Below, one piece after another: positions 1 to 64,000 of a stretch of 64,000 nucleotides of DNA. Under the pieces are notes generated by a model. That model was not told the origin of the DNA. It saw only the letters and a program-made list of their open reading frames with translations, and searched no databases. The stretch is from Methanolinea sp. (lineage in GTDB: Archaea > Halobacteriota > Methanomicrobia > Methanomicrobiales > Methanospirillaceae). The number at the start of each line of letters is the position of its first letter. The stretch's first letter is position 1. The position numbers were made by a program, and so were the translations under genes. The stretch lies in the NCBI GenBank assembly GCA_029907345.1, contig JARYMB010000010.1:1-64000 (forward strand), read 5' to 3'.

Positions 1-327
1 GCCGGGAGGTTCCACAACCGGGCAAACCTGATGAACCAGCTCGAAAAGATCCGCAGGGTGATGAACCCCGACCTCATCGTGTACGTGGACGAGGCGGTGG
101 CAGGAAACGATGCCGTCATCAGGGCACACGAGTTTGACAGGACAGTGGGAGCAGACGCGGTGATCCTCACCAAGGCTGACATGGACTCCCGCGGCGGAGC
201 GGCAATCTCCATTGCACACACGATCGGAAAGCCCGTCATGTTTCTCGGTACGGGGCAGGGATACGACGATATCGTCCCGTTCTCCCCGGCAAGGGTCGTC
301 GAGGAACTCCTCGGGGTGAGTGCCTGA
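1..327 (+). CDS. ftsY: SRP receptor FtsY, C-terminal part (5' truncated by window)
   Basis: This is the end of the GTPase domain of the signal recognition particle receptor, which docks SRP-ribosome complexes at the membrane. The open frame runs from base 1 and begins [11 protein letters not shown], the G3 (DTAGR) region of SRP GTPases, so the first ATG at 31 is internal. Further on are the G4 motif TKAD and the closing GTGQGYDDI segment typical of FtsY. The stop codon overlaps the start of srp54 by one base (TGATG), so the receptor and its SRP partner are translationally coupled. The N-terminal A domain and the P-loop lie outside the window. Confidence 0.93.
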
Positions 328-1649
328 TGCTCGACCGCCTCGGGACATCGCTGAAGGATGCATTGAAGAAGCTCGCCGGCAAGACGGTCGTTGACCGGGC
401 GGCCGTCGAAGAACTGGTCAGGGACCTGCAGCGGGCTCTCATCCAGGCAGACGTAAACGTCCGGCTCGTGATGCAGCTCTCGGAGGCGATCAAGAAACGT
501 GCCCTCGAGGAACAGCCACCGAAAGGGATGACCGTCCGGGAACACGTCCTCCGCATCGTCTACCAGGAACTTGTCAGGCTGGTCGGTTCTGCCGGAGAAG
601 TCAGGCTCGGGTCCCAGGTCATCCTGATGGCAGGGCTCCAGGGGAGCGGCAAGACCACCACGACAGCAAAACTTGCCCGTTACTTCCAGCGCAAGGGGCT
701 GCGCGTGGCAATCATCTGTGCGGATACGTTCCGGCCGGGTGCATTCGACCAGCTCAACACGCTCTGTTCCCGGATCCATGTCCCGTGCTACGGGAACCCC
801 GCCGAGAAGGATGCACTGAAGATCGTGAGGGAGGGCCTCCGGGCAATGGGATCGGCAGAGGTCATCATCATCGATACCCAGGGGCGGCATGCCCTCGAGA
901 GCGACCTCATCCAGGAGATCATCGATATCCAGGCAATTGCCTCGGCACAGCACCGGTGGCTCGTGATCGATGCGGCCCTCGGGCAGCAGGCTGCGGAACA
1001 GGCACGGAAGTTCCACGAGGCAATCAGCATCGACGGTGTCATCATCACGAAGATGGACGGGACTGCCAAGGGGGGAGGTGCCCTCTCGGCAGTGGCAGAG
1101 ACGCGGTCAGGGATCGTCTTCATCGGGAGCGGTGAGACGATTGATGACCTCGAGAGGTTCGATCCCGACGGGTTCATCTCCCGGCTCCTCGGCATGGGTG
1201 ACCTGAAAGCCCTCGTGGAGAAGGCAGAGGAGACGCTTGCGGCAGCTGAAGTGGACGTCAATGCCATGCTGCGGGGCAAGTTCTCCCTCCGCGACATGTA
1301 CAACCAGCTCGAGGCAGTCACGCGTATGGGCCCGCTCAAGCAGATCATGAGCATGCTGCCCCTCGGGAACATGGAGATACCGGAAGATGCCTACGATATC
1401 ACCAGTACCAAGATGCAGCGTTACCGGATCATCATGGACTCCATGACGGCGGCCGAGATGGACGATCCCTCCGTCATCGGCAGTTCGCGTATCCAGCGGA
1501 TAGCGAGGGGAGCAGGGGCGTCCCCGGAGGAGGTACGCGAGCTCCTGCGCTACTACAAGATGATGAAGAGGGCACTTAAAGGGGTCAGGGGCGGCCAGGG
1601 AAGGTTCAACATGCAGCGGATGCTGAAGAAGTTCGGCGGCGGGACATAG
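327..1649 (+). CDS. ffh: Signal recognition particle 54 kDa protein (SRP54/Ffh)
   Basis: This is the GTPase of the archaeal SRP, which binds 7S RNA and signal peptides and delivers ribosomes to FtsY. At 440 residues it has the usual family length. An N-terminal helical bundle is followed by the P-loop [10 protein letters not shown] near residue 104, the G4 motif TKMDG, and a Met-rich C-terminal M domain containing [11 protein letters not shown] and a basic [14 protein letters not shown] tail. The G3 element reads DTQGRH rather than the more common DTAGRH. It follows ftsY with a one-base overlap, and trmY starts 6 bases downstream. Confidence 0.97.
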
Positions 1650-1655
1650 CCGTCC

Positions 1656-2234
1656 ATGATACGCATCGCCGTTATCGGGCACCTTGCCCGGACTGCCGGA
1701 GATTTCTCCCTCTCGGACATGCCGGGCGGGGCAGGCAGGATGGACATCATGTGCAGGTGCATCAACTCTGCGTTCTTCCTCTCGCACGGCCTGCGCAGGG
1801 ACGTCGAGTGTTACCTCCTCCTCCGGGGCCCGCCCGGCCCGGAGAAGATCATCCGTTTTCTGGGTGACCACCTGCGTTCGCTCAACCCGGACGAGAGGAG
1901 TGCCGGTGCCCTGATCAAAAAGGCACTGGCCATTCCCGCGGGCACGGAGTTCCGGGAATCCTCACCCGGGGTCGAGGTGAAGAGGGGCGGTCCGGCGGAT
2001 CTCGTTTCCATGGCCCCCTTCGTGGTCCTCGATGAGGCGGGAGAGGATATCCGGGCATGCGGCAACATTCCGGAGAACTATATCCTCAGCGATCACCTCG
2101 ATTTTTCCCCCGAAGAAAAGGCACTCCTCGGGGGGCGGGAGAGGTATTCGGTCGGGCCGGCGACACTGCATGCTGACCATGCAATCATCGTCCTTCTCAA
2201 CGAGATCGACCGCAGGAGGGCAGGATGGACGTAG
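1656..2234 (+). CDS. trmY: tRNA (pseudouridine54-N1)-methyltransferase TrmY
   Basis: TrmY is a SPOUT-class methyltransferase that uses SAM to convert pseudouridine 54 in the T-loop of archaeal tRNAs to N1-methylpseudouridine. The 192-residue product matches the family in length and in its start (MIRIAVIGHLARTAGDF), the LNPDERSAGALIKKAL segment and the C-terminal HADHAIIVLLNEIDR knot region. Its last 10 bases overlap the start of pus10, the archaeal enzyme that makes pseudouridine 54. Enzyme and substrate-maker are therefore probably co-translated. Function is inferred from family resemblance. Confidence 0.92.
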   Translation: MIRIAVIGHLARTAGDFSLSDMPGGAGRMDIMCRCINSAFFLSHGLRRDVECYLLLRGPPGPEKIIRFLGDHLRSLNPDERSAGALIKKALAIPAGTEFRESSPGVEVKRGGPADLVSMAPFVVLDEAGEDIRACGNIPENYILSDHLDFSPEEKALLGGRERYSVGPATLHADHAIIVLLNEIDRRRAGWT

Positions 2235-3454
2235 TGGGCCTTGCATCGCGCATCCTTGCCTACGGCGGGATATGTGACAGCTGCCTTGGCAGGTTCTTTG
2301 GGAAACTCTCGCACGGGCTTTCCAACAGGGAGAGGGGCCGTGCCCTCCGCATCGCGGTTTCCCTGCAGGAGAACAGGCCTTACGAGGAACCCGCCGCCTG
2401 CTGGATATGCGGGGGGCTCCTCTTGCGCGTTCCCGAGTGGGCGGAAAGGGTGAATACAGCCCTCCGGGGACTCGAGTTCGAGAAATTTGCCATAGGAACA
2501 CGTGTCCCGCCCCTTCTTGCGGAGAGCGAGGAGATCGTCTGGAGCGATCTTGGTCTTACCCATGCCGAGCCCTTAAAGTCCGAGATGAACCGGGAGGTCG
2601 GGAAGGCCGTTGCACGCCTGACGGGAAAGACCGCCGACCCGTCCGGTCCCGACGTCGTTGCGATCCTCGACATTTCGGGGGAGACCGTTGCAGTCCAGGT
2701 CAACCCCGTCTTTTTCTGCGGCCGCTACTGCAAGCTGGAGAGGGGGATTCCCCAGACGCACTGGGACTGCCGGGCATGCAGGGGGGCGGGGTGCGAGAAG
2801 TGCGGTTTTTCGGGGAAACAGTATCCCGATTCGGTCGAGGAGATCATCGGGAGGCCGTCAATACGCCTCTTTTCTGCTGAAAATGCCATCCTCCACGGGG
2901 CAGGGAGGGAAGATATCGATGCCCTCATGGTCGGATCGGGCCGTCCGTTCGTCATGGAGGTCGTCGCACCCCGCATCCGTTCCGTTGACCTCCGGGACCT
3001 CGAGGACGGGATCAACAGGGAAGCCGGAGGGAAGGTGACTGTTTCCATCGAACGCTGGGGAAAAAGGGAAGATGTGGAAATTATTAAATCAGCCAAGGGT
3101 TATAAAAAATACAGGATCCTGGTCGAGATTGAAGGATCATACACACAGGATGAACTTCAATCTGCAATCAGAGCCCTTAAAGGGGCAAAAGTGAACCAGC
3201 GCACCCCGCTGCGGGTCGCACACCGCCGTGCCGACCGCGTGCGGGAGCGACGGGTCATCGATATCCGTGCCCTGGGAGAGGAGAACGGCAGGGTCATCCT
3301 GGAGATCACCGGTGAGGCGGGCTTGTACATCAAGGAACTCGTCTCCGGGGACCAGGGGCGCACCCAGCCGAGCCTCTCCGGCATCCTGGGGAGACCTGCC
3401 CGGGTTTGCCAGCTGGACGTGGTCTACGTCCAGGGTAACAACGAGGGAGAGTAA
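2225..3454 (+). CDS. pus10: tRNA pseudouridine(54/55) synthase Pus10
   Basis: Pus10 isomerises U54 and U55 of archaeal tRNAs to pseudouridine. The 409-residue protein has the expected two parts. The N-terminal zinc-binding, THUMP-containing half has the cysteine pairs CDSC near residue 18 and CWIC near residue 59, with another Cys cluster (CRAC, CEKC) further on. The C-terminal catalytic half contains GREDIDALMVGSGRPFV, whose Asp is the expected catalytic residue. It starts inside the end of trmY and is followed 3 bases later by rpl21e, so one transcript probably covers tRNA modification and ribosome genes. Confidence 0.93.
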   Translation: MDVVGLASRILAYGGICDSCLGRFFGKLSHGLSNRERGRALRIAVSLQENRPYEEPAACWICGGLLLRVPEWAERVNTALRGLEFEKFAIGTRVPPLLAESEEIVWSDLGLTHAEPLKSEMNREVGKAVARLTGKTADPSGPDVVAILDISGETVAVQVNPVFFCGRYCKLERGIPQTHWDCRACRGAGCEKCGFSGKQYPDSVEEIIGRPSIRLFSAENAILHGAGREDIDALMVGSGRPFVMEVVAPRIRSVDLRDLEDGINREAGGKVTVSIERWGKREDVEIIKSAKGYKKYRILVEIEGSYTQDELQSAIRALKGAKVNQRTPLRVAHRRADRVRERRVIDIRALGEENGRVILEITGEAGLYIKELVSGDQGRTQPSLSGILGRPARVCQLDVVYVQGNNEGE

Positions 3455-3457
3455 GAC

Positions 3458-3748
3458 ATGGCACATCACAACGGCCCACGCAAGAAGACACGATACAAGT
3501 TCAAGAAGGATATCCGCAGGCAGGGAATCGTCCCTGTAACCTCGCTTATCCAGAAGTTTGACATCGGCCAGAAGGTTCATGTTGTTGTTGAACCCAGTAT
3601 CCAGAAGGGAATGCCCCACCGCCGGTTCCATGGCATGACAGGAACCGTTGTCGGCCAGAGGGGCAGGGCCTGGCTCCTGTCCATCCGCGATGGTGGAAAG
3701 GAAAAGATCGTTATCGCCAGACCACAACATCTAAAAGCCCAAAGGTAA
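3458..3748 (+). CDS. rpl21e: 50S ribosomal protein L21e
   Basis: This is a large-subunit ribosomal protein found in archaea and eukaryotes. The 96-residue basic protein begins MAHHNGPRKKTRYKFKKD and contains the RFHGMTGTVVGQRGRAW stretch of the L21e SH3-like fold. The length is typical. It sits 3 bases after pus10 and 35 bases before rpo4, in the conserved archaeal order L21e, Rpo4, DUF655, KsgA. Confidence 0.97.
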   Translation: MAHHNGPRKKTRYKFKKDIRRQGIVPVTSLIQKFDIGQKVHVVVEPSIQKGMPHRRFHGMTGTVVGQRGRAWLLSIRDGGKEKIVIARPQHLKAQR

Positions 3749-3783
3749 ACACTCCACAGGAGTATACCCGGGGGAGGCGTGGC

Positions 3784-4134
3784 ATGAAAGTAAAGGCAAT
3801 TATCAGGGAGGAGAGGATCACTCTCCCCGAGCTCCGCGAGGTGCTTTCGAAAGTGGAAGCAGAGCGGATAGAGGCAGGCAGGGAGATGTCCTACGAACTG
3901 CGCAAGAGTATCGAGCATGCCAACCTCCTGTCAAAGACAACGAGCGAGAAGTCCCGTCTCCTGGTCACCGAACTGCAGAAACTCGAGAAGATGAAACCGG
4001 ACATCGCGTTCCGCATCGCGAACATCATGCCAAGGACCCGGGACGAGCTGCGGGCGATATACGCAAAGGAAAAATACACGCTCCAGCCCGAGGAACTGGA
4101 CACCATCATCGAGTTGGTCAAAGCCCATTTCTAA
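3784..4134 (+). CDS. rpoF: DNA-directed RNA polymerase subunit Rpo4 (RpoF)
   Basis: Rpo4 forms the stalk of archaeal RNA polymerase with Rpo7 and is homologous to eukaryotic Rpb4. The 116-residue product is charged and helical and resembles archaeal Rpo4 (MKVKAIIREERITLPELREV, and the C-terminal HRDC-like LQPEELDTIIELVKAHF). An upstream GGGGGAGG lies just before the ATG and suits a Shine-Dalgarno role. The next gene, DUF655, starts 11 bases after its stop, an arrangement common in Euryarchaeota. The family call rests on overall similarity and context. Confidence 0.9.
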   Translation: MKVKAIIREERITLPELREVLSKVEAERIEAGREMSYELRKSIEHANLLSKTTSEKSRLLVTELQKLEKMKPDIAFRIANIMPRTRDELRAIYAKEKYTLQPEELDTIIELVKAHF

Positions 4135-4145
4135 AAGGTGGCCTC

Positions 4146-4706
4146 ATGAAGACGGAAAAGAAGGAGATCTACGCTATAGTCCTCGATGTCCTTATGAAGG
4201 GGCATCCGGACGATCCCCGGCCGGTTTTCAAGCGGGAACCCCTTGTCCAGGCTGTCGGTGTTGCTCAGTTCAAGCTCCTCGAACTCGTCCCCAAGACAAC
4301 GGATATCCAGATCCACGAGAACGTGTACATCGGTGACGGGGAGCGGGAGAAGATAGAGAGGGTCAAGCGCAGGATCAGTTACAGCGATCTGACCCAGACT
4401 GCGAAACTCGAACTTCCCTTCGCCGTGGAGAGGATCGTGAAGGAGAAGGAGAGCGAGTTCGTCCAGTTCTTCAACAAGTCAATCTCCATCAGCCCGAAGC
4501 TCCACATGCTCCATCTCCTGCCCGGGATAGGCAAGAAGCTCATGTGGGAGATTCTCGGGGAGCGGGAGAAGAAACCCTTCGAGAGCTTTGCCGATATCAG
4601 CCAGCGCATCAAGTCGATCCCTCACCCGGATAAGATGATCATTGCACGGGTGATGGAGGAACTGCAGGACCCCAACGTCAAGTATCACCTGTTCACGTCC
4701 CGATGA
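4146..4706 (+). CDS. DUF655 family protein with helix-hairpin-helix motif
   Basis: This is a conserved archaeal protein of 186 residues and unproven function. An N-terminal OB-like half (YAIVLDVLMKGHPDD, then TTDIQIHENVYIGDG) is followed by a helix-hairpin-helix region around LHLLPGIGKKLMWEILGERE, which suggests nucleic acid binding. It almost always lies between rpo4 and the dimethyladenosine transferase gene, as here. Its stop overlaps the ksgA start by four bases (ATGA). A role in RNA or ribosome maturation is inferred from context only. Confidence 0.85.
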   Translation: MKTEKKEIYAIVLDVLMKGHPDDPRPVFKREPLVQAVGVAQFKLLELVPKTTDIQIHENVYIGDGEREKIERVKRRISYSDLTQTAKLELPFAVERIVKEKESEFVQFFNKSISISPKLHMLHLLPGIGKKLMWEILGEREKKPFESFADISQRIKSIPHPDKMIIARVMEELQDPNVKYHLFTSR

Positions 4707-5473
4707 GTGCACGATTCGACCAGCACTTCCTGGTGGACAGAAAGGTAATCGGGCGCATTGCAGGCATCATCAGGGTGGAAGGCAGGACCGTCCTCGAGGT
4801 GGGGCCGGGCCGGGGGGCACTCACGGAAGCCCTTCTCGAACGGGGGGCCCGGGTCGTTGCAGTAGAGATCGATCCTGTCCTTGCAGAAAGGCTCTCGATA
4901 CGTTTCTGCCGCGAAATCGGGGAGGACCGGCTCGTCATCGTCCACGGCGATGCCGTCTCGTGTCCCCTGCCGGGATTCGATGTCGTTGTCTCCAACCTCC
5001 CCTATTCGGCTTCTTCGAAGATCACGTTCCGGCTTCTCGAGACCGGCTTTGAAGAAGCGGTCCTGATGTACCAGAGCGAGTTTGCCGACCGGATGCTTGC
5101 ACCGGCAGGGACCCCGGAGTGCGGGAGGCTCTCCGTGATGGTCCAGACGTACTGTGCCGTGGGGAGGGTGTTTGATGTCTCACCCGAGGCCTTCTCACCG
5201 AGGCCCAGGGTCCGGTCAACGGTCCTCCACATCGTCCCCCGCGAACCGCTCTTTCCCATCAGGGACAGGGATCTCTATGCACGGGTGGTCAGGGCACTCT
5301 TTTCGCATCGCAGGAAGACCGTGCGGAACTCCCTGAAGAGTGCGGGGTCGATGCTCGAAAGCGGACTTGCAGAGTACCTGGTCAGGAACCTCCCCGGGGA
5401 GATCCTCGCGGCAAGGCCGGAGGAACTGTACCTCGAGGATTTCGCGACGATTGCAAACATGGGTGTACCGTGA
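4703..5473 (+). CDS. rsmA: 16S rRNA dimethyladenosine transferase KsgA/Dim1 (RsmA)
   Basis: This enzyme dimethylates two adjacent adenines near the 3' end of 16S rRNA and acts late in small-subunit assembly. The 256-residue protein has the RrnaAD hallmarks: the FDQHFLVD start, SAM motif I GPGRG at residues 34-38, the acidic VAVEID, and catalytic NLPY at residues 98-101 followed by SASSKITF. The C-terminal domain contains FSHRRKTVRNSL. It starts inside the DUF655 stop and ends overlapping the GTG of the next methyltransferase, indicating an operon. Confidence 0.95.
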   Translation: MSARFDQHFLVDRKVIGRIAGIIRVEGRTVLEVGPGRGALTEALLERGARVVAVEIDPVLAERLSIRFCREIGEDRLVIVHGDAVSCPLPGFDVVVSNLPYSASSKITFRLLETGFEEAVLMYQSEFADRMLAPAGTPECGRLSVMVQTYCAVGRVFDVSPEAFSPRPRVRSTVLHIVPREPLFPIRDRDLYARVVRALFSHRRKTVRNSLKSAGSMLESGLAEYLVRNLPGEILAARPEELYLEDFATIANMGVP

Positions 5474-6060
5474 GTGACTGGCAGGTCTATCCCCCGGACG
5501 ACGATACGTTCCTCCTCCTCGGTGCAGCCCTCGCCCTCGTTGCACCCGGAGAACGCGTGCTCGAGGTCGGGTGCGGCAGCGGTTTCATTTTGGCAGGACT
5601 GGCATCCCGTGCGGAAGTAACAGGGACCGACATCAACCCCCATGCCCTCAGGCAGTCAAGGCAGGCAGGGGTTGCCGATGTCGTCCGGGCCGATCTCCTT
5701 TGCGGGATTAGGGGCCCCTTCGACACGGTCATCTTCAACCCCCCGTACCTCCCCACGCGTCCTGACGAGAGGGTAAACGACTGGCTCGAGTACGCCCTCG
5801 ATGGCGGAGAGGACGGAACGGCAGTCATCAGGAGGTTTGCCGCGCAGGTGGGGCGGGTTCTTGCACCGGGGGGTCGCATCCTCCTCCTCGTCTCCTCGCT
5901 TTCGGATCCCTCCCGGGTCCGCGATATCTTCTCCGCGCAGGGTTTTTCCTGTTCGGTCTTTTCGGAATACAGGATGGAGGGAGAGACACTCTCCGTCCTG
6001 GTCATATCTCCCGTGGAAGAGGTGCGGAGAGAGACCGGCAGGCAGCAGGGCCCCTCCTGA
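5470..6060 (+). CDS. HemK2/MTQ2-type class I methyltransferase
   Basis: This 196-residue SAM-dependent methyltransferase starts with GTG inside the ksgA stop. It carries YPPDDDTFLL at its N terminus, motif I EVGCGSGF near residue 32 and the catalytic NPPY at residues 90-93, the signature of enzymes that methylate glutamine or related side chains. Archaeal and eukaryotic HemK2/Mtq2 proteins methylate the GGQ glutamine of the release factor, and this length fits that group rather than bacterial PrmC, which has an extra N-terminal domain. The last 20 residues (EEVRRETGRQQGPS) look unconserved. The substrate is inferred. Confidence 0.88.
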   Translation: MSDWQVYPPDDDTFLLLGAALALVAPGERVLEVGCGSGFILAGLASRAEVTGTDINPHALRQSRQAGVADVVRADLLCGIRGPFDTVIFNPPYLPTRPDERVNDWLEYALDGGEDGTAVIRRFAAQVGRVLAPGGRILLLVSSLSDPSRVRDIFSAQGFSCSVFSEYRMEGETLSVLVISPVEEVRRETGRQQGPS

Positions 6061-6392
6061 ACGGACGGGCGGGAGTGCGAACAAAAGGCCTACTGTTTGG
6101 GACGGAACGTCCGCGAAGGACACCGCTCTGCATCCCTGTCCGGCGGAGCGGGACCGTTGATACGGCACTCACCGTCCTTTCCACCCTTTCCCGGGACGTA
6201 GAGGAAGCAGTCACTGCACGTGGGCATGAGGGAGAGTTGCCCGGTACCGAAAGAAAAAAGTTACGGAGGGTGCCGGGAATCGTCCCGTGATACCGGTGAC
6301 CTGGCCCCCTGCAGCGGGTGGTGGGCAGGGGGGTATTGCCCGAAGGTACCGGGCCGGGGGAACGAACCGGGCCCCCGTGGCCGGAGAGACTC
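6061..6392. other. Intergenic region without a recognisable gene; hairpin near its right end
   Basis: This G+C-rich stretch separates two convergent genes. No frame has a credible start with coding character. At 6352-6382 the sequence can fold: GGCCGGGGG at 6352-6360 pairs with CCCCC at 6372-6376 and GGCC at 6379-6382, with a two-base bulge. It lies 10 bases past the stop of the leftward AIM24-like gene, so it could mark the 3' end of that transcript, but no T-tract accompanies it. Confidence 0.4.
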
Positions 6393-7088
6393 CTACCTTG
6401 CCCTGGCCTGGACCCTGGGCTCGATGATTGTCCATATCCAGTCGGCAAGTTCCCTGATGTTCTTGGTCTGGATGAAAACCTCTCCGGGCCCCCGGATCTC
6501 CGTGACGAAACCTTCACCGCCCAGGAGAGTCTCCTTGATACCCCCGAACTTCCTGACCTGGTACGTGCAGGTATCACTGAATGCGACGAGGTGGAAATTG
6601 TCGACGATGAGGCTTTCACCCTCTTTGAGGGTGTGCCGGTCGATTGCCCCGAACGTATTGATGAAGATGGTCCCCTCCCCGGTCGCCCTGATCATGAAGA
6701 GTCCCTGGCCGAACAGGCCCTTTGAAAAGCCCTCCCATTTCACATCGAGATCGACAGTTCCCTGAGAAGCGATGTAAGCAGACTTCTGGAGGATGTAGCC
6801 CTTCCCAGGGCTCACCTGGAGGGTCTCGATATCGCCGAGGGGCGCTGCTGAAAAGCCTGCCTCTCCTGCTGCGGTCGTGGCGCAGAACTCGTTGACAAAG
6901 AAGCTCTGCCCTCCCACCAGGGCGAGGCCGAGCGAACCGAGAAGGCTCTTTTCCCGTTTCTGCGTCCTGACACTGAGGGTGGGCTGCATGTACGTCATGG
7001 ACCCTGCCTCGGCAGCAATGCTCTCGCCGGGGGAGAGGGTAACAACGAGCAGCGAGTATGCGGGCCTGTACCGGATCTCGTGTTTCAT
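6393..7088 (-). CDS. AIM24/TIGR00266 family protein
   Basis: This 231-residue protein of the AIM24 (TIGR00266) family is predicted to form a jelly-roll/TRAP-like beta fold; its function is unproven in prokaryotes. Recognisable segments are the start MKHEIRYRPAYSLLVVTL, AEAGSMTYM, the central SFFVNEFCATTAAGEAGF, and the late GGEGFVTEIRGPGEVFIQT. The start at 7088 was chosen because the frame upstream encodes no family-like sequence. It is transcribed leftward alone, downstream of the ECF operon but separated from it by 121 bases. Confidence 0.85.
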   Translation of the reverse strand: MKHEIRYRPAYSLLVVTLSPGESIAAEAGSMTYMQPTLSVRTQKREKSLLGSLGLALVGGQSFFVNEFCATTAAGEAGFSAAPLGDIETLQVSPGKGYILQKSAYIASQGTVDLDVKWEGFSKGLFGQGLFMIRATGEGTIFINTFGAIDRHTLKEGESLIVDNFHLVAFSDTCTYQVRKFGGIKETLLGGEGFVTEIRGPGEVFIQTKNIRELADWIWTIIEPRVQARAR

Positions 7089-7209
7089 ACGGTAATCTGT
7101 TTGAGGTTTTCCCCGATAGATGCTTCCCCTGGAGTGTGAAGAGGAGAGGACCGGGAGAACCAGATTATGACGGGTGATAATGAAAGGAAGGCCTGTTTCA
7201 AAACCCCGG

Positions 7210-7989
7210 TTATCCCGGGATCTGCAGGAGCGTTGCGGCAATGTACGCTGCGAGGGCGAGGCCGAGCACCCCGATAAATACCCTGTCCGGCGTGGTGAGC
7301 CGTTCCTCGCGGATCGGCGTTCTTTTCCGGGTCCGGTATCCCCGCATGTCGATGGTAATCCCGAGGATGTTTGCCCGGGAGAGGGCGTTTGAAACGAGCG
7401 GGACCATGACGGGGGCCACGCTCCTGATCCTCCCGACAAATCCTTTTCCTGTGGAATACCCCCTGGCGAGCTGGGCTTCATGGATCCTCCTTGCCTCTAT
7501 CTGGAGGGTCGGGATGAACCGGAGGGCGATCAGGAACATCAGGTTGTATTCAATCGGGACCCGCATCCTCTCCAGGGTGTTGACAAGGTCCCGCGGTTGC
7601 GTCGTGATGACAAAGACCTGGAACGCCATGATGAGGATGGCGAACCGGAGCGTGAGGATGATACCCGCGTCCAGGGCTCCGGTCGTCACGGGAAGAAGGC
7701 CACCGGGAAGGAGGTGGAAGAGAACGTCTCCTTCCGGCATCGTGACAAGCGCAATGAGGATGAAGATGACGCTCATTGCCAGGATCAGTTTCATCTGGTC
7801 CAGCACCTCGCGGAGAATGCGTCCCGCGAGTGCCATCGCGAGAACCACTCCCAGCAGTGCGCAGAGGAACGGGATGGAGAGGGAAAGGATTGCCATTATC
7901 CCGATGACCAGGATGAAGAAAATCTTTGTCCCGGGATGCATCCGGTGAAAAAGACCGTCCTTGTGGATGTACTGGAGGATTTCACCCAT
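7210..7989 (-). CDS. ecfT: ECF transporter transmembrane component EcfT (CbiQ family)
   Basis: This is the integral-membrane coupling subunit of an energy-coupling-factor importer. The 259-residue protein begins with HRMHPGTKIFFILVIG, the usual EcfT N-terminal pattern, and has about five hydrophobic segments. The cytoplasmic coupling region carries the Ala-Arg-Gly motif (QLARGYS) and a degenerate second one (MRGYR). It starts 6 bases after the ATPase gene stop and is the last gene of an S-A-T operon reading leftward. The substrate cannot be told from this subunit. Confidence 0.92.
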   Translation of the reverse strand: MGEILQYIHKDGLFHRMHPGTKIFFILVIGIMAILSLSIPFLCALLGVVLAMALAGRILREVLDQMKLILAMSVIFILIALVTMPEGDVLFHLLPGGLLPVTTGALDAGIILTLRFAILIMAFQVFVITTQPRDLVNTLERMRVPIEYNLMFLIALRFIPTLQIEARRIHEAQLARGYSTGKGFVGRIRSVAPVMVPLVSNALSRANILGITIDMRGYRTRKRTPIREERLTTPDRVFIGVLGLALAAYIAATLLQIPG

Positions 7990-7995
7990 GGTCTT

Positions 7996-9432
7996 TCACG
8001 CTCCGTTCCGGGTGTCTGATACTATCCTGCCCGCTCTCATGGTCACGACCCGGTCGGCACATTCTCCAGCCATCCCGTGGTTATGCGTGACCATCACGAT
8101 GGCCCGTCCCTCCGCCTGGAGGCGCCTGAGGATCTCCATGACCTCCCGGGACTCTTTCCCGTCGAGCCCTGTTGTCGGTTCGTCGAGGACGATGACCTTC
8201 GGCTGCATCGCAAGGACACAGGCGATCGCAAGGCGCTGGCGTTCCCCGCGGGAGAGCCATCGGGGGTAGAGGTCCCGGGCGCCCGAAAGCCTGCACCGGA
8301 TAAGGACATCCTCGAGGACTTCTGCGGCGTTCGGGATGCCAAGGTTCGTGATTCCGAACATGATCTCCCCGGCAACGGTATCCGCAAAGAACATGTGGTC
8401 AGGGTTCTGGAAGACGAGCCCGACCGAGTGTGCCAGTTCTGACACGGGAGTGACCTTTGCGTCCTTTCCGTCGACGGTGACACTTCCCCTCGTTGCATGC
8501 AGGAGGCCGACGAAGTGCTTGATTAAGGTCGTTTTGCCCGAACCGTTCTCACCGACGATGGCAACGAACTCCCCCGGGTACACGTCGAGCGAGACCCCTG
8601 CCAGGGCCGGGACATCACCATACAGGAACCCGAGGTCACGAACGGAGATGACCGGATCCACCGACCCCCGTGGCCGACGGGGGACCGACGAACGTATCCC
8701 GGAAAAATCGGGTATGACGATCTCGGCGACAGCCCTGTCCGCGATCAGCTCAGAGGGCGTCCCGATCGCCCGGAACCGCCCGCCCTCCATCACCACGAGA
8801 CGGTCCACGAGATCCCTGAAGTGGGAATACTTGTGCTCTGTGAGGAGTATCGTCTTTCCCTGTGCCTTGAGATCCCCAAGGACCGAGACGATGCTTGCGG
8901 TTCCCTCCTCGTCGAGCTCGGCGGTCGGCTCGTCGAGGATGAGGATGTCCGTCCCAAGGGCAAGGGCTGCCGCGAGCGCAACCCTCTGTTTCTGCCCGCC
9001 GGAGAGGGCATGGGGCGGCCGGTCTTTCAGGGCTGCAAGCCGGGTAATTTCGAGGATTGATGCAAGCCTCTGCTCGATCCCGGCGGGTGAAAGGCCGCTC
9101 CGTTCGAGTGCAGAGAGTATCTCTTCCTCTACGGTGGTGAAGATGAGCTGTGCCTCTGGATCGTCAAAGACGACGCTGACGTGGGACGCAATCCCGGGTA
9201 AACCCGGATATTCCCTGACATCCTTCCCGAGGATCGTGACACGCCCTCTCTTCTCGCCCTCGAATTCATGCTCGAGGATGCCTGATGCCGCCATGCACAG
9301 GGTCGTCTTCCCGGCTCCCGACGGCCCTGTGATCATGAGGCACTCGCCGGGTGAAACGGCAAGCGAGATATCGGAGACTGCATCCCTCTCGCCTCTCCGG
9401 TACCTGTAGCTGACATTCTCGAGCGTAATCAT
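7996..9432 (-). CDS. ECF transporter ATPase, two nucleotide-binding domains fused (EcfA-EcfA')
   Basis: This 478-residue ATPase contains two complete ABC domains and so replaces the usual EcfA1/EcfA2 pair. The first has Walker A GPSGAGKTT, signature LSGGQKQR and Walker B LILDEPTAELD. The second has Walker A GENGSGKTT, signature LSRGERQR and Walker B VIVLDEPTTGLD. Such tandem fusions are common among archaeal ECF systems. The gene starts 3 bases after the S-component stop and is followed 6 bases later by ecfT. It powers the importer on the cytoplasmic face. Confidence 0.94.
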   Translation of the reverse strand: MITLENVSYRYRRGERDAVSDISLAVSPGECLMITGPSGAGKTTLCMAASGILEHEFEGEKRGRVTILGKDVREYPGLPGIASHVSVVFDDPEAQLIFTTVEEEILSALERSGLSPAGIEQRLASILEITRLAALKDRPPHALSGGQKQRVALAAALALGTDILILDEPTAELDEEGTASIVSVLGDLKAQGKTILLTEHKYSHFRDLVDRLVVMEGGRFRAIGTPSELIADRAVAEIVIPDFSGIRSSVPRRPRGSVDPVISVRDLGFLYGDVPALAGVSLDVYPGEFVAIVGENGSGKTTLIKHFVGLLHATRGSVTVDGKDAKVTPVSELAHSVGLVFQNPDHMFFADTVAGEIMFGITNLGIPNAAEVLEDVLIRCRLSGARDLYPRWLSRGERQRLAIACVLAMQPKVIVLDEPTTGLDGKESREVMEILRRLQAEGRAIVMVTHNHGMAGECADRVVTMRAGRIVSDTRNGA

Positions 9433-9435
9433 TGC

Positions 9436-9951
9436 CTATCCCCTGGAGAGAACCCTGGTGGCAGGATAGTAGAGGATCTGGACGATGATTGCATTGAAAA
9501 ACGCGGTGATAACCACGATGGGGACGAAGACAACGACAAACCCAAAAACGGTCGAGTACTTGTCCAGTATCTTCGGGGCGACGGCGAGGAGTGCGACTGC
9601 CGCAAAGGAAAACCCGCTTGCGAGAGTGGTCACGAATGTCGCGACTGCGGGTGTCCCGGCCTTCTCCTTCAGGATGGCATACAGCCCGAAGCAGACCAGC
9701 GCACCGACGGGCTCGGAAATCAGGTTCGCCGGGGGGAATATCGAGCTCGAGATGAGCATGGAGAGTATCCCCGCAACGATCCCTATCCCGAGTGCCTCGG
9801 GCACCCTGGGCCGGACGAGGATGATCGCGAGGCAGTAGAATGCAATGATCATGTTCGGGGTCAGCGGCGTGTGCAGCATGGCCAGGAAGTAGCGCAGGAT
9901 GGCACCGATGGCCAGCAATATACCAACAATTGCAATGTCTCTTGATTTCAT
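9436..9951 (-). CDS. ECF transporter substrate-binding (S) component, possibly TrpP-like
   Basis: This 171-residue protein has about five or six hydrophobic segments and starts MKSRDIAIVGILLAIGAIL, as many S components do. It is the first gene of the S-A-T operon. The LTPNMIIAFYCLAIILVRP segment and the PPANLISEPVGALVCFGLYAILK segment remind me of the tryptophan-transporter-like TrpP group, but that is recognition by eye and vitamin specificity is equally possible. A leader of roughly 190 bases with a strong hairpin precedes it, suggesting transcript-level control. Confidence 0.78.
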   Translation of the reverse strand: MKSRDIAIVGILLAIGAILRYFLAMLHTPLTPNMIIAFYCLAIILVRPRVPEALGIGIVAGILSMLISSSIFPPANLISEPVGALVCFGLYAILKEKAGTPAVATFVTTLASGFSFAAVALLAVAPKILDKYSTVFGFVVVFVPIVVITAFFNAIIVQILYYPATRVLSRG

Positions 9952-10001
9952 TGAAAACTCACTTCTCTTTGTTTTGAACGTCTTCTGGAATCTATACAGA
10001 A

Positions 10002-10038
10002 CCGGGGGAATTTCCCGTCCACCAGGGACGGGCCCCGG
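10002..10038 (-). promoter_or_regulatory. Strong leader hairpin upstream of ECF operon
   Basis: CCCGTCC at 10014-10020 pairs perfectly with GGACGGG at 10026-10032 across a 5-base loop. An outer 6-bp stem (10002-10007 with 10033-10038) closes it, leaving an asymmetric bulge at 10008-10013. On the minus strand it lies 50-87 bases before the S-component start, downstream of A+T-rich promoter-like DNA at 10143-10190. I do not recognise a TPP or cobalamin riboswitch core. It is a candidate regulatory element, with function inferred only from position and stability. Confidence 0.45.
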
Positions 10039-10223
10039 CCGGAATACCCGGGGGGAATACCTGCGCGGGAAAATGATAGAGTGACTGGATCTTTATGCGG
10101 GAGGATATGGAATGGCCGAAATAACAATCCAAGGGCTATCACCTTATTTATTCAATGATGTATAATTTTATGCATTCATGTATAAAAAATTACTGAAAAA
10201 TTCCCCGCGAGTCCTGAAAGAGT

Positions 10224-10379
10224 CTATCCCGTCCGCAGGTTCCGGAGCATGCGTTCTGCCTCTCTCCGCTGGAGAACGGCTGAGCAGTGGAGGGTGAAGA
10301 GGTTGAGGACATCGGTATTTTCAAGGTGGGATCCCCGGGGAAGCAGGAGAACGGTAACCGCATGGGTCCTCCCCCCCCC
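10224..10379 (-). pseudogene. Displaced C-terminal end of the GAF-like domain (out of frame by one base)
   Basis: Downstream of the G9 tract another frame reads RTHAVTVLLPRGSHLENTD and then a helical FTLHCSAVLQRREAERMLRN, a typical end of a GAF-like domain in methanogen sensors, with a stop at 10224-10226. Removing one G from the tract joins it seamlessly to the gene above (GLVWGGRTHAV). The fragment has no start of its own. Either the tract is a sequencing or assembly error, or the gene is truly frameshifted or slippage-prone. Confidence 0.7.
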
Positions 10380-11562
10380 ATACCAGGCCGGAGCCTATGA
10401 TCCTCCCGAAAGAACCGGTTTCTTCGAGTTTTTTGCAGGTTTCAGCCGGTATCCGGCCAAACGAGAGTTCTTTTATCCCTCCCGTGATATCAACGAATGC
10501 CGGTGGAAAGGATAGATCCTGTTCTCTGGCGGGAAGGTCAAATTCAAGTCCCACCAGTGGTCTCCCGATGATCCGCGTTGCCTCTGCGATAATCTCCCCG
10601 CCCGCCCTGACGGATTCGAGGCGGATCGCGGGACCGGGCTGCACGGAACTCACGAGTACTGCCGATCCTTCCGGCGCAAGGCGTGCAAACGAGTCTGCAA
10701 TGAAAGAATAAATGTTTCCATCAAGCGGGAATTCAGCCAGTTCACTTGCCTTTTCCGAGACAAGACGCATGTCCCTGATGTAGGCCTCGAGCCGGGATCG
10801 GGTCTCTTTCTGCGAGGTGATGTCTGTAAAGGAAGCGATGAAACCGAGGGGAATACCCGAATCGTCGTGGATGACGTTGACATGGACCTGTGCATCGAAC
10901 GTTGATCTGTCTTTCCGGAGCGCGACAGCCTGGCCCGACCAGCCCTTCATCATGAGAAGATCGGGGATTGCCCTGGTGTCGATCTCCGGCCGGACGACGA
11001 ACTCACTCGCATGTTTCCCTATGATTTCTGTATCATCGGAATAACCCCATAACTCCACACTTGCCCTGTTTGCAAACCGGATCCTGCCATAGATATCGCA
11101 GAAGCAGAGCGGGTAGGGGGATCCGCGGATTGCAGCCTCCATGACCTTTAACCGCGCGGAGACGTAATCGTGCTTTTTTTCTGCGCGACGGCGCATCACG
11201 GACTCGCGTATGGCATGCTCCAGCTGGATGAACTGCGATCTTACGTGGAGTCCCTTGGGGAGGAAAAAGTCAGCGCCGGAGGTGAGGGCATCAATCACAA
11301 CCTCCTCGTCGTTCTGGTCGGAAAAAATGAGGAAAGGTGTATTCTTGTCTTTTTCCCTGACATATTTCAAAAGATCCAGCCCGCTGCACCCCGGCATGGT
11401 ATAGTCTGAGACGATTGCATCGTACTCCTGCCGGGAGAGCATCTCGATTGCCGATTCCCCCGATGTTGCGGTGTCCACGGAAAAATCACCTGCCTGTGAC
11501 AGGAAAAGCCCGGCAAGTTCGAGGATTACCCTGTCGTCGTCGACATGGAGCAGCCGGATCAT
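10321..11562 (-). CDS. Response regulator with PAS and GAF-like domain (reading frame broken near 3' end)
   Basis: This cytoplasmic signalling protein starts MIRLLHVDDD, the acidic pocket of a receiver domain. It continues with the phospho-acceptor region YDAIVSDYTMPGCSGLDLL and a conserved Lys in FFLPKGL. A PAS domain follows (about residues 140-260, ending in GFIASFTDITSQKETR), then a GAF-like sensory region. As sequenced the frame ends GGEDPCGYRSPASPGIPP because a run of nine G (10371-10379 on the plus strand as C9) shifts it. With eight G the protein would continue for about 49 more residues to 10224. The start at 11562 is preferred over 11589 because the receiver core begins there. Confidence 0.8.
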   Translation of the reverse strand: MIRLLHVDDDRVILELAGLFLSQAGDFSVDTATSGESAIEMLSRQEYDAIVSDYTMPGCSGLDLLKYVREKDKNTPFLIFSDQNDEEVVIDALTSGADFFLPKGLHVRSQFIQLEHAIRESVMRRRAEKKHDYVSARLKVMEAAIRGSPYPLCFCDIYGRIRFANRASVELWGYSDDTEIIGKHASEFVVRPEIDTRAIPDLLMMKGWSGQAVALRKDRSTFDAQVHVNVIHDDSGIPLGFIASFTDITSQKETRSRLEAYIRDMRLVSEKASELAEFPLDGNIYSFIADSFARLAPEGSAVLVSSVQPGPAIRLESVRAGGEIIAEATRIIGRPLVGLEFDLPAREQDLSFPPAFVDITGGIKELSFGRIPAETCKKLEETGSFGRIIGSGLVWGGEDPCGYRSPASPGIPP

Positions 11563-11775
11563 GAATAAGTGACACCTGTGCGATACCATGAGAGGTAAAC
11601 GAAGTAATTATATAAAAATTTTTAAATTAATTTCCTCCAAACCAAAAAAGATTCCGGATGATAATTCCCTGCATTCCCATCTTTTCTTCCTCTCCCGCCG
11701 GTGGGAAAAGGACCGATTGCATGCTTCCGGGCAATCCGGAAGGAATAACCCTGAATGCAGATGATATCCTGAGGT

Positions 11776-13287
11776 ATGAAGGACGCATCGTCCCAGAAAG
11801 AAACGTCTTTTGGCCTCCTCGTTTTTTCCATATCGCTTGCAATCTTCATGTCATCGCTTGACGGCACGATTGTCAATATCGCCCTCCCCACAATATCGGA
11901 AGCATTCGGAATATCGTCGAGCACTGTCAGCTGGGTCGCCACGGCATACATGCTCGTAATGGCAGGGTGCATCCTGGTCTTCGGTAAGATGTCAGATGTT
12001 ATCGGTCTCCGGTCGGTCTTCCTTTCAGGTTTTGCGGTTTTTTCCGCCGGTTCGTTCTTCTGCGGGATGCTTCCGGACCTTTTCCACTCTTTTCCGCTCC
12101 TCGTGGGTTCCAGGGTCTTTCAGGCTATCGGCGGGGCCATGATCACGGCAATTGCACCTGCAATGGTCTCGGTCTACGTCCCGGGGGAGAGGCGGGGTGC
12201 AGCAATGGGGACGGTCATGACACTTGCCGCGCTCGGGACGGCACTGGGCCCTTCTGTCGGCGGGGTGCTGACCCAGTTCCTCTCATGGAACTGGATCTTT
12301 TTCATAAACGTCCCCATTGGTGTCTTGGCAGTCCTGCTCGGTGCACGGGTCATCCCGCCGGGGGACAGGCTTCCCGGGATGAAACGGTTCGATATGTGGG
12401 GTGCAATCCTCGTTTTCTGTGGCCTTGCAGCCCTCATCTTTTCTGTTACCGAGGGGCCGGTACTGGGATGGACATCTCCGGTCATAGTGGCAACTGTTGC
12501 ACTCTCCGGGACAGCCCTTCTTCTCTTCGTCCGGAGGGAGATCTCAACCGATGACCCCATTCTCGATTTACGCCTTTTTTTGAGCCGCAATTTCTCCATG
12601 AGCAACCTCGTCCTCGCCCTGGTCTTTCTCAGTTTCGCCGGGATCAACTACCTCCTCCCGTTTTTCCTCGAGTATGTCAAGGGGTTCCCGCCATCCGTAT
12701 CCGGACTTATCCTGACCGCCTTTTCGGCAGGTATGATGGTCGGCGGTATTGTGTCAGGTTTTCTCCACAGCCGTGCCGGCCCGCGTCCCCTTTCCATTGG
12801 TGCGGCGGTCATCCTGCTTGCCGGGTATTACATGATGTGGCACCTGAAGGTCGATACGACGACCCTGTATATCGTTGCATGCCTGATCACCATCGGGCTC
12901 GGGATGGGCCTCCTGATCACGCCCCTCACGAACATGATCATGAATGCCGTCCCGCGGAGTTACCAGGGCATGGTTTCGAGCCTCACCAGCCTCGAGCGCT
13001 ACGTACCCATCACGCTGGGCATCGCCATCTTCAACCTCGTCTTCATCCAGGGAGTCACCTCCATTGCACGGCACCGCGGTGTCACCGCGTCCGCACCGGC
13101 AACCCTCACCCTCCCTGTGCTTGCAGCCGGGTTCGACCTTGCGTTCTTTGGGTCTTTTTTGCTCGGGCTGATCATCGTGATCCTGACACTCATCGTCCGG
13201 GAGGAAGTTCACCCTGATTTCCGGGAGGGGAGTGGAGGTGATGGTGCAGATCATGCAGAGGAGCGACCGCCATTGCCTGGATTATAG
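11776..13287 (+). CDS. MFS drug transporter, DHA2 (14-TMS) family
   Basis: This 503-residue membrane transporter resembles EmrB/QacA multidrug:proton antiporters. It begins in a first helix containing FMSSLDGTIVNIALPTI, the DHA2 motif. It then shows WVATAYMLVMAG, a loop GKMSDVIGLR (motif A-like) and motif C ALGTALGPSVGGVL, with about 14 hydrophobic segments overall. The polar tail is DGADHAEERPPLPGL. GAGGT lies immediately before the ATG, which is close for a Shine-Dalgarno. It is divergent from the signalling gene. The substrate is unknown. Confidence 0.9.
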   Translation: MKDASSQKETSFGLLVFSISLAIFMSSLDGTIVNIALPTISEAFGISSSTVSWVATAYMLVMAGCILVFGKMSDVIGLRSVFLSGFAVFSAGSFFCGMLPDLFHSFPLLVGSRVFQAIGGAMITAIAPAMVSVYVPGERRGAAMGTVMTLAALGTALGPSVGGVLTQFLSWNWIFFINVPIGVLAVLLGARVIPPGDRLPGMKRFDMWGAILVFCGLAALIFSVTEGPVLGWTSPVIVATVALSGTALLLFVRREISTDDPILDLRLFLSRNFSMSNLVLALVFLSFAGINYLLPFFLEYVKGFPPSVSGLILTAFSAGMMVGGIVSGFLHSRAGPRPLSIGAAVILLAGYYMMWHLKVDTTTLYIVACLITIGLGMGLLITPLTNMIMNAVPRSYQGMVSSLTSLERYVPITLGIAIFNLVFIQGVTSIARHRGVTASAPATLTLPVLAAGFDLAFFGSFLLGLIIVILTLIVREEVHPDFREGSGGDGADHAEERPPLPGL

Positions 13288-13385
13288 GAACGCAATTACC
13301 AAAATATTTTCAAAATTGAGATATTCTACCCCCATTTGAACTTACCGGGAACACTTTCACCCCGCGTGCTCTCCATCCTTATGAC

Positions 13386-13937
13386 ATGGGACGTGCCAGT
13401 GTAGCAGGCATGGAGTTAGTGCTTGGCCCCTCGGTGACACTGCGGAGCGGGACGTTCTCTGCCGTTGTCGCGCCCGAGGACGTGGTCCTTGCAGGCTTGA
13501 ACGACAACCCCGTCCTCTCGCGCTTCCTCTTCCTCTTCGTGAGCGGGAACTATTCGCGGCTTCTTTCGGGGATCAACAGGAGGACTGTCAGCATCGAGGT
13601 GAGGCGGGCATTCACGGCGTTCCAGCTCCTGCAGATCCTGCGTGAATCGTACCACACGATCGTCTTCGTGGAGCACGACCCCACCCTGTACGACGGGGCA
13701 GGGAGTGTGGCACAACAGGTGGGAGAGGATCTCCGGCAGCTCGGCCGGGGTGCACTCGTCGTCCTGTACACCGCGGTTCCCGATCCCTCCTTCGAGGCCA
13801 TTGCAGGGCTTGCCGACCGCGTCTTCTACCTTGCAAGCCCCGCGGCCGGTCTACCGGCACCCCGTGCGCGGGGACGCGGGAAGATCCGTTTTCCGGGAAA
13901 GCTCCCCCGGGGGCAGCAGACACTGGAGGGCGTGTGA
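13386..13937 (+). CDS. RecA-like protein without P-loop, first gene of polymerase cassette
   Basis: I do not recognise a named family for this 183-residue protein. It shows alternating hydrophobic strands and helices. A Walker B-like strand ends in acidic residues (HTIVFVEHDPTLYDG) and a later strand is ALVVLYTAVPDPSFEAIAGLADRVFYL, reminiscent of RecA/RadA/KaiC-fold ATPases, but no Walker A P-loop is present, so ATP hydrolysis is unlikely. The tail is basic (ARGRGKIRFPGKLPRGQ). An alternative ATG at 13410 would remove 8 residues and fits a TATA-like CCTTATGAC about 29 bases before it. The next gene starts one base after the stop. A role in DNA metabolism is inferred from the downstream polymerase. 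Confidence 0.65.
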   Translation: MGRASVAGMELVLGPSVTLRSGTFSAVVAPEDVVLAGLNDNPVLSRFLFLFVSGNYSRLLSGINRRTVSIEVRRAFTAFQLLQILRESYHTIVFVEHDPTLYDGAGSVAQQVGEDLRQLGRGALVVLYTAVPDPSFEAIAGLADRVFYLASPAAGLPAPRARGRGKIRFPGKLPRGQQTLEGV

Positions 13938-13938
13938 G

Positions 13939-14181
13939 ATGGGGAGGAGTTTTTCGAGTGTCAGGCAGGAGGTCAGGGCCCTCACGGAGCGGTGGGAGAG
14001 GGCTGCACGCACCCTTCCCGGTCGTGACCGGGAATGTGCCCTGCGCGTGGCCAGGATGGCAGGTGCACACGCGAGCGAGTGTTTTTATGCGTTCGACGAC
14101 CCCCTGGAGGCCGCGTTCTTCTCGGTCCTTCTGGAGCTGGCAGGGGAGTGCGGGGAGGGAGAGGGCCGTGTGGATCCTTGA
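13939..14181 (+). CDS. Small helical protein of polymerase cassette, unknown function
   Basis: This is an 80-residue protein starting MGRSFSSVRQEVRALTERW and rich in Arg, Glu and Ala, predicted to be almost wholly alpha-helical and possibly an adaptor. It contains no recognised motif. It lies one base after the RecA-like gene, and its last 14 bases overlap the GTG start of the DNA polymerase gene, so all three are likely co-translated. The frame has coding character (third-position G+C) consistent with its neighbours. Confidence 0.6.
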   Translation: MGRSFSSVRQEVRALTERWERAARTLPGRDRECALRVARMAGAHASECFYAFDDPLEAAFFSVLLELAGECGEGEGRVDP

Positions 14182-16207
14182 CTCGTGTTCCCGCGGCGGC
14201 CGGGTGGAGTTCTGGGAGAAGGGGAGGGGAGGGCGGCACGTCACCCTGCCCGCACCCCCCTCTTTCCTCCTCCACCTCCCCGATCCTCACTATCACCGTG
14301 ACCTGGTGGAGGGCCTGGAGAGCCTCTACCGCGTGGAAGAGTGCGCCATCCGTACGATACACGGCGTTCTCGAGGGTTACCGGGTCTGGGCAGGGAAAGA
14401 CGTTGCAGCCCGGATCGAGGAACAGACACGGTACGAGGCGCAGGTCTACGATGCCGATACCCGCCCCGACCTCGCTCTCATGGCAGAAGGGGGTTTCTTT
14501 CCCTGCAGCGAAGAGGGGGAGTCCCGTTTCTCTGTTGACTTCTCCCCTGACCTCTCGGTCGTAGAGATCCTGCCCGGGAAAAACCCTTTCTTCAGCGGCC
14601 CCCTCCCTGCCTTTGATCTCGTAGAAGGCGGGAGAAAGGAGAGGCTGGACGGGGACGAGAAGACAATCCTCTCGGACCTCGGCGGGGTCCTCTCTTCTGC
14701 CGATCCTGACGTCATCCTCTTTCCCCATGCCGACCTCTGGGTTCCCCGGATGGTTGCACGGGCACGCGATCTTGGCATCGGGACGGGACTCTCGCGGTCG
14801 GGCAGGTTCCGCCGGCTCTCCCGGAAGTCGTACTGGAGTTACGGGAGGACGGAGTTCCGCGCGGGGGCCCTCATCCCTGACGGGAGGCTGCTGATCGACA
14901 CCACCGGGAGCTTCCACTACAGGGAGAGCGGGCTTTTGGGCATTATCCTCGGGTCGCGGCTCTCGTGCCTTCCCCCAAACCTCGTATCGCGTTTTTCTTC
15001 CGGGACACTCATCTCCTCCTACGAGGTGTACGAGGCAAAAAGGCGGGGCATTGCGGTCCCGTGGAGGAAGGCAGACGCCGAGAGCGTGCGGGGCCTCCCC
15101 GAGCTCCGTGCCGCGGACCGAGGGGGGATGATCTTCCAGCCAGACCCCGGTATCCATGACCGTGTCTTCGAGATCGATTTCACCTCGCTGTACCCCTCCC
15201 TCATCGTCCGGGACAACCTCTCTCCCGAGACGCTCACCTGCCCCGGGAGGAGGGGTTTTCTCCCGGATGTCCTCGAACCCCTGCTTACCATGCGACGCAG
15301 GACAAAGGAGCTGAAGGCATCCGACCCCCGGTACGCAGGCCGCGACGCCCTCCTCAAGTGGATGCTCGTCACGTGCTTTGGGTACACGGGCTACCGCAAC
15401 GCCAAGTTCGGGCAGATAGAGGTGCACGAGGCTATCACCGGGAGCGCCCGGGAAGTCCTCATCCGGGCGCGCGACATCGCCGAAGAGATGGGTTTTTCCG
15501 TCCTCCACGGGATCGTGGACTGCCTGTGGGTCAGGGGAGGAGACATCCGTGCACTCAGGGAACGCGTCGAACGCGAGACCGGACTCCACGCCGTTACGGG
15601 TACCTACGACTGGATCGTCTTTCTCCCCATGGCGGACGGGACCGGCGCGTACAACCGTTACTACGGCAGGCTGCAGGACGGAAGCATGAAGTTCAGGGGT
15701 GTTGCGGCGCGGAGGGGCGATACGCCCCCGTACATCAGGGACGTCCAGCACCGGATGCTGCAGATCCTCGGGTCGGCAGCAACGCTGCGCGATATTGCAG
15801 GCCTGCGCGACCCGCTCCAGGCACTCTACAGGGAGGCCCGGGATGCCCTTCCCGCTGCAGATCCGGCAGGAATGGCAGTCACCCGGAGGATCAGCACCCT
15901 CAGCTACCGCCGTGCCTGTGCCGAGGCATCGGCCGTGGAGGCATGCAGGGCGGAGGAAATCGACATCTTTCCCGGGATGGAGGTGCGGTTCGTGGTTACA
16001 GATGCCCGCACGTGGGCAGTGGAACTGGACTGGAAGGCCACCCGCTTCGACGTGGGCTACTACCGTGGTCTCCTCGAAAAGGCGTGGGAAGAGGTCATCT
16101 TTGCGGTGGAACAGGCCAGCCTCGCGGTTCACGGGACGGGCCGGACGGCAGCAGACGGGCAGGGGCGGTCACGGCAGGAACCTTCGCCGTCACCCGCGAA
16201 GCCGTGA
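14168..16207 (+). CDS. Family B DNA polymerase with degenerate motifs (PolB2-like)
   Basis: This is a 679-residue family B polymerase starting at GTG 14168; the frame extends further upstream but only as a shadow of the preceding genes. Motif A is intact ([11 protein letters not shown]337). Motif B is altered: K397 is present but the usual Asn and Tyr are Val and Phe ([10 protein letters not shown]). Motif C reads HGIVDCLW instead of YGDTDS, keeping only the second Asp (D451). The exonuclease region lacks a clear DxE Exo I, and the Exo II-like stretch is [13 protein letters not shown]. It resembles the shorter archaeal PolB2 group, whose members have been proposed to be inactive or to act in damage bypass. 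It ends 7 bases before a convergent nuclease gene. Confidence 0.82.
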
Positions 16208-16214
16208 AGAGCCC

Positions 16215-17123
16215 CTATCCCCAGATGTACGACGAGACCGTCTTTCCGGCCGGATCTTTCAGAACAACCGAATCTGCACTGTTGCCAAGGAGGGGTGATG
16301 TCTGGTTCCAGTAAAGGTCGTCTCCCCCCGGCACCCCGGATCCCGTGTGGATAACAAGGGAGTCCCCGGCTTCGAGCGTGAGGGGTGGAAAGCGATACAG
16401 TGTCCCGTCTCCCTCACAAAGAGTCCAGCCAGCAAGGTCAGTCCTTTCTTCTGCCACGAGAGAGACGTATTCCCCGTTGAGGTTCTCCCTGTCGTCACCG
16501 GGCGCGTCGTACTGCACGTACGCGATCCGCACCGGGCCGTTCCCGGCCTCTCCCGGTACCCGGGCCGTGTTCCAGAGACCTGCTCCCCTCTCCTGTGCGT
16601 CCTGCTGGAGTGCCAGGTACTCCTGCTTCCTCCCGAAGTCCTCGCCGGTGTAGACCCGGGCATACCCTTCCCCAAGGAGCAGGGAACCGGCATCTGTGCC
16701 TTTGGAGGTGACGTATGCAAGGAGCCTCCCGTACCGGTCCCGTGTACCGGCCCTGCAGTCACCGGAAAGCGTCACCTCCTCTCCGAGAAGGAGATCGCGG
16801 GAAAAGGAGGAAGCCCTCTTTCCCCACGAGGTGAGAGAGGAGGGATCCGATATCCCCGGAAAAACGTCTTTCGCGTTTCCCGCGTCGTCAGTCTCCGGGG
16901 TATCGATCCCCAGGATGCGGACGGTATCGTCGCTCCCGTCGGGGTAGCGGACGGAAAACGTGTCACCATCGATAACGCGCGTCACGAGGGCATGCGTGGC
17001 AAACCCGCAGCCATGTGCGGATCCGTTCCCGCCCGGGTGCAGGTCACTAAACGTGAGCGTGCACCCCGCACAGGTGGCAAGGATTCCCACGAAGAGGAGG
17101 GAAAGGATAACCCGATCCGGCAT
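16215..17123 (-). CDS. Exported thermonuclease-like (SNase) lipoprotein with lamin-tail domain
   Basis: This 302-residue protein has a signal peptide with a lipobox-like end (LLFVGILATCAGC), so it is probably anchored outside the membrane. The SNase domain follows with THALVTRVIDGDTF, RILGIDTPET and RDRYGRLLAYV, containing the Arg, Glu and Arg positions of the staphylococcal nuclease active site. The C-terminal third (AYVQYDAPGDDRENLNGEYVSL to the end) is a lamin-tail (LTD) domain. Start 17123 was chosen because the signal peptide begins there. It is convergent with the polymerase gene and divergent from the malic enzyme gene. Confidence 0.88.
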   Translation of the reverse strand: MPDRVILSLLFVGILATCAGCTLTFSDLHPGGNGSAHGCGFATHALVTRVIDGDTFSVRYPDGSDDTVRILGIDTPETDDAGNAKDVFPGISDPSSLTSWGKRASSFSRDLLLGEEVTLSGDCRAGTRDRYGRLLAYVTSKGTDAGSLLLGEGYARVYTGEDFGRKQEYLALQQDAQERGAGLWNTARVPGEAGNGPVRIAYVQYDAPGDDRENLNGEYVSLVAEERTDLAGWTLCEGDGTLYRFPPLTLEAGDSLVIHTGSGVPGGDDLYWNQTSPLLGNSADSVVLKDPAGKTVSSYIWG

Positions 17124-17234
17124 ACCTGTCCCGGTTGGTTTTTTCCGGGTATCAGGGTTGCGCGGGACATGGCCGGGCACGAGAGGTGGTACCGGGGTGG
17201 ACGGTTTTATGAGTCCCTGCGTCCACGAGCGATC

Positions 17235-18443
17235 ATGGAGCCCGACCGGGAAGAGATATACAGGGAGGCACTGGCACTCCACGCGGAGCACCGGGGCAAG
17301 CTCGAGATACGATCCAAGGTTCCGCTGGAGACGCGCCGCGACCTCTCCCGCGCCTACACCCCCGGGGTTGCCGGGGTGTGCCGGGCAATCCAGGAGAACC
17401 GTGACCTTGCCTACAAGTACACCCTCAAGGGGAACTCGGTGGCAATCGTGACAGACGGGTCTGCCGTCCTCGGCCTTGGCAACATCGGCGGATACGCCGC
17501 GATACCCGTGATGGAGGGAAAAGCAATCCTTTTCAAGAAGTTTGCAGGGATCGATGCGTTCCCCATCTGTTTCGAGAGGTACCAGACTGATTTTGTCGAC
17601 CAGGTCAGGAACATCGCACCGTGTTTCGGGGGGATAAACCTGGAGGATATCGCGGCTCCCCGTTGTTTCGAGGTCGAGGATGCGCTCCAGGACATCGGCA
17701 TCCCCGTGATGCACGACGACCAGCACGGGACTGCAATCGTTGTCCTCGCAGCCCTCCTGAATGCCTGCAGGGCGACCGGGAAACAATTCGAAGACCTCCG
17801 GATCGTCATCTGCGGTGCGGGGGCTGCAGGGTACGCGATAACGAGGCTCCTGCGCTGTATCGGGTACAACCCTGACGTCTGCCGGTCCGTAAAGGACATC
17901 GTTGTCTGTGACCGGCAGGGAATCATCCACAGGGCGCGGGAGGGCCTCTACAGGAACAAGTACAAGTTCATCATCGCCGACGAGACCAACCGTTCCGGCA
18001 GGACCGGCACGCTTGCGGATGCGATGGAAGGTGCGGACGTCTTCATCGGTGTTTCGGCTCCCGGCATCGTGACGGAAGAGATGGTGCGAAAGATGAACGA
18101 CGACCCGATCGTCTTTGCCATGGCAAACCCGGTCCCGGAGATTATGCCCGGAGAGGCAAAAAGGGCGGGTGCCGCCGTCGTCGGCACCGGGAGGAGTGAT
18201 TTCCCGAACCAGATTAACAACGCCCTTGCATTCCCGGGTGTCTTCCGCGGTGCGCTCGATGCATATGCAACGCGGATATCCGACGAAATGAAGGTTGCGG
18301 CAGCCCACGCACTCGCCGATTACGTGGAAAACCCCCACAGGGACCACATCCTGCCGACAGTTCTTGACCGGGACGTGACGCGTGCGATGGCAGCGGCGGT
18401 CCGCCGGGCCGCAATCGATTCAGGATGTGCCCGCGACCTGTGA
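17235..18443 (+). CDS. NAD(P)-dependent malic enzyme (malate dehydrogenase, decarboxylating)
   Basis: This 402-residue protein interconverts malate and pyruvate plus CO2. It shows the malic enzyme core: YTPGVAGVCRAI, VAIVTDGSAVLGLGN, the metal-binding HDDQHGTAIV, and the nucleotide fold GAGAAGYAI, ending in FAMANPVPEIMPGEA and SDFPNQINNALAFPG. The length is typical for the short prokaryotic form without the phosphotransacetylase extension. The long frame upstream of ATG 17235 is antisense shadow to the nuclease gene, so that start is chosen. It appears monocistronic. Confidence 0.94.
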   Translation: MEPDREEIYREALALHAEHRGKLEIRSKVPLETRRDLSRAYTPGVAGVCRAIQENRDLAYKYTLKGNSVAIVTDGSAVLGLGNIGGYAAIPVMEGKAILFKKFAGIDAFPICFERYQTDFVDQVRNIAPCFGGINLEDIAAPRCFEVEDALQDIGIPVMHDDQHGTAIVVLAALLNACRATGKQFEDLRIVICGAGAAGYAITRLLRCIGYNPDVCRSVKDIVVCDRQGIIHRAREGLYRNKYKFIIADETNRSGRTGTLADAMEGADVFIGVSAPGIVTEEMVRKMNDDPIVFAMANPVPEIMPGEAKRAGAAVVGTGRSDFPNQINNALAFPGVFRGALDAYATRISDEMKVAAAHALADYVENPHRDHILPTVLDRDVTRAMAAAVRRAAIDSGCARDL

Positions 18444-18562
18444 GATAAGTGAATGTACCGGGAAGGCGGTGTTCCGGCAAAGTGCCGGTACCGGCGTGGC
18501 CGGGGGTTGGGGAATGCAGGGACCGGACGGTTTTTGGGAGTGCGCCCCCCAATATTCCGGGT

Positions 18563-18754
18563 ATGCCTATCGTCACCGTCACAATGGCAAGGGGCCGCAG
18601 TTACGAGCAGAAGAAACGAATGGCAGAAGAGATCGCCGGGACCGTATCCCGCGTCCTCGGTGTCCCGCCCGAGCGTGTCACCATCCTCATCCACGAGCTG
18701 GAGAAGGAGAATATTGCCATTGCCGGAACCCTCCTTTCCGAACAGCAGAAATGA
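18563..18754 (+). CDS. 4-oxalocrotonate tautomerase family protein
   Basis: This 63-residue tautomerase-superfamily protein starts at ATG 18563, which places the catalytic Pro immediately after Met (MPIVTVTMARGRSYEQKK), as the family requires. The VLGVPPERVTILIHELEKEN stretch is typical of 4-OT. The substrate in methanogens is unknown. An in-frame extension upstream to 18449 would bury the proline and is rejected. It precedes a phosphoesterase gene by 73 bases. Confidence 0.88.
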   Translation: MPIVTVTMARGRSYEQKKRMAEEIAGTVSRVLGVPPERVTILIHELEKENIAIAGTLLSEQQK

Positions 18755-18827
18755 ACTGCACGCCGGACCCGGTCCCCTACCCCCGCCCTGCGGATGCGGC
18801 GGGTGAGGGTATCCCTTCCGGCGGGAG

Positions 18828-19463
18828 GTGATTCCCCTGTTCGAGACCCTGAAAAAGGCAGGATCTTCCATCCTTGCATTTTTTGGCCTGCGCAGGAAAA
18901 GTCGTGGACGGATATTCCTCGTCTCTGACCTCCACATCAACCATGCCCGGATTATCGGTTACTGCAACAGGCCGTACAGGTCACTTTCCGAGATGAACCG
19001 TGACCTCGTCCGACGCTGGAACTCCGTTGTCGGAGCGGGTGATACCGTCTATTGCCTGGGAGATTTCTGCATGCGGGGAGACCCCGTCCCCTGGATACGG
19101 GCACTCCGGGGCAGAAAGGTATTCATCCGCGGAAACCACGACCCCCCGCACCTGAGAGCCAGGCACCATTCCGTCATCTCGCACGGGGGTTACACGTTTT
19201 ACCTTGTACACGATCCATGTGACGTTCCGGGCTCGTGGAAGGGGTGGGTTGTCCATGGGCACACGCACAACAATCGGATGGATACCCACCCGTTCATCAA
19301 CGGTACCCGGCGCACCATAAACGTCTCGTGCGAGTGCACGGGTTACACGCCGGTATCCCTGGACCGCATCATCTCCCTTGACCCGGATACCATCGAAAGG
19401 ATGGAGACCCTGTCCGATCGGCCCGTCCGGAAGGGCTCCCCCGTCCCGGGACAAAAAGGATAA
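18828..19463 (+). CDS. Calcineurin-like metallophosphoesterase
   Basis: This 211-residue protein has the metal-binding motifs of calcineurin-like phosphoesterases in order: SDLHINH, GDFCMRGD, RGNHD and HGHTHNN. It resembles the small stand-alone phosphoesterase group of unknown substrate (phosphodiester or nucleotide). It starts at GTG 18828 with GGAG immediately upstream. The first 25 residues are hydrophobic and basic and do not look like a cleaved signal. An imperfect inverted repeat 6 bases past the stop may be its terminator. Confidence 0.87.
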   Translation: MIPLFETLKKAGSSILAFFGLRRKSRGRIFLVSDLHINHARIIGYCNRPYRSLSEMNRDLVRRWNSVVGAGDTVYCLGDFCMRGDPVPWIRALRGRKVFIRGNHDPPHLRARHHSVISHGGYTFYLVHDPCDVPGSWKGWVVHGHTHNNRMDTHPFINGTRRTINVSCECTGYTPVSLDRIISLDPDTIERMETLSDRPVRKGSPVPGQKG

Positions 19464-19468
19464 CCACT

Positions 19469-19495
19469 AATAATTCTTCCCGGAGAAGTATTATT
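19469..19495. repeat. Near-perfect inverted repeat between phosphoesterase and kinase genes
   Basis: The 11-base arms AATAATTCTTC (19469-19479) and GAAGTATTATT (19485-19495) are complementary except for one position, around a CCGGA centre. The element sits 6 bases after the phosphoesterase stop and about 110 bases before the kinase start. It could be a transcript-end hairpin or a dyad operator for the kinase gene. The sequence does not settle which. Confidence 0.5.
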
Positions 19496-19606
19496 ATTCT
19501 AAACTCTCCCGGAGTCGGGCCTGTCGCGGTGCGAACCAGGGAGGGCCAAAGAAGCCAAAAGACAGTCTCCCCGGGTACCGCGCAGTGGAGGATAGGGATA
19601 TCGGGT

Positions 19607-21430
19607 ATGCACGTGAAAAAGATTTTTACGGGCAGGCAAGGGGCCTGGAACATCGCCCTCGTCATCTCGACGGTTGCACTGCTCGTTCTCAACGGTATCG
19701 GTCTCCTGCTGGGCATCACCGTCGTGCTCCCCCACCTGCTCTATATCCCTGTCGTGATCGGTTCATACAGGTACCCCCGTCCCGGACCTTTCCTTGCCCT
19801 CGGGATCGGTCTTGCATACGTTGCCATGGTCATCTCATTCTTTGGAATCAGCGGAACAGCGGCAGAGGCAGCGGTCCGTGCCACCGTCCTCGTTATCATC
19901 GGCTGGCTCATCGCCCGCCTCTCGTCCAGGTTGCGCGGGAGTGAAGAACTCTACAGGGGGATCTTCGACAACTCCGAGGCAGGCCAGGTCATCGTTGCAG
20001 GGATCACGGGTGATACGGTCATCCAGGAAGCAAACTGGAACGCAGCACGCCTTTTTGGAGCCCGGCCCGAATCTGTTCCGGGAAAACAGCTCTCGGCATT
20101 CCTCGGCAGGGAAGCCGTTGCCGATCTCATGCTGCGATTGGAGAGGGAGGGGAGGGTGTACGGGCAGGAACTGGCGCTCTCCCTTCCCGGAGGGGAGACC
20201 CGCCAGGCCATCGCATCGGCAGTTCTCCTGCCGGGAAACCGGGCGGCACTCTCGTTTGCAGATATTACAAGGCGGGTGATTGCGGAGGAAGCCGTCCAGA
20301 CAGCAAACAGGAAGTTACACCTCCTCTCCCGGATCTCTTCGGACCACCTGCACAGGACCGTAGACGAACTGACGGGGCTTGCAAACAGGCTCCCGGCCCA
20401 GTGCAGGGACGTTGCCGTCCAGCCTCTCGTCGCAGCGATCCTGGAAAAGGCAGCCACTCTTCTCCGGCAGGTACAGCTTGCAGAGGCATACCAGAACCTT
20501 GGGGCATCCCCGCCGGAGTGGATCAGGGTCCAGGAGGTCTTCCGGTCGGCCCGCCCCCAAAAGGGATCGCGGGATGTTTCGGTCCGCCCCTGGGCGGAGC
20601 GCCTGGAAATCTTTGCGGATCCCCTTTTCCGGGACGTCCTCCTGCACCTGGTGGAAAACGCGGTTCGTCATGGAGAGAGTACAAGAAACGTTATCATCTC
20701 CTACCGGGAGGTGCCTGCCGGGCTCGACCTTTTCGTCGAGGATGACGGGAAGGGTATCCCGGTCGACAAGAAGGAGGCAATCTTTGAGTATGACTCGGGG
20801 AAGCACGCCGGCCTCGGCCTCTTCATCTGTCGCCAGATAACTGCCGTGACAGGCATGACGATAGGAGAGACCGGGCAGGAAGGGAAGGGAGCCCGTTTCG
20901 TGATCCATGTCCCGGAAGAGAATTACCGCGTAGAGGGGACAGGTGAAGAAGCACCCCCCTTCCCCCTCCCGAAAGAGCCACATGCCATCCGGATGGAGGA
21001 TCCCGAAGCCAGGGAACTGCTCTCTGCAGAGTTTCCGCTGGCAAACGAGATCTGGCTCGATTACCACCAGACGAAGGGAGACCCGGTCACCGACAGAATT
21101 TTTGCAGCCTTTTCGGGCGGAAGGGTCGTTTCCGTTGCACGGTGCCGGAGGCACCCCGACGGGCTCGAGGTTGACGCGGTCTTCACTCCCGTGGAACACA
21201 GGGGCAGGGGGTATGCGAACCTGACGGTGGGGGCCCTCGTGGAAGCGTGCGGGCATGACACGCTCTACATGCACTCGGTCCTCAACCTCACCGGTTTTTA
21301 TCAGAAATTCGGTTTCCGGGAGATCCCGGAGGACGGACTGCCCCCGACAATCAGGGAACGGTTTGCTTTTGCAGGCGGCCAGCTCGAGGGAGCAAACGTC
21401 TGTCCCATGAAGAGGGACCCACCCCCCTGA
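19607..21430 (+). CDS. Membrane histidine kinase fused to GNAT acetyltransferase
   Basis: This is a 607-residue protein. About four transmembrane segments (residues 15-105) form an MASE-like sensor. A PAS domain follows (about 112-235, ending ALSFADITRRVIAEEA), then a helical dimerisation region and a HATPase_c domain with N-box ENAVRHGE at 350, G1 VEDDGKGIP and G2 GLGLFICRQI. After a Pro-rich linker near 450, a GNAT fold (about 455-605) carries the acetyl-CoA loop HRGRGYAN at 531 and YQKFGFREIP. In the dimerisation helix the usual methanogen RHD motif is replaced by SSDHLHR (H247), so autophosphorylation is uncertain. Start 19607 precedes the first membrane segment. Confidence 0.85.
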   Translation: MHVKKIFTGRQGAWNIALVISTVALLVLNGIGLLLGITVVLPHLLYIPVVIGSYRYPRPGPFLALGIGLAYVAMVISFFGISGTAAEAAVRATVLVIIGWLIARLSSRLRGSEELYRGIFDNSEAGQVIVAGITGDTVIQEANWNAARLFGARPESVPGKQLSAFLGREAVADLMLRLEREGRVYGQELALSLPGGETRQAIASAVLLPGNRAALSFADITRRVIAEEAVQTANRKLHLLSRISSDHLHRTVDELTGLANRLPAQCRDVAVQPLVAAILEKAATLLRQVQLAEAYQNLGASPPEWIRVQEVFRSARPQKGSRDVSVRPWAERLEIFADPLFRDVLLHLVENAVRHGESTRNVIISYREVPAGLDLFVEDDGKGIPVDKKEAIFEYDSGKHAGLGLFICRQITAVTGMTIGETGQEGKGARFVIHVPEENYRVEGTGEEAPPFPLPKEPHAIRMEDPEARELLSAEFPLANEIWLDYHQTKGDPVTDRIFAAFSGGRVVSVARCRRHPDGLEVDAVFTPVEHRGRGYANLTVGALVEACGHDTLYMHSVLNLTGFYQKFGFREIPEDGLPPTIRERFAFAGGQLEGANVCPMKRDPPP

Positions 21431-21462
21431 ATGCAGGTTCCATGGCCTGCCCCGGCAGCCAG

Positions 21463-21969
21463 CTACTCCCAGTACTTCGGGCGGGCAGCGTATCCCCACC
21501 CGCTTTTTTCATAGAACTGCTGGTGATAATCCTCTGCTTTCCAGAACGGACCGGCAGGGACGATTTCGGTTGCGATCTCTTTTCCCTTCAGCCGCGGGGA
21601 TTGCCGGGCCCGGTCCCTTGAAGCCAGTGCCTTCTGTTTCTGATCATCGCTGTGGTAGAAGATGGCAGACCGGTAGTTCGTCCCGATATCGGGGCCCTGC
21701 CGGTTGACCTGTGTGGGGTCATGGATCTCCCAGAATACCTCGAGGAGCTGGTCATACGAGACGATTCGCGGATCGAAAATGATCCTGACGGCTTCTGCAT
21801 GGCCGGTCGAGCCGGAACAGACCTGTTCGTACGTCGGATCAGGGACAGTCCCGCCGGTATAGCCCACCTCGGTTTCGACCACACCCTTCACGCGCCGGAA
21901 TGCAGATTCGACACCCCAGAAGCAACCGGCGGCAAACGTTGCCTGTTCAAGTCCGCTTTCTTCCTGCAT
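21463..21969 (-). CDS. msrA: Peptide methionine sulfoxide reductase MsrA
   Basis: This 168-residue enzyme reduces methionine-S-sulfoxide in proteins. The active-site motif GCFWG holds catalytic Cys16, and family stretches include [25 protein letters not shown] and [13 protein letters not shown]. It converges on the kinase-acetyltransferase gene with 32 bases between stops. It is transcribed leftward as a single gene and probably supports oxidative-damage repair in this anaerobe. Confidence 0.95.
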
Positions 21970-22129
21970 GATAAGATCTCACCTGCATGGTTAATACAAT
22001 AACACCAGCGGGGTGGCAGGGCCTTCCGGATTCAGTATCCCGGGCTTTGGCCGGAGGGAGAAAGGGAGATGGTCCTGTCCGGGAAATCCGCGTCATTCTC
22101 CCAAAAGATGGTTTCCTTCCGTTGGCGGT

Positions 22130-22954
22130 TTACAGGGCGTATGCCTCGACGAGGTCCCTCGCGGTGATGATCCCTGCAATCCTCTTTCTCTTGATGATGA
22201 GGAGTCTCCTGATATGGTTCTCGGCCATGATCCGTGCGGCCTTGTGGATGCTGATTCCCGCCGGTGCCGAGATGAGGGGTGAACGGGCGACCTCTCCGAC
22301 GGGCACATCGAGTGCTGCGCCACGGGCCATGAGAGTCGAGAGGAGATCCCTTTCCGTGAAGATGCCGGAAGGATTTCCCCCTGTCGTGACGATCACGCTT
22401 CCTATCCTCTCCGTCCCCATTATCCGGACCACATCGGATATCTTCTCGTCTTCGCCGACGTACACGACATCCTTCGTCATGAAATCGTTGACCGTCATCG
22501 AGGTCTCCCTTGCATCCGGCATCTCGCGGATGAGGTCGGATGCCGTGATGATTCCACACAACTCCCCGCACGCAAAAACGGTCAGCCGGCCTTTCTTCCG
22601 GATCATTGTGCGGGCAGCCTCCCGAATCTCGATGTCGGGACAGACGCGGATAAGGGGAAATGACATGACATCTTCAACAGACACGTCAGCAGGGTCAAGG
22701 TCGGCGGCAAAGACCTTGGAGAGGAGGTCTCTTTCCGTGACGATTGCGACCGGAGTCCCGTAACGGACAACGACAAGGCTTCCTATGCGACGTTCCCCCA
22801 TTATTCGTGCCGCTTCGATCATGGATGTCTGGGGCGTGATGATCACGACCCCGGAACTCATGATATCGGCCACCTTCCGGTGTCTCTTGTATTCCTGGTA
22901 AGCACGGTCCACGACGGTGGGATAGGTAACATTGATCTTTCCTGATGACGTCAT
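22130..22954 (-). CDS. Four-CBS-domain protein
   Basis: This 274-residue protein consists of four consecutive CBS domains, each with the pattern V.DIMS...TPQTSM..AARIM..R.IGSLVV and GIITxxDL (two Bateman modules). CBS pairs usually bind adenosyl ligands; no catalytic domain is attached. Start 22954 (MTSSGKINV) was chosen because the longer frame would overlap the neighbouring HEAT-repeat gene. That gene lies upstream on the same strand, 88 bases away. Confidence 0.88.
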   Translation of the reverse strand: MTSSGKINVTYPTVVDRAYQEYKRHRKVADIMSSGVVIITPQTSMIEAARIMGERRIGSLVVVRYGTPVAIVTERDLLSKVFAADLDPADVSVEDVMSFPLIRVCPDIEIREAARTMIRKKGRLTVFACGELCGIITASDLIREMPDARETSMTVNDFMTKDVVYVGEDEKISDVVRIMGTERIGSVIVTTGGNPSGIFTERDLLSTLMARGAALDVPVGEVARSPLISAPAGISIHKAARIMAENHIRRLLIIKRKRIAGIITARDLVEAYAL

Positions 22955-23042
22955 CCGGGATCCCCCCACACTGTGGGAGTACTCCTCCTGGTAAAAAAGT
23001 TTATCCCCTTCGGTGGTTGCAGGTTTTCCTGCGGGGACAGGT

Positions 23043-23402
23043 TTACCGGATTCGGTGGAGAGCTTCCTTTGCCATGATCCGGACAAAGCAGTTTTCATCG
23101 GCACAGGCCCGGGATAACGGTTCCCGAGCCCGCGGGTCGCCTATCTTCCCGAGGAGCGATGCAGCTACGAACCGGATATCCTTGTCCCCGTCCGATAGGA
23201 GGATGATTAATGCATCAACGCACCTGGCATCCCCAACGTCGCACAGGGCGTTTGCAGCAGCGATTCTCACCCGCTTGTCCTCATCCTTTAGTGCCAGCAG
23301 GAGATAGTCAACTGCCGGCTGACCTTTCTTCCCCAGATCGTGGATTGAATGGATGATGTCGCACCTGGTCTCTTCCGCCACTCCCTCTGGATGGATGGCC
23401 AT
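23043..23402 (-). CDS. HEAT-repeat protein
   Basis: This 119-residue helical-repeat protein begins MAIHPEGVAEETRCD and has three to four HEAT/PBS-lyase-type units, for example DEDKRVRIAAANALCDVGDA and DGDKDIRFVAASLLGKIGD. Such repeats mediate protein-protein contacts, and no enzymatic residues are seen. The start at 23402 is preferred to 23426 because the repeats follow directly. A TATA-like TATAAAAATATA (23488-23501 region, minus strand) lies about 90 bases upstream. Confidence 0.82.
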   Translation of the reverse strand: MAIHPEGVAEETRCDIIHSIHDLGKKGQPAVDYLLLALKDEDKRVRIAAANALCDVGDARCVDALIILLSDGDKDIRFVAASLLGKIGDPRAREPLSRACADENCFVRIMAKEALHRIR

Positions 23403-23514
23403 TAATAAACCCCCGCCAGCCCTCATAAGGGCAAAACATAGTCTTTACCGGCAGGATAAATCCATGTGCCATCCAGTAATGCAAGGCATATATTTTTATA
23501 CCCGATCTGTCGCG

Positions 23515-23534
23515 ACAGGAGAAGACTCTCCTGT
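23515..23534. repeat. Perfect 8-bp hairpin between histone and HEAT genes
   Basis: ACAGGAGA (23515-23522) and TCTCCTGT (23527-23534) are exact complements around AGAC. The hairpin lies in the 222-base space downstream of the leftward histone gene and just right of an A+T-rich TATA-like block (23488-23501). It could belong to the histone 3' end or to a short rightward transcript. No open frame covers it convincingly. Confidence 0.4.
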
Positions 23535-23624
23535 GGGCGGGGTCCGCGAGAAAAGTGTGATGCCACCTTGATTGTCTGATTGCTGCTCTTTTATCTCCGT
23601 GTGAGAACGGGGAAAAGGTGAGGT

Positions 23625-23831
23625 TTATGCGGACTTAGCCGCAAGTTCCACGTCCTCTTCCTTGATGGTCTTTCTCCCTGCGTGGAGGGCGAGGCGGTTT
23701 GCCTCCTTTGTCAGGTTTGCAATGTACTCTTCAGCTTTTGCAACGAGGGCTGCGGCAGCATCGCTCCCGACCCTCTCAGCACCATTCTTCTTGGCAATTC
23801 TCACAACTGCAGCAATAGGTAAATCTGCCAT
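23625..23831 (-). CDS. Archaeal histone
   Basis: This 68-residue single histone-fold protein is of the HMf/HMt type and dimerises to wrap DNA. It shows the signature start MADLPIAAVVRIAKKNGAERV, the central helix AAAALVAKAEEYIANLTKEA and the closing HAGRKTIKEEDVELAA. A GAGGT Shine-Dalgarno sits 7 bases before the ATG, and a TATA-like AATATTTAAAG at 23865-23875 lies upstream, so it has its own promoter. It appears monocistronic. Confidence 0.97.
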   Translation of the reverse strand: MADLPIAAVVRIAKKNGAERVGSDAAAALVAKAEEYIANLTKEANRLALHAGRKTIKEEDVELAAKSA

Positions 23832-23864
23832 TTATTTTACCTCAATTCAAAAAATGTATCAGGA

Positions 23865-23875
23865 AATATTTAAAG
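23865..23875 (-). promoter_or_regulatory. TATA-like box for histone gene
   Basis: The A+T-rich block AATATTTAAAG is about 40 bases upstream of the histone ATG on the minus strand. Archaeal TATA boxes sit about 25 bases before the transcript start, so a leader of roughly 12-15 bases carrying the GAGGT site would follow. The assignment rests on spacing and composition. Confidence 0.45.
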
Positions 23876-24011
23876 ATTTCGTGATTTTCGACCTAATCGG
23901 GCGTAGTTGTCGCTTTGCGGAGTTCTCATGAATAATTACGAAAAATACTCTTTGTAAGGGTGATAATACTCTCTAATCTCAATAATATCCTTTTTTCCGG
24001 AAAAATAACAG

Positions 24012-24779
24012 TTAATACCGTTTTTTTTCTCCCTTCACGAGGAATTCCGCAAGCCGGATTGCATTTGCATAACCGGGCGAAGCGCGCGAAGTATCGATGA
24101 AAATACGGTCGATATTGAGGACAGGTGCGCCGTGTCCCTGCCCGCATCCGAGGAGTGCAAGGGTCCGGAAGACGAGGTTGCCAGAGATCCCGTCGGGGGC
24201 GATGATAACGGAGCATTCCTCTGCCGCGTCCTCGATGAGGATCTCGAAGTGGGGAAAACCCGTCAGGCGTGCGACGAGCTCGGCCTGCGCAAGGCTCTCG
24301 TCGACCCGCGGGTGCCTTCCCGCATCGGAGAGCCTCCCGCCCGAGAGGATGGCGACGTCACCGTCAAGACCGAGGATCCCTGCCAGGTCTTTGGCTCTCC
24401 TTGCAATCGCCACCCTGTCAACGACGGTCCAGCCTTCGTCGATCCCGACAGGAGCAAGCAGGAACCTCCGGCCTTTTCCATCTTCGAGGAGTGCGGCACG
24501 TTCGAGATGGTCCACACCTGCCGCCTCCCTCAACGCCCGGAGGGTGGTGCCCGAAGGAAGAGTTCCCCTGACAGCGGCATCTATTGTCCCTGCGTAAAGG
24601 TCCCTGACCAGCACATTCCAGGGTTCGTCGTCCTCCTCGATTTCAAGTCCTCCCCGGGAATCCAGCAGTCCCGGCTTGGAATAAAAAATGACGCGTGAAT
24701 CGATACCGGCCTTCCGGGCACTCTCCTGCACCCTCGCACCATCAGCGGCAACCCCGATCCCGATCCGTCCTACCGGCAT
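24012..24779 (-). CDS. mtxX: Methanogenesis marker protein Mmp4/MtxX
   Basis: This 255-residue protein, restricted to methanogens, is related to the phosphotransacetylase/PTB fold and is known as MtxX or methanogenesis marker 4. Recognisable parts are [54 protein letters not shown] and LNIDRIFIDTSRASPGYANAI. Its biochemical role is unknown. Its start overlaps the stop of the marker-2 gene by 10 bases, so the two are co-translated and probably cooperate. The C terminus (FLVKGEKKRY) is basic. Confidence 0.88.
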   Translation of the reverse strand: MPVGRIGIGVAADGARVQESARKAGIDSRVIFYSKPGLLDSRGGLEIEEDDEPWNVLVRDLYAGTIDAAVRGTLPSGTTLRALREAAGVDHLERAALLEDGKGRRFLLAPVGIDEGWTVVDRVAIARRAKDLAGILGLDGDVAILSGGRLSDAGRHPRVDESLAQAELVARLTGFPHFEILIEDAAEECSVIIAPDGISGNLVFRTLALLGCGQGHGAPVLNIDRIFIDTSRASPGYANAIRLAEFLVKGEKKRY

Positions 24780-25780
24780 GATTCTCCACCGGAGAAGAGG
24801 CGCATGACTCCTGCCCGGTCAAGTGAAAAGACCGGGGTCTTCTCGGTATCGAGGGAGATGGAAAGGGTCCTGTCGTCAGTAACAACGCCGACCTCTGCCG
24901 CCGTCATGCCGACCCCGGAAAACCTTCGGCAGATCTCGCTGACCGAACCCCTTGGAGCAGTCAGGACAAATCCCATCCCGGGGTAGACCCTGACCCACTG
25001 CTCGAATGTCATGCCGTTCCTGCGCAGGTCCGGGGTCGGGAGCCGCTCGAGGGCTATGGTCGCACCCCTGCCGCTCACCTCGAGCAGCATCCCGAGTGTG
25101 CCGATGACGCCGGGATTGCTGATGTCCTTTCCTGCAGTGACAAGGTGATCGCGGCCGAGCCCTTCCATGACCCTGACCTGTTCCCGTACCACCCGGGGGC
25201 TCTTCATGGTGACAGAGTCCCAGTTGAGACTGCACGAGGGATGCACCCTGCCATCAAGATCGACGGCCACTATCACGGAATCACCGGTCCGTGCGGTGTG
25301 GGAATAGATCACTGCATCCTTTTGTGCTGTACCGAGGATTGCCACGTCGATGACACTGTACGGTGTATCCGGGTGCAGGTGCCCGCCCACGATCGGGACC
25401 CCGAACTGGAGTGATGCATCGTGCATTCCGGCGATGACCTTTTCCTGAATGGTGGTGTCTGATATGGAGAAGACATCCACCATCGCGACTGGCCGCCCTC
25501 CCATTGCCGCAATGTCGTGGATATTGACAAGGACTGCACAGTATCCCGCCCAGTAGGGGTCGGCCTCCATGAGCCGGCTCCATATTCCATCGGCAGCCAG
25601 GAGCAGGACCTCGTCTCCATGCTCAATCACGGCGGCGTCCTCGCCAAAGGACGCAAGAACGCCCGGAGACTCGATCCGCAGTGCCCTGACCATCTCGCCG
25701 ATGGCCTGTTTCCGCCGGACTCCCTCGTACTCCCTGACAGAAAGAGCAATCTCTGCTGTGGATACACCGTTCAATTCCAT
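24770..25780 (-). CDS. Methanogenesis marker 2 protein (AIR synthase-related)
   Basis: This 336-residue protein of the PurM/SelD/HypE-like fold is found in methanogens as marker protein 2. It has the N-terminal ATP-binding part ([24 protein letters not shown]), [18 protein letters not shown], and the C-terminal domain start [21 protein letters not shown]. Purine synthesis enzymes of this fold activate a carbonyl with ATP, but the reaction here is unknown. It heads a two-gene leftward operon with mtxX and is divergent from rfcL, sharing an A+T-rich promoter block. Confidence 0.88.
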
Positions 25781-25825
25781 AGGACCAACAACGGCGGTTG
25801 TAATAACTCATTGGAGCATCATCAG

Positions 25826-25840
25826 TGATAATTTATTTGA
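25826..25840. promoter_or_regulatory. Shared A+T-rich promoter block between marker-2 gene and rfcL
   Basis: The block TGATAATTTATTTGA is the only strongly A+T-rich element in the 81 bases between the divergent starts. It is about 28 bases before the rfcL ATG at 25862, which fits a leaderless transcript, and about 50 bases before the marker-2 ATG at 25780, which would leave a leader near 25 bases. A single bidirectional TATA element is inferred from spacing. Confidence 0.4.
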
Positions 25841-25861
25841 TTACGGGTCGAATGTCTGGAC

Positions 25862-27268
25862 ATGGACTGGGCGGAGAAATACAGGCCCGCTCACCTTGAT
25901 GAAATCGTTGGAAATACCGCCGTTCTCCACCAGGTACTCGATTGGGCGCGGGACTGGACCTTTGGGAAAAAACCCCTCATCCTCTATGGCAAGCCGGGGA
26001 CGGGAAAGACGACGAGTGCCCATGCCCTCGCGAACGACATGGGGTGGGAAGCCATCGAGCTGAATGCAAGCGACCAGCGGACGAGGGCCGTAATCGAGAA
26101 AGTGGCCGGGAGCGGGAGCACGACCGCAAGTTTTTCAGGGAAAAAGCGGCTCGTCATCATCGATGAGGCGGACAACCTGCACGGGACCGCGGATCGGGGA
26201 GGCGCCCGTGCAATCCTCGAACTCCTCCGCGTCGCCCGGCAACCGGTGATCCTCATTGCCAACGATCTCTATGCAGTTCCCGGGGAGATCCGGAACAGGT
26301 GCGAGGCGCTCCAGTTCCGGGCGATCCAGGCACGATCAATTATCCCCCGGCTCCGGTTCATCTGCAGTGCGGAAAAGATTTCCTGCAACGAGAACGCGCT
26401 CAAAAAGATCGCGGAATCCGCAGGTGGTGACATGAGGGCTGCAATCCACATGCTCCAGGCTGCTGCGGCGGGCAGGGACCGGCTCGACGAGGATATTCCC
26501 ATTTCTGCAAAGGACACGCGATCGACAATCTTTGATGTCATCGGTGCCCTGTACGGGAGGACCGATCCCGAGTCCCTCCTCCGGCTCGCCTACGATGCCG
26601 ATGAGCCACCCGACACACTCATCCAGTGGATCGAGGCAAACGTCGCCGGAATGGACCGGATACAGGATCTCGATACTGCATATTCTGCTCTCCTGCGGGC
26701 CGACACGTACATCGGCGATACGTACCGCCTCCAGTATTACACGTTATGGCGGTACGCACATGCCCTGATGCTCCTCGGTGTCGCCCGTGTCACGGCAGGG
26801 AAGGGTATCCATTCGCGCATCATGCCCCCCGAACGGTGGAAGAGGATATCCTCGTACCAGAAACAGAAAACCGTCAGGGCGTCCTTCCTCCGCAAGCTCG
26901 CGTCAGGTCTCCACATGCCGGAACAAACCCTGCTCGAGGAATACATGGATCCTCTCTGCCTTCTCATAGACCATGACCCCCTCACGGCAGCAAGGGAGTT
27001 CGGGCTCGATGCCGACGAGCTTGCGCTTGCCATCCATGACCGGTCAAGAGCCGCCTCCGTCGTCAAAACACTTGCAGCTGAGGAGAAGGAAAAGGAGGCC
27101 GGGAGGGAGAAGGAAAAGAAGGAAAGATCGGCCCGGCCCCGGAAGACAACTGACGAGGAACCTTCTGTCGAGCCTGCCGGGAGTCCGGGACCGGTCCTCC
27201 CGGAGCAGGGCGAAACCCCTGAAAGGTCCCCTTCAAAGAATCAGAAGACACTTTTTGATGGGTTCTGA
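25862..27268 (+). CDS. rfcL: Replication factor C large subunit
   Basis: This is the large clamp-loader subunit that, with RFC small subunits, loads PCNA. The 468-residue protein has Walker A GKPGTGKTT (43-51), Walker B LVIIDEADN, a sensor 1 region (QPVILIANDLYAVPG) and the archaeal RfcL C-terminal helical domains. A charged linker (about residues 402-455, KEKEAGREKEKKE) ends in a perfect PCNA-interacting motif, QKTLFDGF, at the very C terminus. It begins leaderless, and its last 28 bases overlap the convergent UPF0146 gene. Confidence 0.96.
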   Translation: MDWAEKYRPAHLDEIVGNTAVLHQVLDWARDWTFGKKPLILYGKPGTGKTTSAHALANDMGWEAIELNASDQRTRAVIEKVAGSGSTTASFSGKKRLVIIDEADNLHGTADRGGARAILELLRVARQPVILIANDLYAVPGEIRNRCEALQFRAIQARSIIPRLRFICSAEKISCNENALKKIAESAGGDMRAAIHMLQAAAAGRDRLDEDIPISAKDTRSTIFDVIGALYGRTDPESLLRLAYDADEPPDTLIQWIEANVAGMDRIQDLDTAYSALLRADTYIGDTYRLQYYTLWRYAHALMLLGVARVTAGKGIHSRIMPPERWKRISSYQKQKTVRASFLRKLASGLHMPEQTLLEEYMDPLCLLIDHDPLTAAREFGLDADELALAIHDRSRAASVVKTLAAEEKEKEAGREKEKKERSARPRKTTDEEPSVEPAGSPGPVLPEQGETPERSPSKNQKTLFDGF

Positions 27269-27669
27269 CACCTGTGGTACCTGTGCAGGACGACACCGCA
27301 GTCAATGATCTCACCCCCGTCCCCGTAACCCTCGAAACCGAGGTGGTAGACGAGGAGGTCGCAGTCGACCGCCCGGGCGAGGCGGACGAGGGCGGGCACC
27401 ATCTCCTCGTGGGGCCGTACGGAATAAATGAGGTCGCAGCCCTGATAGTGCCTGATATTGGGTGAGAAAATGTCGTCGCGGATGAACGGGACACCCGGGT
27501 CCGGCGGGGGCGATGAGACGTCCGTGCAGAAGACCGACACCCCCTCCTCCTGCAGCAGACGGGCTACGTCCAGGTTCTTCCCTGCTCCGACCTCGGCGGC
27601 CCTCCGGTAGTTTTTTGCAATATAGGACGCAATCAGCCTCTCAATACGTTTAAGCCCATCCATTACCAT
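27241..27669 (-). CDS. UPF0146 family protein
   Basis: This 142-residue archaeal protein resembles a minimal Rossmann methyltransferase fold. A glycine loop AAEVGAGKNLDVARLL is followed by an acidic strand VFCTDVSSPPPDPGVPFIRDD and a core strand CDLIYSVRPHEEMVPAL, as in UPF0146. No activity is established. The start codon is only 12 bases from the divergent archaemetzincin start, and the 3' end overlaps rfcL by 28 bases. An ATG two codons in (27663) is an alternative start. Confidence 0.85.
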   Translation of the reverse strand: MVMDGLKRIERLIASYIAKNYRRAAEVGAGKNLDVARLLQEEGVSVFCTDVSSPPPDPGVPFIRDDIFSPNIRHYQGCDLIYSVRPHEEMVPALVRLARAVDCDLLVYHLGFEGYGDGGEIIDCGVVLHRYHRCQNPSKSVF

Positions 27670-27681
27670 GAATAGTGAGGA

Positions 27682-28212
27682 ATGGAACTCCTTATTTTTT
27701 GGGATTCGGGTGCACCCGCCGGTATCCAGGCATCATTCTGCAGGGAACTGGCGGCACTCCTGCCGGTTGTCCCGCGGTTGTGCGAAAATCCCCTCCTTGT
27801 GACGGGATTCCGCCCGGACCGGCGGCAGACGGATGCATCTGTCCTCCTCGACTCACTGGATATCTACAGGAGGCGGACGGGGACCTGTGACCTCATCCTC
27901 CTCGTCGTTTCCGAGGACCTCTGCCGGGAGGGTGACGAGTTCCTCTTCGGCCTCGCCCGGCCCCAGACAAAAAACGCCGTTGTCTCGACATCGCGCCTGG
28001 CCAATGCCCACTACGGGCTCCCCCCTGACGAGGAGGAGTTATTCGACCGGCTTGTCAAGGAAGCAGCCCACGAGGTGGGACATCTCCTCTCCCTTGCACA
28101 CTGCAGGTGCAGGGAATGCATCATGTATAACCCCCTCACGCTCGAGGATCTCACGCGCCAGAAGAGGTGGTTGTGTCCCGCGTGCAGAAAACAGGTCCGG
28201 ACTGTGCAGTGA
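27682..28212 (+). CDS. amzA: Archaemetzincin zinc metalloprotease
   Basis: This 176-residue metalloprotease has the archaemetzincin active site: HEVGH at 130-134, a third zinc histidine H140, then C141, C146, a Met-turn (M148), and a second structural zinc site completed by C165 and C168 (CPAC). The length is typical for the archaeal family. GAGG precedes the ATG by a few bases. Its promoter probably lies in the start of the divergent UPF0146 gene. Physiological substrates are unknown. Confidence 0.94.
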   Translation: MELLIFWDSGAPAGIQASFCRELAALLPVVPRLCENPLLVTGFRPDRRQTDASVLLDSLDIYRRRTGTCDLILLVVSEDLCREGDEFLFGLARPQTKNAVVSTSRLANAHYGLPPDEEELFDRLVKEAAHEVGHLLSLAHCRCRECIMYNPLTLEDLTRQKRWLCPACRKQVRTVQ

Positions 28213-28312
28213 GTCTTCACCGGACCCGGTGCGGGTCATCCACACTTTTTATTCATCCTGAATACATATTCCCTCACGTGCTTTCCATATACCGGAGAGG
28301 GGGGAGGGGCAC

Positions 28313-28813
28313 ATGGTAAGGGAACGCGAGGGCTGGTCGCGGGGTGTGGGCAGGAACGGGAAGGGTATATCCCCGGATACCATTCCCCTCTCGGATCTGG
28401 TGAGAGGGACCTTCACCAAAGTCGGGCCGCGGACACCCCTGCCCTTCTGCATCCACCACATCATTGCAGATCGGTGCAGGGACCTCTACGTGACTGATGA
28501 CGGGGGACGTTTCCTCGGTGTCATTACGCCGTCTGACATCCTGGCACACCTCGGTCCGGGAATGGGTGTGCGGAGCCGGAAGAAATCGCATCACCTCGGG
28601 ACACTCCTCTCGCGGGATGACCTGTGTGCAGAAGACATCATGTCGCGGGGGCACATCGCCGTTATGCAGGACACCCCCCTCTCCGAGGCCCTGCGGTTGA
28701 TGGAGAAACACCACCACCCGGACCTGGTCGTCGTCAACCGGGAAGGAGTACTGGTCGGCATCGTTGATGTCTGCTCGATTCTCTCCTACCTTGCCGGAGA
28801 AGGGGTTTCCTGA
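28313..28813 (+). CDS. CBS-domain pair protein
   Basis: This 166-residue protein has two CBS domains. The first ends DLYVTDDGGRFLGVITPSDIL; the second runs from CAEDIMSRGHIAVMQDTPLSEALRLM to DLVVVNREGVLVGIVDVCSIL. The preceding 30 residues are basic and probably disordered. There is no catalytic domain, so it is probably an energy- or ligand-sensing regulator. Its last 28 bases overlap the 3' end of the convergent antiporter gene. Confidence 0.85.
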   Translation: MVREREGWSRGVGRNGKGISPDTIPLSDLVRGTFTKVGPRTPLPFCIHHIIADRCRDLYVTDDGGRFLGVITPSDILAHLGPGMGVRSRKKSHHLGTLLSRDDLCAEDIMSRGHIAVMQDTPLSEALRLMEKHHHPDLVVVNREGVLVGIVDVCSILSYLAGEGVS

Positions 28814-29961
28814 CCGGTCCCGGGGAGAGAAAAACCCCATGCGAGGAGGAACGGTGTCACGAGGACCGTTGCAATGATCACGACCGTCAGCGTGGAAAAG
28901 AGCGAGGCTGACAGGATTCCTGCAGCCAGGGATACCTTGACGACCACGAGGGCAACTTCCCCCCGCGGGCAGAGGCCGAGCCCGACAAGGAAGGATTTTT
29001 TGTAATTTCTGAATGCGGGAAGCGCTCCGGCCAGTCCCCCGGCAGTCTTTGTTCCAAGGGCGATGAAAAAGAGAGCGGCAAGCAGGATGATGGAGAAACG
29101 GGAGATGTCGGAGGGGAACAGGAGCCCGATCGAAGCAAAGAAGATAGTGACAAAGAAGCCGAATGCAAGGTCGAAGAGACTGTCGTAGAGGGTCTGGTCG
29201 CTCCTGATGCTGTCCCCGAGAACGAGTCCGGCGAGGAATGCACCGATGGCATAGTGGAGCCCTGCCCAGTTGGACAGGACTGCAGCCAGGAGTCCCAGGA
29301 CGAGTGCCATCGAATAGGACATCTCGTGGGTATGGGCCTTTTGTGAAATTTTAAATGCCCAGACGATTGCTCTCCTGCCGACTGTGAGGAGGAGTCCGAT
29401 GAAGAGAGCAGCAAGGAACAGGAGGACTAAAATATTATTGACCCGGCCCTCTCCGAGTGCCAGTGCGGAAAGGGACCCGAGCAGGACGATCCCGATGGCA
29501 TCATCGATGACTGCGGCACTGACGATTGCGAGGCCGGCATCGGTTTTCAACTGGTTGAGGTCAATGAGGGATCGCACCGAGACTCCAATCGAGGTGATCG
29601 AGAGCGTTACCCCGATGACGAGGGATTCGATATAACTGAACCCGAAAACGAGGCCGGCAGCCGTTCCCCCGAGGAGGGGTATGATGACACCCCACAGGGC
29701 AACGGAGAACCCCGTCCTGATGGAATTTCGGAAAGAACGCATATTGAGCTGGAGACCGCTCGTAAAAAGGAGCACGATCAGGCCGATATCGGCGAACGTC
29801 CCGATTGTGTCATCCATCCTGACGATGCCGAGAAGGGCGGGACCAAGGAGGGCTCCTGCAGCAATTTCACCGACCAGGGCGGGGAACCCTGCCCGCTCGA
29901 CGAGTTCGCCGAGGACTTTTGCCACGACGAGGACGACAAGCAGGGCAGGGAGCGGGTCCAT
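28786..29961 (-). CDS. Cation:proton antiporter, CPA2 (Kef/NapA-like)
   Basis: This 391-residue membrane protein has about 12-13 hydrophobic segments. Family stretches include ALVGEIAAGALLGPALLG, LIVLLFTSGLQLNM, TLSITSIGVSVRSL, AVIDDAIGIVLLG (with the conserved acidic pair) and AIGAFLAGLVLGDS. No TrkA-N domain is attached, so it is the short form. Start 29961 was chosen because a TATA-like element (CTTATAT) lies about 30 bases upstream, fitting a leaderless transcript, and the first helix begins there. The transported ion cannot be read from the sequence. Confidence 0.9.
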   Translation of the reverse strand: MDPLPALLVVLVVAKVLGELVERAGFPALVGEIAAGALLGPALLGIVRMDDTIGTFADIGLIVLLFTSGLQLNMRSFRNSIRTGFSVALWGVIIPLLGGTAAGLVFGFSYIESLVIGVTLSITSIGVSVRSLIDLNQLKTDAGLAIVSAAVIDDAIGIVLLGSLSALALGEGRVNNILVLLFLAALFIGLLLTVGRRAIVWAFKISQKAHTHEMSYSMALVLGLLAAVLSNWAGLHYAIGAFLAGLVLGDSIRSDQTLYDSLFDLAFGFFVTIFFASIGLLFPSDISRFSIILLAALFFIALGTKTAGGLAGALPAFRNYKKSFLVGLGLCPRGEVALVVVKVSLAAGILSASLFSTLTVVIIATVLVTPFLLAWGFSLPGTGQETPSPAR

Positions 29962-30170
29962 GAGAAATATGGTTGCAGGAACGCAGATATAAGGAGATTG
30001 GTATACGGGACGCAACACCTATCCCGCTACGCGTCCGATCGGCAGTTCTTTGGCACGGCGTGCGTTCGCTGAAGGAAATCGGTTATTCCGAAAGAGTGAT
30101 GCCCTGCATAGTATCCCTGGAGAAAATGACGAAAAAGCGTTCCTTTGAAACGGGAGGGGAAAAAAGGGTT

Positions 30171-30488
30171 TTACCCGAACAGGGCGCCGAGCCCTGCCAT
30201 GCCGCTCTCTTCCTCTTCCTTCTTCTCTTCCTTGCTCGGGGCGGGTGCAGCAGCAGCGGCGGCTGCAGGGGCCGCTGCCGCATGTGCGGGTGCAGCGGCT
30301 GCGACCGGCGCGGCGGCGGCCTTTGCAATGGCCTCCTCGATGTTGATTCCCTCGAGGGCGGCGACCATTGCCTTTACCCGTGCATCATCAACGGCGATAC
30401 CGGCAGCGTTCAGGACTGCCTTCACGTTCTCTTCCTTGACTTCCTTTCCTGCCTTGTGCAGGAGAAGGGCTGCGTAGATATACTCCAT
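30171..30488 (-). CDS. rpl12: 50S ribosomal protein P1 (L12)
   Basis: This acidic stalk protein recruits translation factors to the ribosome. The 105-residue product starts [17 protein letters not shown], has the dimerisation helices, a long Ala/Pro-rich hinge (residues about 60-85) and the conserved acidic tail ending [14 protein letters not shown] lies 7 bases before the ATG. It is the last gene of the L11-L1-L10-P1 block and follows L10 by 28 bases. Confidence 0.97.
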
Positions 30489-30516
30489 CTCAAGTACCTC
30501 TTTTCTCTTCTCTTTT

Positions 30517-31371
30517 TTAGTGCTCTCCGGTTACCCCCCTGAGAGCAACGGATTCTCGGTAGGCTTTACCAATTATCGCATCAATGACGTCCTTGGAGTA
30601 GACACCTGCCTCTATTGCCAGGGACCGGGCCTCGCGGGCTGCCTTCTCCACGATCGGGACAGCAGTCTCCTTCGTCGGGATGACTGCGTTGACCGAGAGG
30701 TTGAATGCCTGGACTGCAGCGAGCTGCATCTGGCTGTATATCAGGTCTTCGTCAATTGCAAGGACTGATGGCTCGTAGACGGATCCCTCGAAGATCGCTG
30801 CCTGGAGGGACAGCCCGACATCCATGGGCTTGATATCGAGCTTGGCGAGGACATCCGCGAGTTTTGCGCTGATGACCTCTCCCTTTTTCACAACGGTCCG
30901 GGTCTCCCGTATCTTGACCTTTCCGGCCTCGATTGCGGCGGGTATCCCTGCCTGTTGCAGTTCACCGACGATGGGGCCCGGCTTGAAACTCGTGGGGCCC
31001 TTCTCCACAACGATATCGGCAGGGGCTGTCTCACCCGGCTTTGCAGCCATCTTCGTCTTCGTCTTCTCCAGGGTCTTGTAGAGCCTGAAGGGATTCTCAT
31101 TGGTGAAGATGAGGGCCGAGTGACCGGACAGGTGCGGTTTCAGAAGCGCGACCGGCTCTCCCACTTCGTCGAATGCACAGCGGATGAGGGTGTTGCGGGT
31201 CATCTTGATCTTTGCCTTTGACCGCAGGTTACGCCTGATCTGCTGGAGCTGGCTTGCAGGGATGCCGTACATGTCCACGAGGCCGACGAGGGTATACTTC
31301 CCGGCATCGGCCTTGATCTCTTCGACTTCCTTCCTCTTCCACGCGGGGAGATGGTGCGTGTACAGGACCAT
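30517..31371 (-). CDS. rplP0: 50S ribosomal protein L10 (P0), short form without acidic tail
   Basis: This protein anchors the P1 dimers of the ribosomal stalk to 23S rRNA. The 284-residue product has the rRNA-binding N-terminal domain ([25 protein letters not shown]), the inserted domain and the start of the P1-binding spine. It stops at [16 protein letters not shown], without the hinge and GLGALFG-type tail seen at the end of the adjacent P1. The stop is followed immediately by the P1 leader, so the shortness is not an obvious frameshift. It starts one base after the L1 stop. Confidence 0.94.
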
Positions 31372-31372
31372 T

Positions 31373-32017
31373 CTATACCACCCTCTGGGGCGGCCCCATG
31401 GTCGTCTTGACGTACACCGACCTGATGTTCATGGGTCCCTGTTCCAGGACGGATTCCACCCTGCGCAGCACGGTGTCAATGTTTTCCGCTATCTGCTCGG
31501 GCGGCATTCCCGTCGATCCCACCTTGACGTGGAAGGTCTTCTTGTCTTTTGTCCTGATCTTCACCGAATTGCGGAGACGCTCAATGATTGGCTTGATATC
31601 GGTCCCGGCCGGCACAGGCATGGGCATGCGTCCCCTCGGTCCGAGACGCGGACCAAGGAACCGCCCTACCTGCGGCATGACACTGGTATCGGCAATGAAG
31701 AAACGGTACATACTCGCTATTTTCCGGGCCTCGCGGGGAGCCCCTCCGAGTCGTTCTATCTCTTCCGGTCCGATGATCAGGTCCGCGCCTGCTTCCCTGG
31801 CCCGGGTGGTGATGTCACCCTTCCCGAGGACAGCGATGCCGACTTTTTTGCCGGTACCATGGGGGAGGAGAATCGTCTCATCAATACGATTTTTGGGCTG
31901 CGCCATGTCAATGTTCTTGAGATTGACAGTGATATCCACGCTCTCAGCAAACTTGCGTGAAGGCGCCTTTTCGATGGCCGCTTTGACAGCCTCTACTATT
32001 TTTGCCCTTTCCACCAT
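31373..32017 (-). CDS. rpl1: 50S ribosomal protein L1
   Basis: This 214-residue L1-stalk protein has the family motif region FIADTSVMPQVGRFLGPRLGPRGRMPMPVP and a KVGSTGMPPEQIAEN tail. GGAGGTAAC lies just before the ATG. In other archaeal methanogens L1 represses its own operon by binding its mRNA, so autoregulation is plausible, but the binding site was not identified here. L10 starts immediately downstream and L11 ends 54 bases upstream. Confidence 0.96.
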   Translation of the reverse strand: MVERAKIVEAVKAAIEKAPSRKFAESVDITVNLKNIDMAQPKNRIDETILLPHGTGKKVGIAVLGKGDITTRAREAGADLIIGPEEIERLGGAPREARKIASMYRFFIADTSVMPQVGRFLGPRLGPRGRMPMPVPAGTDIKPIIERLRNSVKIRTKDKKTFHVKVGSTGMPPEQIAENIDTVLRRVESVLEQGPMNIRSVYVKTTMGPPQRVV

Positions 32018-32071
32018 CTGTTACCTCCATAGTGCGCGACCATAACTGATCTTCTATGGTTTCTCTCTCGT

Positions 32072-32548
32072 CTATTCCACGAGGAGCTTGTCGTAGGTGC
32101 CAGCGTCGACGGCTTTCTGGGCGTCCTTGGCCCTCTTTCCATCGACGGTGATACCCATACTCACGCAGGTCCCGATAACCTCCTTGACCCCTGATTTCAG
32201 GTCATAGGAGAGCATATCGCCCTGCTTCATACGGGCAATCCTGACAGCGGCCTCGATAGGCAGGTCCCCGACGATCTTGACGTTGGGTTCCGGAGATCCC
32301 TTCTCGACATTGACCTCCTTCTTGATGAGGGCGGTGGTGGGGGGGACCCCCACGCTTACCGTGAAGTTCTTCTTGTCATCGACCTCGACCCTGACCGGTA
32401 CCTGCATGCCGTTGAAGCTTGCGGTCCTGGCGTTGATCTCGTCGACGACTGCCTTCACGTTGATGCCGAGTGGCCCCAGGGCTGGTCCCAGGGGTGGACC
32501 TGCGGTTGCCTTACCTCCAGCAACTAATACCTCGACCACTTCTGCCAT
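32072..32548 (-). CDS. rpl11: 50S ribosomal protein L11
   Basis: This 158-residue protein binds the GTPase-associated region of 23S rRNA. It shows PPLGPALGPLGINVKAVVDEIN near the N terminus and a C-terminal domain with MLSYDLKSGVKEVIGTCVSMGITVDG. It is separated from the upstream spt5 gene by 103 bases that include a TATA-like CCTTTAAGT (minus strand), so the ribosomal block may have its own promoter in addition to read-through from secE-spt5. Confidence 0.97.
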   Translation of the reverse strand: MAEVVEVLVAGGKATAGPPLGPALGPLGINVKAVVDEINARTASFNGMQVPVRVEVDDKKNFTVSVGVPPTTALIKKEVNVEKGSPEPNVKIVGDLPIEAAVRIARMKQGDMLSYDLKSGVKEVIGTCVSMGITVDGKRAKDAQKAVDAGTYDKLLVE

Positions 32549-32651
32549 GTGTGTATCACCATGCCGTCCCGTATGGGACCAAGCGTGGGTAAAAAAGGTT
32601 TACTCCGGCGGACTTAAAGGTATACCAGGGGACGGGGTGCGGCAGGGTGGT

Positions 32652-33134
32652 TTACGTACCCTCGCCCCTGTCCACGACCCTGACGTTGTCGCCCCTGACA
32701 GTGATGGGAATCGGGAGGACGCTCTCGTACAGCTCGACCGTAATCTCCTCCTTCCCGGTGTCGATACGCTTGACAACGGCTTTTTCTCCCTTGAACGGGC
32801 CCGCGATAAGTTCCACGATTGTCCCCTCGGAGATGCCGCTCACGACAGGTTTGGGAACGAGGAAGTGGGCCACTTCCGGGAGCGTGGTCTCGCCACGGAC
32901 AACAGTACGCGCATGGGCGACTTTCTCTGCGAGCTGCTCGATGCGGGCGAGGCTTTCCGGTGTCTCGACGAGGACGTAACCTTTGAGTTCGTCCGGGACG
33001 ATGATTGCAACGACCTTGATATCGGTCGCCCCGGTCTCTATGGCCTTCTTGATGTTGTCTGCTACCGTCCTCTCCTGCTTCGAGGTGGTCTTGATTGCAA
33101 AAATCCTGTTGACCTGCTCTTCCATGTCAATCAA
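32652..33134 (-). CDS. spt5: Transcription elongation factor Spt5 (NusG-like)
   Basis: This factor binds the RNA polymerase clamp with Spt4 and increases processivity. The 160-residue protein has an NGN domain (RIFAIKTTSKQERTVADNI, then GYVLVETPESLARIEQL) and a C-terminal KOW domain (EGTIVELIAGPFKGEKAVVKRID). Its start overlaps the secE stop by four bases; MEEQ at 33125 is an alternative start. The secE-spt5-L11 order is conserved across archaea and bacteria. Confidence 0.95.
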   Translation of the reverse strand: MIDMEEQVNRIFAIKTTSKQERTVADNIKKAIETGATDIKVVAIIVPDELKGYVLVETPESLARIEQLAEKVAHARTVVRGETTLPEVAHFLVPKPVVSGISEGTIVELIAGPFKGEKAVVKRIDTGKEEITVELYESVLPIPITVRGDNVRVVDRGEGT

Positions 33135-33331
33135 AGCACGAGGAGCATCAGCTCATAGATGATAAACCCGATAAGCCCCACGATGAGGACCCCGGCAGCT
33201 GCCACGAGTGCAATCTTTTGGAACTCCTCGCGGGTGGGCGTCCGGGCGAGCTTGATGACACGCCAGTACTTGCGGAAGAGTTCCTCGTTGATATTGAATT
33301 TCACATCCGGCTTGGCAATCTCCATGGTCAA
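33131..33331 (-). CDS. secE: Protein translocase subunit SecE (Sec61 gamma)
   Basis: This is the single-pass SecE subunit that clamps the SecY channel. The 66-residue protein has an amphipathic helix (RKYWRVIKLARTPTREEFQKIA, written here only as family evidence) followed by one transmembrane helix (VLIVGLIGFIIYELMLL). The start is adjacent to the ftsZ stop, and the end overlaps spt5. The length is normal for archaea. Confidence 0.93.
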   Translation of the reverse strand: MTMEIAKPDVKFNINEELFRKYWRVIKLARTPTREEFQKIALVAAAGVLIVGLIGFIIYELMLLVL

Positions 33332-34423
33332 TCACTTCAAAAAGTCGATCTCGAATTGCTTCTGGACTTTGGGGGTAATTTTTTCATTCCTACCATATAT
33401 TTGTGGCGACCGTACCCCGGTCACCACGAGCATCGTCCGCATCTTGTTCTGCATGTTGGGGTCTATCTGCGCGCCCCAGATGATCCGCGCATCCGGCGAG
33501 ATGCGGTTGTAGACCTCCTGGAGCACTCCTTCTGCCTCTTCCATGGTCATGTCCGGACCACCGACAACGTTGACGAGCGCGGCGTGGGCTCCCGAGATGT
33601 CCACGTCGAGCAGGGGGGACCGGATGGCTTTCTTGACAGAGTCCGCTGCCTTCTCCTCGCTCTCGCTCTCGCCAACCCCGATCATGGCAACACCTCCCCG
33701 TTCCATGACGGTGCGGACGTCCGCGAAGTCAAGGTTCACGAGGCCGGGCAGGGTGATCAGCTCGGTGATGCCCTTGACAGCCCGCATGAGTACCTCGTCC
33801 GCGACTTTGAATGCCGCGTAGAGGGGCAGCTTGGGCACGACCTCGAGGAGGCGGTCGTTGGGGACCACGATGACCGTATCAGCCACGTCCCGGAGGCGTT
33901 CGAGACCGGCTTCCGCGTTCTCCATGCGGATGACGCCCTCTGCCGTGAAAGGCAGGGTGACGACGCCGATGGTGAGTGCGCCCTCGTCCCTTGCAGCCTT
34001 GGCAACGATCGGGGCGGCTCCTGTCCCTGTCCCACCACCGAGACCAACCGTGATGAAGACCATGTCGCAGCCTGCAACTGCCCTCTTGATCGCCTCTTCG
34101 TTTTCGAGTGCAGCCTCTTCCCCGATCTGGGGGATGGATCCCGCCCCGAGGCCGCGTGTCTTCTGCTTCCCGATGAGGATACGCTGGTCGGCAACAGTGC
34201 GGGAGAGGTGTTGTGCATCGGTATTGATGGCAATCAGCCTTGCCCCGTGGATCCCCTCCTCCTTCATGCGGGTGATCGTATTCGAACCGCTCCCCCCGCA
34301 CCCGATGACGGCGATCTCGGTCCTGAGTTCCTTGAGGATCTGGTCGAGATCCTCGTTGTTCTTCCTGGCATCCGGCATTTCCTGGCTTACCCTGGTCAGC
34401 GCCTCTTCTACGATAGACCTCAT
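33332..34423 (-). CDS. ftsZ: Cell division protein FtsZ
   Basis: This tubulin-like GTPase forms the division ring. The 363-residue protein has the nucleotide-binding GCGGSGSNT near residue 41 and the tubulin signature [10 protein letters not shown] at 129-138, then [10 protein letters not shown] and a C-terminal domain with [12 protein letters not shown]. The last residues ([16 protein letters not shown]) may be the partner-binding tail. It overlaps dtdA by four bases upstream and abuts secE downstream, coupling division, translocation and ribosome genes in one string. Confidence 0.97.
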
Positions 34424-35733
34424 ACGAACTTCTCCAGTCCCGGGATGTGAATGCGTCTCTCTGTCTTTGCGGTGACCATATCCGGAGTAATCTCCCTTCC
34501 ACCCACGAGCACGGTCTCCCCCTTCATCAGCCGGCCGAACAGGGGTCCCCTGGGAACACCAAGGTCCTGTGCCTTTTTCGGGTCAAAAGTCCTCCTCCGG
34601 ATGGTCAGACAGTCCTTTTCGATGGACGTACTTTCCCCTCTACGTAAGATGTTTACACATAAGCTTATTAAATGATGCAGTACTTCGTCCCTTTGCTCCC
34701 GGAGGGTTATGAAACGGGGCAATATCGGTGATGCGGGGGTGGAGATCCGGGCAACCGGGACGAGATCCGCACCCTTCATGAACTCTGCCGTGCTGCACCG
34801 CAGGGTTTCTTCGAGGAGGTCCGGGCAGAGATCGATGACGACGGGAGTGCCGTCCGGCCAGTCCCCGCAGAGGACGACACGTCCCCCCGGAAAGAGATCT
34901 TTTACAAGGGAGAGAATTTCCCTGTACGAATCCCACGAAAGATTCCCGATGTGGGCGAGGTGATCCTCCGGGACGACCGGGATGCCTTCCCGTGCAAGCA
35001 TCTCCTGGAGAGTTGCCAGTTCTCCCGAGGGGAGTGACTTCCGGTCGATATAGGCTGCAACGGCCCCGGATTTCTCCCGCATCTGCCGGATCATCCCGGG
35101 ATCGAGCGAGGGTACCTCCCGGGAATGCGCAATGTGCCCGAATGCCCCCCTTGTCGTGAGTGCGATGTGGGTCTGCCGGGCGGCGTAGTGCGTCCCGCCG
35201 AACCCGATCAGGGGGATGCAGTCCGCGGGGTCGGCAGAGAGCACACTCCGTGCAACAGCGAGTCCTGCTGCCTTATCCCTCCATTCCCGCTCCGTGCTCC
35301 CGACTTCGGCAAACAGGGAGGGGGTGGAGAGTTCCGTCGGGCCGTGGTGGGTCACCTCGTACGCCACACGGAAAGAGGGCGGGGCGTTTTTCGACAGTCC
35401 CCGCAGGATTGCATGCATCCAGGCCGGGGCGGCAGGGGAAAGGGAACGTTCTCTGCCGCCGAAGTCAGCGGATGATATGTTGCCGGTGACGTGGACGGTC
35501 AGGACCGGGACGGGGTTGACCGAAGAGTGGCGGGACAGGAAAATGATCAGGTCTCTCTCCATCTCCCTGTCGATATGGTCCTGGTAAATGAGCCGCTCCT
35601 TCACCCTGTGGTGCGAAAGATCGTGCCTTTCCAGGGGATACGCCTCGTGGGGTTCCGCGAGAAGCGAGAGGAGGGCATCGTGGATGGTGCAGCCACCGGG
35701 ATCCCGGAGGGAACTGACGAGGGCGATCTTCAT
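34420..35733 (-). CDS. dtdA: D-aminoacyl-tRNA deacylase DtdA (GEK1 family)
   Basis: This enzyme hydrolyses D-amino acids from mischarged tRNA in archaea and plants. The 437-residue product has the family segments [46 protein letters not shown] and [17 protein letters not shown]-terminal extension of about 70 residues ([20 protein letters not shown]) resembles a fragment seen in RNase Z-like proteins. Start 35733 is preferred because the family begins [11 protein letters not shown] at 35745 is possible. Its stop overlaps ftsZ by four bases. Confidence 0.92.
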
Positions 35734-35917
35734 GCCTTGGTACATTCCCGGATGTTATTCCAGTTATAAATAACGATGTGATCGGGGTATTCCTTCTCTT
35801 CCCGGCCCCCCGTTTTCATGCAAAATCATGAATGAGATAGTGTGGTGCATTAATTGGGTCGTTACTCGACAAAAATTTTTAAAGAGAGATAAAGATCATT
35901 TCCTCAAAAAAGTCGTA

Positions 35918-35925
35918 CAGGAGGT
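35918..35925 (+). promoter_or_regulatory. Strong Shine-Dalgarno fixing the start of the beta-helix/PKD gene
   Basis: CAGGAGGT ends 7 bases before ATG 35933. The frame is open back to 35828, but this near-ideal site and the signal peptide that follows decide the start. A TATA-like AATTTTTAAAG lies near 35872-35882. Confidence 0.7.
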
Positions 35926-35932
35926 TCTCTGC

Positions 35933-38572
35933 ATGAAGAAGAAGGTGGCTTTCAGTGGAACTTGGGACTCACGAACATTTTCTTTCCTCATTCCGGGATG
36001 TATCCTCATTCTTTTCATCTGTATGCCGGTCGCAGCAGAAACATGGACGGTCTGCCCTTCGGGGTGTAACTTCACGAGCATCCAGGAAGCGATCAATGCA
36101 GCATCCGCGGGAGATACCATTCTCGTCATGGCAGGCGAGTTCCATGAACTTGTGGTGGTGAACAAGACAATTGTCTTACGCGGTGAGAATGCAAATACAA
36201 GTGTGATAAACGGAGACTATTCCGGGAACGTGCTGACAATTACGGCAGACGGGGTGCGTGTTGAGAATATCCAGGTAAAAGGGAGCATCAGAAAAAGCGG
36301 AGGCGATATAGGGTTCGGAATAGGAGTTGATACCGCCTGCAATGTCACAATCGATTCATGTATTGTAACGGACAATCAGTTCGGGATTTTTACAAATAAT
36401 ACTTCGGGCCTCGTTATAACGCGAAACGAGGTATTGCAGAACGATCTTCGCGGGATGCTCCTTTACTCCACATCTTTGACAACATGTTCAGAAAATTATG
36501 TGCACGACAATGGCTCAGGTATATTTGCAGATGGTTCCAGGGGATTTTCCTGCCTGAACAACAAAATTGTTCATAACAAATACGGAGGTCTGGCTTTTTT
36601 TAGTATTTCCAAAGATATTATGGTAGAGGGAAATCTCATACAGGACAATGTGTATGTGGATTTCAAGGCCGAAGACGGGGATGTCGACTCATCAGGGGGT
36701 TACTTCGGGGAACTCGACAACGTGACAATCAGGGGCAACCAGTTCATCCACAACGGGGGGATTGGATTTTCAATTTCTGAAATGTCGAATTCTCTTGTCG
36801 ATGGGAACGTCATGGAGAGAAACTATGCCGGTTTCTCCTACGGGGATAATAATCCATATCCCGGAAATAACGTAACGCTCTCAAACACGGTTGATGGCCT
36901 GCCCGTGCTGTATCTTGAAAGGGTCAATGACAGAGATATCACGGGTTCCGGGTATGCGACGATCTACCTTGTCGGCTGCCGGAATATCACCGTTCACGAT
37001 ACGAATATAACGAGCAGGAACGGTTTTGGAATCCTCGCGAGAGGTGGAGAGCGGATCTATGTCAGAAACAATTCAGTCTCGAATTCCATATTCCAGAACA
37101 TCCTCCTGATGTTTGTCACTGATGCAGAAATCGTTTCAAACCATGTTCAGGATGCAGGATACGGTATCGGCGTACTTGCCTCATCGTCCGTGAACGTAAC
37201 CAAAAACCATGCGATGGGACATTCAAAAGCAGGTCTTGCGGCGGCATTAACCGGGAGAGATCTGGTGTTTGCACAAAACATCCTCGAGCGGACCGGAGGC
37301 GGGCTTGGTTTTGAATATTATAGGAATGGAAGCAATACCTCTGCCTTTTCAAACAGAATCACCGGTTTCAACCCGGAGTATCCCATGAGTCTCGGGACAT
37401 ATATCCTGCGTTCTGACAACATCATGATGTGGAACAACGAGATATCCGGGATGTACGAGGGCGTCTTTGTCGGTGGGGGGCAGTCAAACGTCCTGGAGGA
37501 GAATATTGTGGAGGATTGTCGGTTTGGAATTCAGATATCTCCTTTAGGTGGAACTGGAGTGACCATTCCCGCGTGCAATAACCGGGTAATCCATAACGAC
37601 GTATCAGCAGAGAAGATTGCGTTCTTTATCTCCGGTCTCCATGAATACGTGTATTCCAATCATATATTCCTCAACAATTTCACGTCAATCGAAGAACGTC
37701 CATCGGAGGAGGATCCTGAAATAAGTGCAGGATTGCGGAATGCTCACCCAGCGATCCCTGTTGCGTGGGGGCTGTCGCGGTCTTCCGAATTCATGCCGGA
37801 GGGGGGTTCCATCGGTACGGAAGCGACAGGGGAGAATGCATTCCACACCGACACACCGGTCATCTACGAGTTTAGGGGCAAAGTTTTCAAGGGATACCTC
37901 GGGAACCACTGGAACTGGTACAGGGGGACGGATACGGACGGAAATGGCGTGGGGACCACCCCCTACTCCGTATTCATGGACAATTCAGACAGATACCCCC
38001 TTCTCTCACCGGTATCGGAATACCATAGGGATCCCACACCCTCTTTTTACGCAGACTTCGATGCAGATCCCATCTCAGGAGAAGTTCCCCTTTCTGTGGA
38101 ATTCACAGACTGTTCGAAAGGAAATCCCTCCCGCTACCTTTACAGGTTCGGGGACGGTTTCATGTCGATGAGCAAAAACCCGGTTCACACATACCTAAAA
38201 CCCGGGAATTACACAGTCAGCCTCACTATCTGGAAGATAGACGGCAGGAATCTCGTGAATGCAACGACAATCCGGGCAGGGTACATCACGGTGGAAAAGA
38301 AAACGGAACCCGAAGTCAGGATCGATTTCACCGGGACTCCCCTGACCGGGAAAGCCCCGTTGACAGTCTCGTTCACCGGCACTTCCTCGGTACCCCCGAT
38401 CCTCTGGAAGTATAGTTTCGGCGATGGTTTCATGGCGACGCAGCAGAATTCCACCCACACATACCGGCGACCCGGGACGTATAACGTCACGCTCACGACC
38501 TGGACGATGGGACCCGATAAAATACCGGTTACCCACAAAGTGGAAAAACCAGCCTACATCACAGTCACATAA
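35933..38572 (+). CDS. Secreted beta-helix (NosD-like) surface protein with two PKD domains
   Basis: This 879-residue exported protein has a signal peptide (FLIPGCILILFICMPVAAETW) and a right-handed parallel beta-helix made of NosD/PbH1 repeats from about residue 45 to 620, with N-V-T-I and G-I steps. Two C-terminal PKD domains (about 704-790 and 790-879) each carry a FGDGF...HTY...PGXYXVXLT core. Numerous N-x-S/T sequons suggest glycosylation. No membrane anchor or sorting tail is visible. The codons are visibly more A+T-rich than in neighbouring genes, suggesting transfer or a different selective history. It probably functions in the cell envelope or adhesion. Confidence 0.88.
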   Translation: MKKKVAFSGTWDSRTFSFLIPGCILILFICMPVAAETWTVCPSGCNFTSIQEAINAASAGDTILVMAGEFHELVVVNKTIVLRGENANTSVINGDYSGNVLTITADGVRVENIQVKGSIRKSGGDIGFGIGVDTACNVTIDSCIVTDNQFGIFTNNTSGLVITRNEVLQNDLRGMLLYSTSLTTCSENYVHDNGSGIFADGSRGFSCLNNKIVHNKYGGLAFFSISKDIMVEGNLIQDNVYVDFKAEDGDVDSSGGYFGELDNVTIRGNQFIHNGGIGFSISEMSNSLVDGNVMERNYAGFSYGDNNPYPGNNVTLSNTVDGLPVLYLERVNDRDITGSGYATIYLVGCRNITVHDTNITSRNGFGILARGGERIYVRNNSVSNSIFQNILLMFVTDAEIVSNHVQDAGYGIGVLASSSVNVTKNHAMGHSKAGLAAALTGRDLVFAQNILERTGGGLGFEYYRNGSNTSAFSNRITGFNPEYPMSLGTYILRSDNIMMWNNEISGMYEGVFVGGGQSNVLEENIVEDCRFGIQISPLGGTGVTIPACNNRVIHNDVSAEKIAFFISGLHEYVYSNHIFLNNFTSIEERPSEEDPEISAGLRNAHPAIPVAWGLSRSSEFMPEGGSIGTEATGENAFHTDTPVIYEFRGKVFKGYLGNHWNWYRGTDTDGNGVGTTPYSVFMDNSDRYPLLSPVSEYHRDPTPSFYADFDADPISGEVPLSVEFTDCSKGNPSRYLYRFGDGFMSMSKNPVHTYLKPGNYTVSLTIWKIDGRNLVNATTIRAGYITVEKKTEPEVRIDFTGTPLTGKAPLTVSFTGTSSVPPILWKYSFGDGFMATQQNSTHTYRRPGTYNVTLTTWTMGPDKIPVTHKVEKPAYITVT

Positions 38573-38573
38573 C

Positions 38574-38594
38574 TTCTCCTTTTTTTCTCTTTTT
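38574..38594 (+). terminator. T-rich transcript end after the beta-helix/PKD gene
   Basis: The pyrimidine-rich stretch right after the stop contains runs of six, three and four T separated by C. Archaeal RNA polymerase commonly terminates at such tracts without needing a hairpin. No other rightward signal follows before the next gene. Confidence 0.5.
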
Positions 38595-38599
38595 CAGAC

Positions 38600-38720
38600 A
38601 GGTTACCGATTCGACTGGTGGAGACAAGGCTCTTCGCTGTTCCGAGCAGGTCGCGAAGAATTCAAGGGGGAGCCTGCCAACCCCGGGGGGTGCCCCGGCG
38701 AATGTTCACGGTGATGTCAT
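38600..38720. other. G+C-rich structured island in a gene-free, A+T-rich interval; possible ncRNA
   Basis: The interval 38573-38906 holds no convincing gene. Within it, 38628-38674 can fold as a two-tier hairpin: GGCT (38628-38631) with AGCC (38671-38674), enclosing CTTCGC (38632-38637) with GCGAAG (38653-38658). A further C/G block (38679-38698) follows. The flanks are A+T-rich. No known RNA family is recognised, so this is a candidate only. Confidence 0.3.
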
Positions 38721-38875
38721 GGAAAGTCGACATTTCTTCTTTGGATTATGAACCCAATGAAAACTGAATAAGGCTGTCGTGCACAGATGTAACTTACTTC
38801 CTTAAAATGACGAAGAGCCAAAAAATGACATTTTCCTCCATTTTCATTCCGAATCCCTTTTAAACGAAGAGATAT

Positions 38876-38888
38876 CATATATTTTTTA
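38876..38888 (+). promoter_or_regulatory. TATA box for duplicated-repeat anchored protein gene
   Basis: CATATATTTTTTA is centred about 25 bases before ATG 38907, so the transcript is likely leaderless. This favours that start over the GTG at 38898. Confidence 0.5.
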
Positions 38889-38906
38889 CAGGATAAAGTG
38901 ATCCAG

Positions 38907-39593
38907 ATGGAAATTTCAATGCGATTTCTCATGGCCGTTCTGGTCGCAGGGTTCTTCCTTGCAGTCCTCCCCGCCGGTGCAGAGCCAATTATCGGGGGAG
39001 ACCAGGCATGGTATGCCGTTCACTGCAACGTAGACGGTGCGAGCGTCTACTTCGATGGTGAATACAAGGGAGAGATCCAGGGTAACGTCCTGAACGTCCC
39101 GGTCTATACCACCGGGACACCCTACAAGACGTATTCCGTCCAGAAAGAGGGTTACACGACATTCAGCGACTCGATCCCCGGTGTTCCCGGCAAAGGGGAG
39201 ACGTTTGACCTGTACGCGACCCTGAATCCCACGCAGCCGACCCAGCCCCCGCTCATCGGCGGTGACATCGGGTGGTTTGCGGTCCACTGCAATGTTGATG
39301 GTGCATCCGTCGCGTTCGATAACACTCCCCAGGGAGTCATCACGAACGGCATCCTGACGGTCCAGGTGTACACGACTGCAACGCCGTTCAGGACGTACAC
39401 CGTGACGATGCCGGGGTACCAGCCATACACGGGAACGATCGACCGGTACCCGGGGAAAGGAGAGACGGTTGACCTGTACGCGACCCTCAACCCTGTACCC
39501 ACGCCGACTCCCACGAAATCACCCCTGTTGACCATCCTTGTCCTCGTCGCTGTCGGCGCGGCCGGTCTCCTTGCTGTGCGGAGGAAGGAGTAA
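38907..39593 (+). CDS. Membrane-anchored surface protein with two PEGA-like repeats
   Basis: This 228-residue protein has a signal peptide (MRFLMAVLVAGFFLAVLPAGAE). Two tandem copies of a roughly 95-residue unit follow, each starting IIGGD/LIGGD, with FAVHCNVDGASVxFD, then a VYTT..P.RTYxV strand and ending PGKGETxDLYATLNP. The first half of the unit is like a PEGA domain. A Thr/Pro linker (PTPTPTKS) leads to a single C-terminal transmembrane helix and the basic tail VRRKE, typical of methanogen surface proteins that are anchored or processed. ATG 38919 is an alternative start. Confidence 0.82.
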   Translation: MEISMRFLMAVLVAGFFLAVLPAGAEPIIGGDQAWYAVHCNVDGASVYFDGEYKGEIQGNVLNVPVYTTGTPYKTYSVQKEGYTTFSDSIPGVPGKGETFDLYATLNPTQPTQPPLIGGDIGWFAVHCNVDGASVAFDNTPQGVITNGILTVQVYTTATPFRTYTVTMPGYQPYTGTIDRYPGKGETVDLYATLNPVPTPTPTKSPLLTILVLVAVGAAGLLAVRRKE

Positions 39594-39783
39594 CCGGCGG
39601 ACACGGCTCCTTTACGGGGCCTGCCCCGCATTTTTTCTCTCCCGGCCTTTCTGAAGTCCGGAATTTACCCGTATCCCATACCGGTACATCCAGTGTCTTT
39701 TATCGTTCCCTGCCTTTCCGGACCCGTGCTTCCGGGAAGAGTTAGTTAGGATGATTAGCTTAACATAGCGCCAAATGTCAATT

Positions 39784-39793
39784 TTTTTTATAC
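39784..39793 (+). promoter_or_regulatory. TATA box for the molybdopterin gene cluster
   Basis: TTTTTTATAC lies about 29 bases before ATG 39818, giving a near-leaderless transcript that begins the small protein-moeA-moeA2 string. Confidence 0.45.
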
Positions 39794-39817
39794 CACTCAT
39801 ATCCCATATATGGAATC

Positions 39818-39994
39818 ATGGACGAAGAGAAAGTACGGAAAGCCTTTGAAGCGGAAGGAATCGTCAAGGAGATCACGTGTCCCCAGGCATTTGCCCTCTC
39901 GGAGAAGTATGGCATCCTGAAGATGGACATTGCCCGGTACTGCAATACGCACGGCATCAAGATACGGGCATGCCAGCTGGGCTGCTTTAAATGA
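39818..39994 (+). CDS. Small conserved-looking protein (58 aa) with CxxxC end, coupled to moeA
   Basis: This 58-residue protein was missed by length-limited searches. It begins MDEEKVRKAFEAEG and has Cys in EITCPQAF and RYCNTHG, ending IKIRACQLGCFK. The two predicted helices with a short turn look like a winged-helix or homeodomain-size DNA-binding fold, while the terminal CQLGC could bind metal. I recall similar small proteins near molybdenum cofactor genes but cannot name a family. Its stop overlaps the moeA start by four bases (ATGA), and a TATA box precedes it. A sensor or regulator of Mo/W metabolism is a plausible inference. Confidence 0.68.
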   Translation: MDEEKVRKAFEAEGIVKEITCPQAFALSEKYGILKMDIARYCNTHGIKIRACQLGCFK

Positions 39995-41196
39995 GCCTTT
40001 TTCTGAAGACGATTCCGGTGGGAGAGGCAGTGGGAATCGCGGCGGGTATTGCACGCCCCCTTTCCCCGGAGGAAGTGCCTCTCGAAGAAGCTGTCGGCAG
40101 GGTGCTTGCCCGGGACGTATACCCTGACCTCGATATCCCGGGCTTCGATCGCTCCGTTGTCGATGGCTATGCTGTCGTTGCAGCGGATACCGCCGGGGCC
40201 GGGGAGTCGATTCCCGCGCTTCTCACGCTCTTTGCCACTGTCAGGATGGGGGAGGAAGCGAAGACCGAACTCAGGGAGGGCTATTGCGTTTACGTCCCGA
40301 CCGGCGGGGCCGTCCCTCCCGGAGCCGATGCCGTTGTCATGGTTGAGGACTGCGAGGTCATCGGGGACCAGGTTCTCGTCAAAAGACCGGTGGGGAGCGG
40401 GGAGAACATCGTCCGCAGGGGAGAGGACTTCTCCCGGGACAGGCCCGCGCTCCGGGCCGGCCGGAGGATCCGGCCTGCCGACTGCGGTGTCCTTGCAGCC
40501 ATCGGCTGCCCGGCCGTCCCCGTCTTCCGTGTGCCCCGTGTCGGCGTGATCTCCACGGGAAACGAACTTGTCAGTGCCCGCGACGTCCCGGGAGAGGGAA
40601 GGGTGAGGGACAGTAACGGGCCGATGATAGCTGCATACCTCCGGAAGAGCGGCTGCCGGGAAAAGACCTATGGCATTGTCCCGGACGATCGCGGGGCCCT
40701 ATTTTCGGCACTCCGGCAGGCCCTTGCCGAAAACGATGCCGTCATCCTCTCGGGAGGGAGTTCCAAGGACGAGCGCGACCTGACGGCTGACCTCATCGGC
40801 GAACTGGGGGAAGTCCTGGTCCACGGTATCGCCATCTCGCCGGGAAAACCTACCATCATCGGCAGGTGCGGGGAAAAACCGGTTATCGGGCTCCCCGGCC
40901 ACCCGGCTTCCGCACTCGTCGTTCTCGACAGGATAGCCCGCCCCCTCCTATCGGCGCTCTCCGGTGAAACGTCACGCATCGAAAACACGGTTCTTGCAGT
41001 CCTTGCAGAGAACATCCCGTCCGCCCGGGGCAGGGAAGACTACGTCAGGGTGCGGCTCGACGGCGGGCGGGCAGTCCCGGTCTTCGGGAAGTCAGGTCTC
41101 CTCAACACGCTCGCAGAGTCCGACGGGATGGTCCGTGTTCCGGCAGGGACCGAGGGACTCGAGGCCGGGACGACCGTCGAGGTGTTGCTGTGGTGA
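39991..41196 (+). CDS. moeA: Molybdopterin molybdenumtransferase MoeA
   Basis: MoeA inserts molybdate or tungstate into adenylylated molybdopterin, supplying the cofactor of formylmethanofuran dehydrogenase. The 401-residue protein has the MoeA domains in order: PGFDRSVVDGYAV, VPTGGAVPPGADAVVMVEDC, VGVISTGNEL, DAVILSGGSSKDERDL and ISPGKPTIIG..KPVIGLPGHPASA. It is translationally coupled to the small protein upstream and to the second moeA downstream (41190). Confidence 0.95.
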   Translation: MSLFLKTIPVGEAVGIAAGIARPLSPEEVPLEEAVGRVLARDVYPDLDIPGFDRSVVDGYAVVAADTAGAGESIPALLTLFATVRMGEEAKTELREGYCVYVPTGGAVPPGADAVVMVEDCEVIGDQVLVKRPVGSGENIVRRGEDFSRDRPALRAGRRIRPADCGVLAAIGCPAVPVFRVPRVGVISTGNELVSARDVPGEGRVRDSNGPMIAAYLRKSGCREKTYGIVPDDRGALFSALRQALAENDAVILSGGSSKDERDLTADLIGELGEVLVHGIAISPGKPTIIGRCGEKPVIGLPGHPASALVVLDRIARPLLSALSGETSRIENTVLAVLAENIPSARGREDYVRVRLDGGRAVPVFGKSGLLNTLAESDGMVRVPAGTEGLEAGTTVEVLLW

Positions 41197-43043
41197 AGAG
41201 GTACCTCTCGGTTGTCTCGCTCGCGGAAGCGAAGGCGGCCCTTGCCAGGACACCCGTCCCGTGCAGGGAGAAGATCGTGCCCCTCATGGAGGCATGCGGG
41301 CGTGTCACGGCACGGCCCCTCTATGCCCCCTACTCCGTCCCCGGGGAACACATTGCGGCAATGGACGGGATTGCCGTCCGGAGCGCCGAGACGGCCGGAG
41401 CATCGGAGCAGTCCCCGGTCATCCTGGAAGATGCCGTTTTGGTCAACACGGGAAACGTCGTCCCACCCGGCTACGATGCGGTCATCATGATCGAGGAGGT
41501 CTGGAAAGAGGGTGATGCCTTCCTCATCCGGAGACCCGCCAGTCCCTGGCAGCACGTCCGGCCCCCCGGCGAAGACATCGCCGAGTCCGAGATGGTACTC
41601 CCTTCCGGCCACCGCGTGCGTCCCCAGGATATCGGGGCGCTCGCGACATACGGGATCACGCAGGTCCCGGTCCGGTACTTCCGTGCCGGGCTCATCCCGA
41701 CGGGGAGTGAACTCGTCCCCCCGGGGACGAGACCGGGGCCCGGCCAGGTGGTCGAGAGCAACACCCGCCTCGCCGGGGCATGGCTGGCAGGTTATGGCGG
41801 CGAATGCACGTGGTATCCCCCGGTGAGGGATGACCCGGCGCTCATACGCGAGGCGATCCTTTCGGCCGCCCGGGAGAACGATCTCGTCATCGTCTCGGCC
41901 GGCTCGTCTGCAGGGACAAGGGACTACACGGCGGAAGTCCTCGCGGACGTCGGCAGGGTCGTCGTCCACGGCGTTGCCGTCAAGCCGGGAAAACCGGTCA
42001 TCATCGGTGCCGTGGGGGAGGTTCCCGTCATCGGGATGCCCGGATACCCGCTCTCGGCACTCACTGTGCTCCGCGAACTCGTCAGTCACCTCCTCTCGGT
42101 ATCGGGCATACCGGTCTTTGGCTACTCGGAGGTCGATGCCAGGCTGACGACGACTCTCCACTCAGAGGCAGGAGTGGACGAGTTCGTGCTCGTATCCTGC
42201 GGGAACGTCGGCGGGCAGTGGGTCGCAACACCCCTCTCCCGGGGGTCGGGGGTCCAGATGAGTGCCGTACGGTCGAACGGGTACATCTGCATACCCGCAT
42301 CGGTCGAAGGGTTTTCCGCAGGCCAACAGGTCCGGGTCCGGCTCTCGGAGACCATGGACAGGGCGGCATCCGCGCTCGTCGTAACGGGGAGCCACGACCC
42401 TGCCCTCGACCTGCTCGCGGACATCCTGAACGCAGGGGGAATCGGCCTCTTCTCGTCCCATGTCGGGAGCATGGGAGGCCTCCTTGCCCTCCGCAAGGGT
42501 GACTGCCATGCGGCGCCCATGCACCTGCTCGCCGCAAACAGTGACTACAACGTGCCGTTCATCAGGAAGTACCTTCCGGGAACCGGAATCGAACTGGTCT
42601 GCGTTGCCGGGAGGGAACAGGGGATCATGTCGAAAACCGGGCTCTCGCTCGATGACCTGCCCGGAAGAAGATTCATCAACCGGCAGAAGGGCTCGGGCAC
42701 CCGTATGCTCCTTGACCACGAGCTGCAAAGGAGGGGGATTTCACCGCGGGACATTCCCGGGTATGACAGGGAGGTCCCGACCCACACTGCCGTCGCCCTC
42801 GCTGTCCGGAGCGGGGAGGCCGAGGCAGGGATGGGGGTCGCTTCTGCCGCACGGGCGTTTGGCCTCTCCTTTGTCCCCGTGGCAAGCGAGAGGTACGAAC
42901 TTGCCATCCCGGTCTTTGCCCTGGACGACCCGAGGGTGCAGGCACTCGTGGACGCTGTCTCTTCCCCGGGCTTCCGCACGGCCCTCGAAAAAATGGGGGG
43001 CTACAGGACGGAGATCACCGGTTCACGGCGGAGAGTGCCTTAA
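41190..43043 (+). CDS. MoeA fused to periplasmic-binding-like domain
   Basis: This is a 617-residue two-part protein. Residues 1-405 are a second MoeA (AAMDGIAVRSAET, VVPPGYDAVIMIEE, LIPTGSELVPPGT, IVSAGSSAGTRDYT, PVIGMPGYPLSAL). Residues about 410-605 form a type 2 periplasmic-binding-like domain (LVVTGSHDPALDLLADIL to FVPVASERYELAIPVF), as found at the end of some archaeal and bacterial MoeA proteins. The domain may sense or deliver the oxyanion in the cytoplasm; no signal peptide is present. GTG 41190 overlaps the moeA stop, and the 3' end overlaps the convergent TIGR00725 gene by 29 bases. Confidence 0.9.
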   Translation: MVKRYLSVVSLAEAKAALARTPVPCREKIVPLMEACGRVTARPLYAPYSVPGEHIAAMDGIAVRSAETAGASEQSPVILEDAVLVNTGNVVPPGYDAVIMIEEVWKEGDAFLIRRPASPWQHVRPPGEDIAESEMVLPSGHRVRPQDIGALATYGITQVPVRYFRAGLIPTGSELVPPGTRPGPGQVVESNTRLAGAWLAGYGGECTWYPPVRDDPALIREAILSAARENDLVIVSAGSSAGTRDYTAEVLADVGRVVVHGVAVKPGKPVIIGAVGEVPVIGMPGYPLSALTVLRELVSHLLSVSGIPVFGYSEVDARLTTTLHSEAGVDEFVLVSCGNVGGQWVATPLSRGSGVQMSAVRSNGYICIPASVEGFSAGQQVRVRLSETMDRAASALVVTGSHDPALDLLADILNAGGIGLFSSHVGSMGGLLALRKGDCHAAPMHLLAANSDYNVPFIRKYLPGTGIELVCVAGREQGIMSKTGLSLDDLPGRRFINRQKGSGTRMLLDHELQRRGISPRDIPGYDREVPTHTAVALAVRSGEAEAGMGVASAARAFGLSFVPVASERYELAIPVFALDDPRVQALVDAVSSPGFRTALEKMGGYRTEITGSRRRVP

Positions 43044-43476
43044 AACAGGCATCCTGCGGGGTCGGGCATGCAAAGACCCCCGGGATGTCCCAGGTCCGGT
43101 ACCCGAAGACCGGTTTTCCTGCCTTCAGTGCAAAGGCAATCTCCGACAGGGTCCCGTATCCTCCCCCGACGGCGATGACGGCGTCCGCACTCCCGACCAC
43201 GAGGTAGTTCCGTGCATGGGACATCCCAGTCCTGACCCGGACGGAGAGGTAAGGGTTTCCGTCCCCCGTGCCCGGGAGAATCCCGACCGTGATCCCGCCG
43301 GACGATGCAGCACCGCGGCAGGACGCCTCCATCACCCCCGACATGCCGCCCGAGATGAGGATGGCCCCGTTTTCTGCAAGGGTTCTCCCGATCTCCCCGG
43401 CTGCTCTCTCTTCCTCCTCGCTGCAGTCACCTGCCCCGATCACTGCGACCTGCACGGGCCGGGTCCGGCCGGTCAC
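43015..43476 (-). CDS. TIGR00725 family (LOG/MCP-like Rossmann) protein
   Basis: This 153-residue protein of the lysine-decarboxylase-like/LOG superfamily has VAVIGAGDCSEEE at its N terminus, AILISGGMSGVMEA, and the phosphate-binding GGGYGTLSEIAFAL. TIGR00725 members resemble molybdenum cofactor carrier proteins; the function here is unproven, though the adjacent moeA genes fit. Its start overlaps the stop of the aldehyde dehydrogenase gene, so those two form a leftward operon. Confidence 0.88.
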   Translation of the reverse strand: MTGRTRPVQVAVIGAGDCSEEEERAAGEIGRTLAENGAILISGGMSGVMEASCRGAASSGGITVGILPGTGDGNPYLSVRVRTGMSHARNYLVVGSADAVIAVGGGYGTLSEIAFALKAGKPVFGYRTWDIPGVFACPTPQDACFKALSAVNR

Positions 43477-44939
43477 CGGGGACCCCCCTCCGGGTTGAAA
43501 GCGAGGAGGCGGAGCACGGTCATCTCTTCGATGGCGTACCGCGGACCCTCCCTCCCGAGTCCCGATGCCTTCTCCCCGCCGTACGGCATGTGGTCCACCC
43601 GGAACGTCGGTACGTCATTGACCACGACACCCCCGAACTCTCCCCCGGAAAAGGCCTCCAGGATCCGGTTGATGTCACGGGTAAAAAGCCCCATCTGTAA
43701 CCCATAGGGAGTGGCATTGGCAAGGGCGAGACCCTCGGAAAAGTCGCGGCAGGAACAGATGGCAACGACCGGGGCAAAAACCTCTTCCCGGAAGAGTCTC
43801 ATGCCGGGTGTCACCCCGGAAACGACCGTCGGGTACATCAGCGTCCCGTCGGCACGCCCCCCGGTAACGACTTTTGCACCCTGCGCCTCTGCCTCCCGGA
43901 CCATTCGAAGAGCTTTTTCCACTGCCTCCCTGCTGATCATGGGCCCGACGGTGGTCTCCCCGCGCCGCGGATCGCCGGTGACAAGCCCGCCTGCACCCCG
44001 GCTTATCTCCCGGCACGCCTGATCGTAAACCGCCTCGTGAACGAGGACCCTCTGGACGGAAATGCAGACCTGGCCTGCGTTGGAAAACCCGCCCTGGACG
44101 ATCCGGGATGCGGCGAACGCGACGTCCGCGTCCTCGTGGACGATGACAGGAGCACTTCCCCCGAGCTCGAGAGAGATTCTTTTTCTTCCTGCTTTTTCAC
44201 GGAGAGCCCACCCGACCTCGGCGCTCCCCGTGAACGAGATGAAGGATACGCGGTCGTCCCGGACAAGCCTCTCCGCACGCCCGCCCGGGCAGGGGACGAC
44301 ACTGAGAGCCGGGGCGGGAAACCCGGCGGAAAGGAGCATTTTTCCAAGCAGGAGAGCGGAGACCGGTGTTGCCGTTGCCGGTTTGAGGACGATCGCATTT
44401 CCGGAGGCGACGGCAGGCCCGATCTTGTGGCAGGCAAGGTTCAGGGGGAAGTTGAACGGGACTATCCCCGCCACGACGCCGAGAGGCATGCGCCGCGTTA
44501 TCCCAAACCTCTTCTCGTTGCCGGGTGTCCAGTCGAGGGGAATTACCTCGCCGCCAAGCCGCTTTGCCTCTTCTGCAGATACACGCAGCGTCTCGATGGC
44601 GCGCTGGACCTCTGACCGGGCAAAGGTGATCGTCTTTCCCCCTTCCATGACGAGCACCCGGGCAAGGTTTTCCGATTCCTGCCGGACCAAATCGGAGAGT
44701 TCCATGAGGATGCGGTATCTCTCCGCACTGGAGAGTTCGCGGGTCTGGGAAAAACCCCGGACTGCCGATGCAACGGCATCGTCGATATCCTTTTCATGTG
44801 CCTCGTGCACGCGTGCAAAGGGCTCTCCCGTGAAAGGGAACCGGACGGTCCTGACATCCCCTGTGAACCGCTCTTCTCCGCCGACGATGCACCCATGGCA
44901 GGGGAGTCCCGGCTCCTCCCTGTTCCCCGTGCTTTCCAT
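43473..44939 (-). CDS. Aldehyde dehydrogenase family protein (CofA-like candidate)
   Basis: This 488-residue NAD(P)-dependent aldehyde dehydrogenase has PFNFPLNLACHKIGPA, the Lys in AIVLKPATATP, the nucleotide-binding SFTGSAEVG, the catalytic Glu in SLELGGSAP and the catalytic Cys in NAGQVCISVQR. Methanogens use a lactaldehyde dehydrogenase of this family (CofA) to make lactate for coenzyme F420; the length and sequence style fit, but the substrate is inferred. ATG 44954 is an alternative start. A TATA-like CTATAAAAAG near 45024-45032 lies upstream. Confidence 0.86.
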   Translation of the reverse strand: MESTGNREEPGLPCHGCIVGGEERFTGDVRTVRFPFTGEPFARVHEAHEKDIDDAVASAVRGFSQTRELSSAERYRILMELSDLVRQESENLARVLVMEGGKTITFARSEVQRAIETLRVSAEEAKRLGGEVIPLDWTPGNEKRFGITRRMPLGVVAGIVPFNFPLNLACHKIGPAVASGNAIVLKPATATPVSALLLGKMLLSAGFPAPALSVVPCPGGRAERLVRDDRVSFISFTGSAEVGWALREKAGRKRISLELGGSAPVIVHEDADVAFAASRIVQGGFSNAGQVCISVQRVLVHEAVYDQACREISRGAGGLVTGDPRRGETTVGPMISREAVEKALRMVREAEAQGAKVVTGGRADGTLMYPTVVSGVTPGMRLFREEVFAPVVAICSCRDFSEGLALANATPYGLQMGLFTRDINRILEAFSGGEFGGVVVNDVPTFRVDHMPYGGEKASGLGREGPRYAIEEMTVLRLLAFNPEGGPR

Positions 44940-45115
44940 AGATGAGGATTTCATCCGGCCGGCATTAATGGTCTTTTCGGTGCGCCACGGGACCTGTCGC
45001 AAAACCCGGAAGAAACGAGGGGCTTTTTATAGACTGCTGTCCCATGTATATCTTCGTGGTGGAATAATTCCATGACAGATCGTTTTATTCCCTGAAAGGA
45101 CGTGCACTGTCAATC

Positions 45116-45157
45116 CCCGCGGGTCCCCGGCCCGTGATGCCGGCTGTTACCCGCGGG
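45116..45157 (+). promoter_or_regulatory. Two-tier hairpin in the upstream region of ileS
   Basis: CCCGCGGGT (45116-45124) pairs exactly with ACCCGCGGG (45149-45157). Inside, CCGGC (45127-45131) pairs with GCCGG (45139-45143). Further on, 45221-45255 can form another G+C stem, followed by GGGTTTTTTGGG at 45261-45272 just before the ileS ATG at 45283. The 343-base space between the divergent ALDH and ileS genes otherwise holds only the ALDH promoter and no gene. An attenuator-like leader is an inference. Confidence 0.4.
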
Positions 45158-45282
45158 AAAACCGATGTATTTTGCGAGTTACTTCCTGCCCGTCACCCCG
45201 CGTGGTACACCGGGGGAAGGGACACCATCCCGGGACGCGTCCTGTTCCCGGGGTGCAGCCGGGTTTTTTGGGGGTCTGATCC

Positions 45283-48200
45283 ATGAAGGAGGAAAAGAGC
45301 AGTTACCAGGCAGGCGAGATCGAGGAGGCCGTCCAGGCCTTCTGGACGGAGGAAAACATATTCAGACGGGTCGAAGAGATGCGCAAAGGCGGCGAAGACT
45401 TTTTCTTCGTCGACGGCCCCCCCTACACGACCGGGCACATCCACCTGGGGACGGCCTGGAACAAGATCATCAAGGACTGCATCCTCCGGTACCACCGGAT
45501 GTGCGGCAGGAACGTGATCGCGCGGGCAGGCTACGACATGCACGGGCTTCCCATCGAGGTGAGGGTCGAGCAGAAGCTCGGGTTTTCCTCGAAGAAGGAT
45601 ATCGAGCGCTTCGGGATCGGAAAATTCATCGAGCAGTGCAGGGAATTTGCCGCAACGAACAAGGACGTCATGAGCAGGCAGTTCCTCCGCCTCGGGGCAT
45701 GGCTCGACTTCGATGACCCTTACCAGACGATGCACCCCGGCTACATCGAAGCGGCGTGGTGGACCCTCCGGAGGGCAAACGAGGAAGGGATGCTCGAGCG
45801 GGGTTTCCGCGTCGTCAACTGGTGTCCCCGGTGTGCCACTGCGATTGCCGATGCCGAGGTCGAGTACTGGGACGAGACTGATCCCTCCATCTTCGTCAAG
45901 TTCCCGGTCGGGGACAGGGAGAACGAGTACATCGTGATATGGACAACGACGCCATGGACGCTGCCTGCCAACGTCGCAGTCGCGGTAAACCCGGAATTCC
46001 TGTATGCACGGGTCGAAGCCACGAAGGGCGGAAGAAAGGAGATCCTCTGGATGGCGGAGGGACTCATCGAAAACGTCCTGAAGAAAGGGAGGTACCAGGA
46101 CTATACCGTCTTGTCGACATGCAGGGGAACGGACATGCAGGCTCTCTCGTACACGTCTCCCCTCAGTGACCAGGTCCCGGTCCAGGGACGGATCCGGCAC
46201 CGTGTCGTTCCCGCCGATTTCGTTGCGCCCGAGAATACCGGGATCGTGCACATCGCGCCCGGGCACGGGTGGGACGACTACGTGCTCGGGTGCCGCGAGG
46301 GACTCGAGATCCTCTGCCCGGTCGACATCCACGGACGTTTCACCGGGCAGGGGGGCAAGTACGCGAACCTCTTTGTCAAGGAGGCGGACCCCGTGATCAT
46401 GGAGGACCTCGGTTTCCACCTGCTCGCGCACGAGAGCGTTGTCCACCGGTACGGGCACTGCTGGCGCTGCAAGACCCCCATCATCTTCAGGGCAACGGAA
46501 CAGTGGTTCCTTAAGGCATCCCAGATCCGGGACCGGATGCTCGAAGAGGTCGCGAAGGTGACCTGGTACCCGGACTGGGCCGGGAGCGCACGGTTCCACG
46601 ACTGGATCAAGGAGGCCCGCGACTGGTGCATCTCGCGGCAGAGGTACTGGGGTATCCCGATACCGATATGGACCTGCGGATCGTGCGGGACGTACCGGGT
46701 GATCGGGACATTCCGGGAACTGGAAGAGGCAAGCGGGGCTGCGGTCACCGATCCGCACCGCCCGTGGGTCGACCAGGTGGAGATCCCCTGTTCCTGCGGC
46801 GGGGTGATGCGCCGCGTGGAAGACATCTTCGATGTCTGGTTCGACTCTGCCGTTGCCTCGTGGGCGACCCTCGGGTTCCCGGGCAGGAAGGACGATTTCG
46901 AGCGCCTGTGGCCGGCGGACTTCATCACGGAGGGGCAGGACCAGACGAGGGGCTGGTTCTACAGCCAGCTCGGGGCAGGCGTGATCGCGTTCGGGAGGGC
47001 CCCCTACAGGAGCGTCCTCATGCATGGTTTTGCGCTCGATGCAGAGGGACGGAAGATGAGCAAGAGCCTCGGCAACGTCGTCACACCCGAGGAGGTCATC
47101 AGGACACAGGGAGCAGACGTCCTCCGCCTCTACGTCCTTTCGCAGAATGCGCCGTGGGACGACCTCCGGTTCAACTGGGAGGGCGTCAGGAACACCGCAC
47201 GGGCCGTCAACATCCTCTGGAACGTGTACCGGTTCCCCATCCCCTACATGATCCTGGACAGGTTTGAACCTTTGTCAGAGGACGGGGCCTGGGAGGGGAC
47301 GTTCGTAAAGGAGAACTTTTCTTCCCTGGAGCCCGTGGACCGGTGGATCGTCTCGAGGGTCAACAACCTTGCAGCCGGGGTGACCGCCGAGATCTCCTCG
47401 TGCAACCTCCACCGGGCCTCGCGTGCCATCGTCCAGTTCGTCCTCGAGGACCTCTCGCGGTGGTACGTCCAGCTGGTCCGCGAGAGGATGTGGCTCGAGG
47501 GAGAATCCCCGCAAAAGACCGCTGCGTACGAGACGATGTACTACGTGATGCGAATCCTCCTCGCCCTAGCGGCGCCCTTCGTCCCCCACGTCACCGAGGC
47601 GATGTACCGGAACCTGAAGCTTCCCAGGGACCCCCAGAGCGTCCACATGCTCTCCTGGCAGAAGGGGGACCCCGCACTCGTCGACCGGAAGCTCGAGGAG
47701 ATGATGGAGACCGTCCGGTCCTTTGACGAGGCACAGGCGAATGCACGGCAGGCAGGGAAACGGAAACTCCGCTGGCCCGTGAAGGAATGCGTCGTTGTCA
47801 CTGACAATCCCGATATCGCCGGGGCCATCAGGGCACTTGCCCCCATCTGCCGGGAGAGGGCAAACGCCCGCGAAGTCCGCGCCGTCCTCGGCCGCTGGGA
47901 CAAGATCGGGTGGAGGGCCGAGCCTGTCATGAAGGCGCTCGGGCCCGCCTTTGGGAAGAAAGCCCCGCGTGTGCGCGATCTCATCCTCGCGGCGGACGGA
48001 AATGCCATGAAGGCAGCCCACGAATCCGGCGGAGTCTTTGTCCTTGCCGATGAGAGCGGGAGTTACGAGATTACACCCGGGCAGGTCACGTTTGTCGAGC
48101 AGCTGCCCGAGGGTGTCTGTTCCGCACCGATGCAGGGAGCAACAGTGTACGTTGACACCACGCTTTCCCCGGACCTCGAGGCAGAGGGTTACGCCCGCGA

Positions 48201-48468
48201 GATCATCCGGAGGTTCCAGGAGATGCGGCGGCAGCTGGACCTCCGGGTCGAGGACTTCGTCCGTGCAACGGCCCGCATCCCCGACGGGAGGATCTGCAGG
48301 ATGGTTGAAGGGACATGGAAGAAGGGGATCATGGACGAGATCAGGGCCGTTTCCCTGGATTTCCAATGCGACCAGTCCCCGGCGGAAAAGGACGCGGATC
48401 TCGCGCGGGACTGGGACGTCGAGGGGGTCCCCATGACCCTCTCGCTCTCACGGGCTGCGCAGGATTGA
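45283..48468 (+). CDS. ileS: Isoleucyl-tRNA synthetase
   Basis: This 1061-residue class I synthetase charges tRNA-Ile. It shows the HIGH-type motif GHIHLGTAWN at 51-60, the editing CP1 insertion (WTTTPWTLPANVAVAV and the HIAPGHGWDDYVLG region), zinc-binding Cys pairs near CWRCK and CGSCG, and KMSKS at 591-595 (RKMSKSLGN). The C-terminal anticodon-binding domain is of archaeal/eukaryotic type. Its last 21 bases overlap the convergent thg1 gene. A structured leader may precede it. Confidence 0.96.
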   Translation: MKEEKSSYQAGEIEEAVQAFWTEENIFRRVEEMRKGGEDFFFVDGPPYTTGHIHLGTAWNKIIKDCILRYHRMCGRNVIARAGYDMHGLPIEVRVEQKLGFSSKKDIERFGIGKFIEQCREFAATNKDVMSRQFLRLGAWLDFDDPYQTMHPGYIEAAWWTLRRANEEGMLERGFRVVNWCPRCATAIADAEVEYWDETDPSIFVKFPVGDRENEYIVIWTTTPWTLPANVAVAVNPEFLYARVEATKGGRKEILWMAEGLIENVLKKGRYQDYTVLSTCRGTDMQALSYTSPLSDQVPVQGRIRHRVVPADFVAPENTGIVHIAPGHGWDDYVLGCREGLEILCPVDIHGRFTGQGGKYANLFVKEADPVIMEDLGFHLLAHESVVHRYGHCWRCKTPIIFRATEQWFLKASQIRDRMLEEVAKVTWYPDWAGSARFHDWIKEARDWCISRQRYWGIPIPIWTCGSCGTYRVIGTFRELEEASGAAVTDPHRPWVDQVEIPCSCGGVMRRVEDIFDVWFDSAVASWATLGFPGRKDDFERLWPADFITEGQDQTRGWFYSQLGAGVIAFGRAPYRSVLMHGFALDAEGRKMSKSLGNVVTPEEVIRTQGADVLRLYVLSQNAPWDDLRFNWEGVRNTARAVNILWNVYRFPIPYMILDRFEPLSEDGAWEGTFVKENFSSLEPVDRWIVSRVNNLAAGVTAEISSCNLHRASRAIVQFVLEDLSRWYVQLVRERMWLEGESPQKTAAYETMYYVMRILLALAAPFVPHVTEAMYRNLKLPRDPQSVHMLSWQKGDPALVDRKLEEMMETVRSFDEAQANARQAGKRKLRWPVKECVVVTDNPDIAGAIRALAPICRERANAREVRAVLGRWDKIGWRAEPVMKALGPAFGKKAPRVRDLILAADGNAMKAAHESGGVFVLADESGSYEITPGQVTFVEQLPEGVCSAPMQGATVYVDTTLSPDLEAEGYAREIIRRFQEMRRQLDLRVEDFVRATARIPDGRICRMVEGTWKKGIMDEIRAVSLDFQCDQSPAEKDADLARDWDVEGVPMTLSLSRAAQD

Positions 48469-49179
48469 AGAGAGGAGGGCACGCCCTTCCGGCGAGGCAA
48501 AGACGGGAAGGTTCCGGTCCGTGACGACCTCGCTCCGGTAGCTCTCCTCGACCTTCCCGGCACGGGGGTTGAAACCTTTTACCTTCCGTTCCTTTTTCCT
48601 GACGAGGATGCCCCTTCGCTGCCATGCCGGTGTCTCCGCAAGGTTGACGCCGCGGGAGAAGGCAACCTCGTGCATTTCGCGGGCCGGTTTCCCCTTGAGG
48701 AAGGCCGCAGCTTCTTTCCTGGTCATACCCTCCCTGACCAGGAGATACTGGCAGTACGCGTTCATGTGGTTCCGCCATGCCTCGCCCTGCCTGTGGATAA
48801 GGTACTCGGGGGCCACCTCGGGTGTGACATGGATGATCCGGGCATCGAAGGACACGGGTTCGGTGCTCTTCATCGCGATCGTGAGGGCACTCGCCGCGAA
48901 AGATGCCGTCACGGAGTCGAGCTTTTCCACGCGCCCGTTGAAGGGAAGCCGCGGGAAGTAGAGGTTGATCTCGTCGGAGAACGTGAAGGCAAGGTCGGGA
49001 GAAAGACCGCTCTGCGTGATGAGACATTCCCCGACGCGTGCCATTGCACTGGCAAACCTCTCGTCGAAGGGGCGCTCCAGTGCCCAGGACTCTGCGAACC
49101 GGTGGAAACTCCGGCCGTCCAGCCTGATGAAGAGCGGCGGGAGTGCCACGAGGTTGCTGTAGAGTTCACGGTGTCGCAT
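48448..49179 (-). CDS. thg1: tRNA(His) guanylyltransferase-like protein (Thg1)
   Basis: This 243-residue protein is of the Thg1 family, which adds nucleotides in the 3'-to-5' direction. Archaeal members repair tRNA 5' ends or add G-1 to tRNA-His. The metal-binding motifs are present: FIRLDGRSFHRF near residue 18 and FTFSDEINLYF near residue 65, followed by AYCQYLLVREGMTRKEAAAFLKG and the C-terminal RKKERKVKGFNPRAG. It is convergent with ileS, overlapping by 21 bases. Confidence 0.92.
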   Translation of the reverse strand: MRHRELYSNLVALPPLFIRLDGRSFHRFAESWALERPFDERFASAMARVGECLITQSGLSPDLAFTFSDEINLYFPRLPFNGRVEKLDSVTASFAASALTIAMKSTEPVSFDARIIHVTPEVAPEYLIHRQGEAWRNHMNAYCQYLLVREGMTRKEAAAFLKGKPAREMHEVAFSRGVNLAETPAWQRRGILVRKKERKVKGFNPRAGKVEESYRSEVVTDRNLPVFASPEGRALLSSILRSP

Positions 49180-49236
49180 AAAAAGGGGGGGAAAAGCGGG
49201 TTTTGCCCGGCGGGAAAAGAGCCATCCCTTCTGCTT

Positions 49237-49524
49237 TTACCGGGGACCCTCTGCCGGGGCACCCGCACCCGTCTTGAATGCACCGGGCAGGTGGCGGATG
49301 ATCACGATGTCCCCGATACTCCTGATGATGCGGAAGGGGATCTTGAGTCCCTTGTAATTCTTGATGTCCACGAGGTCCTGGTTGAGCTTGCCCACGACAA
49401 GGGACTCCATCTTCTTGCCCTCGATGTCCAGGATGACGTCCTCAACCTCACCCACGAAGACACTCTTTTCAGTGTAAATATTCAGTCCAAATAACTCCGT
49501 AATCTGGGTTCTCATCCTAATCAT
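49237..49524 (-). CDS. PRC-barrel domain protein
   Basis: This is a 95-residue protein consisting of one PRC-barrel (RTQITELFGLNIYTEKSVFVG, then DVILDIEGKKMESLVVG and LKIPFRIIRSIGDIVII). Stand-alone PRC-barrel proteins of this size are widespread in methanogens and have been linked to RNA processing or cell division, but no role is demonstrated here. A TATA-like block about 25 bases upstream makes ATG 49524 the likely leaderless start. The last 15 residues are variable. Confidence 0.85.
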   Translation of the reverse strand: MIRMRTQITELFGLNIYTEKSVFVGEVEDVILDIEGKKMESLVVGKLNQDLVDIKNYKGLKIPFRIIRSIGDIVIIRHLPGAFKTGAGAPAEGPR

Positions 49525-49527
49525 GGA

Positions 49528-49556
49528 AGATATATACCATGATAGTTAAAAACATA
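49528..49556. promoter_or_regulatory. Interleaved divergent promoters between PRC-barrel and site-2 protease genes
   Basis: Only 40 bases separate the two starts. GATATATACC (49529-49538) is about 30 bases before the rightward ATG 49565, and GTTAAAAAC (about 49546-49554, read leftward as TTTTTAAC) is about 25 bases before the leftward ATG 49524. Each TATA box therefore lies inside the other promoter, so polymerase binding may be mutually exclusive. Confidence 0.45.
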
Positions 49557-49564
49557 CTCCTTTA

Positions 49565-50698
49565 ATGAACGGGTCTTTCAAAATAGGTTCCATTTTTGGC
49601 ATTCCCATCCTGATCCACTGGACCTTTCTGATTATAATCCCGGTGTTTGCGTGGATAATCGGAACCCAAATCCTGCTCACCGTCGACCTGCTCTCGAATA
49701 CATTCGGAGTCCCGATCGACACGACGTACCTCCTGCCGGGGTTGAACCCGTACATCCTCGGCGCTTTCGTCGCACTCGGCCTCTTTGCCGGAGTCCTTCT
49801 CCACGAGATCGCGCACTGCATCGTTGCAAAGAGGAAGGGAGTGCCTATCCACAGTATCACGCTCCTCGTCTTCGGGGGAGTCTCTTCCATGGAGGACAGC
49901 TCTCCCGATCCCCGCGTCGAGCTCCCGATGGCGCTCGTTGGTCCCCTGACGAGCCTCGTCATCGGTCTTTCCTTCATCACCCTCATGTATGCCGTCATTG
50001 CGGCCGGATTTACCGGGCCCCTCTCCGGCCTGCTGGTCTTTGCGTTCTCGTACCTGGGGCTGCTGAACGTTTTCCTGTTCGCGTTCAACCTCCTGCCTGC
50101 ATTCCCGATGGACGGCGGGCGCGTGCTCCGGGCATACCTCGCGACACGGATGCCCCTTCCCGACGCGACGAGGATTGCAGCGGACGTGGGGAAGGCGTTT
50201 GCGGTCATCTTCGGGATCGTGGGGGTCCTGCTCTTTTCTCCCATCCTGATCCTAATCGCGTTTTTCATCTACATCGGTGCGACGCAGGAATCGACCGCCA
50301 TCAGGTATTCATTCCTCCTCAAGGACGTCACCGTGGGCGATATCATGGCAAGCCCCGTGATGACGGTCTCCCCCCGGACTCCCGTGCGGGAGGTGATCGA
50401 CCTCATGTACGCAACAAAGCACCTTGGTTTTCCCGTGGCCGAGAGGGGGCAGCTCGTTGGCATGGTCACCCTTGCCGACCTCCACAGGGTCAGCCCCGTT
50501 GACCGTGAGGCAATGCAGGTCCGGGACATCATGACGCGGGATGTCATCACGCTCTCCCCGTCGGCGCCGGTCATCGATGCCCTGCGGACGATGTCCCTAA
50601 GAAACATCGGGCGCATCCCCGTCACGGTCAACGACCAGCTGGTCGGGATCGTGACAAAGACAGACATCCTCAAGGTCATCGAGTTACGGGAGATCTAG
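49565..50698 (+). CDS. Site-2 protease family membrane metalloprotease with CBS pair
   Basis: This 377-residue protein has about six transmembrane segments carrying the M50 zinc motif HEIAH at 80-84 and a second motif LPAFPMDGGRVLRA with the metal-binding Asp. Two CBS domains (about 255-375, each with VGDIMASPVMTVSP or VRDIMTRDVITLSP) follow. Proteases of this type cleave substrates within the membrane, and the CBS module may regulate gating. The terminal CTAG holds the stop codons of this gene and the convergent radical SAM gene. Confidence 0.92.
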   Translation: MNGSFKIGSIFGIPILIHWTFLIIIPVFAWIIGTQILLTVDLLSNTFGVPIDTTYLLPGLNPYILGAFVALGLFAGVLLHEIAHCIVAKRKGVPIHSITLLVFGGVSSMEDSSPDPRVELPMALVGPLTSLVIGLSFITLMYAVIAAGFTGPLSGLLVFAFSYLGLLNVFLFAFNLLPAFPMDGGRVLRAYLATRMPLPDATRIAADVGKAFAVIFGIVGVLLFSPILILIAFFIYIGATQESTAIRYSFLLKDVTVGDIMASPVMTVSPRTPVREVIDLMYATKHLGFPVAERGQLVGMVTLADLHRVSPVDREAMQVRDIMTRDVITLSPSAPVIDALRTMSLRNIGRIPVTVNDQLVGIVTKTDILKVIELREI

Positions 50699-52347
50699 GA
50701 GAACGAAAAGAGGTGCTCGAGGGAAAGCGGCCCGGCAACTGCCCTCAGTCCCTCGATGTCGCGAAAGGGCCTGGCCCCGGCTATCCGGGCGGCACGCTGT
50801 TTTCCGACCCCCGGTATCCACGAGAGTGCCCGGACGGGCAGGGTGTTGATAGCGATCGGGACGGGAAGGGCCGAAACGGATCGCATGCCGTGGTCAACCA
50901 CCACGGCGTCGAGCACAGAGAGCGGCGGCAGCCGGAGGGGTATGCCGGCGAGGATGGGGTACGACCCCATCTGGCGGCCGAACGAAGGCACTCCCTCCTC
51001 CTCGATGACAATCCTCCGGAGGATTGTTCCGACCGGAAAAACCCTCTGCAGCATCGGGAGGTCGAATTTTTCGCGGACGCGGGCCTTGAAGGAGGCAAAG
51101 AGCGACCTGTGCGCACCGAGCGTGTTCTCGGTATACGCCCGCGTCCCCTCAAACGGCATCAGCTGCCTGATGTTGACCCTCCGTACCAGCAGGCCGGAAG
51201 CAAGGACGCGGTCGAGGAAACGGAGGTTCTCACTGTACGTCCGTGCAGTCTCCCCCGCGAGCCCGGCAACGAAGTTGAGGCCGGGGAGCAGGTGGGGGAT
51301 GCCCTCTTCCCTGTGCCCCCCGGCCTCGTTCACGATGCGGATCGCGAAAAAGACCTGGTCGGGCTGGGCCTTGAGGTTGTTGCGCTCGATGACGACAGGG
51401 TCCGCGGTCTCCATGCCGAATGCAGCAACGTCCCCGGGAGTGTGGTGAGAAACGATGACATCGAGTGCAGCACGGCTCGCGTCCGGGTGGCGGGCGATCG
51501 TTCCCGGGTTGACGTTGTCGATATGGAGGGTCTCGAGGGCCGGAGCGGCCCTGCGCACGCACGAAAAGAGGTCCTCGATCTTTTCGGGGACCGGAGACGG
51601 GAACTCCAGGGACGGCGATGCACCGTACACGAGGAGGTCGGGCTGGCGGCCGAGGCGGAAGTGCCTCGCACCGGCGCGTGAGAGGGCCCCGATCTCGCAG
51701 GCTATCCCTTCGACCGTCCGGAAGACGGGTGGGCCGTAGAAGGGTTCCGTGCAGAACGAGCACCCGCCCGAGTGGTACCGCGGGCACCCCCGGGCGGTCT
51801 CGATCTCGCACATTACCCAGGGAAAGCGGGGGTGCTTCCTGATGATTTCTGCCCCGGACACGCTCCAGGGGTCTTCCCTCCGGTAATCGAAAATCCCCAC
51901 GGGCTCTTTACCGGAGAGGTAACTGTCAAGCGCAGATGCAGGGGAACCCGAAAGAACTGCATCGAACCCCGGGACGGTCCCTTTCTGCGCCTTCCTCCCG
52001 CCTCCCGGCGAGTACCCGAAGGATATCGGCCCTGCAAGCACTTTCCTGGGCGCAGAGAGGGCCGCTCCGATCTGGTGGATCTCGGTGAGGGTCGCGGGTG
52101 TCCCGCCCAGGTACTTTCCGGGGACGGTCACGCCTGCAACCATGACCACGAGGGAACTGTCGTTTACTCCGGAGAGTATCGCCGGGTCCTGCCGCACCTG
52201 GTCGATCGTCAGGTATCCGGTATCGAACTCCCACCCGGCGAGCACGCCCGCAAGCGTCCGTATGGACGGGGAGATGTACGGGGAGACGCCGAGGCATGCA
52301 GGTTCGTCCACGTAACCGTCGAGGATGAATGCCGTCTTCTTCTTCAT
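50695..52347 (-). CDS. Radical SAM protein with C-terminal helix-hairpin-helix (COG1031 type)
   Basis: This 550-residue Fe-S oxidoreductase has the cysteine cluster ETARGCPRYHSGGCSFCTEP, spaced C-x7-C-x2-C, as I recall for the uncharacterised archaeal COG1031 group. The TIM-barrel then contains AFGMETADPVVIERNN and GLNFVAGLAGET. The last 60 residues (LSWIPGVGKQRAARIAG) are a helix-hairpin-helix likely to contact nucleic acid. The reaction is unknown; tRNA or DNA modification is suggested by the domain pair. Its start overlaps the mptE stop by four bases. Confidence 0.86.
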   Translation of the reverse strand: MKKKTAFILDGYVDEPACLGVSPYISPSIRTLAGVLAGWEFDTGYLTIDQVRQDPAILSGVNDSSLVVMVAGVTVPGKYLGGTPATLTEIHQIGAALSAPRKVLAGPISFGYSPGGGRKAQKGTVPGFDAVLSGSPASALDSYLSGKEPVGIFDYRREDPWSVSGAEIIRKHPRFPWVMCEIETARGCPRYHSGGCSFCTEPFYGPPVFRTVEGIACEIGALSRAGARHFRLGRQPDLLVYGASPSLEFPSPVPEKIEDLFSCVRRAAPALETLHIDNVNPGTIARHPDASRAALDVIVSHHTPGDVAAFGMETADPVVIERNNLKAQPDQVFFAIRIVNEAGGHREEGIPHLLPGLNFVAGLAGETARTYSENLRFLDRVLASGLLVRRVNIRQLMPFEGTRAYTENTLGAHRSLFASFKARVREKFDLPMLQRVFPVGTILRRIVIEEEGVPSFGRQMGSYPILAGIPLRLPPLSVLDAVVVDHGMRSVSALPVPIAINTLPVRALSWIPGVGKQRAARIAGARPFRDIEGLRAVAGPLSLEHLFSFS

Positions 52348-52958
52348 GGAAGGATCTGCTGAAGGAGGCGCCGGGCCCAGGCAAGTTTCGCCCTCTTCAT
52401 CCGGTCAACGCGGGTGTCGTCAGGATCGAACCCGCGCAACGTGATTTTCGAGGCACCGAGGGCCTGCGCCGCAAAGACGGCACGGTCCCCGTCCGTGAAT
52501 CCCCCGAAATTGTGAACGCGGGGCAGGGGGCGGCTCTGCGTCGTCCCGACAATGGGGCCTGTGAAACGGGGAACCCAGGTGCGGAGGAGCGGGATGTTAT
52601 CGCCGTGGGCGTGCACGACGATGACGGTGCCCTCCCTGTTCATGTCGATGAATTCCTCCTGTGCACCGTCGAGGTCGGTAAAGATCGCATCCGGCCGGAT
52701 GCCGTGGGAATAGAGGACAAGTGCTGCAGCGTCAGCGGCAAGCACGCACCCGCTGACGATGGGGATCTCGCGACTGAGGGTAGGGGCGTTTCCGCAGACG
52801 CAGACGTCCTTTCCCGCGATCATCCGGGAGAGGAGCGGGAGGTCGTCACGGTCGAGGAGACCTGCGAGGATTCCGGCAGCCCTTTCGTCCTCTTTCCGGT
52901 CAAAACCGAAATACCCGACGATCTCCTCGTAAATGGGCTCCCACTCCTCAAATTTCAT
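52344..52958 (-). CDS. mptE: 6-hydroxymethyl-7,8-dihydropterin pyrophosphokinase MptE
   Basis: This archaeal enzyme transfers pyrophosphate to hydroxymethyldihydropterin on the way to tetrahydromethanopterin. The 204-residue product has AGKDVCVCGNAPTLSRE, VLAADAAALVLYSHGIRPDAIFTDLDG and VVHAHGDNIPLLRTWV, a pattern typical of COG1634. Start 52958 (MKFEEWEP) is chosen because the frame upstream is a shadow of the DHH gene. It overlaps that gene by 11 bases and the radical SAM gene by four, so the three are co-transcribed leftward. Confidence 0.9.
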   Translation of the reverse strand: MKFEEWEPIYEEIVGYFGFDRKEDERAAGILAGLLDRDDLPLLSRMIAGKDVCVCGNAPTLSREIPIVSGCVLAADAAALVLYSHGIRPDAIFTDLDGAQEEFIDMNREGTVIVVHAHGDNIPLLRTWVPRFTGPIVGTTQSRPLPRVHNFGGFTDGDRAVFAAQALGASKITLRGFDPDDTRVDRMKRAKLAWARRLLQQILP

Positions 52959-54411
52959 GGCCCTCCTCTGCCTCGAGCCCGACGAGACCCATGAACCTCC
53001 TGATGAGCGGGTCCATGACGAGTGCAAGGAGGCCCTCCTTGTTCCTGACGCGCCGGAAGTAGGAGAGCGGGATGGTGGCGGCTGCCATGTTCGGGTGGCC
53101 CCCTGCATCGCCGATGTCGCCGAACGCTTCTTCGAGGACGTTTCCGATGTGGAGCCTGATGTCCCTGTTCCGGGCCGAAATAACGATTGCGTCGTCCGTG
53201 ATCCCGTAGACGAGAGCCGTGTTGACACCCTCGAGCGAGATTAAGAGGTCCGCTGCCTGGGGCAGGGAGTCGCGGTTGTGGACGTAGCCGACGTTCGAGA
53301 AGAGGTACCCGCTCTGGATGTGCCTGTTTTTGATTGCATTCCCCAGCACGTCGAGCGTCTCCTGGGAGAGCGACGGGGACATGATCTGGTCGAGGATGTC
53401 ACCGTCCGTTAAGGGGAGGAGGAACGCCGCGTTGGAGAGGTCCTGGGGCGTGACGTTCCTCCGGAATTCACGGGTGTCGGACCGGATTCCGTAGAAGAGG
53501 CCTGTCGCAACGTTCTTGTCGACCGGGATATCAAGTTCCTGGAGGTACTGGGAGATGATGCTTGCCGTTGCACCCATCCCCGGGCGGATATCGGAAAACG
53601 TCGCGCTTTCCTGCCCGTGCCCGTTCTTGTGGTGGTCGATGATGATGGATACGCGCGTCCGGGGCGAGAGGGAGTTGTTCATCCCCGGTCCCGGGCTGTC
53701 CACGAGGGCGATGTAGGAGCAGTCCTGAATCGCCTGGGGATCGAGCTTTTCCATTTTGATATCCAGGAGGTTGACCATCGTCCGGTTCTCCTGGTGCCCG
53801 ATGATGCCGTCGTAGAAGATCCGGCATTTGAGTTTCTGGGGGTTCGCGCTCCTTGCGATGGCGGCGAGTGCCATGGCGCTCCCGATGGCATCCGGGTCAG
53901 GGTTGTTGTGGGTGACGATTGCGAGCGTCCCCTCCCACCCGGCGAGGAGGGAGTGCAGTTTCCGGGCGAGGCCGCCGGCATGGGCCTTGTCGGCCTGGTG
54001 AATGGCGGCCCTTGCGACCACCTGCTGGGGGTAGAGGACGAGGTCGGCCCCTGCAGCCCCGAGCAGGCCGGCACCGAGGGGGTCCGTTGCACGGGCGATG
54101 ATGTAAGTCGTCGGGAGGGCCTGGCGGAGGGTCCTGACTGCAGTGGTATTGACCTGGTTGTTGCCGGAGAGGACGAAGGCCACCTCGAAAGCAGGAAGTC
54201 CCGCAGGGAAACCGGGATCCGAGATGTCCCTCCGGACTGCGTCGAATTTTTGTTCGCGCAGTTCCCGCACCCGGGACTCGTCGATGTCGCAGACAAGGAC
54301 GCTCTCTTTCCGTGCAGCCAGTTCCTGGGCGACATGGTACCCCGTGGTCCCGCACCCGAGGACTGCATACCGGACACTCCCCCCGATCCCTGATCCACCG
54401 GCCCTTGGCAT
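52948..54411 (-). CDS. TrkA-N/DHH-DHHA1 phosphoesterase fusion
   Basis: This 487-residue protein combines an N-terminal Rossmann TrkA-N domain (AVLGCGTTGYHVAQEL, VLVCDIDESRV; about residues 12-140) with a DHH phosphoesterase. In the phosphoesterase, THNNPDPDAIGSAMAL and SIIIDHHKNG provide the metal-binding Asp and His residues. A C-terminal DHHA1 domain carries the GDAGGHPNMAAATI motif. DHH-DHHA1 enzymes cleave cyclic dinucleotides or short RNAs; the TrkA-N part may sense NAD or a nucleotide. It is the first gene of the mptE-radical SAM operon and diverges from tRNA-Lys. Confidence 0.9.
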   Translation of the reverse strand: MPRAGGSGIGGSVRYAVLGCGTTGYHVAQELAARKESVLVCDIDESRVRELREQKFDAVRRDISDPGFPAGLPAFEVAFVLSGNNQVNTTAVRTLRQALPTTYIIARATDPLGAGLLGAAGADLVLYPQQVVARAAIHQADKAHAGGLARKLHSLLAGWEGTLAIVTHNNPDPDAIGSAMALAAIARSANPQKLKCRIFYDGIIGHQENRTMVNLLDIKMEKLDPQAIQDCSYIALVDSPGPGMNNSLSPRTRVSIIIDHHKNGHGQESATFSDIRPGMGATASIISQYLQELDIPVDKNVATGLFYGIRSDTREFRRNVTPQDLSNAAFLLPLTDGDILDQIMSPSLSQETLDVLGNAIKNRHIQSGYLFSNVGYVHNRDSLPQAADLLISLEGVNTALVYGITDDAIVISARNRDIRLHIGNVLEEAFGDIGDAGGHPNMAAATIPLSYFRRVRNKEGLLALVMDPLIRRFMGLVGLEAEEGHEI

Positions 54412-54515
54412 GCAACAATGTCATTTCGAGAGATAATTAAGGTTACAACCGGGGACACGCCTCAAAGAAGCGATTCCCGTGCATTTCCCGCCAAAGGGAT
54501 GCGGGAAAACGAAAA

Positions 54516-54523
54516 CATTTATA
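54516..54523 (+). promoter_or_regulatory. TATA box (box A) for tRNA-Lys
   Basis: CATTTATA, preceded by an A-rich BRE-like AAAAC, lies about 40 bases before the mature tRNA 5' end, as is usual for archaeal tRNA genes with a short 5' leader. Confidence 0.5.
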
Positions 54524-54560
54524 CTTCATTCGGACCCACATTTAAGGGCCAATCGGTCAC

Positions 54561-54634
54561 GGGCTTGTAGCTTAGTTCGGAAGAGCGACGGACTCTTAAT
54601 CCGTAGGTCAAGGGTTCAAATCCCTTCAGGCCCG
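54561..54634 (+). tRNA. tRNA-Lys (anticodon CTT)
   Basis: The acceptor arm GGGCTTG pairs with CAGGCCC (one T-G wobble). The D-stem is GCTT/GAGC. The anticodon stem ACGGA/TCCGT holds the loop CTCTTAA with anticodon CTT, and the T-arm AAGGG-TTCAAAT-CCCTT is canonical. The discriminator base at 54634 is G. CCA is not encoded and no intron is visible. A T-rich tract follows. Confidence 0.95.
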
Positions 54635-54635
54635 C

Positions 54636-54656
54636 TTTCCTTTTCGTTTTTCTTTC
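54636..54656 (+). terminator. T-rich terminator after tRNA-Lys
   Basis: The stretch contains T runs of three, four, five and three interrupted by C and G, directly after the tRNA 3' end, matching the usual archaeal terminator. Confidence 0.5.
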
Positions 54657-54741
54657 CAGGAGAATATCATTTTGCCGCCCGGGAATAACCCTTTTTTCCC
54701 CGGCTCCCGAATCATTACAGGTACAGAAGGACGGGAGAAAG

Positions 54742-55494
54742 ATGGCCGGGCCGGTGCAGGATTCTTGCGATGAAGATGCCGTTTTTTCGCACCAGCTCGA
54801 CCTTTTTACTGCCTGTTCGACCGAGAAGGGGATCGAACTCGTCGTCCTCGGCGAACTGATCGCCACACTTCCACGCCGGAAAGCATTCCTCGATATCGGT
54901 GCGGGGCAGGGGACACTGACCATCCCCGTCTCCCAGTTGTTTGAATCGACCACGGTCGTCGAACCAAACCCGATCATGGCAGCCAAATTCCAAAAGAGGT
55001 ACCCGGAGTTCCGTGTCTTTGGGTGCGGGTGGGAATCGGCAGACTTAAAAGACGAACGCTTCGACCTCATCCTCTGCTCCCACGTCCTCTACTACATCCC
55101 GGCGGGCTCATGGGAGTCCGTCGTCGGCAGGATGTATTCTTTTCTCGCACCGGGTGGATGCCTTGCGATCGTCCTCCAGTCCCCCCTGGGCCAGGTCGCA
55201 ACGTTCTTTAACCATTTCACGACCTACGACGTGCCCATCCTGGAACTCACGGAGAGGCTGATTGCACGGTACGGAGACAACGCGGTCAGCCTCCGGTACT
55301 TCCAGAACCAGATCCGGACCGAAACCCTGGAGGACATGGTGGAGATCGGTCTTTTCCTCCTGATAGACCCGTCGTTCCGCTCGAAAAGGGACGAAATTGC
55401 GAGGTACTGCGAGGAGCACCACAGGACAGGGACAGGATATTCCCTCGACCAGGACGAGATCCTGCTCGTGGTACGGAAAAAGAACGGGGAATGA
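54742..55494 (+). CDS. Class I SAM-dependent methyltransferase, unknown substrate
   Basis: This 250-residue methyltransferase has motif I AFLDIGAGQGTLTIPVS near residue 48, the acidic TTVVEPNP, motif IV-like FDLILCSHVLYYIP and post-motif FLAPGGCLAIVLQSP. The C-terminal region (TFFNHFTTYDVPILELTERL) resembles small-molecule methyltransferases rather than RNA enzymes. There is no operon partner: it lies between tRNA-Lys and the convergent ABC ATPase. The substrate is not predictable. Confidence 0.85.
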   Translation: MAGPVQDSCDEDAVFSHQLDLFTACSTEKGIELVVLGELIATLPRRKAFLDIGAGQGTLTIPVSQLFESTTVVEPNPIMAAKFQKRYPEFRVFGCGWESADLKDERFDLILCSHVLYYIPAGSWESVVGRMYSFLAPGGCLAIVLQSPLGQVATFFNHFTTYDVPILELTERLIARYGDNAVSLRYFQNQIRTETLEDMVEIGLFLLIDPSFRSKRDEIARYCEEHHRTGTGYSLDQDEILLVVRKKNGE

Positions 55495-55512
55495 CCGGGA
55501 GTATGCCGGTCC

Positions 55513-56400
55513 TCATGCCCCGATCTTCACCAGCATCTCCTCGAGGCTCGGGTAGTGGGACTCCACGCGCTCGACGGCTCCTCCCGCGGCGACGATCTCC
55601 TGCGTGACCCGGTTCATCTCGCCGACACTCGGGGCATAAACCCGGAAGTACCCGCCGTCCCGCGAAAAGTCGAGTATCCCCTGGAGCCTTTCCGGATCGC
55701 CGATAGTGAAAAATACGGTGTAGTAGACGGATCCAAACATCTCCCGCAGTTCCGAAATTGTCCCGAGGGCCACGGGCTCCCCCCTGCGAAGGATCAGGAT
55801 ATGGTCGCAGATGGCCTCGACCTGGTAGAGGTTGTGGGCCGAGAGGACGATGGTCTTTTTCCGGGATCGCAGGTCACGCAGGAGGTCAATGATGTGGCGG
55901 GACGTCATCGGATCGAGGCCCGACGTTGCCTCGTCGTAGATGAGAAGGGAAGGGTCGTGGATGAGTGACCGGGCGATCGCCGCCTTTCTCTTCATGCCCT
56001 TCGAAAATTCCCCTATCTTTTTCCCGTTGTCCTCGAGTGCGAGCCAGTCCAGGAGCTCGCGGCTCCGTGCCCGGATCGAACCGCGATCCATCCCGTAGAT
56101 CTCGCCAAAGAAGGCGAGGTACTCGTTCACCTTCATCGTCTCGTAGAGGCGCGACTCCTCGGGGAGGTACCCGATCTGCTGCCTGATGCCATCCGGGTTG
56201 TCGAGGACGTTCTTCCCGTTTATCGCAAGGTGACCGCCCGAGGGCTCGATGAGCCCGGCAAGTATCTTGAGGAGCGTGGTCTTTCCCGCACCGTTGTGCC
56301 CGATGATCCCCAGTATCCTGCCCTCGTCAAGGTCAAAGCTGATATTTCTGAGTACCGTCGTCTTCCCGTAAACCTTGGAGAGGTCCCTTGCCGTTATCAT
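55513..56400 (-). CDS. ABC transporter ATP-binding protein (ABC-2/NatA-like)
   Basis: This 295-residue ATPase has Walker A GHNGAGKTT near residue 35, the Q-loop region QQIGYLPEESRLYE, the signature FSKGMKRK and Walker B LLIYDEATSGLD. A C-terminal extension (SVYYTVFFTIGDPERLQG to the end) is typical of exporters of the Nat/Ccm type. Start 56400 was chosen because the domain begins MITARDLSKVYG. It is divergent from two permease genes that begin 83 bases away, with which it probably forms one transporter. Confidence 0.93.
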   Translation of the reverse strand: MITARDLSKVYGKTTVLRNISFDLDEGRILGIIGHNGAGKTTLLKILAGLIEPSGGHLAINGKNVLDNPDGIRQQIGYLPEESRLYETMKVNEYLAFFGEIYGMDRGSIRARSRELLDWLALEDNGKKIGEFSKGMKRKAAIARSLIHDPSLLIYDEATSGLDPMTSRHIIDLLRDLRSRKKTIVLSAHNLYQVEAICDHILILRRGEPVALGTISELREMFGSVYYTVFFTIGDPERLQGILDFSRDGGYFRVYAPSVGEMNRVTQEIVAAGGAVERVESHYPSLEEMLVKIGA

Positions 56401-56440
56401 GAGAGAGCCGGTCCTGTTGTCCAGATTCCTTGACCTGCAA

Positions 56441-56464
56441 GGTATTATAGGTACTGAACCTACC
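56441..56464. promoter_or_regulatory. Inverted repeat overlapping TATA-like element between divergent ABC genes
   Basis: TAGGT (56448-56452) and ACCTA (56458-56462) are exact complements around ACTGA. They overlap the TATA-like TATTATA (56443-56449), the only A+T-rich element between the divergent ATPase and permease genes. A regulator bound here could control both directions. This is positional inference. Confidence 0.4.
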
Positions 56465-56482
56465 ATTCACGGGAAAAGAATC

Positions 56483-58297
56483 GTGGACGTGCGGGCATTC
56501 CTCTCCCACGCGGCAACCATGGCGCGGTGGGAGGTGAAAAGGACCTTCGGCGTGATGGGGAAAAATACCCTCCCGGTTGCCATAGTCCTCGTGTTCTGCC
56601 TCGTTGCAACCACCGGGCTGACCGCCGAACGCGGTCTCCACATCCAGGACGGAATTTACCGGCTCGGGACGGACAACCCGGCGGTCACGGAGATCCTCGG
56701 CGGAGATGCACGGTTCGTCGTCTCGTACGGAAACAGGGACGCCCTCTTTTCGAACCGCGGGTCCCTCGACATCATCATCACCGGCACGGACGTCTACGTC
56801 CATGACAGCGATCGGGGGAGATCCGCTCTCCGGACACTCCAGAGGGACTACCAGCATTACCTCGACTCCGTTTACAGCGCCCAGCAGGACCTTTTTGCGG
56901 CGTATCCTCTCTGGATTGACGTCCAGGAGATAAAGAGCGAACTCGATTTCTCGGCGACGCAGTCCGGCAGGCAGATATCGGCAGTGGCGACCCCGCGACA
57001 GCCCCCCGTCCCCGAAAAGCCGGTGGAACAGGTCCCGACACCCGAACCCGGCATCCCGATCCCGCCCGGGGAGATCCGGCAGGGTCTCCTGCAGTCGCGG
57101 GAACAGCTGGGCGAGATTGCCCGGTACTCGGATCTCCTCGGGTCGGAAAGCCCATTCGGGTCCTTCCGGATACCCTCGCAGCTCTCCCCGCCGCTCCCCT
57201 TCGATTCGATCATCCTGGTCTTCCTCTTCATATTCCCGCTCTACTTCTCCTCGCAGTTTTACATGATGAGCATCATGCAGGAACGGATCGAGCGGAGGGG
57301 GGAAGTCCTCCTCTCGAGCCCGGCAGGCGGCGCTGCCATCGTGGTCGGAAAGGCCCTCCCCTACCTTGCGGGGATGCTTGCCATCTCGACGGGAATCGCG
57401 CTTTACATCCGGGCACCCCTCACGATCCTCCTGCCCCTCGTCCCCGTCATCCTCTTCTTCCTGGGAAGCGCCCTCGTGATAGGCATGGTATCCCGGAGTT
57501 TCAAGGAACTCTCGTTCATCTCCATCTTTTTCTCGACCATCGCGACTTCGTACCTCTTCTTTCCCAGCATCTTTGCAAACGTCCACGTCATCAGTATCGT
57601 CTCTCCGCTCACCCTCATCGTCCTCTCCCTGCAGGGAGAGACCTACACGGCGACCCAGTATATCTACTCGACGTCCCTGTTCTTCCTGACAAGCGTAATC
57701 CTCTTTTACGTCGGGATCGTGAATTTCCGCGAGGAGCGGCTTTTTTCCCTCTCAGGCATCGTTGCCCGCATACGGGAATTCGTCTCGGCAGCCCTCTCCG
57801 CGCGGCACCCGTACATCTCGGTCTTTGCCGTGAGTGCCCTCCTCGTGCCCTTCGTCTTCATGGTGCAGATGCTCCTCCTCGTCCTCGTCTTCAACCTCCC
57901 CATGCCGCTCTCCCTCGTCATCCTCATCGTGACTGCAGCCTGCGTCGAGGAGGTTGCAAAATCGGTCGGCATTGCGACATTCATCCTCGAGGGAGGGTCC
58001 GGGGTATCGTGGACGTTCGTCGCACTCGGGTCCCTTGCGACCGCTGCAGGGTTCCTCTTTGCCGAAAAGCTCCTCCTCTTCGTCACGCTGGCCCAGATCA
58101 CCGAGAGCATCTTCGGGAGCATCCTCTTTCTCACGCTCGGGTCCCTTGCATACCCGTTCCTCCTCCACTTTGCCTGCGTGCTCGTCCTCTCGGTCTTTGT
58201 CAGGGTACTGGGCCGGAAGGGGTATCTCCCGGGCCTTGGCCTTGCAACCCTCATCCATTGCCTGTACAATGCCACGATCATCCTGGGGTGGATCTGA
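56483..58297 (+). CDS. ABC-2 type permease fused to PrsW-like membrane protease domain
   Basis: This 604-residue protein's N-terminal part is an ABC-2 permease: a first membrane segment after ARWEVKRTFG, a long extracytoplasmic loop (about residues 50-240) and a membrane bundle from FLFIFPLYFSSQFYMMSIM. The C-terminal 150 residues resemble the PrsW glutamic protease family: EEVAK at 489-493, F524-x3-E528 and H592-x3-N596. It starts at GTG 56483 about 35 bases after a TATA-like box; GTG 56489 or ATG 56519 are alternatives. The next permease begins immediately after the stop. A transporter that also cleaves membrane substrates is inferred. Confidence 0.84.
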   Translation: MDVRAFLSHAATMARWEVKRTFGVMGKNTLPVAIVLVFCLVATTGLTAERGLHIQDGIYRLGTDNPAVTEILGGDARFVVSYGNRDALFSNRGSLDIIITGTDVYVHDSDRGRSALRTLQRDYQHYLDSVYSAQQDLFAAYPLWIDVQEIKSELDFSATQSGRQISAVATPRQPPVPEKPVEQVPTPEPGIPIPPGEIRQGLLQSREQLGEIARYSDLLGSESPFGSFRIPSQLSPPLPFDSIILVFLFIFPLYFSSQFYMMSIMQERIERRGEVLLSSPAGGAAIVVGKALPYLAGMLAISTGIALYIRAPLTILLPLVPVILFFLGSALVIGMVSRSFKELSFISIFFSTIATSYLFFPSIFANVHVISIVSPLTLIVLSLQGETYTATQYIYSTSLFFLTSVILFYVGIVNFREERLFSLSGIVARIREFVSAALSARHPYISVFAVSALLVPFVFMVQMLLLVLVFNLPMPLSLVILIVTAACVEEVAKSVGIATFILEGGSGVSWTFVALGSLATAAGFLFAEKLLLFVTLAQITESIFGSILFLTLGSLAYPFLLHFACVLVLSVFVRVLGRKGYLPGLGLATLIHCLYNATIILGWI

Positions 58298-59377
58298 ATG
58301 AAAACGAGGAATATCCTGCTCATCGTGAAAAAGGACCTCGGAAGCCTTGCCCACGAGAGGACGATCCTGCTCGCGATCCTCCTCCAGCTCTTCGTAGCCC
58401 TCTTCTCCTCGTTCCTCATGGTCGGGCTCACCTCGATGTACGACCCGTCTGCCCTGGCACGGTTCGAGGGTGTCCGGTACCCTGTCGGGTACGTGGGGGA
58501 ACAGGGCGATTTGACGAGGCTCCTCCGCGAGTCCCGGCAGTTCGTGGTCTACCCAATGGATCTTTCGACGGCAGTCGCCGCGCTGAAGGAACGCAAGCTC
58601 GCGGCGGTGCTGTACGTGCCTCCGACACCCCCCGATGCGGAAGAACCCGTCAAAATTACTCTCTATACGCTCCAGAACGACATCCAGTCCACGATCGTGA
58701 GCGTGAAATTAAAGGAGGTCTTCCTCGCCTACGAGGAGGCCCTGCGCACGCTGCGGGCGCAACGCCTCGACGTGATACCTGAAAAGCTCGAGTTCCCGGA
58801 TGCAGGGCCGGGTCCCGGATTCTACGAGTTCATCTACGGCCTGCTGATACCCCTCCTCCTCTTCATGCCGGCCATCATATCCGCGGCCCTCGTCATCGAC
58901 CTCATCTGCGAAGAGTTCCAGCACCACACCCTCGAGACCCTCCTCTCGACTCCCCTGACGATGACCGACGTTGCCTGGGGGAAGGTTGCCGCGTGCCTCG
59001 TCCTCGTCCCGCTCCAGGCAGGAACGTGGCTCGCACTCCTGTCACTCAACCGGATAGCAATCGCAAACATCCCCTGGATCATCCTGCACGTTGTTGCGGT
59101 CTCTCTCGTCCTCATCCTCCTTGCGGCCCTCGTCTCCCTCTTTTACAGGGAGAGGACGTCTGCCCAGTTCATCTTCTCGACGGGCGTCGTCGTCATCATG
59201 CTCGCGGCACTTGCGTTCCCGGGAAACCCGCTCAACACCATCGCCCAGCTCGCAACAGGGATAGAGACCCCGCTGCAGTACGCCGTTCTCGGCCTGTCGG
59301 CCGGGGCCTGCCTTGTCCTTGCTCTTGTCATGCAGGCGTTTGCAGGCCGGGTCCTGGCAAGGGGTCCGGGAGAGTAG
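58298..59377 (+). CDS. ABC-2 type permease (NatB-like)
   Basis: This 359-residue permease has a first transmembrane segment after NILLIVKKDLGSLAHERT, a large external loop with SALARFEGVRYPVGYVGE, and five or six further segments. The cytoplasmic coupling element EEFQHHTLETLLSTPLTMTDVAWGK is typical of ABC-2 exporters. It starts directly after the stop of the permease-protease gene. With the divergent ATPase it likely completes a heteromeric exporter. The substrate is unknown. Confidence 0.9.
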   Translation: MKTRNILLIVKKDLGSLAHERTILLAILLQLFVALFSSFLMVGLTSMYDPSALARFEGVRYPVGYVGEQGDLTRLLRESRQFVVYPMDLSTAVAALKERKLAAVLYVPPTPPDAEEPVKITLYTLQNDIQSTIVSVKLKEVFLAYEEALRTLRAQRLDVIPEKLEFPDAGPGPGFYEFIYGLLIPLLLFMPAIISAALVIDLICEEFQHHTLETLLSTPLTMTDVAWGKVAACLVLVPLQAGTWLALLSLNRIAIANIPWIILHVVAVSLVLILLAALVSLFYRERTSAQFIFSTGVVVIMLAALAFPGNPLNTIAQLATGIETPLQYAVLGLSAGACLVLALVMQAFAGRVLARGPGE

Positions 59378-59527
59378 GGGAGGAGCCGGCCCCTGCAGGA
59401 GGGTGCACGGGTCCCAAGGACCCATAATATCACCTCTTTTCATGTCTTCCCGGTTGCCGGGAAAGAAAATCCGATAAATTGAAGTTATAACCGTCGATTA
59501 CTACCTAATCTCTCAGGAGCTGGACTG

Positions 59528-60166
59528 ATGTTGTGTCCCAAGTGCGGGCGGGAGACGGAGACGGGAGGGAGGTACTGCCAGTGGTGTGGTGCAGACCTGA
59601 AAGTCGCGCCACCGCGTGCGGTTCTCCGCAAGAAGGTGGGAGAGATCACCACCGAAAAATATGCAGGTCTCCCGAGGAGGATTGGTGCAGGTCTCCTCGA
59701 TATCGTTTTTCTGCTTTTCCTCGATATCCTGGTCGCAGGCCTGGTCACCATCGTTTCGTGGATTGCCCAGAGGCCAAGCCCGCTCTCAGAGGCAGTCGTC
59801 ATGCTCTACCAGTATTACCGTCACGTGCCCCGGACCGATGCGTACGGGAACGTGGTCCGTGCTCTCGTCCCCAACCAGGTGATCATATTTTTCGGAATCT
59901 TCCTCCTGCTCGTCCCGTGGCTGTACTTTGCCTACCTCGAGAGCTCTTCCAACCAGGCGACACTCGGGAAGATGGTGATGCGCGTCGCTGTCACGGACAT
60001 GCGGGGGAACCGGATCACGTTTGCCCGGGCGAGCCTCCGGTTCCTGTGCATCTTTCTCTCTGTCCTGACGATCTTCATCGGGTTCCTGATCCCTGCGTTC
60101 ACGCGGTACAAGCAGGGACTGCACGATATCATTGCAGGAACCCTGATGTTCCTCCAGGAATACTAA
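59528..60166 (+). CDS. Zinc-ribbon RDD family membrane protein
   Basis: This 212-residue protein has an N-terminal zinc ribbon (CPKC near residue 3 and CQWC near residue 17) followed by an RDD domain with three to four membrane helices. The RDD Arg and Asp occur in YAGLPRRIGAGLLDIVFL, and later parts read NQATLGKMVMRVAVTD and RYKQGLHDIIAGT. RDD proteins are often ion transporters or membrane regulators, and the role here is unknown. A T8 tract follows the stop. Confidence 0.87.
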   Translation: MLCPKCGRETETGGRYCQWCGADLKVAPPRAVLRKKVGEITTEKYAGLPRRIGAGLLDIVFLLFLDILVAGLVTIVSWIAQRPSPLSEAVVMLYQYYRHVPRTDAYGNVVRALVPNQVIIFFGIFLLLVPWLYFAYLESSSNQATLGKMVMRVAVTDMRGNRITFARASLRFLCIFLSVLTIFIGFLIPAFTRYKQGLHDIIAGTLMFLQEY

Positions 60167-60177
60167 AAAAGTCCCTC

Positions 60178-60185
60178 TTTTTTTT
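60178..60185 (+). terminator. T8 terminator after RDD gene
   Basis: Eight consecutive T lie 12 bases past the stop codon. The next gene is on the opposite strand, so the tract fits transcript termination. Confidence 0.5.
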
Positions 60186-60361
60186 GGCATTCCATCTTTA
60201 TGTGAAGCTGGCAGGAAAAGGTCCCCCCTCGTCATACCCGCAAATCTCCGCCCGAAGAGGACCGGCCCTTTTTTAAAAACCAACCCCCCCGTTGGTTCGG
60301 GAAAACGGTCGCCCCCTCTCCCGGTGATCCGGACGTCAACAGCGGGGAAGGAAAAAGATAA

Positions 60362-60559
60362 TTACTCGTCGTACCGCCCTTTCAGGCCGGCCCATCCCGT
60401 GAAACCGCAATAGATGCAGCCGTCTCCGTCGCAGTGCCTGCACCGGCGGGCGGGTGACAGGACGAGGACGTAGCCGGTCTTTTCGCAGTAGATGCAGCCA
60501 GCCCCCTCGCAGTGGGTGCAGAGAACCCTTTCGTATTTCGGGGTGGTTTTTTCCGTCAT
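60362..60559 (-). CDS. Small cysteine-rich protein with DnaJ-type zinc repeats
   Basis: This 65-residue protein carries four CxxC pairs: CTHCEGAGCIYC and CRHCDGDGCIYC. Each unit is CxxCxGxGCxxC, the repeat of DnaJ zinc fingers. Two zinc ions could bind; no J domain is present. It follows ilvD by 36 bases on the same strand. Start ATG 60559 is preferred over GTG 60568. Possible roles are a metal-binding chaperone or an RNA-binding mini-protein, neither proven. Confidence 0.75.
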   Translation of the reverse strand: MTEKTTPKYERVLCTHCEGAGCIYCEKTGYVLVLSPARRCRHCDGDGCIYCGFTGWAGLKGRYDE

Positions 60560-60595
60560 CCGGATCACTCCGTGCGTTCTTTGCCTTCCGGGGAG

Positions 60596-62251
60596 TTACT
60601 GTGTCTTCCGGAGCACGGCACCCCTGTCTGCCTGCCCGACCATCTCCGCGTACCGCGCGAGCACACCCCGGAGGGGTTTTTGCGGTGGCTTCCATTCTTT
60701 CCTGCGACGTTTCATCTCTTCAGGGTCAACGAGGAGGTCAAGTCTCCGGGCATGGAGGTCGATTGCGATCGGATCACCCTCCCTGACGAGGCCGATCGGT
60801 CCCCCGACGGCGGCTTCCGGTGTCACGTGCCCGACGCAGGGCCCCCGGGTTCCTCCCGAGAACCGGCCGTCCGTGACGAGGGCAACGGACCTGTACCCGA
60901 GCCCGACGATGGCAGACGTCGGGGAGAGCATCTCCGGCATCCCGGGCGCTCCTGCCGGACCCTCGTTGCGGATGACGATGACGTCCCCTTCCCTGATCCG
61001 GCGGGAAAGGATCGCCTCCATCGCGGCGTCTTCGCCGTCGAAGACGCGGGCAGGACCGGTGTGCGTCCACATCTCCCTTGCGACCGCTGCAGACTTGATA
61101 ACCGCGCCTCCGGGGGCAAGGTTCCCGAAGAGGATACGGAGGCCGCCCGCGGGGTTGACAGGGTCCTTCACCGGTCGGATGATCCCGCCGGTCCACGGCC
61201 GTGCCTCCCGGGCGATCTCGAGGATGCTCCTGCCCGAGACCGTCGGGGCGTCCTCCAGAAAACCGGCAAGCTCGTGGAGCACTGCCGGAATCCCGCCCGA
61301 CCGATACAGGTCGAGCATCGAGTGGGGTCCCGAGGGCTGCATGTTGCAGATGTGCGGGACCTCTTCCCCGATCTTCTGGAACGACCCGAGCGAGAGGTCG
61401 ACCCCGGCCTCGGACGCGATTGCCATGAGGTGGAGGACTGTGTTCGTGGACCCTCCGAGTGCCATGTCGACCCGTATGGCGTTCTGGAGGCTCTCCCTCG
61501 TGATGATGGTGCGTGGCACCCTCCCTTCCTTAACAAGCCCGACTACCCTCTCCCCCGACATGCGTGCAATCCGGAGTTTTGCGGCGTCGACCGCGGGTGT
61601 TGCAGCGCATCCCGGAAGTGACATCCCCATCGCCTCTGTCATGCATGCCATCGTGTTTGCGGTGTAGAGTCCCTGGCAGCTCCCGCACCCCGGCATTGCC
61701 GCGCATTCGAGCGCGTGGAGCTCGTCCCCGGACATCGTGCCCGCGGCGACCCTTCCCACACCCTCGAAGACATCGATGAGGGAGAGATCCCTGCCCCCGA
61801 GGAACCCGGGGAGCATGGGACCGCCTGTCACGGCAATTGCAGGCACGTTGCACCGTGCCGCAGCCATCAGCATGCCGGGGACGATCTTGTCGCAGGTCCC
61901 GAGCAGGACGATCCCGTCGAGGGCATGGGCCTCGACCATCAGTTCGATGGAATCGGCGATGTTCTCGCGCGAAGGGAGCGAGTACCGCATTCCCTCGTGA
62001 CCCATCGCGATCCCGTCGCAGATCCCTATCACCCCGAACTCGAAGGGCACACCCCCGGCAGCGGTAATGCCCTCCCTCACCTTCGTGGCGAGCATCCGCA
62101 GGTGCACGTGTCCCGGGACGATATCGTTCCAGGCATTTGCAATCCCGATGAACGGGAGATCCATCTCGCGGTCTGTCACGCCGAGGGCCCGGAGGAGCGA
62201 CCTGTTCGGCGCCCTCTGGTACCCTTCCTTCACCTTCCTGCTCCGCATCAT
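60596..62251 (-). CDS. ilvD: Dihydroxy-acid dehydratase
   Basis: This Fe-S dehydratase of branched-chain amino acid and CoA synthesis forms 2-ketoisovalerate and 2-keto-3-methylvalerate. The 551-residue protein has the cluster cysteines in [15 protein letters not shown] and [15 protein letters not shown], the C-terminal [22 protein letters not shown] and [16 protein letters not shown] 62251 ([10 protein letters not shown]) is chosen as start; the family usually begins at the second Met. A TATA-like TTTTTAAAA at about 62363-62375 lies upstream. Confidence 0.95.
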
Positions 62252-62410
62252 GGGCAACCGCCTGTCTTTTCCGGGATAGAGTTCTCTTCTGGGAAGGTAT
62301 AATGGATTCCCCGGCCCCGGGATGGACGGTGTCTCCGGCAGGACGGTGCCAAAAAGGAAGTGGTTTTAAAAATAGATTTTCCCGGAATGGTACCGGACGC
62401 CGCCTTTTTT

Positions 62411-63793
62411 TCAGGTCCGCTGCCAGTCCCGTGCGGCCCGGACAAAGGACTCTGCAAAGGCAAAAGAAAAGTGGGAGTGGGCGTATGTCCCGACCGACCC
62501 GTGCTCGTACAGGCCGTCCATTCCGCTGGAAATTCCCCTGCCCCGGGAGAGCCGGAGTGCAAACCGGGCGTCAGCCCGGCAGGCGACGGCTGAGTAGTGG
62601 AACTCGTGGCCCCGCATGGAAGACCCGGAGGGAGCAAGCGGCGCCCCTCCCGACCATACGCCGCTGACGTAGTCGAGGGCCTGGAGCTTTCCCGTCATCT
62701 CCGCCGCGGCAGGGAGGACACCTGCCATCGGGAAGGTCCGCTCCACCCCGAGGGACTCGCAGAGGTACAGCAGTCCCCCGCACTCGCCGAGCACAGGCAT
62801 CCCGTCGCATGCGGCCTTTTGGAGTGCTGCGGTGCATGCCGCCCGGGAGAGTTCCTCCGCGTGAAGTTCCGGGTAGCCGCCGCCGAGGTAGACGGCATCG
62901 ACCGGCGGCAACGGGTCTTTGAGGGGGGAGAAGAAGACGAGGTCGGCCCCGGCTGCCCGGAGGATGTCGAGGTTCTCCTTGTAGTAAAAGCAGAACGCGG
63001 GGTCCATGGCGACCCCTATCCTCACGAAGGGAGGAGTGACACGGCGTTCCACCGGTCCACCGGTCAAGATCGGAGGTGCACTGCCTGCGATCCGGACGAT
63101 CCCCTCTATATCGCAGTGTTCCTCGATGGTCCGCCCCCACGTCCCGTCGGACCCGGTCTCGTGGGCCATCCAAAGGCCAAGGTGGCGGCTCTCCACGCGG
63201 AGCCCGGGGTGCCTCGGGACGAACCCGAGGGATGTGAGCCGCAGACCGGAGGAGATGATATCCCTGTGCCGGTCGCTGCCGACCCTGTTGAAGATGACCC
63301 CGGCAACCCGGACCAACGGATCGAACATCGAATACCCGAGCAGCAGGGCATGGACGCTGCGGGACATCCCGTGGACATCGGTGACAAGGATGCAGGGCGA
63401 GGAGAGGATGCGCGAGACGTGGGCGGTACTGGCACAGTCCGTGCCGTCGAGACCGTCGAACATGCCCATCACGCCCTCGATGACGGCAATGTCAGCGCCC
63501 CTGCAGGCCCGGGAAAAAGTCTCCCTGACCCCTTCTTCGCCCATCATGAAGGTGTCGAGGTTGCGCGAAACCCTCCCGCAGACGGCCGAATGGTGCGTGG
63601 GGTCGATGAAATCGGGACCGACCTTGAAGGGCTGGACCGTGTATCCCCGGGAAACGAGGGCTTCCATGATCCCCCGCGTGATCGTCGTCTTCCCGCATCC
63701 GCTGTGCGTGCCTGCGATCACGACCCGCGGGATGGTGACCCGGACCCCTCCCGGGCCATCCCCGTCATCCGGAAGACCGTCCCGTGCTGTCAC
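62411..63793 (-). CDS. cfbB: Cobyrinate / Ni-sirohydrochlorin a,c-diamide synthase (CbiA/CfbB)
   Basis: This 460-residue glutamine-dependent amidase converts the a and c carboxylates of a corrinoid or of Ni-sirohydrochlorin to amides; in methanogens this is an early step toward coenzyme F430. The N-terminal dethiobiotin-synthetase-like domain has VIAGTHSGCGKTTITRG and KVGPDFIDPTHH. The C-terminal class I glutamine amidotransferase has GECGGLLYL (catalytic Cys) and RGHEFHYS. Start GTG 63793 overlaps the upstream stop by four bases (GTGA). CbiA and CfbB cannot be separated with confidence by eye; both functions may be served. Confidence 0.88.
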   Translation of the reverse strand: MTARDGLPDDGDGPGGVRVTIPRVVIAGTHSGCGKTTITRGIMEALVSRGYTVQPFKVGPDFIDPTHHSAVCGRVSRNLDTFMMGEEGVRETFSRACRGADIAVIEGVMGMFDGLDGTDCASTAHVSRILSSPCILVTDVHGMSRSVHALLLGYSMFDPLVRVAGVIFNRVGSDRHRDIISSGLRLTSLGFVPRHPGLRVESRHLGLWMAHETGSDGTWGRTIEEHCDIEGIVRIAGSAPPILTGGPVERRVTPPFVRIGVAMDPAFCFYYKENLDILRAAGADLVFFSPLKDPLPPVDAVYLGGGYPELHAEELSRAACTAALQKAACDGMPVLGECGGLLYLCESLGVERTFPMAGVLPAAAEMTGKLQALDYVSGVWSGGAPLAPSGSSMRGHEFHYSAVACRADARFALRLSRGRGISSGMDGLYEHGSVGTYAHSHFSFAFAESFVRAARDWQRT

Positions 63794-64000
63794 CCGATCC
63801 CCCACTGGGCAAGGGTCGTCTTCGAGGGGTCGATGTCGCTCCATGACCACCCCAGTGCCTCGATGATCCGCGAAATGGGCTGCCTGATGGTCTTTTCCAT
63901 CATCACCTCCCAGTCGACCTGGAATTCCGGCGGGACCTGGTCTCCGTACTCGAAGCAGAGGACATCGGTCCTGGGATATTTCCCCGTCACGTTCCTGATG
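63790..64000 (-). CDS. 3' part of an unidentified gene upstream of cbiA/cfbB
   Basis: The open frame enters from the right edge of the window (its start is beyond 64000; the GTG at 63990 is probably internal) and ends IIEALGWSWSDIDPSKTTLAQWGIG, shared here in part. It contains RTDVLCFEYGDQVPPEF and is acidic with several Trp. I do not recognise the family. It is coupled by four bases to the a,c-diamide synthase, so a link to tetrapyrrole synthesis is possible. Confidence 0.6.
   Translation of the reverse strand, partial: IRNVTGKYPRTDVLCFEYGDQVPPEFQVDWEVMMEKTIRQPISRIIEALGWSWSDIDPSKTTLAQWGIG

Follow-up and report, generated by a model that had tools for sequence, protein, structure and literature searches.

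Organization of the locus

Three genes lie one behind the other on the plus strand of the window, the whole stretch of 64,000 nucleotides of Methanolinea DNA that was analysed (Table 1). The first two are separated by a single base, while the second and third overlap by 14 bases, and the coordinates confirm the compact layout that the initial annotation had described. The polymerase encoded by the third gene is 92% identical to that of locus L034, and the source genome lies near Methanolinea MAGs. The genome also has radA in its canonical form, another gene of the Rad51 family and one for a polymerase of the Y family.

Table 1. Coordinates of the genes, motifs and regulatory features, in the window unless a contig is named.
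Feature	Position	Strand	Description and basis
Conserved promoter element CACTTTCACCCC, core ACTTTC[AG]C	13352..13363	+	Alignment and counts in relatives
Putative TATA-like box CTTAT	13378..13382	+	Some 30 nt upstream of the probable iRadA start; position kept in relatives
ORF1 as initially called	13386-13937	+	183 aa
iRadA, likely extent	13410..13937	+	RecA/Rad51 fold without Walker A; start placed by comparison
iRadA C-terminal QQTLEGV	13914..13934	+	Resembles a PCNA-interacting motif; codons also form the PPB2 Shine-Dalgarno site
PPB2 Shine-Dalgarno-like GGAGG	13925..13929	+	Inside the iRadA end; sequence
ORF2, PPB2 (arCOG07300-like)	13939-14181	+	80 aa; N-terminal MGRS arm and three helices; conserved MGR[ST] start and model
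ORF3, PolB2	14168-16207	+	679 aa, GTG start; NCBIfam NF004416 match and 15-sequence alignment
PolB2 D(R/K) motif (D317 R318)	15116..15121	+	D invariant, followed by R or K, in 15/15; contact with PPB2 arm published (PMC11791011)
PolB2 motif C, altered	15506..15523	+	HGIVDC replaces YGDTDS; sequence, alignment with relatives
Second PPB2-like gene, no N-terminal arm	Source genome (G000), contig C8:2524-2724 (L180:2415-2748)		CACTTTCACACC upstream

The three proteins

The product of the third gene matches the PolB2 family model NCBIfam NF004416 with 857.5 bits (cut-off 516) and Pfam DNA_pol_B with 54.5 bits (cut-off 23); the Pfam scan found no exonuclease domain. The first aspartate of motif C is substituted, which changes DTD to IVD, and HGIVDC or a close variant is kept in the 15 PolB2 relatives that were aligned. 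Motif B is also altered and is kept in this form across the 15 relatives, with its lysine invariant in all of them, as is the intact aspartate of motif A. These family matches and the altered motifs B and C bear out the earlier description of a family B polymerase with modified catalytic motifs; the combination of an intact motif A with an altered motif C is that of the characterised PolB2 proteins (PMC7390963, PMC11791011).

The first gene had been called with 183 residues, and the reading frame stands while the start probably does not. In relatives the gene begins at a methionine that corresponds to position 13410 (ATGGAG); because of this residue and of the CTTAT box about 30 nt upstream of it, iRadA probably starts at 13410 and comprises 175 residues. 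Searches of Pfam, NCBIfam and PDB sequences returned no family for this protein, and it was placed by its fold alone. A model built from 33 homologues (pLDDT 80, pTM 0.74) has a RAD51-paralogue complex as its best Foldseek match (E=1.1e-5, probability 1.00), followed by RecA and RAD51 filaments. The protein carries a Walker-B-like strand (TIVFVEHDP), and the P-loop GxxxxGK[ST] is absent from all 33 homologues, in agreement with the initial reading of a RecA-like protein with Walker B and without Walker A. It thus has the properties described for the iRadA of PolB2 mutasomes, namely a Rad51/RadA fold, no N-terminal helical domain and an inactive ATPase site. At its C-terminus Q.[TM]L is found in 33/33 homologues, and the same bases, CTGGAGG, serve PPB2 as its Shine-Dalgarno site and are kept ahead of this gene in most relatives; the conservation of the Leu-Glu pair may reflect either binding to the sliding clamp or the constraint of this site.

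The second protein is likewise without a family in the Pfam, NCBIfam and PDB sequence searches. Its predicted structure (pLDDT 81.5) consists of three helices (residues 8-23, 28-43 and 55-75) and a disordered N-terminal arm, consistent with the helical character first proposed for it, and the MGR of the arm is invariant in 39/39 aligned sequences. Compared with the PDB, the model gives weak matches, the first of them a sigma factor (E=0.55), in agreement with the sigma-like shape of PPB2 noted in the literature (PMC11791011). Weak matches to RecN, RasGAP, ABC-ATPase and chemotaxis proteins were set aside as noise.

Conservation of the operon

The survey of the polymerase neighbourhood covered 95 genomes of Methanomicrobiales in which PolB2 is strongly matched. 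In 88 of them iRadA is no more than 2 kb away from PolB2, and PPB2 is found in 67; the three genes occur together in 64. Both partners are also present at 53 of the 62 named loci that have at least 1.5 kb of upstream sequence, and at some of these 62 loci both lie elsewhere or were not found. The small genes are therefore kept beside the polymerase, and the three-gene arrangement is not due to chance.

Between about a fifth and a quarter of the order's PolB2 genomes have an iRadA-PolB2 operon near which no PPB2 was found; most of these operons belong to two groups, one with family code f2 and the other with genus code g12. The search for an arm-bearing PPB2 close to the inspected iRadA-PolB2 pairs (L200-L208) found none, and such pairs were seen in G156, G168, G025, G079, G066, G049, G047, G027 and G037. 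At L067 and L086 about 0.7-1 kb separates PPB2 from PolB2, with a membrane-like ORF in between at L067, and a DUF72-like gene adjoins some Methanothrix operons (L086, L102).

Start codons of PPB2

The PPB2 gene of the window starts with ATG. Among the 61 named PPB2 genes the start codon is ACG in ten (L046, L049, L057, L065, L077, L079, L083, L092, L111 and L113) and ATG, GTG or TTG in the rest; an ACG start also occurs in L117, L127 and L141, and CTG in L131. On the PolB2 tree the ACG start changes at least nine times, and ACG is found at none of 76 PolB2 starts. Two loci, L077 and L079, have a stop in frame directly or one codon before the ACG, and the conserved GRSF residues follow the ACG; because the stop precedes the ACG, no standard PPB2 start is possible at these two loci. 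In L057 and L065 a GTG one codon upstream offers an alternative start. We also considered that the ACG might be an internal threonine codon, and rejected this: the codon is ACG in ten of ten cases, against 29% of the threonine codons in the polymerase genes of the same loci, and two loci have the in-frame stops. The simplest reading of these sequences is that PPB2 is initiated at the ACG, beside which lie a strong Shine-Dalgarno site and the stop codon of iRadA. We did not find such a start for PPB2 in the literature; standard annotation will probably miss or mis-start the gene in several lineages.

An element upstream of the operon

An alignment of ten Methanolinea promoters reveals a conserved block, CACTTTC[AG]CNCC, within DNA that is otherwise little conserved. 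Its core, ACTTTC[AG]C, was found in 58 of 59 operons, in genomes from Methanolinea to Methanothrix, at a distance of 54-68 nt upstream of iRadA; control windows taken from these loci contain it in 26 of 12924 cases (0.2%). The distance from the element to the TATA-like box is about 16-19 nt, longer than in Sulfolobus. Of the order's 199 genomes, 151 contain element and box together (CACTTTCNCNCC-N9..15-YTTAT); with the pattern reversed the number is 4/199. The combination is rare, with 0-11 matches per genome. A sigma-70 promoter scan is uninformative for archaea.

The genes 30-110 nt downstream of these sites were examined across the order. The element precedes RadA (Pfam Rad51, 261 bits), NreA (Nre_N, 270 bits), a Mre11-like nuclease, RPA-like proteins, some Cdc6/Orc1 paralogues and a radical-SAM protein that resembles TIGR03916 (putative DNA modification/repair); example loci with CACTTTCNCNCC and the TATA-like box are L298, L300, L243, L267, L287 and L352. 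In the source genome it is found before the present operon, radA (L177:1199), NreA (C44:121625), a 139-aa protein (C22:46576) and the remote PPB2 on contig C8. Five of the ten genomes inspected for Cdc6 (G029, G089, G121, G040 and G043) have a paralogue with the element at its own promoter, and the highest-scoring Orc1 of each of the ten is not preceded by it; no element-bearing Cdc6 paralogue was seen in the source genome, the assembly of which is incomplete.

Some sites have no recognisable repair gene downstream, notably in a Methanocorpusculum-like group. A protein of about 139-148 aa without an assigned family (MKRAGYL...) has the element 46-80 nt upstream at L317, L318, L319, L335, L355 and L237, and the L317 protein has no match in Pfam. 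The element also precedes genes whose products, judged by eye, resemble a CRISPR Cas3 HD protein, TnpB-like transposase proteins and DUF1016-like nucleases (L339 in G064, L302 and L303 in G040, L338 and L345).

Related sequences are known from two other archaeal groups. UV-B-induced genes of Halobacterium, radA1 among them, have TTTCACTTTCA in common some 50 nt ahead of the start, and radA of Methanospirillum was reported to be preceded by a similar motif (PMC2556686). In Sulfolobus, UV-inducible promoters require ACTTTC/ANTTTC directly upstream of the BRE, and Orc1-2 binds this element, also at its own promoter (PMC5817253, PMC9738581). The hexamer ACTTTC is common to all three groups: the methanogen element contains it as a form of the Sulfolobus ANTTTC, and shares with Halobacterium the longer CACTTTC[AG], which stands some 50-60 nt ahead of the start codon and precedes the TATA-like box. 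It differs from both in its longer C-rich extension (CNCC) and in its position before the PolB2 operon and PPB2 paralogues. It resembles a damage element, and the genes that it precedes form a candidate DNA-damage regulon in methanogens. We found no paper in the open-access literature that links the motif to the PolB2 operon in methanogens.

A remote PPB2 paralogue

Most Methanolinea genomes, and many relatives, carry a second PPB2-like gene elsewhere. In Methanolinea this remote copy lacks the MGRSxxS arm, is syntenic and adjoins a radical-SAM gene. In 15 of the 20 loci inspected the element lies about 54-76 nt upstream of its probable start, where distances at L191 and L196 were measured from the MGRS start. 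Armless PPB2 copies within operons have been reported, and mixed trimers with a single arm-bearing copy modelled best (PMC11791011). It is a plausible inference that the remote armless protein could supply the other two subunits of such a mixed trimer. A remote armless PPB2 with a shared element was not found in our search of the literature.

Discussion

Timinskas and co-workers (PMC11791011) described a set of PolB2, iRadA (a RadA without an ATPase site) and PPB2, often in the order iRadA-PPB2-PolB2, in which PPB2 (arCOG07300) forms a trimer with an MGRT arm and the D(K/R) motif of PolB2 touches this arm. The window copy agrees with that system in its gene order, single strand, RecA fold without a P-loop, MGR[ST] arm, D(R/K) motif and altered DxD, and differs in having MGRS instead of MGRT and IVD instead of IID. 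It has the testable features of the published system, and therefore the cassette joins an already known kind: with a probability of about 0.88, we read it as the PolB2 mutasome operon of a Methanolinea-like genome. The initial proposal, an archaeal module for damage tolerance or mutagenesis in which an adaptor and a RecA-like accessory take part, is equivalent to the role suggested for the PolB2 mutasome in that paper. As a methanogen example of a published family the cassette has an ordinary identity; it is the regulatory and paralogue observations that lift it above routine annotation. The published account describes neither a remote armless PPB2 nor a shared promoter element, and the words 'promoter' and 'start codon' do not occur in its main text.

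The PolB2 of Sulfolobus islandicus (Dpo2) is a distant relative for which the papers report the same family B assignment, altered motif C, lack of a recognisable proofreading domain and operon with iRadA and arCOG07300. It is the only one of the two for which activity and damage induction have been demonstrated, and it is described as damage-inducible and as required for damage-induced mutagenesis (PMC11791011, PMC7390963). By extension from Sulfolobus, mutasome activity would be expected in the Methanolinea lineage; we infer the function and damage induction of the window operon. The E. coli Pol V mutasome (UmuC, a UmuD' dimer and RecA) offers an analogy, drawn in PMC11791011, as it also combines a polymerase, a small arm-bearing oligomer and a RecA-family protein; it differs in its Y-family polymerase, active RecA and unrelated small protein.

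The observed gene content, fold, motifs and conservation, and the element common to radA and other repair genes, can be combined with published models and Sulfolobus genetics into a model for this system. DNA damage would switch on transcription by way of the CACTTTC element that precedes iRadA. The iRadA protein, a RadA relative without the ATP-binding loop, would bind to a beta-alpha motif of PolB2 as RadA subunits do to one another, and the PPB2 trimer would put one MGRS arm into the cleft between PolB2 and iRadA, near the DNA. PolB2, in which IVD replaces DTD and a proofreading domain is not recognisable, may then extend distorted or mismatched primer ends at lesions, the cost of such tolerance being mutations.

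It could be argued that PolB2 has lost its polymerase activity altogether and merely regulates RadA or the replication fork as a dead scaffold, a view that accords with the replaced aspartate of motif C and with earlier predictions of PolB2 inactivation cited in PMC11791011. We consider this improbable: the residues retained in motifs A and B are invariant in all 15 relatives, and the similarly altered Sulfolobus Dpo2 is, according to the papers, an active extender that is needed for damage-induced mutagenesis. Descent in common with the bacterial ImuA-ImuB-DnaE2 cassette, to which the initial annotation compared these genes, is scarcely credible. The two share a similar logic of a RecA-like accessory, a small protein, a polymerase and probable damage control, but the polymerase here belongs to family B, the product of the middle gene is helical and 80 aa long, and the cassette holds neither a C-family DnaE2 nor a Y-family-like ImuB; the comparison survives as an analogy and fails as homology. 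A further alternative, that the upstream element is an ordinary feature of the core promoter, such as a growth-phase signal or BRE context, and is insensitive to damage, would account for the sites that precede no recognisable repair gene, especially in the Methanocorpusculum-like group. We judge it unlikely, given that so rare an element stands before radA, NreA, RPA-like, Mre11-like, radical-SAM and PolB2 genes, and that the matching Halobacterium motif has been linked to UV-B induction (PMC2556686).

With the element read as damage-responsive, a broader picture may be sketched, which we offer tentatively and as a possibility that we would not expect to hold as a whole. CACTTTC[AG]C might define a regulon of methanogens, haloarchaea and Sulfolobales (there as ANTTTC), perhaps read by a non-initiator Orc1/Cdc6 with the element before its own gene, and RadA, RPA, Mre11 and NreA would be controlled by the element alongside the PolB2 mutasome. 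The Methanolinea mutasome might contain a mixed trimer with the remote armless PPB2 and a single active arm, and in several lineages an ACG start might tune the dosage of PPB2. For the question of how archaea outside Sulfolobus switch on repair after damage, the element offers a concrete candidate regulon and a candidate regulator; it also ties two older motif reports, from Halobacterium in 2008 and Sulfolobus in 2017, to one sequence.

A viral origin of PolB2 was considered and set aside, since just three viral contigs carry a related polymerase, at no more than 40% identity, and neither partner gene was detected on them. PolB2-like copies in three genomes (G117 C38, G170 C11 and G173 C14) are broken by stop codons or fragmented and appear to be decaying.
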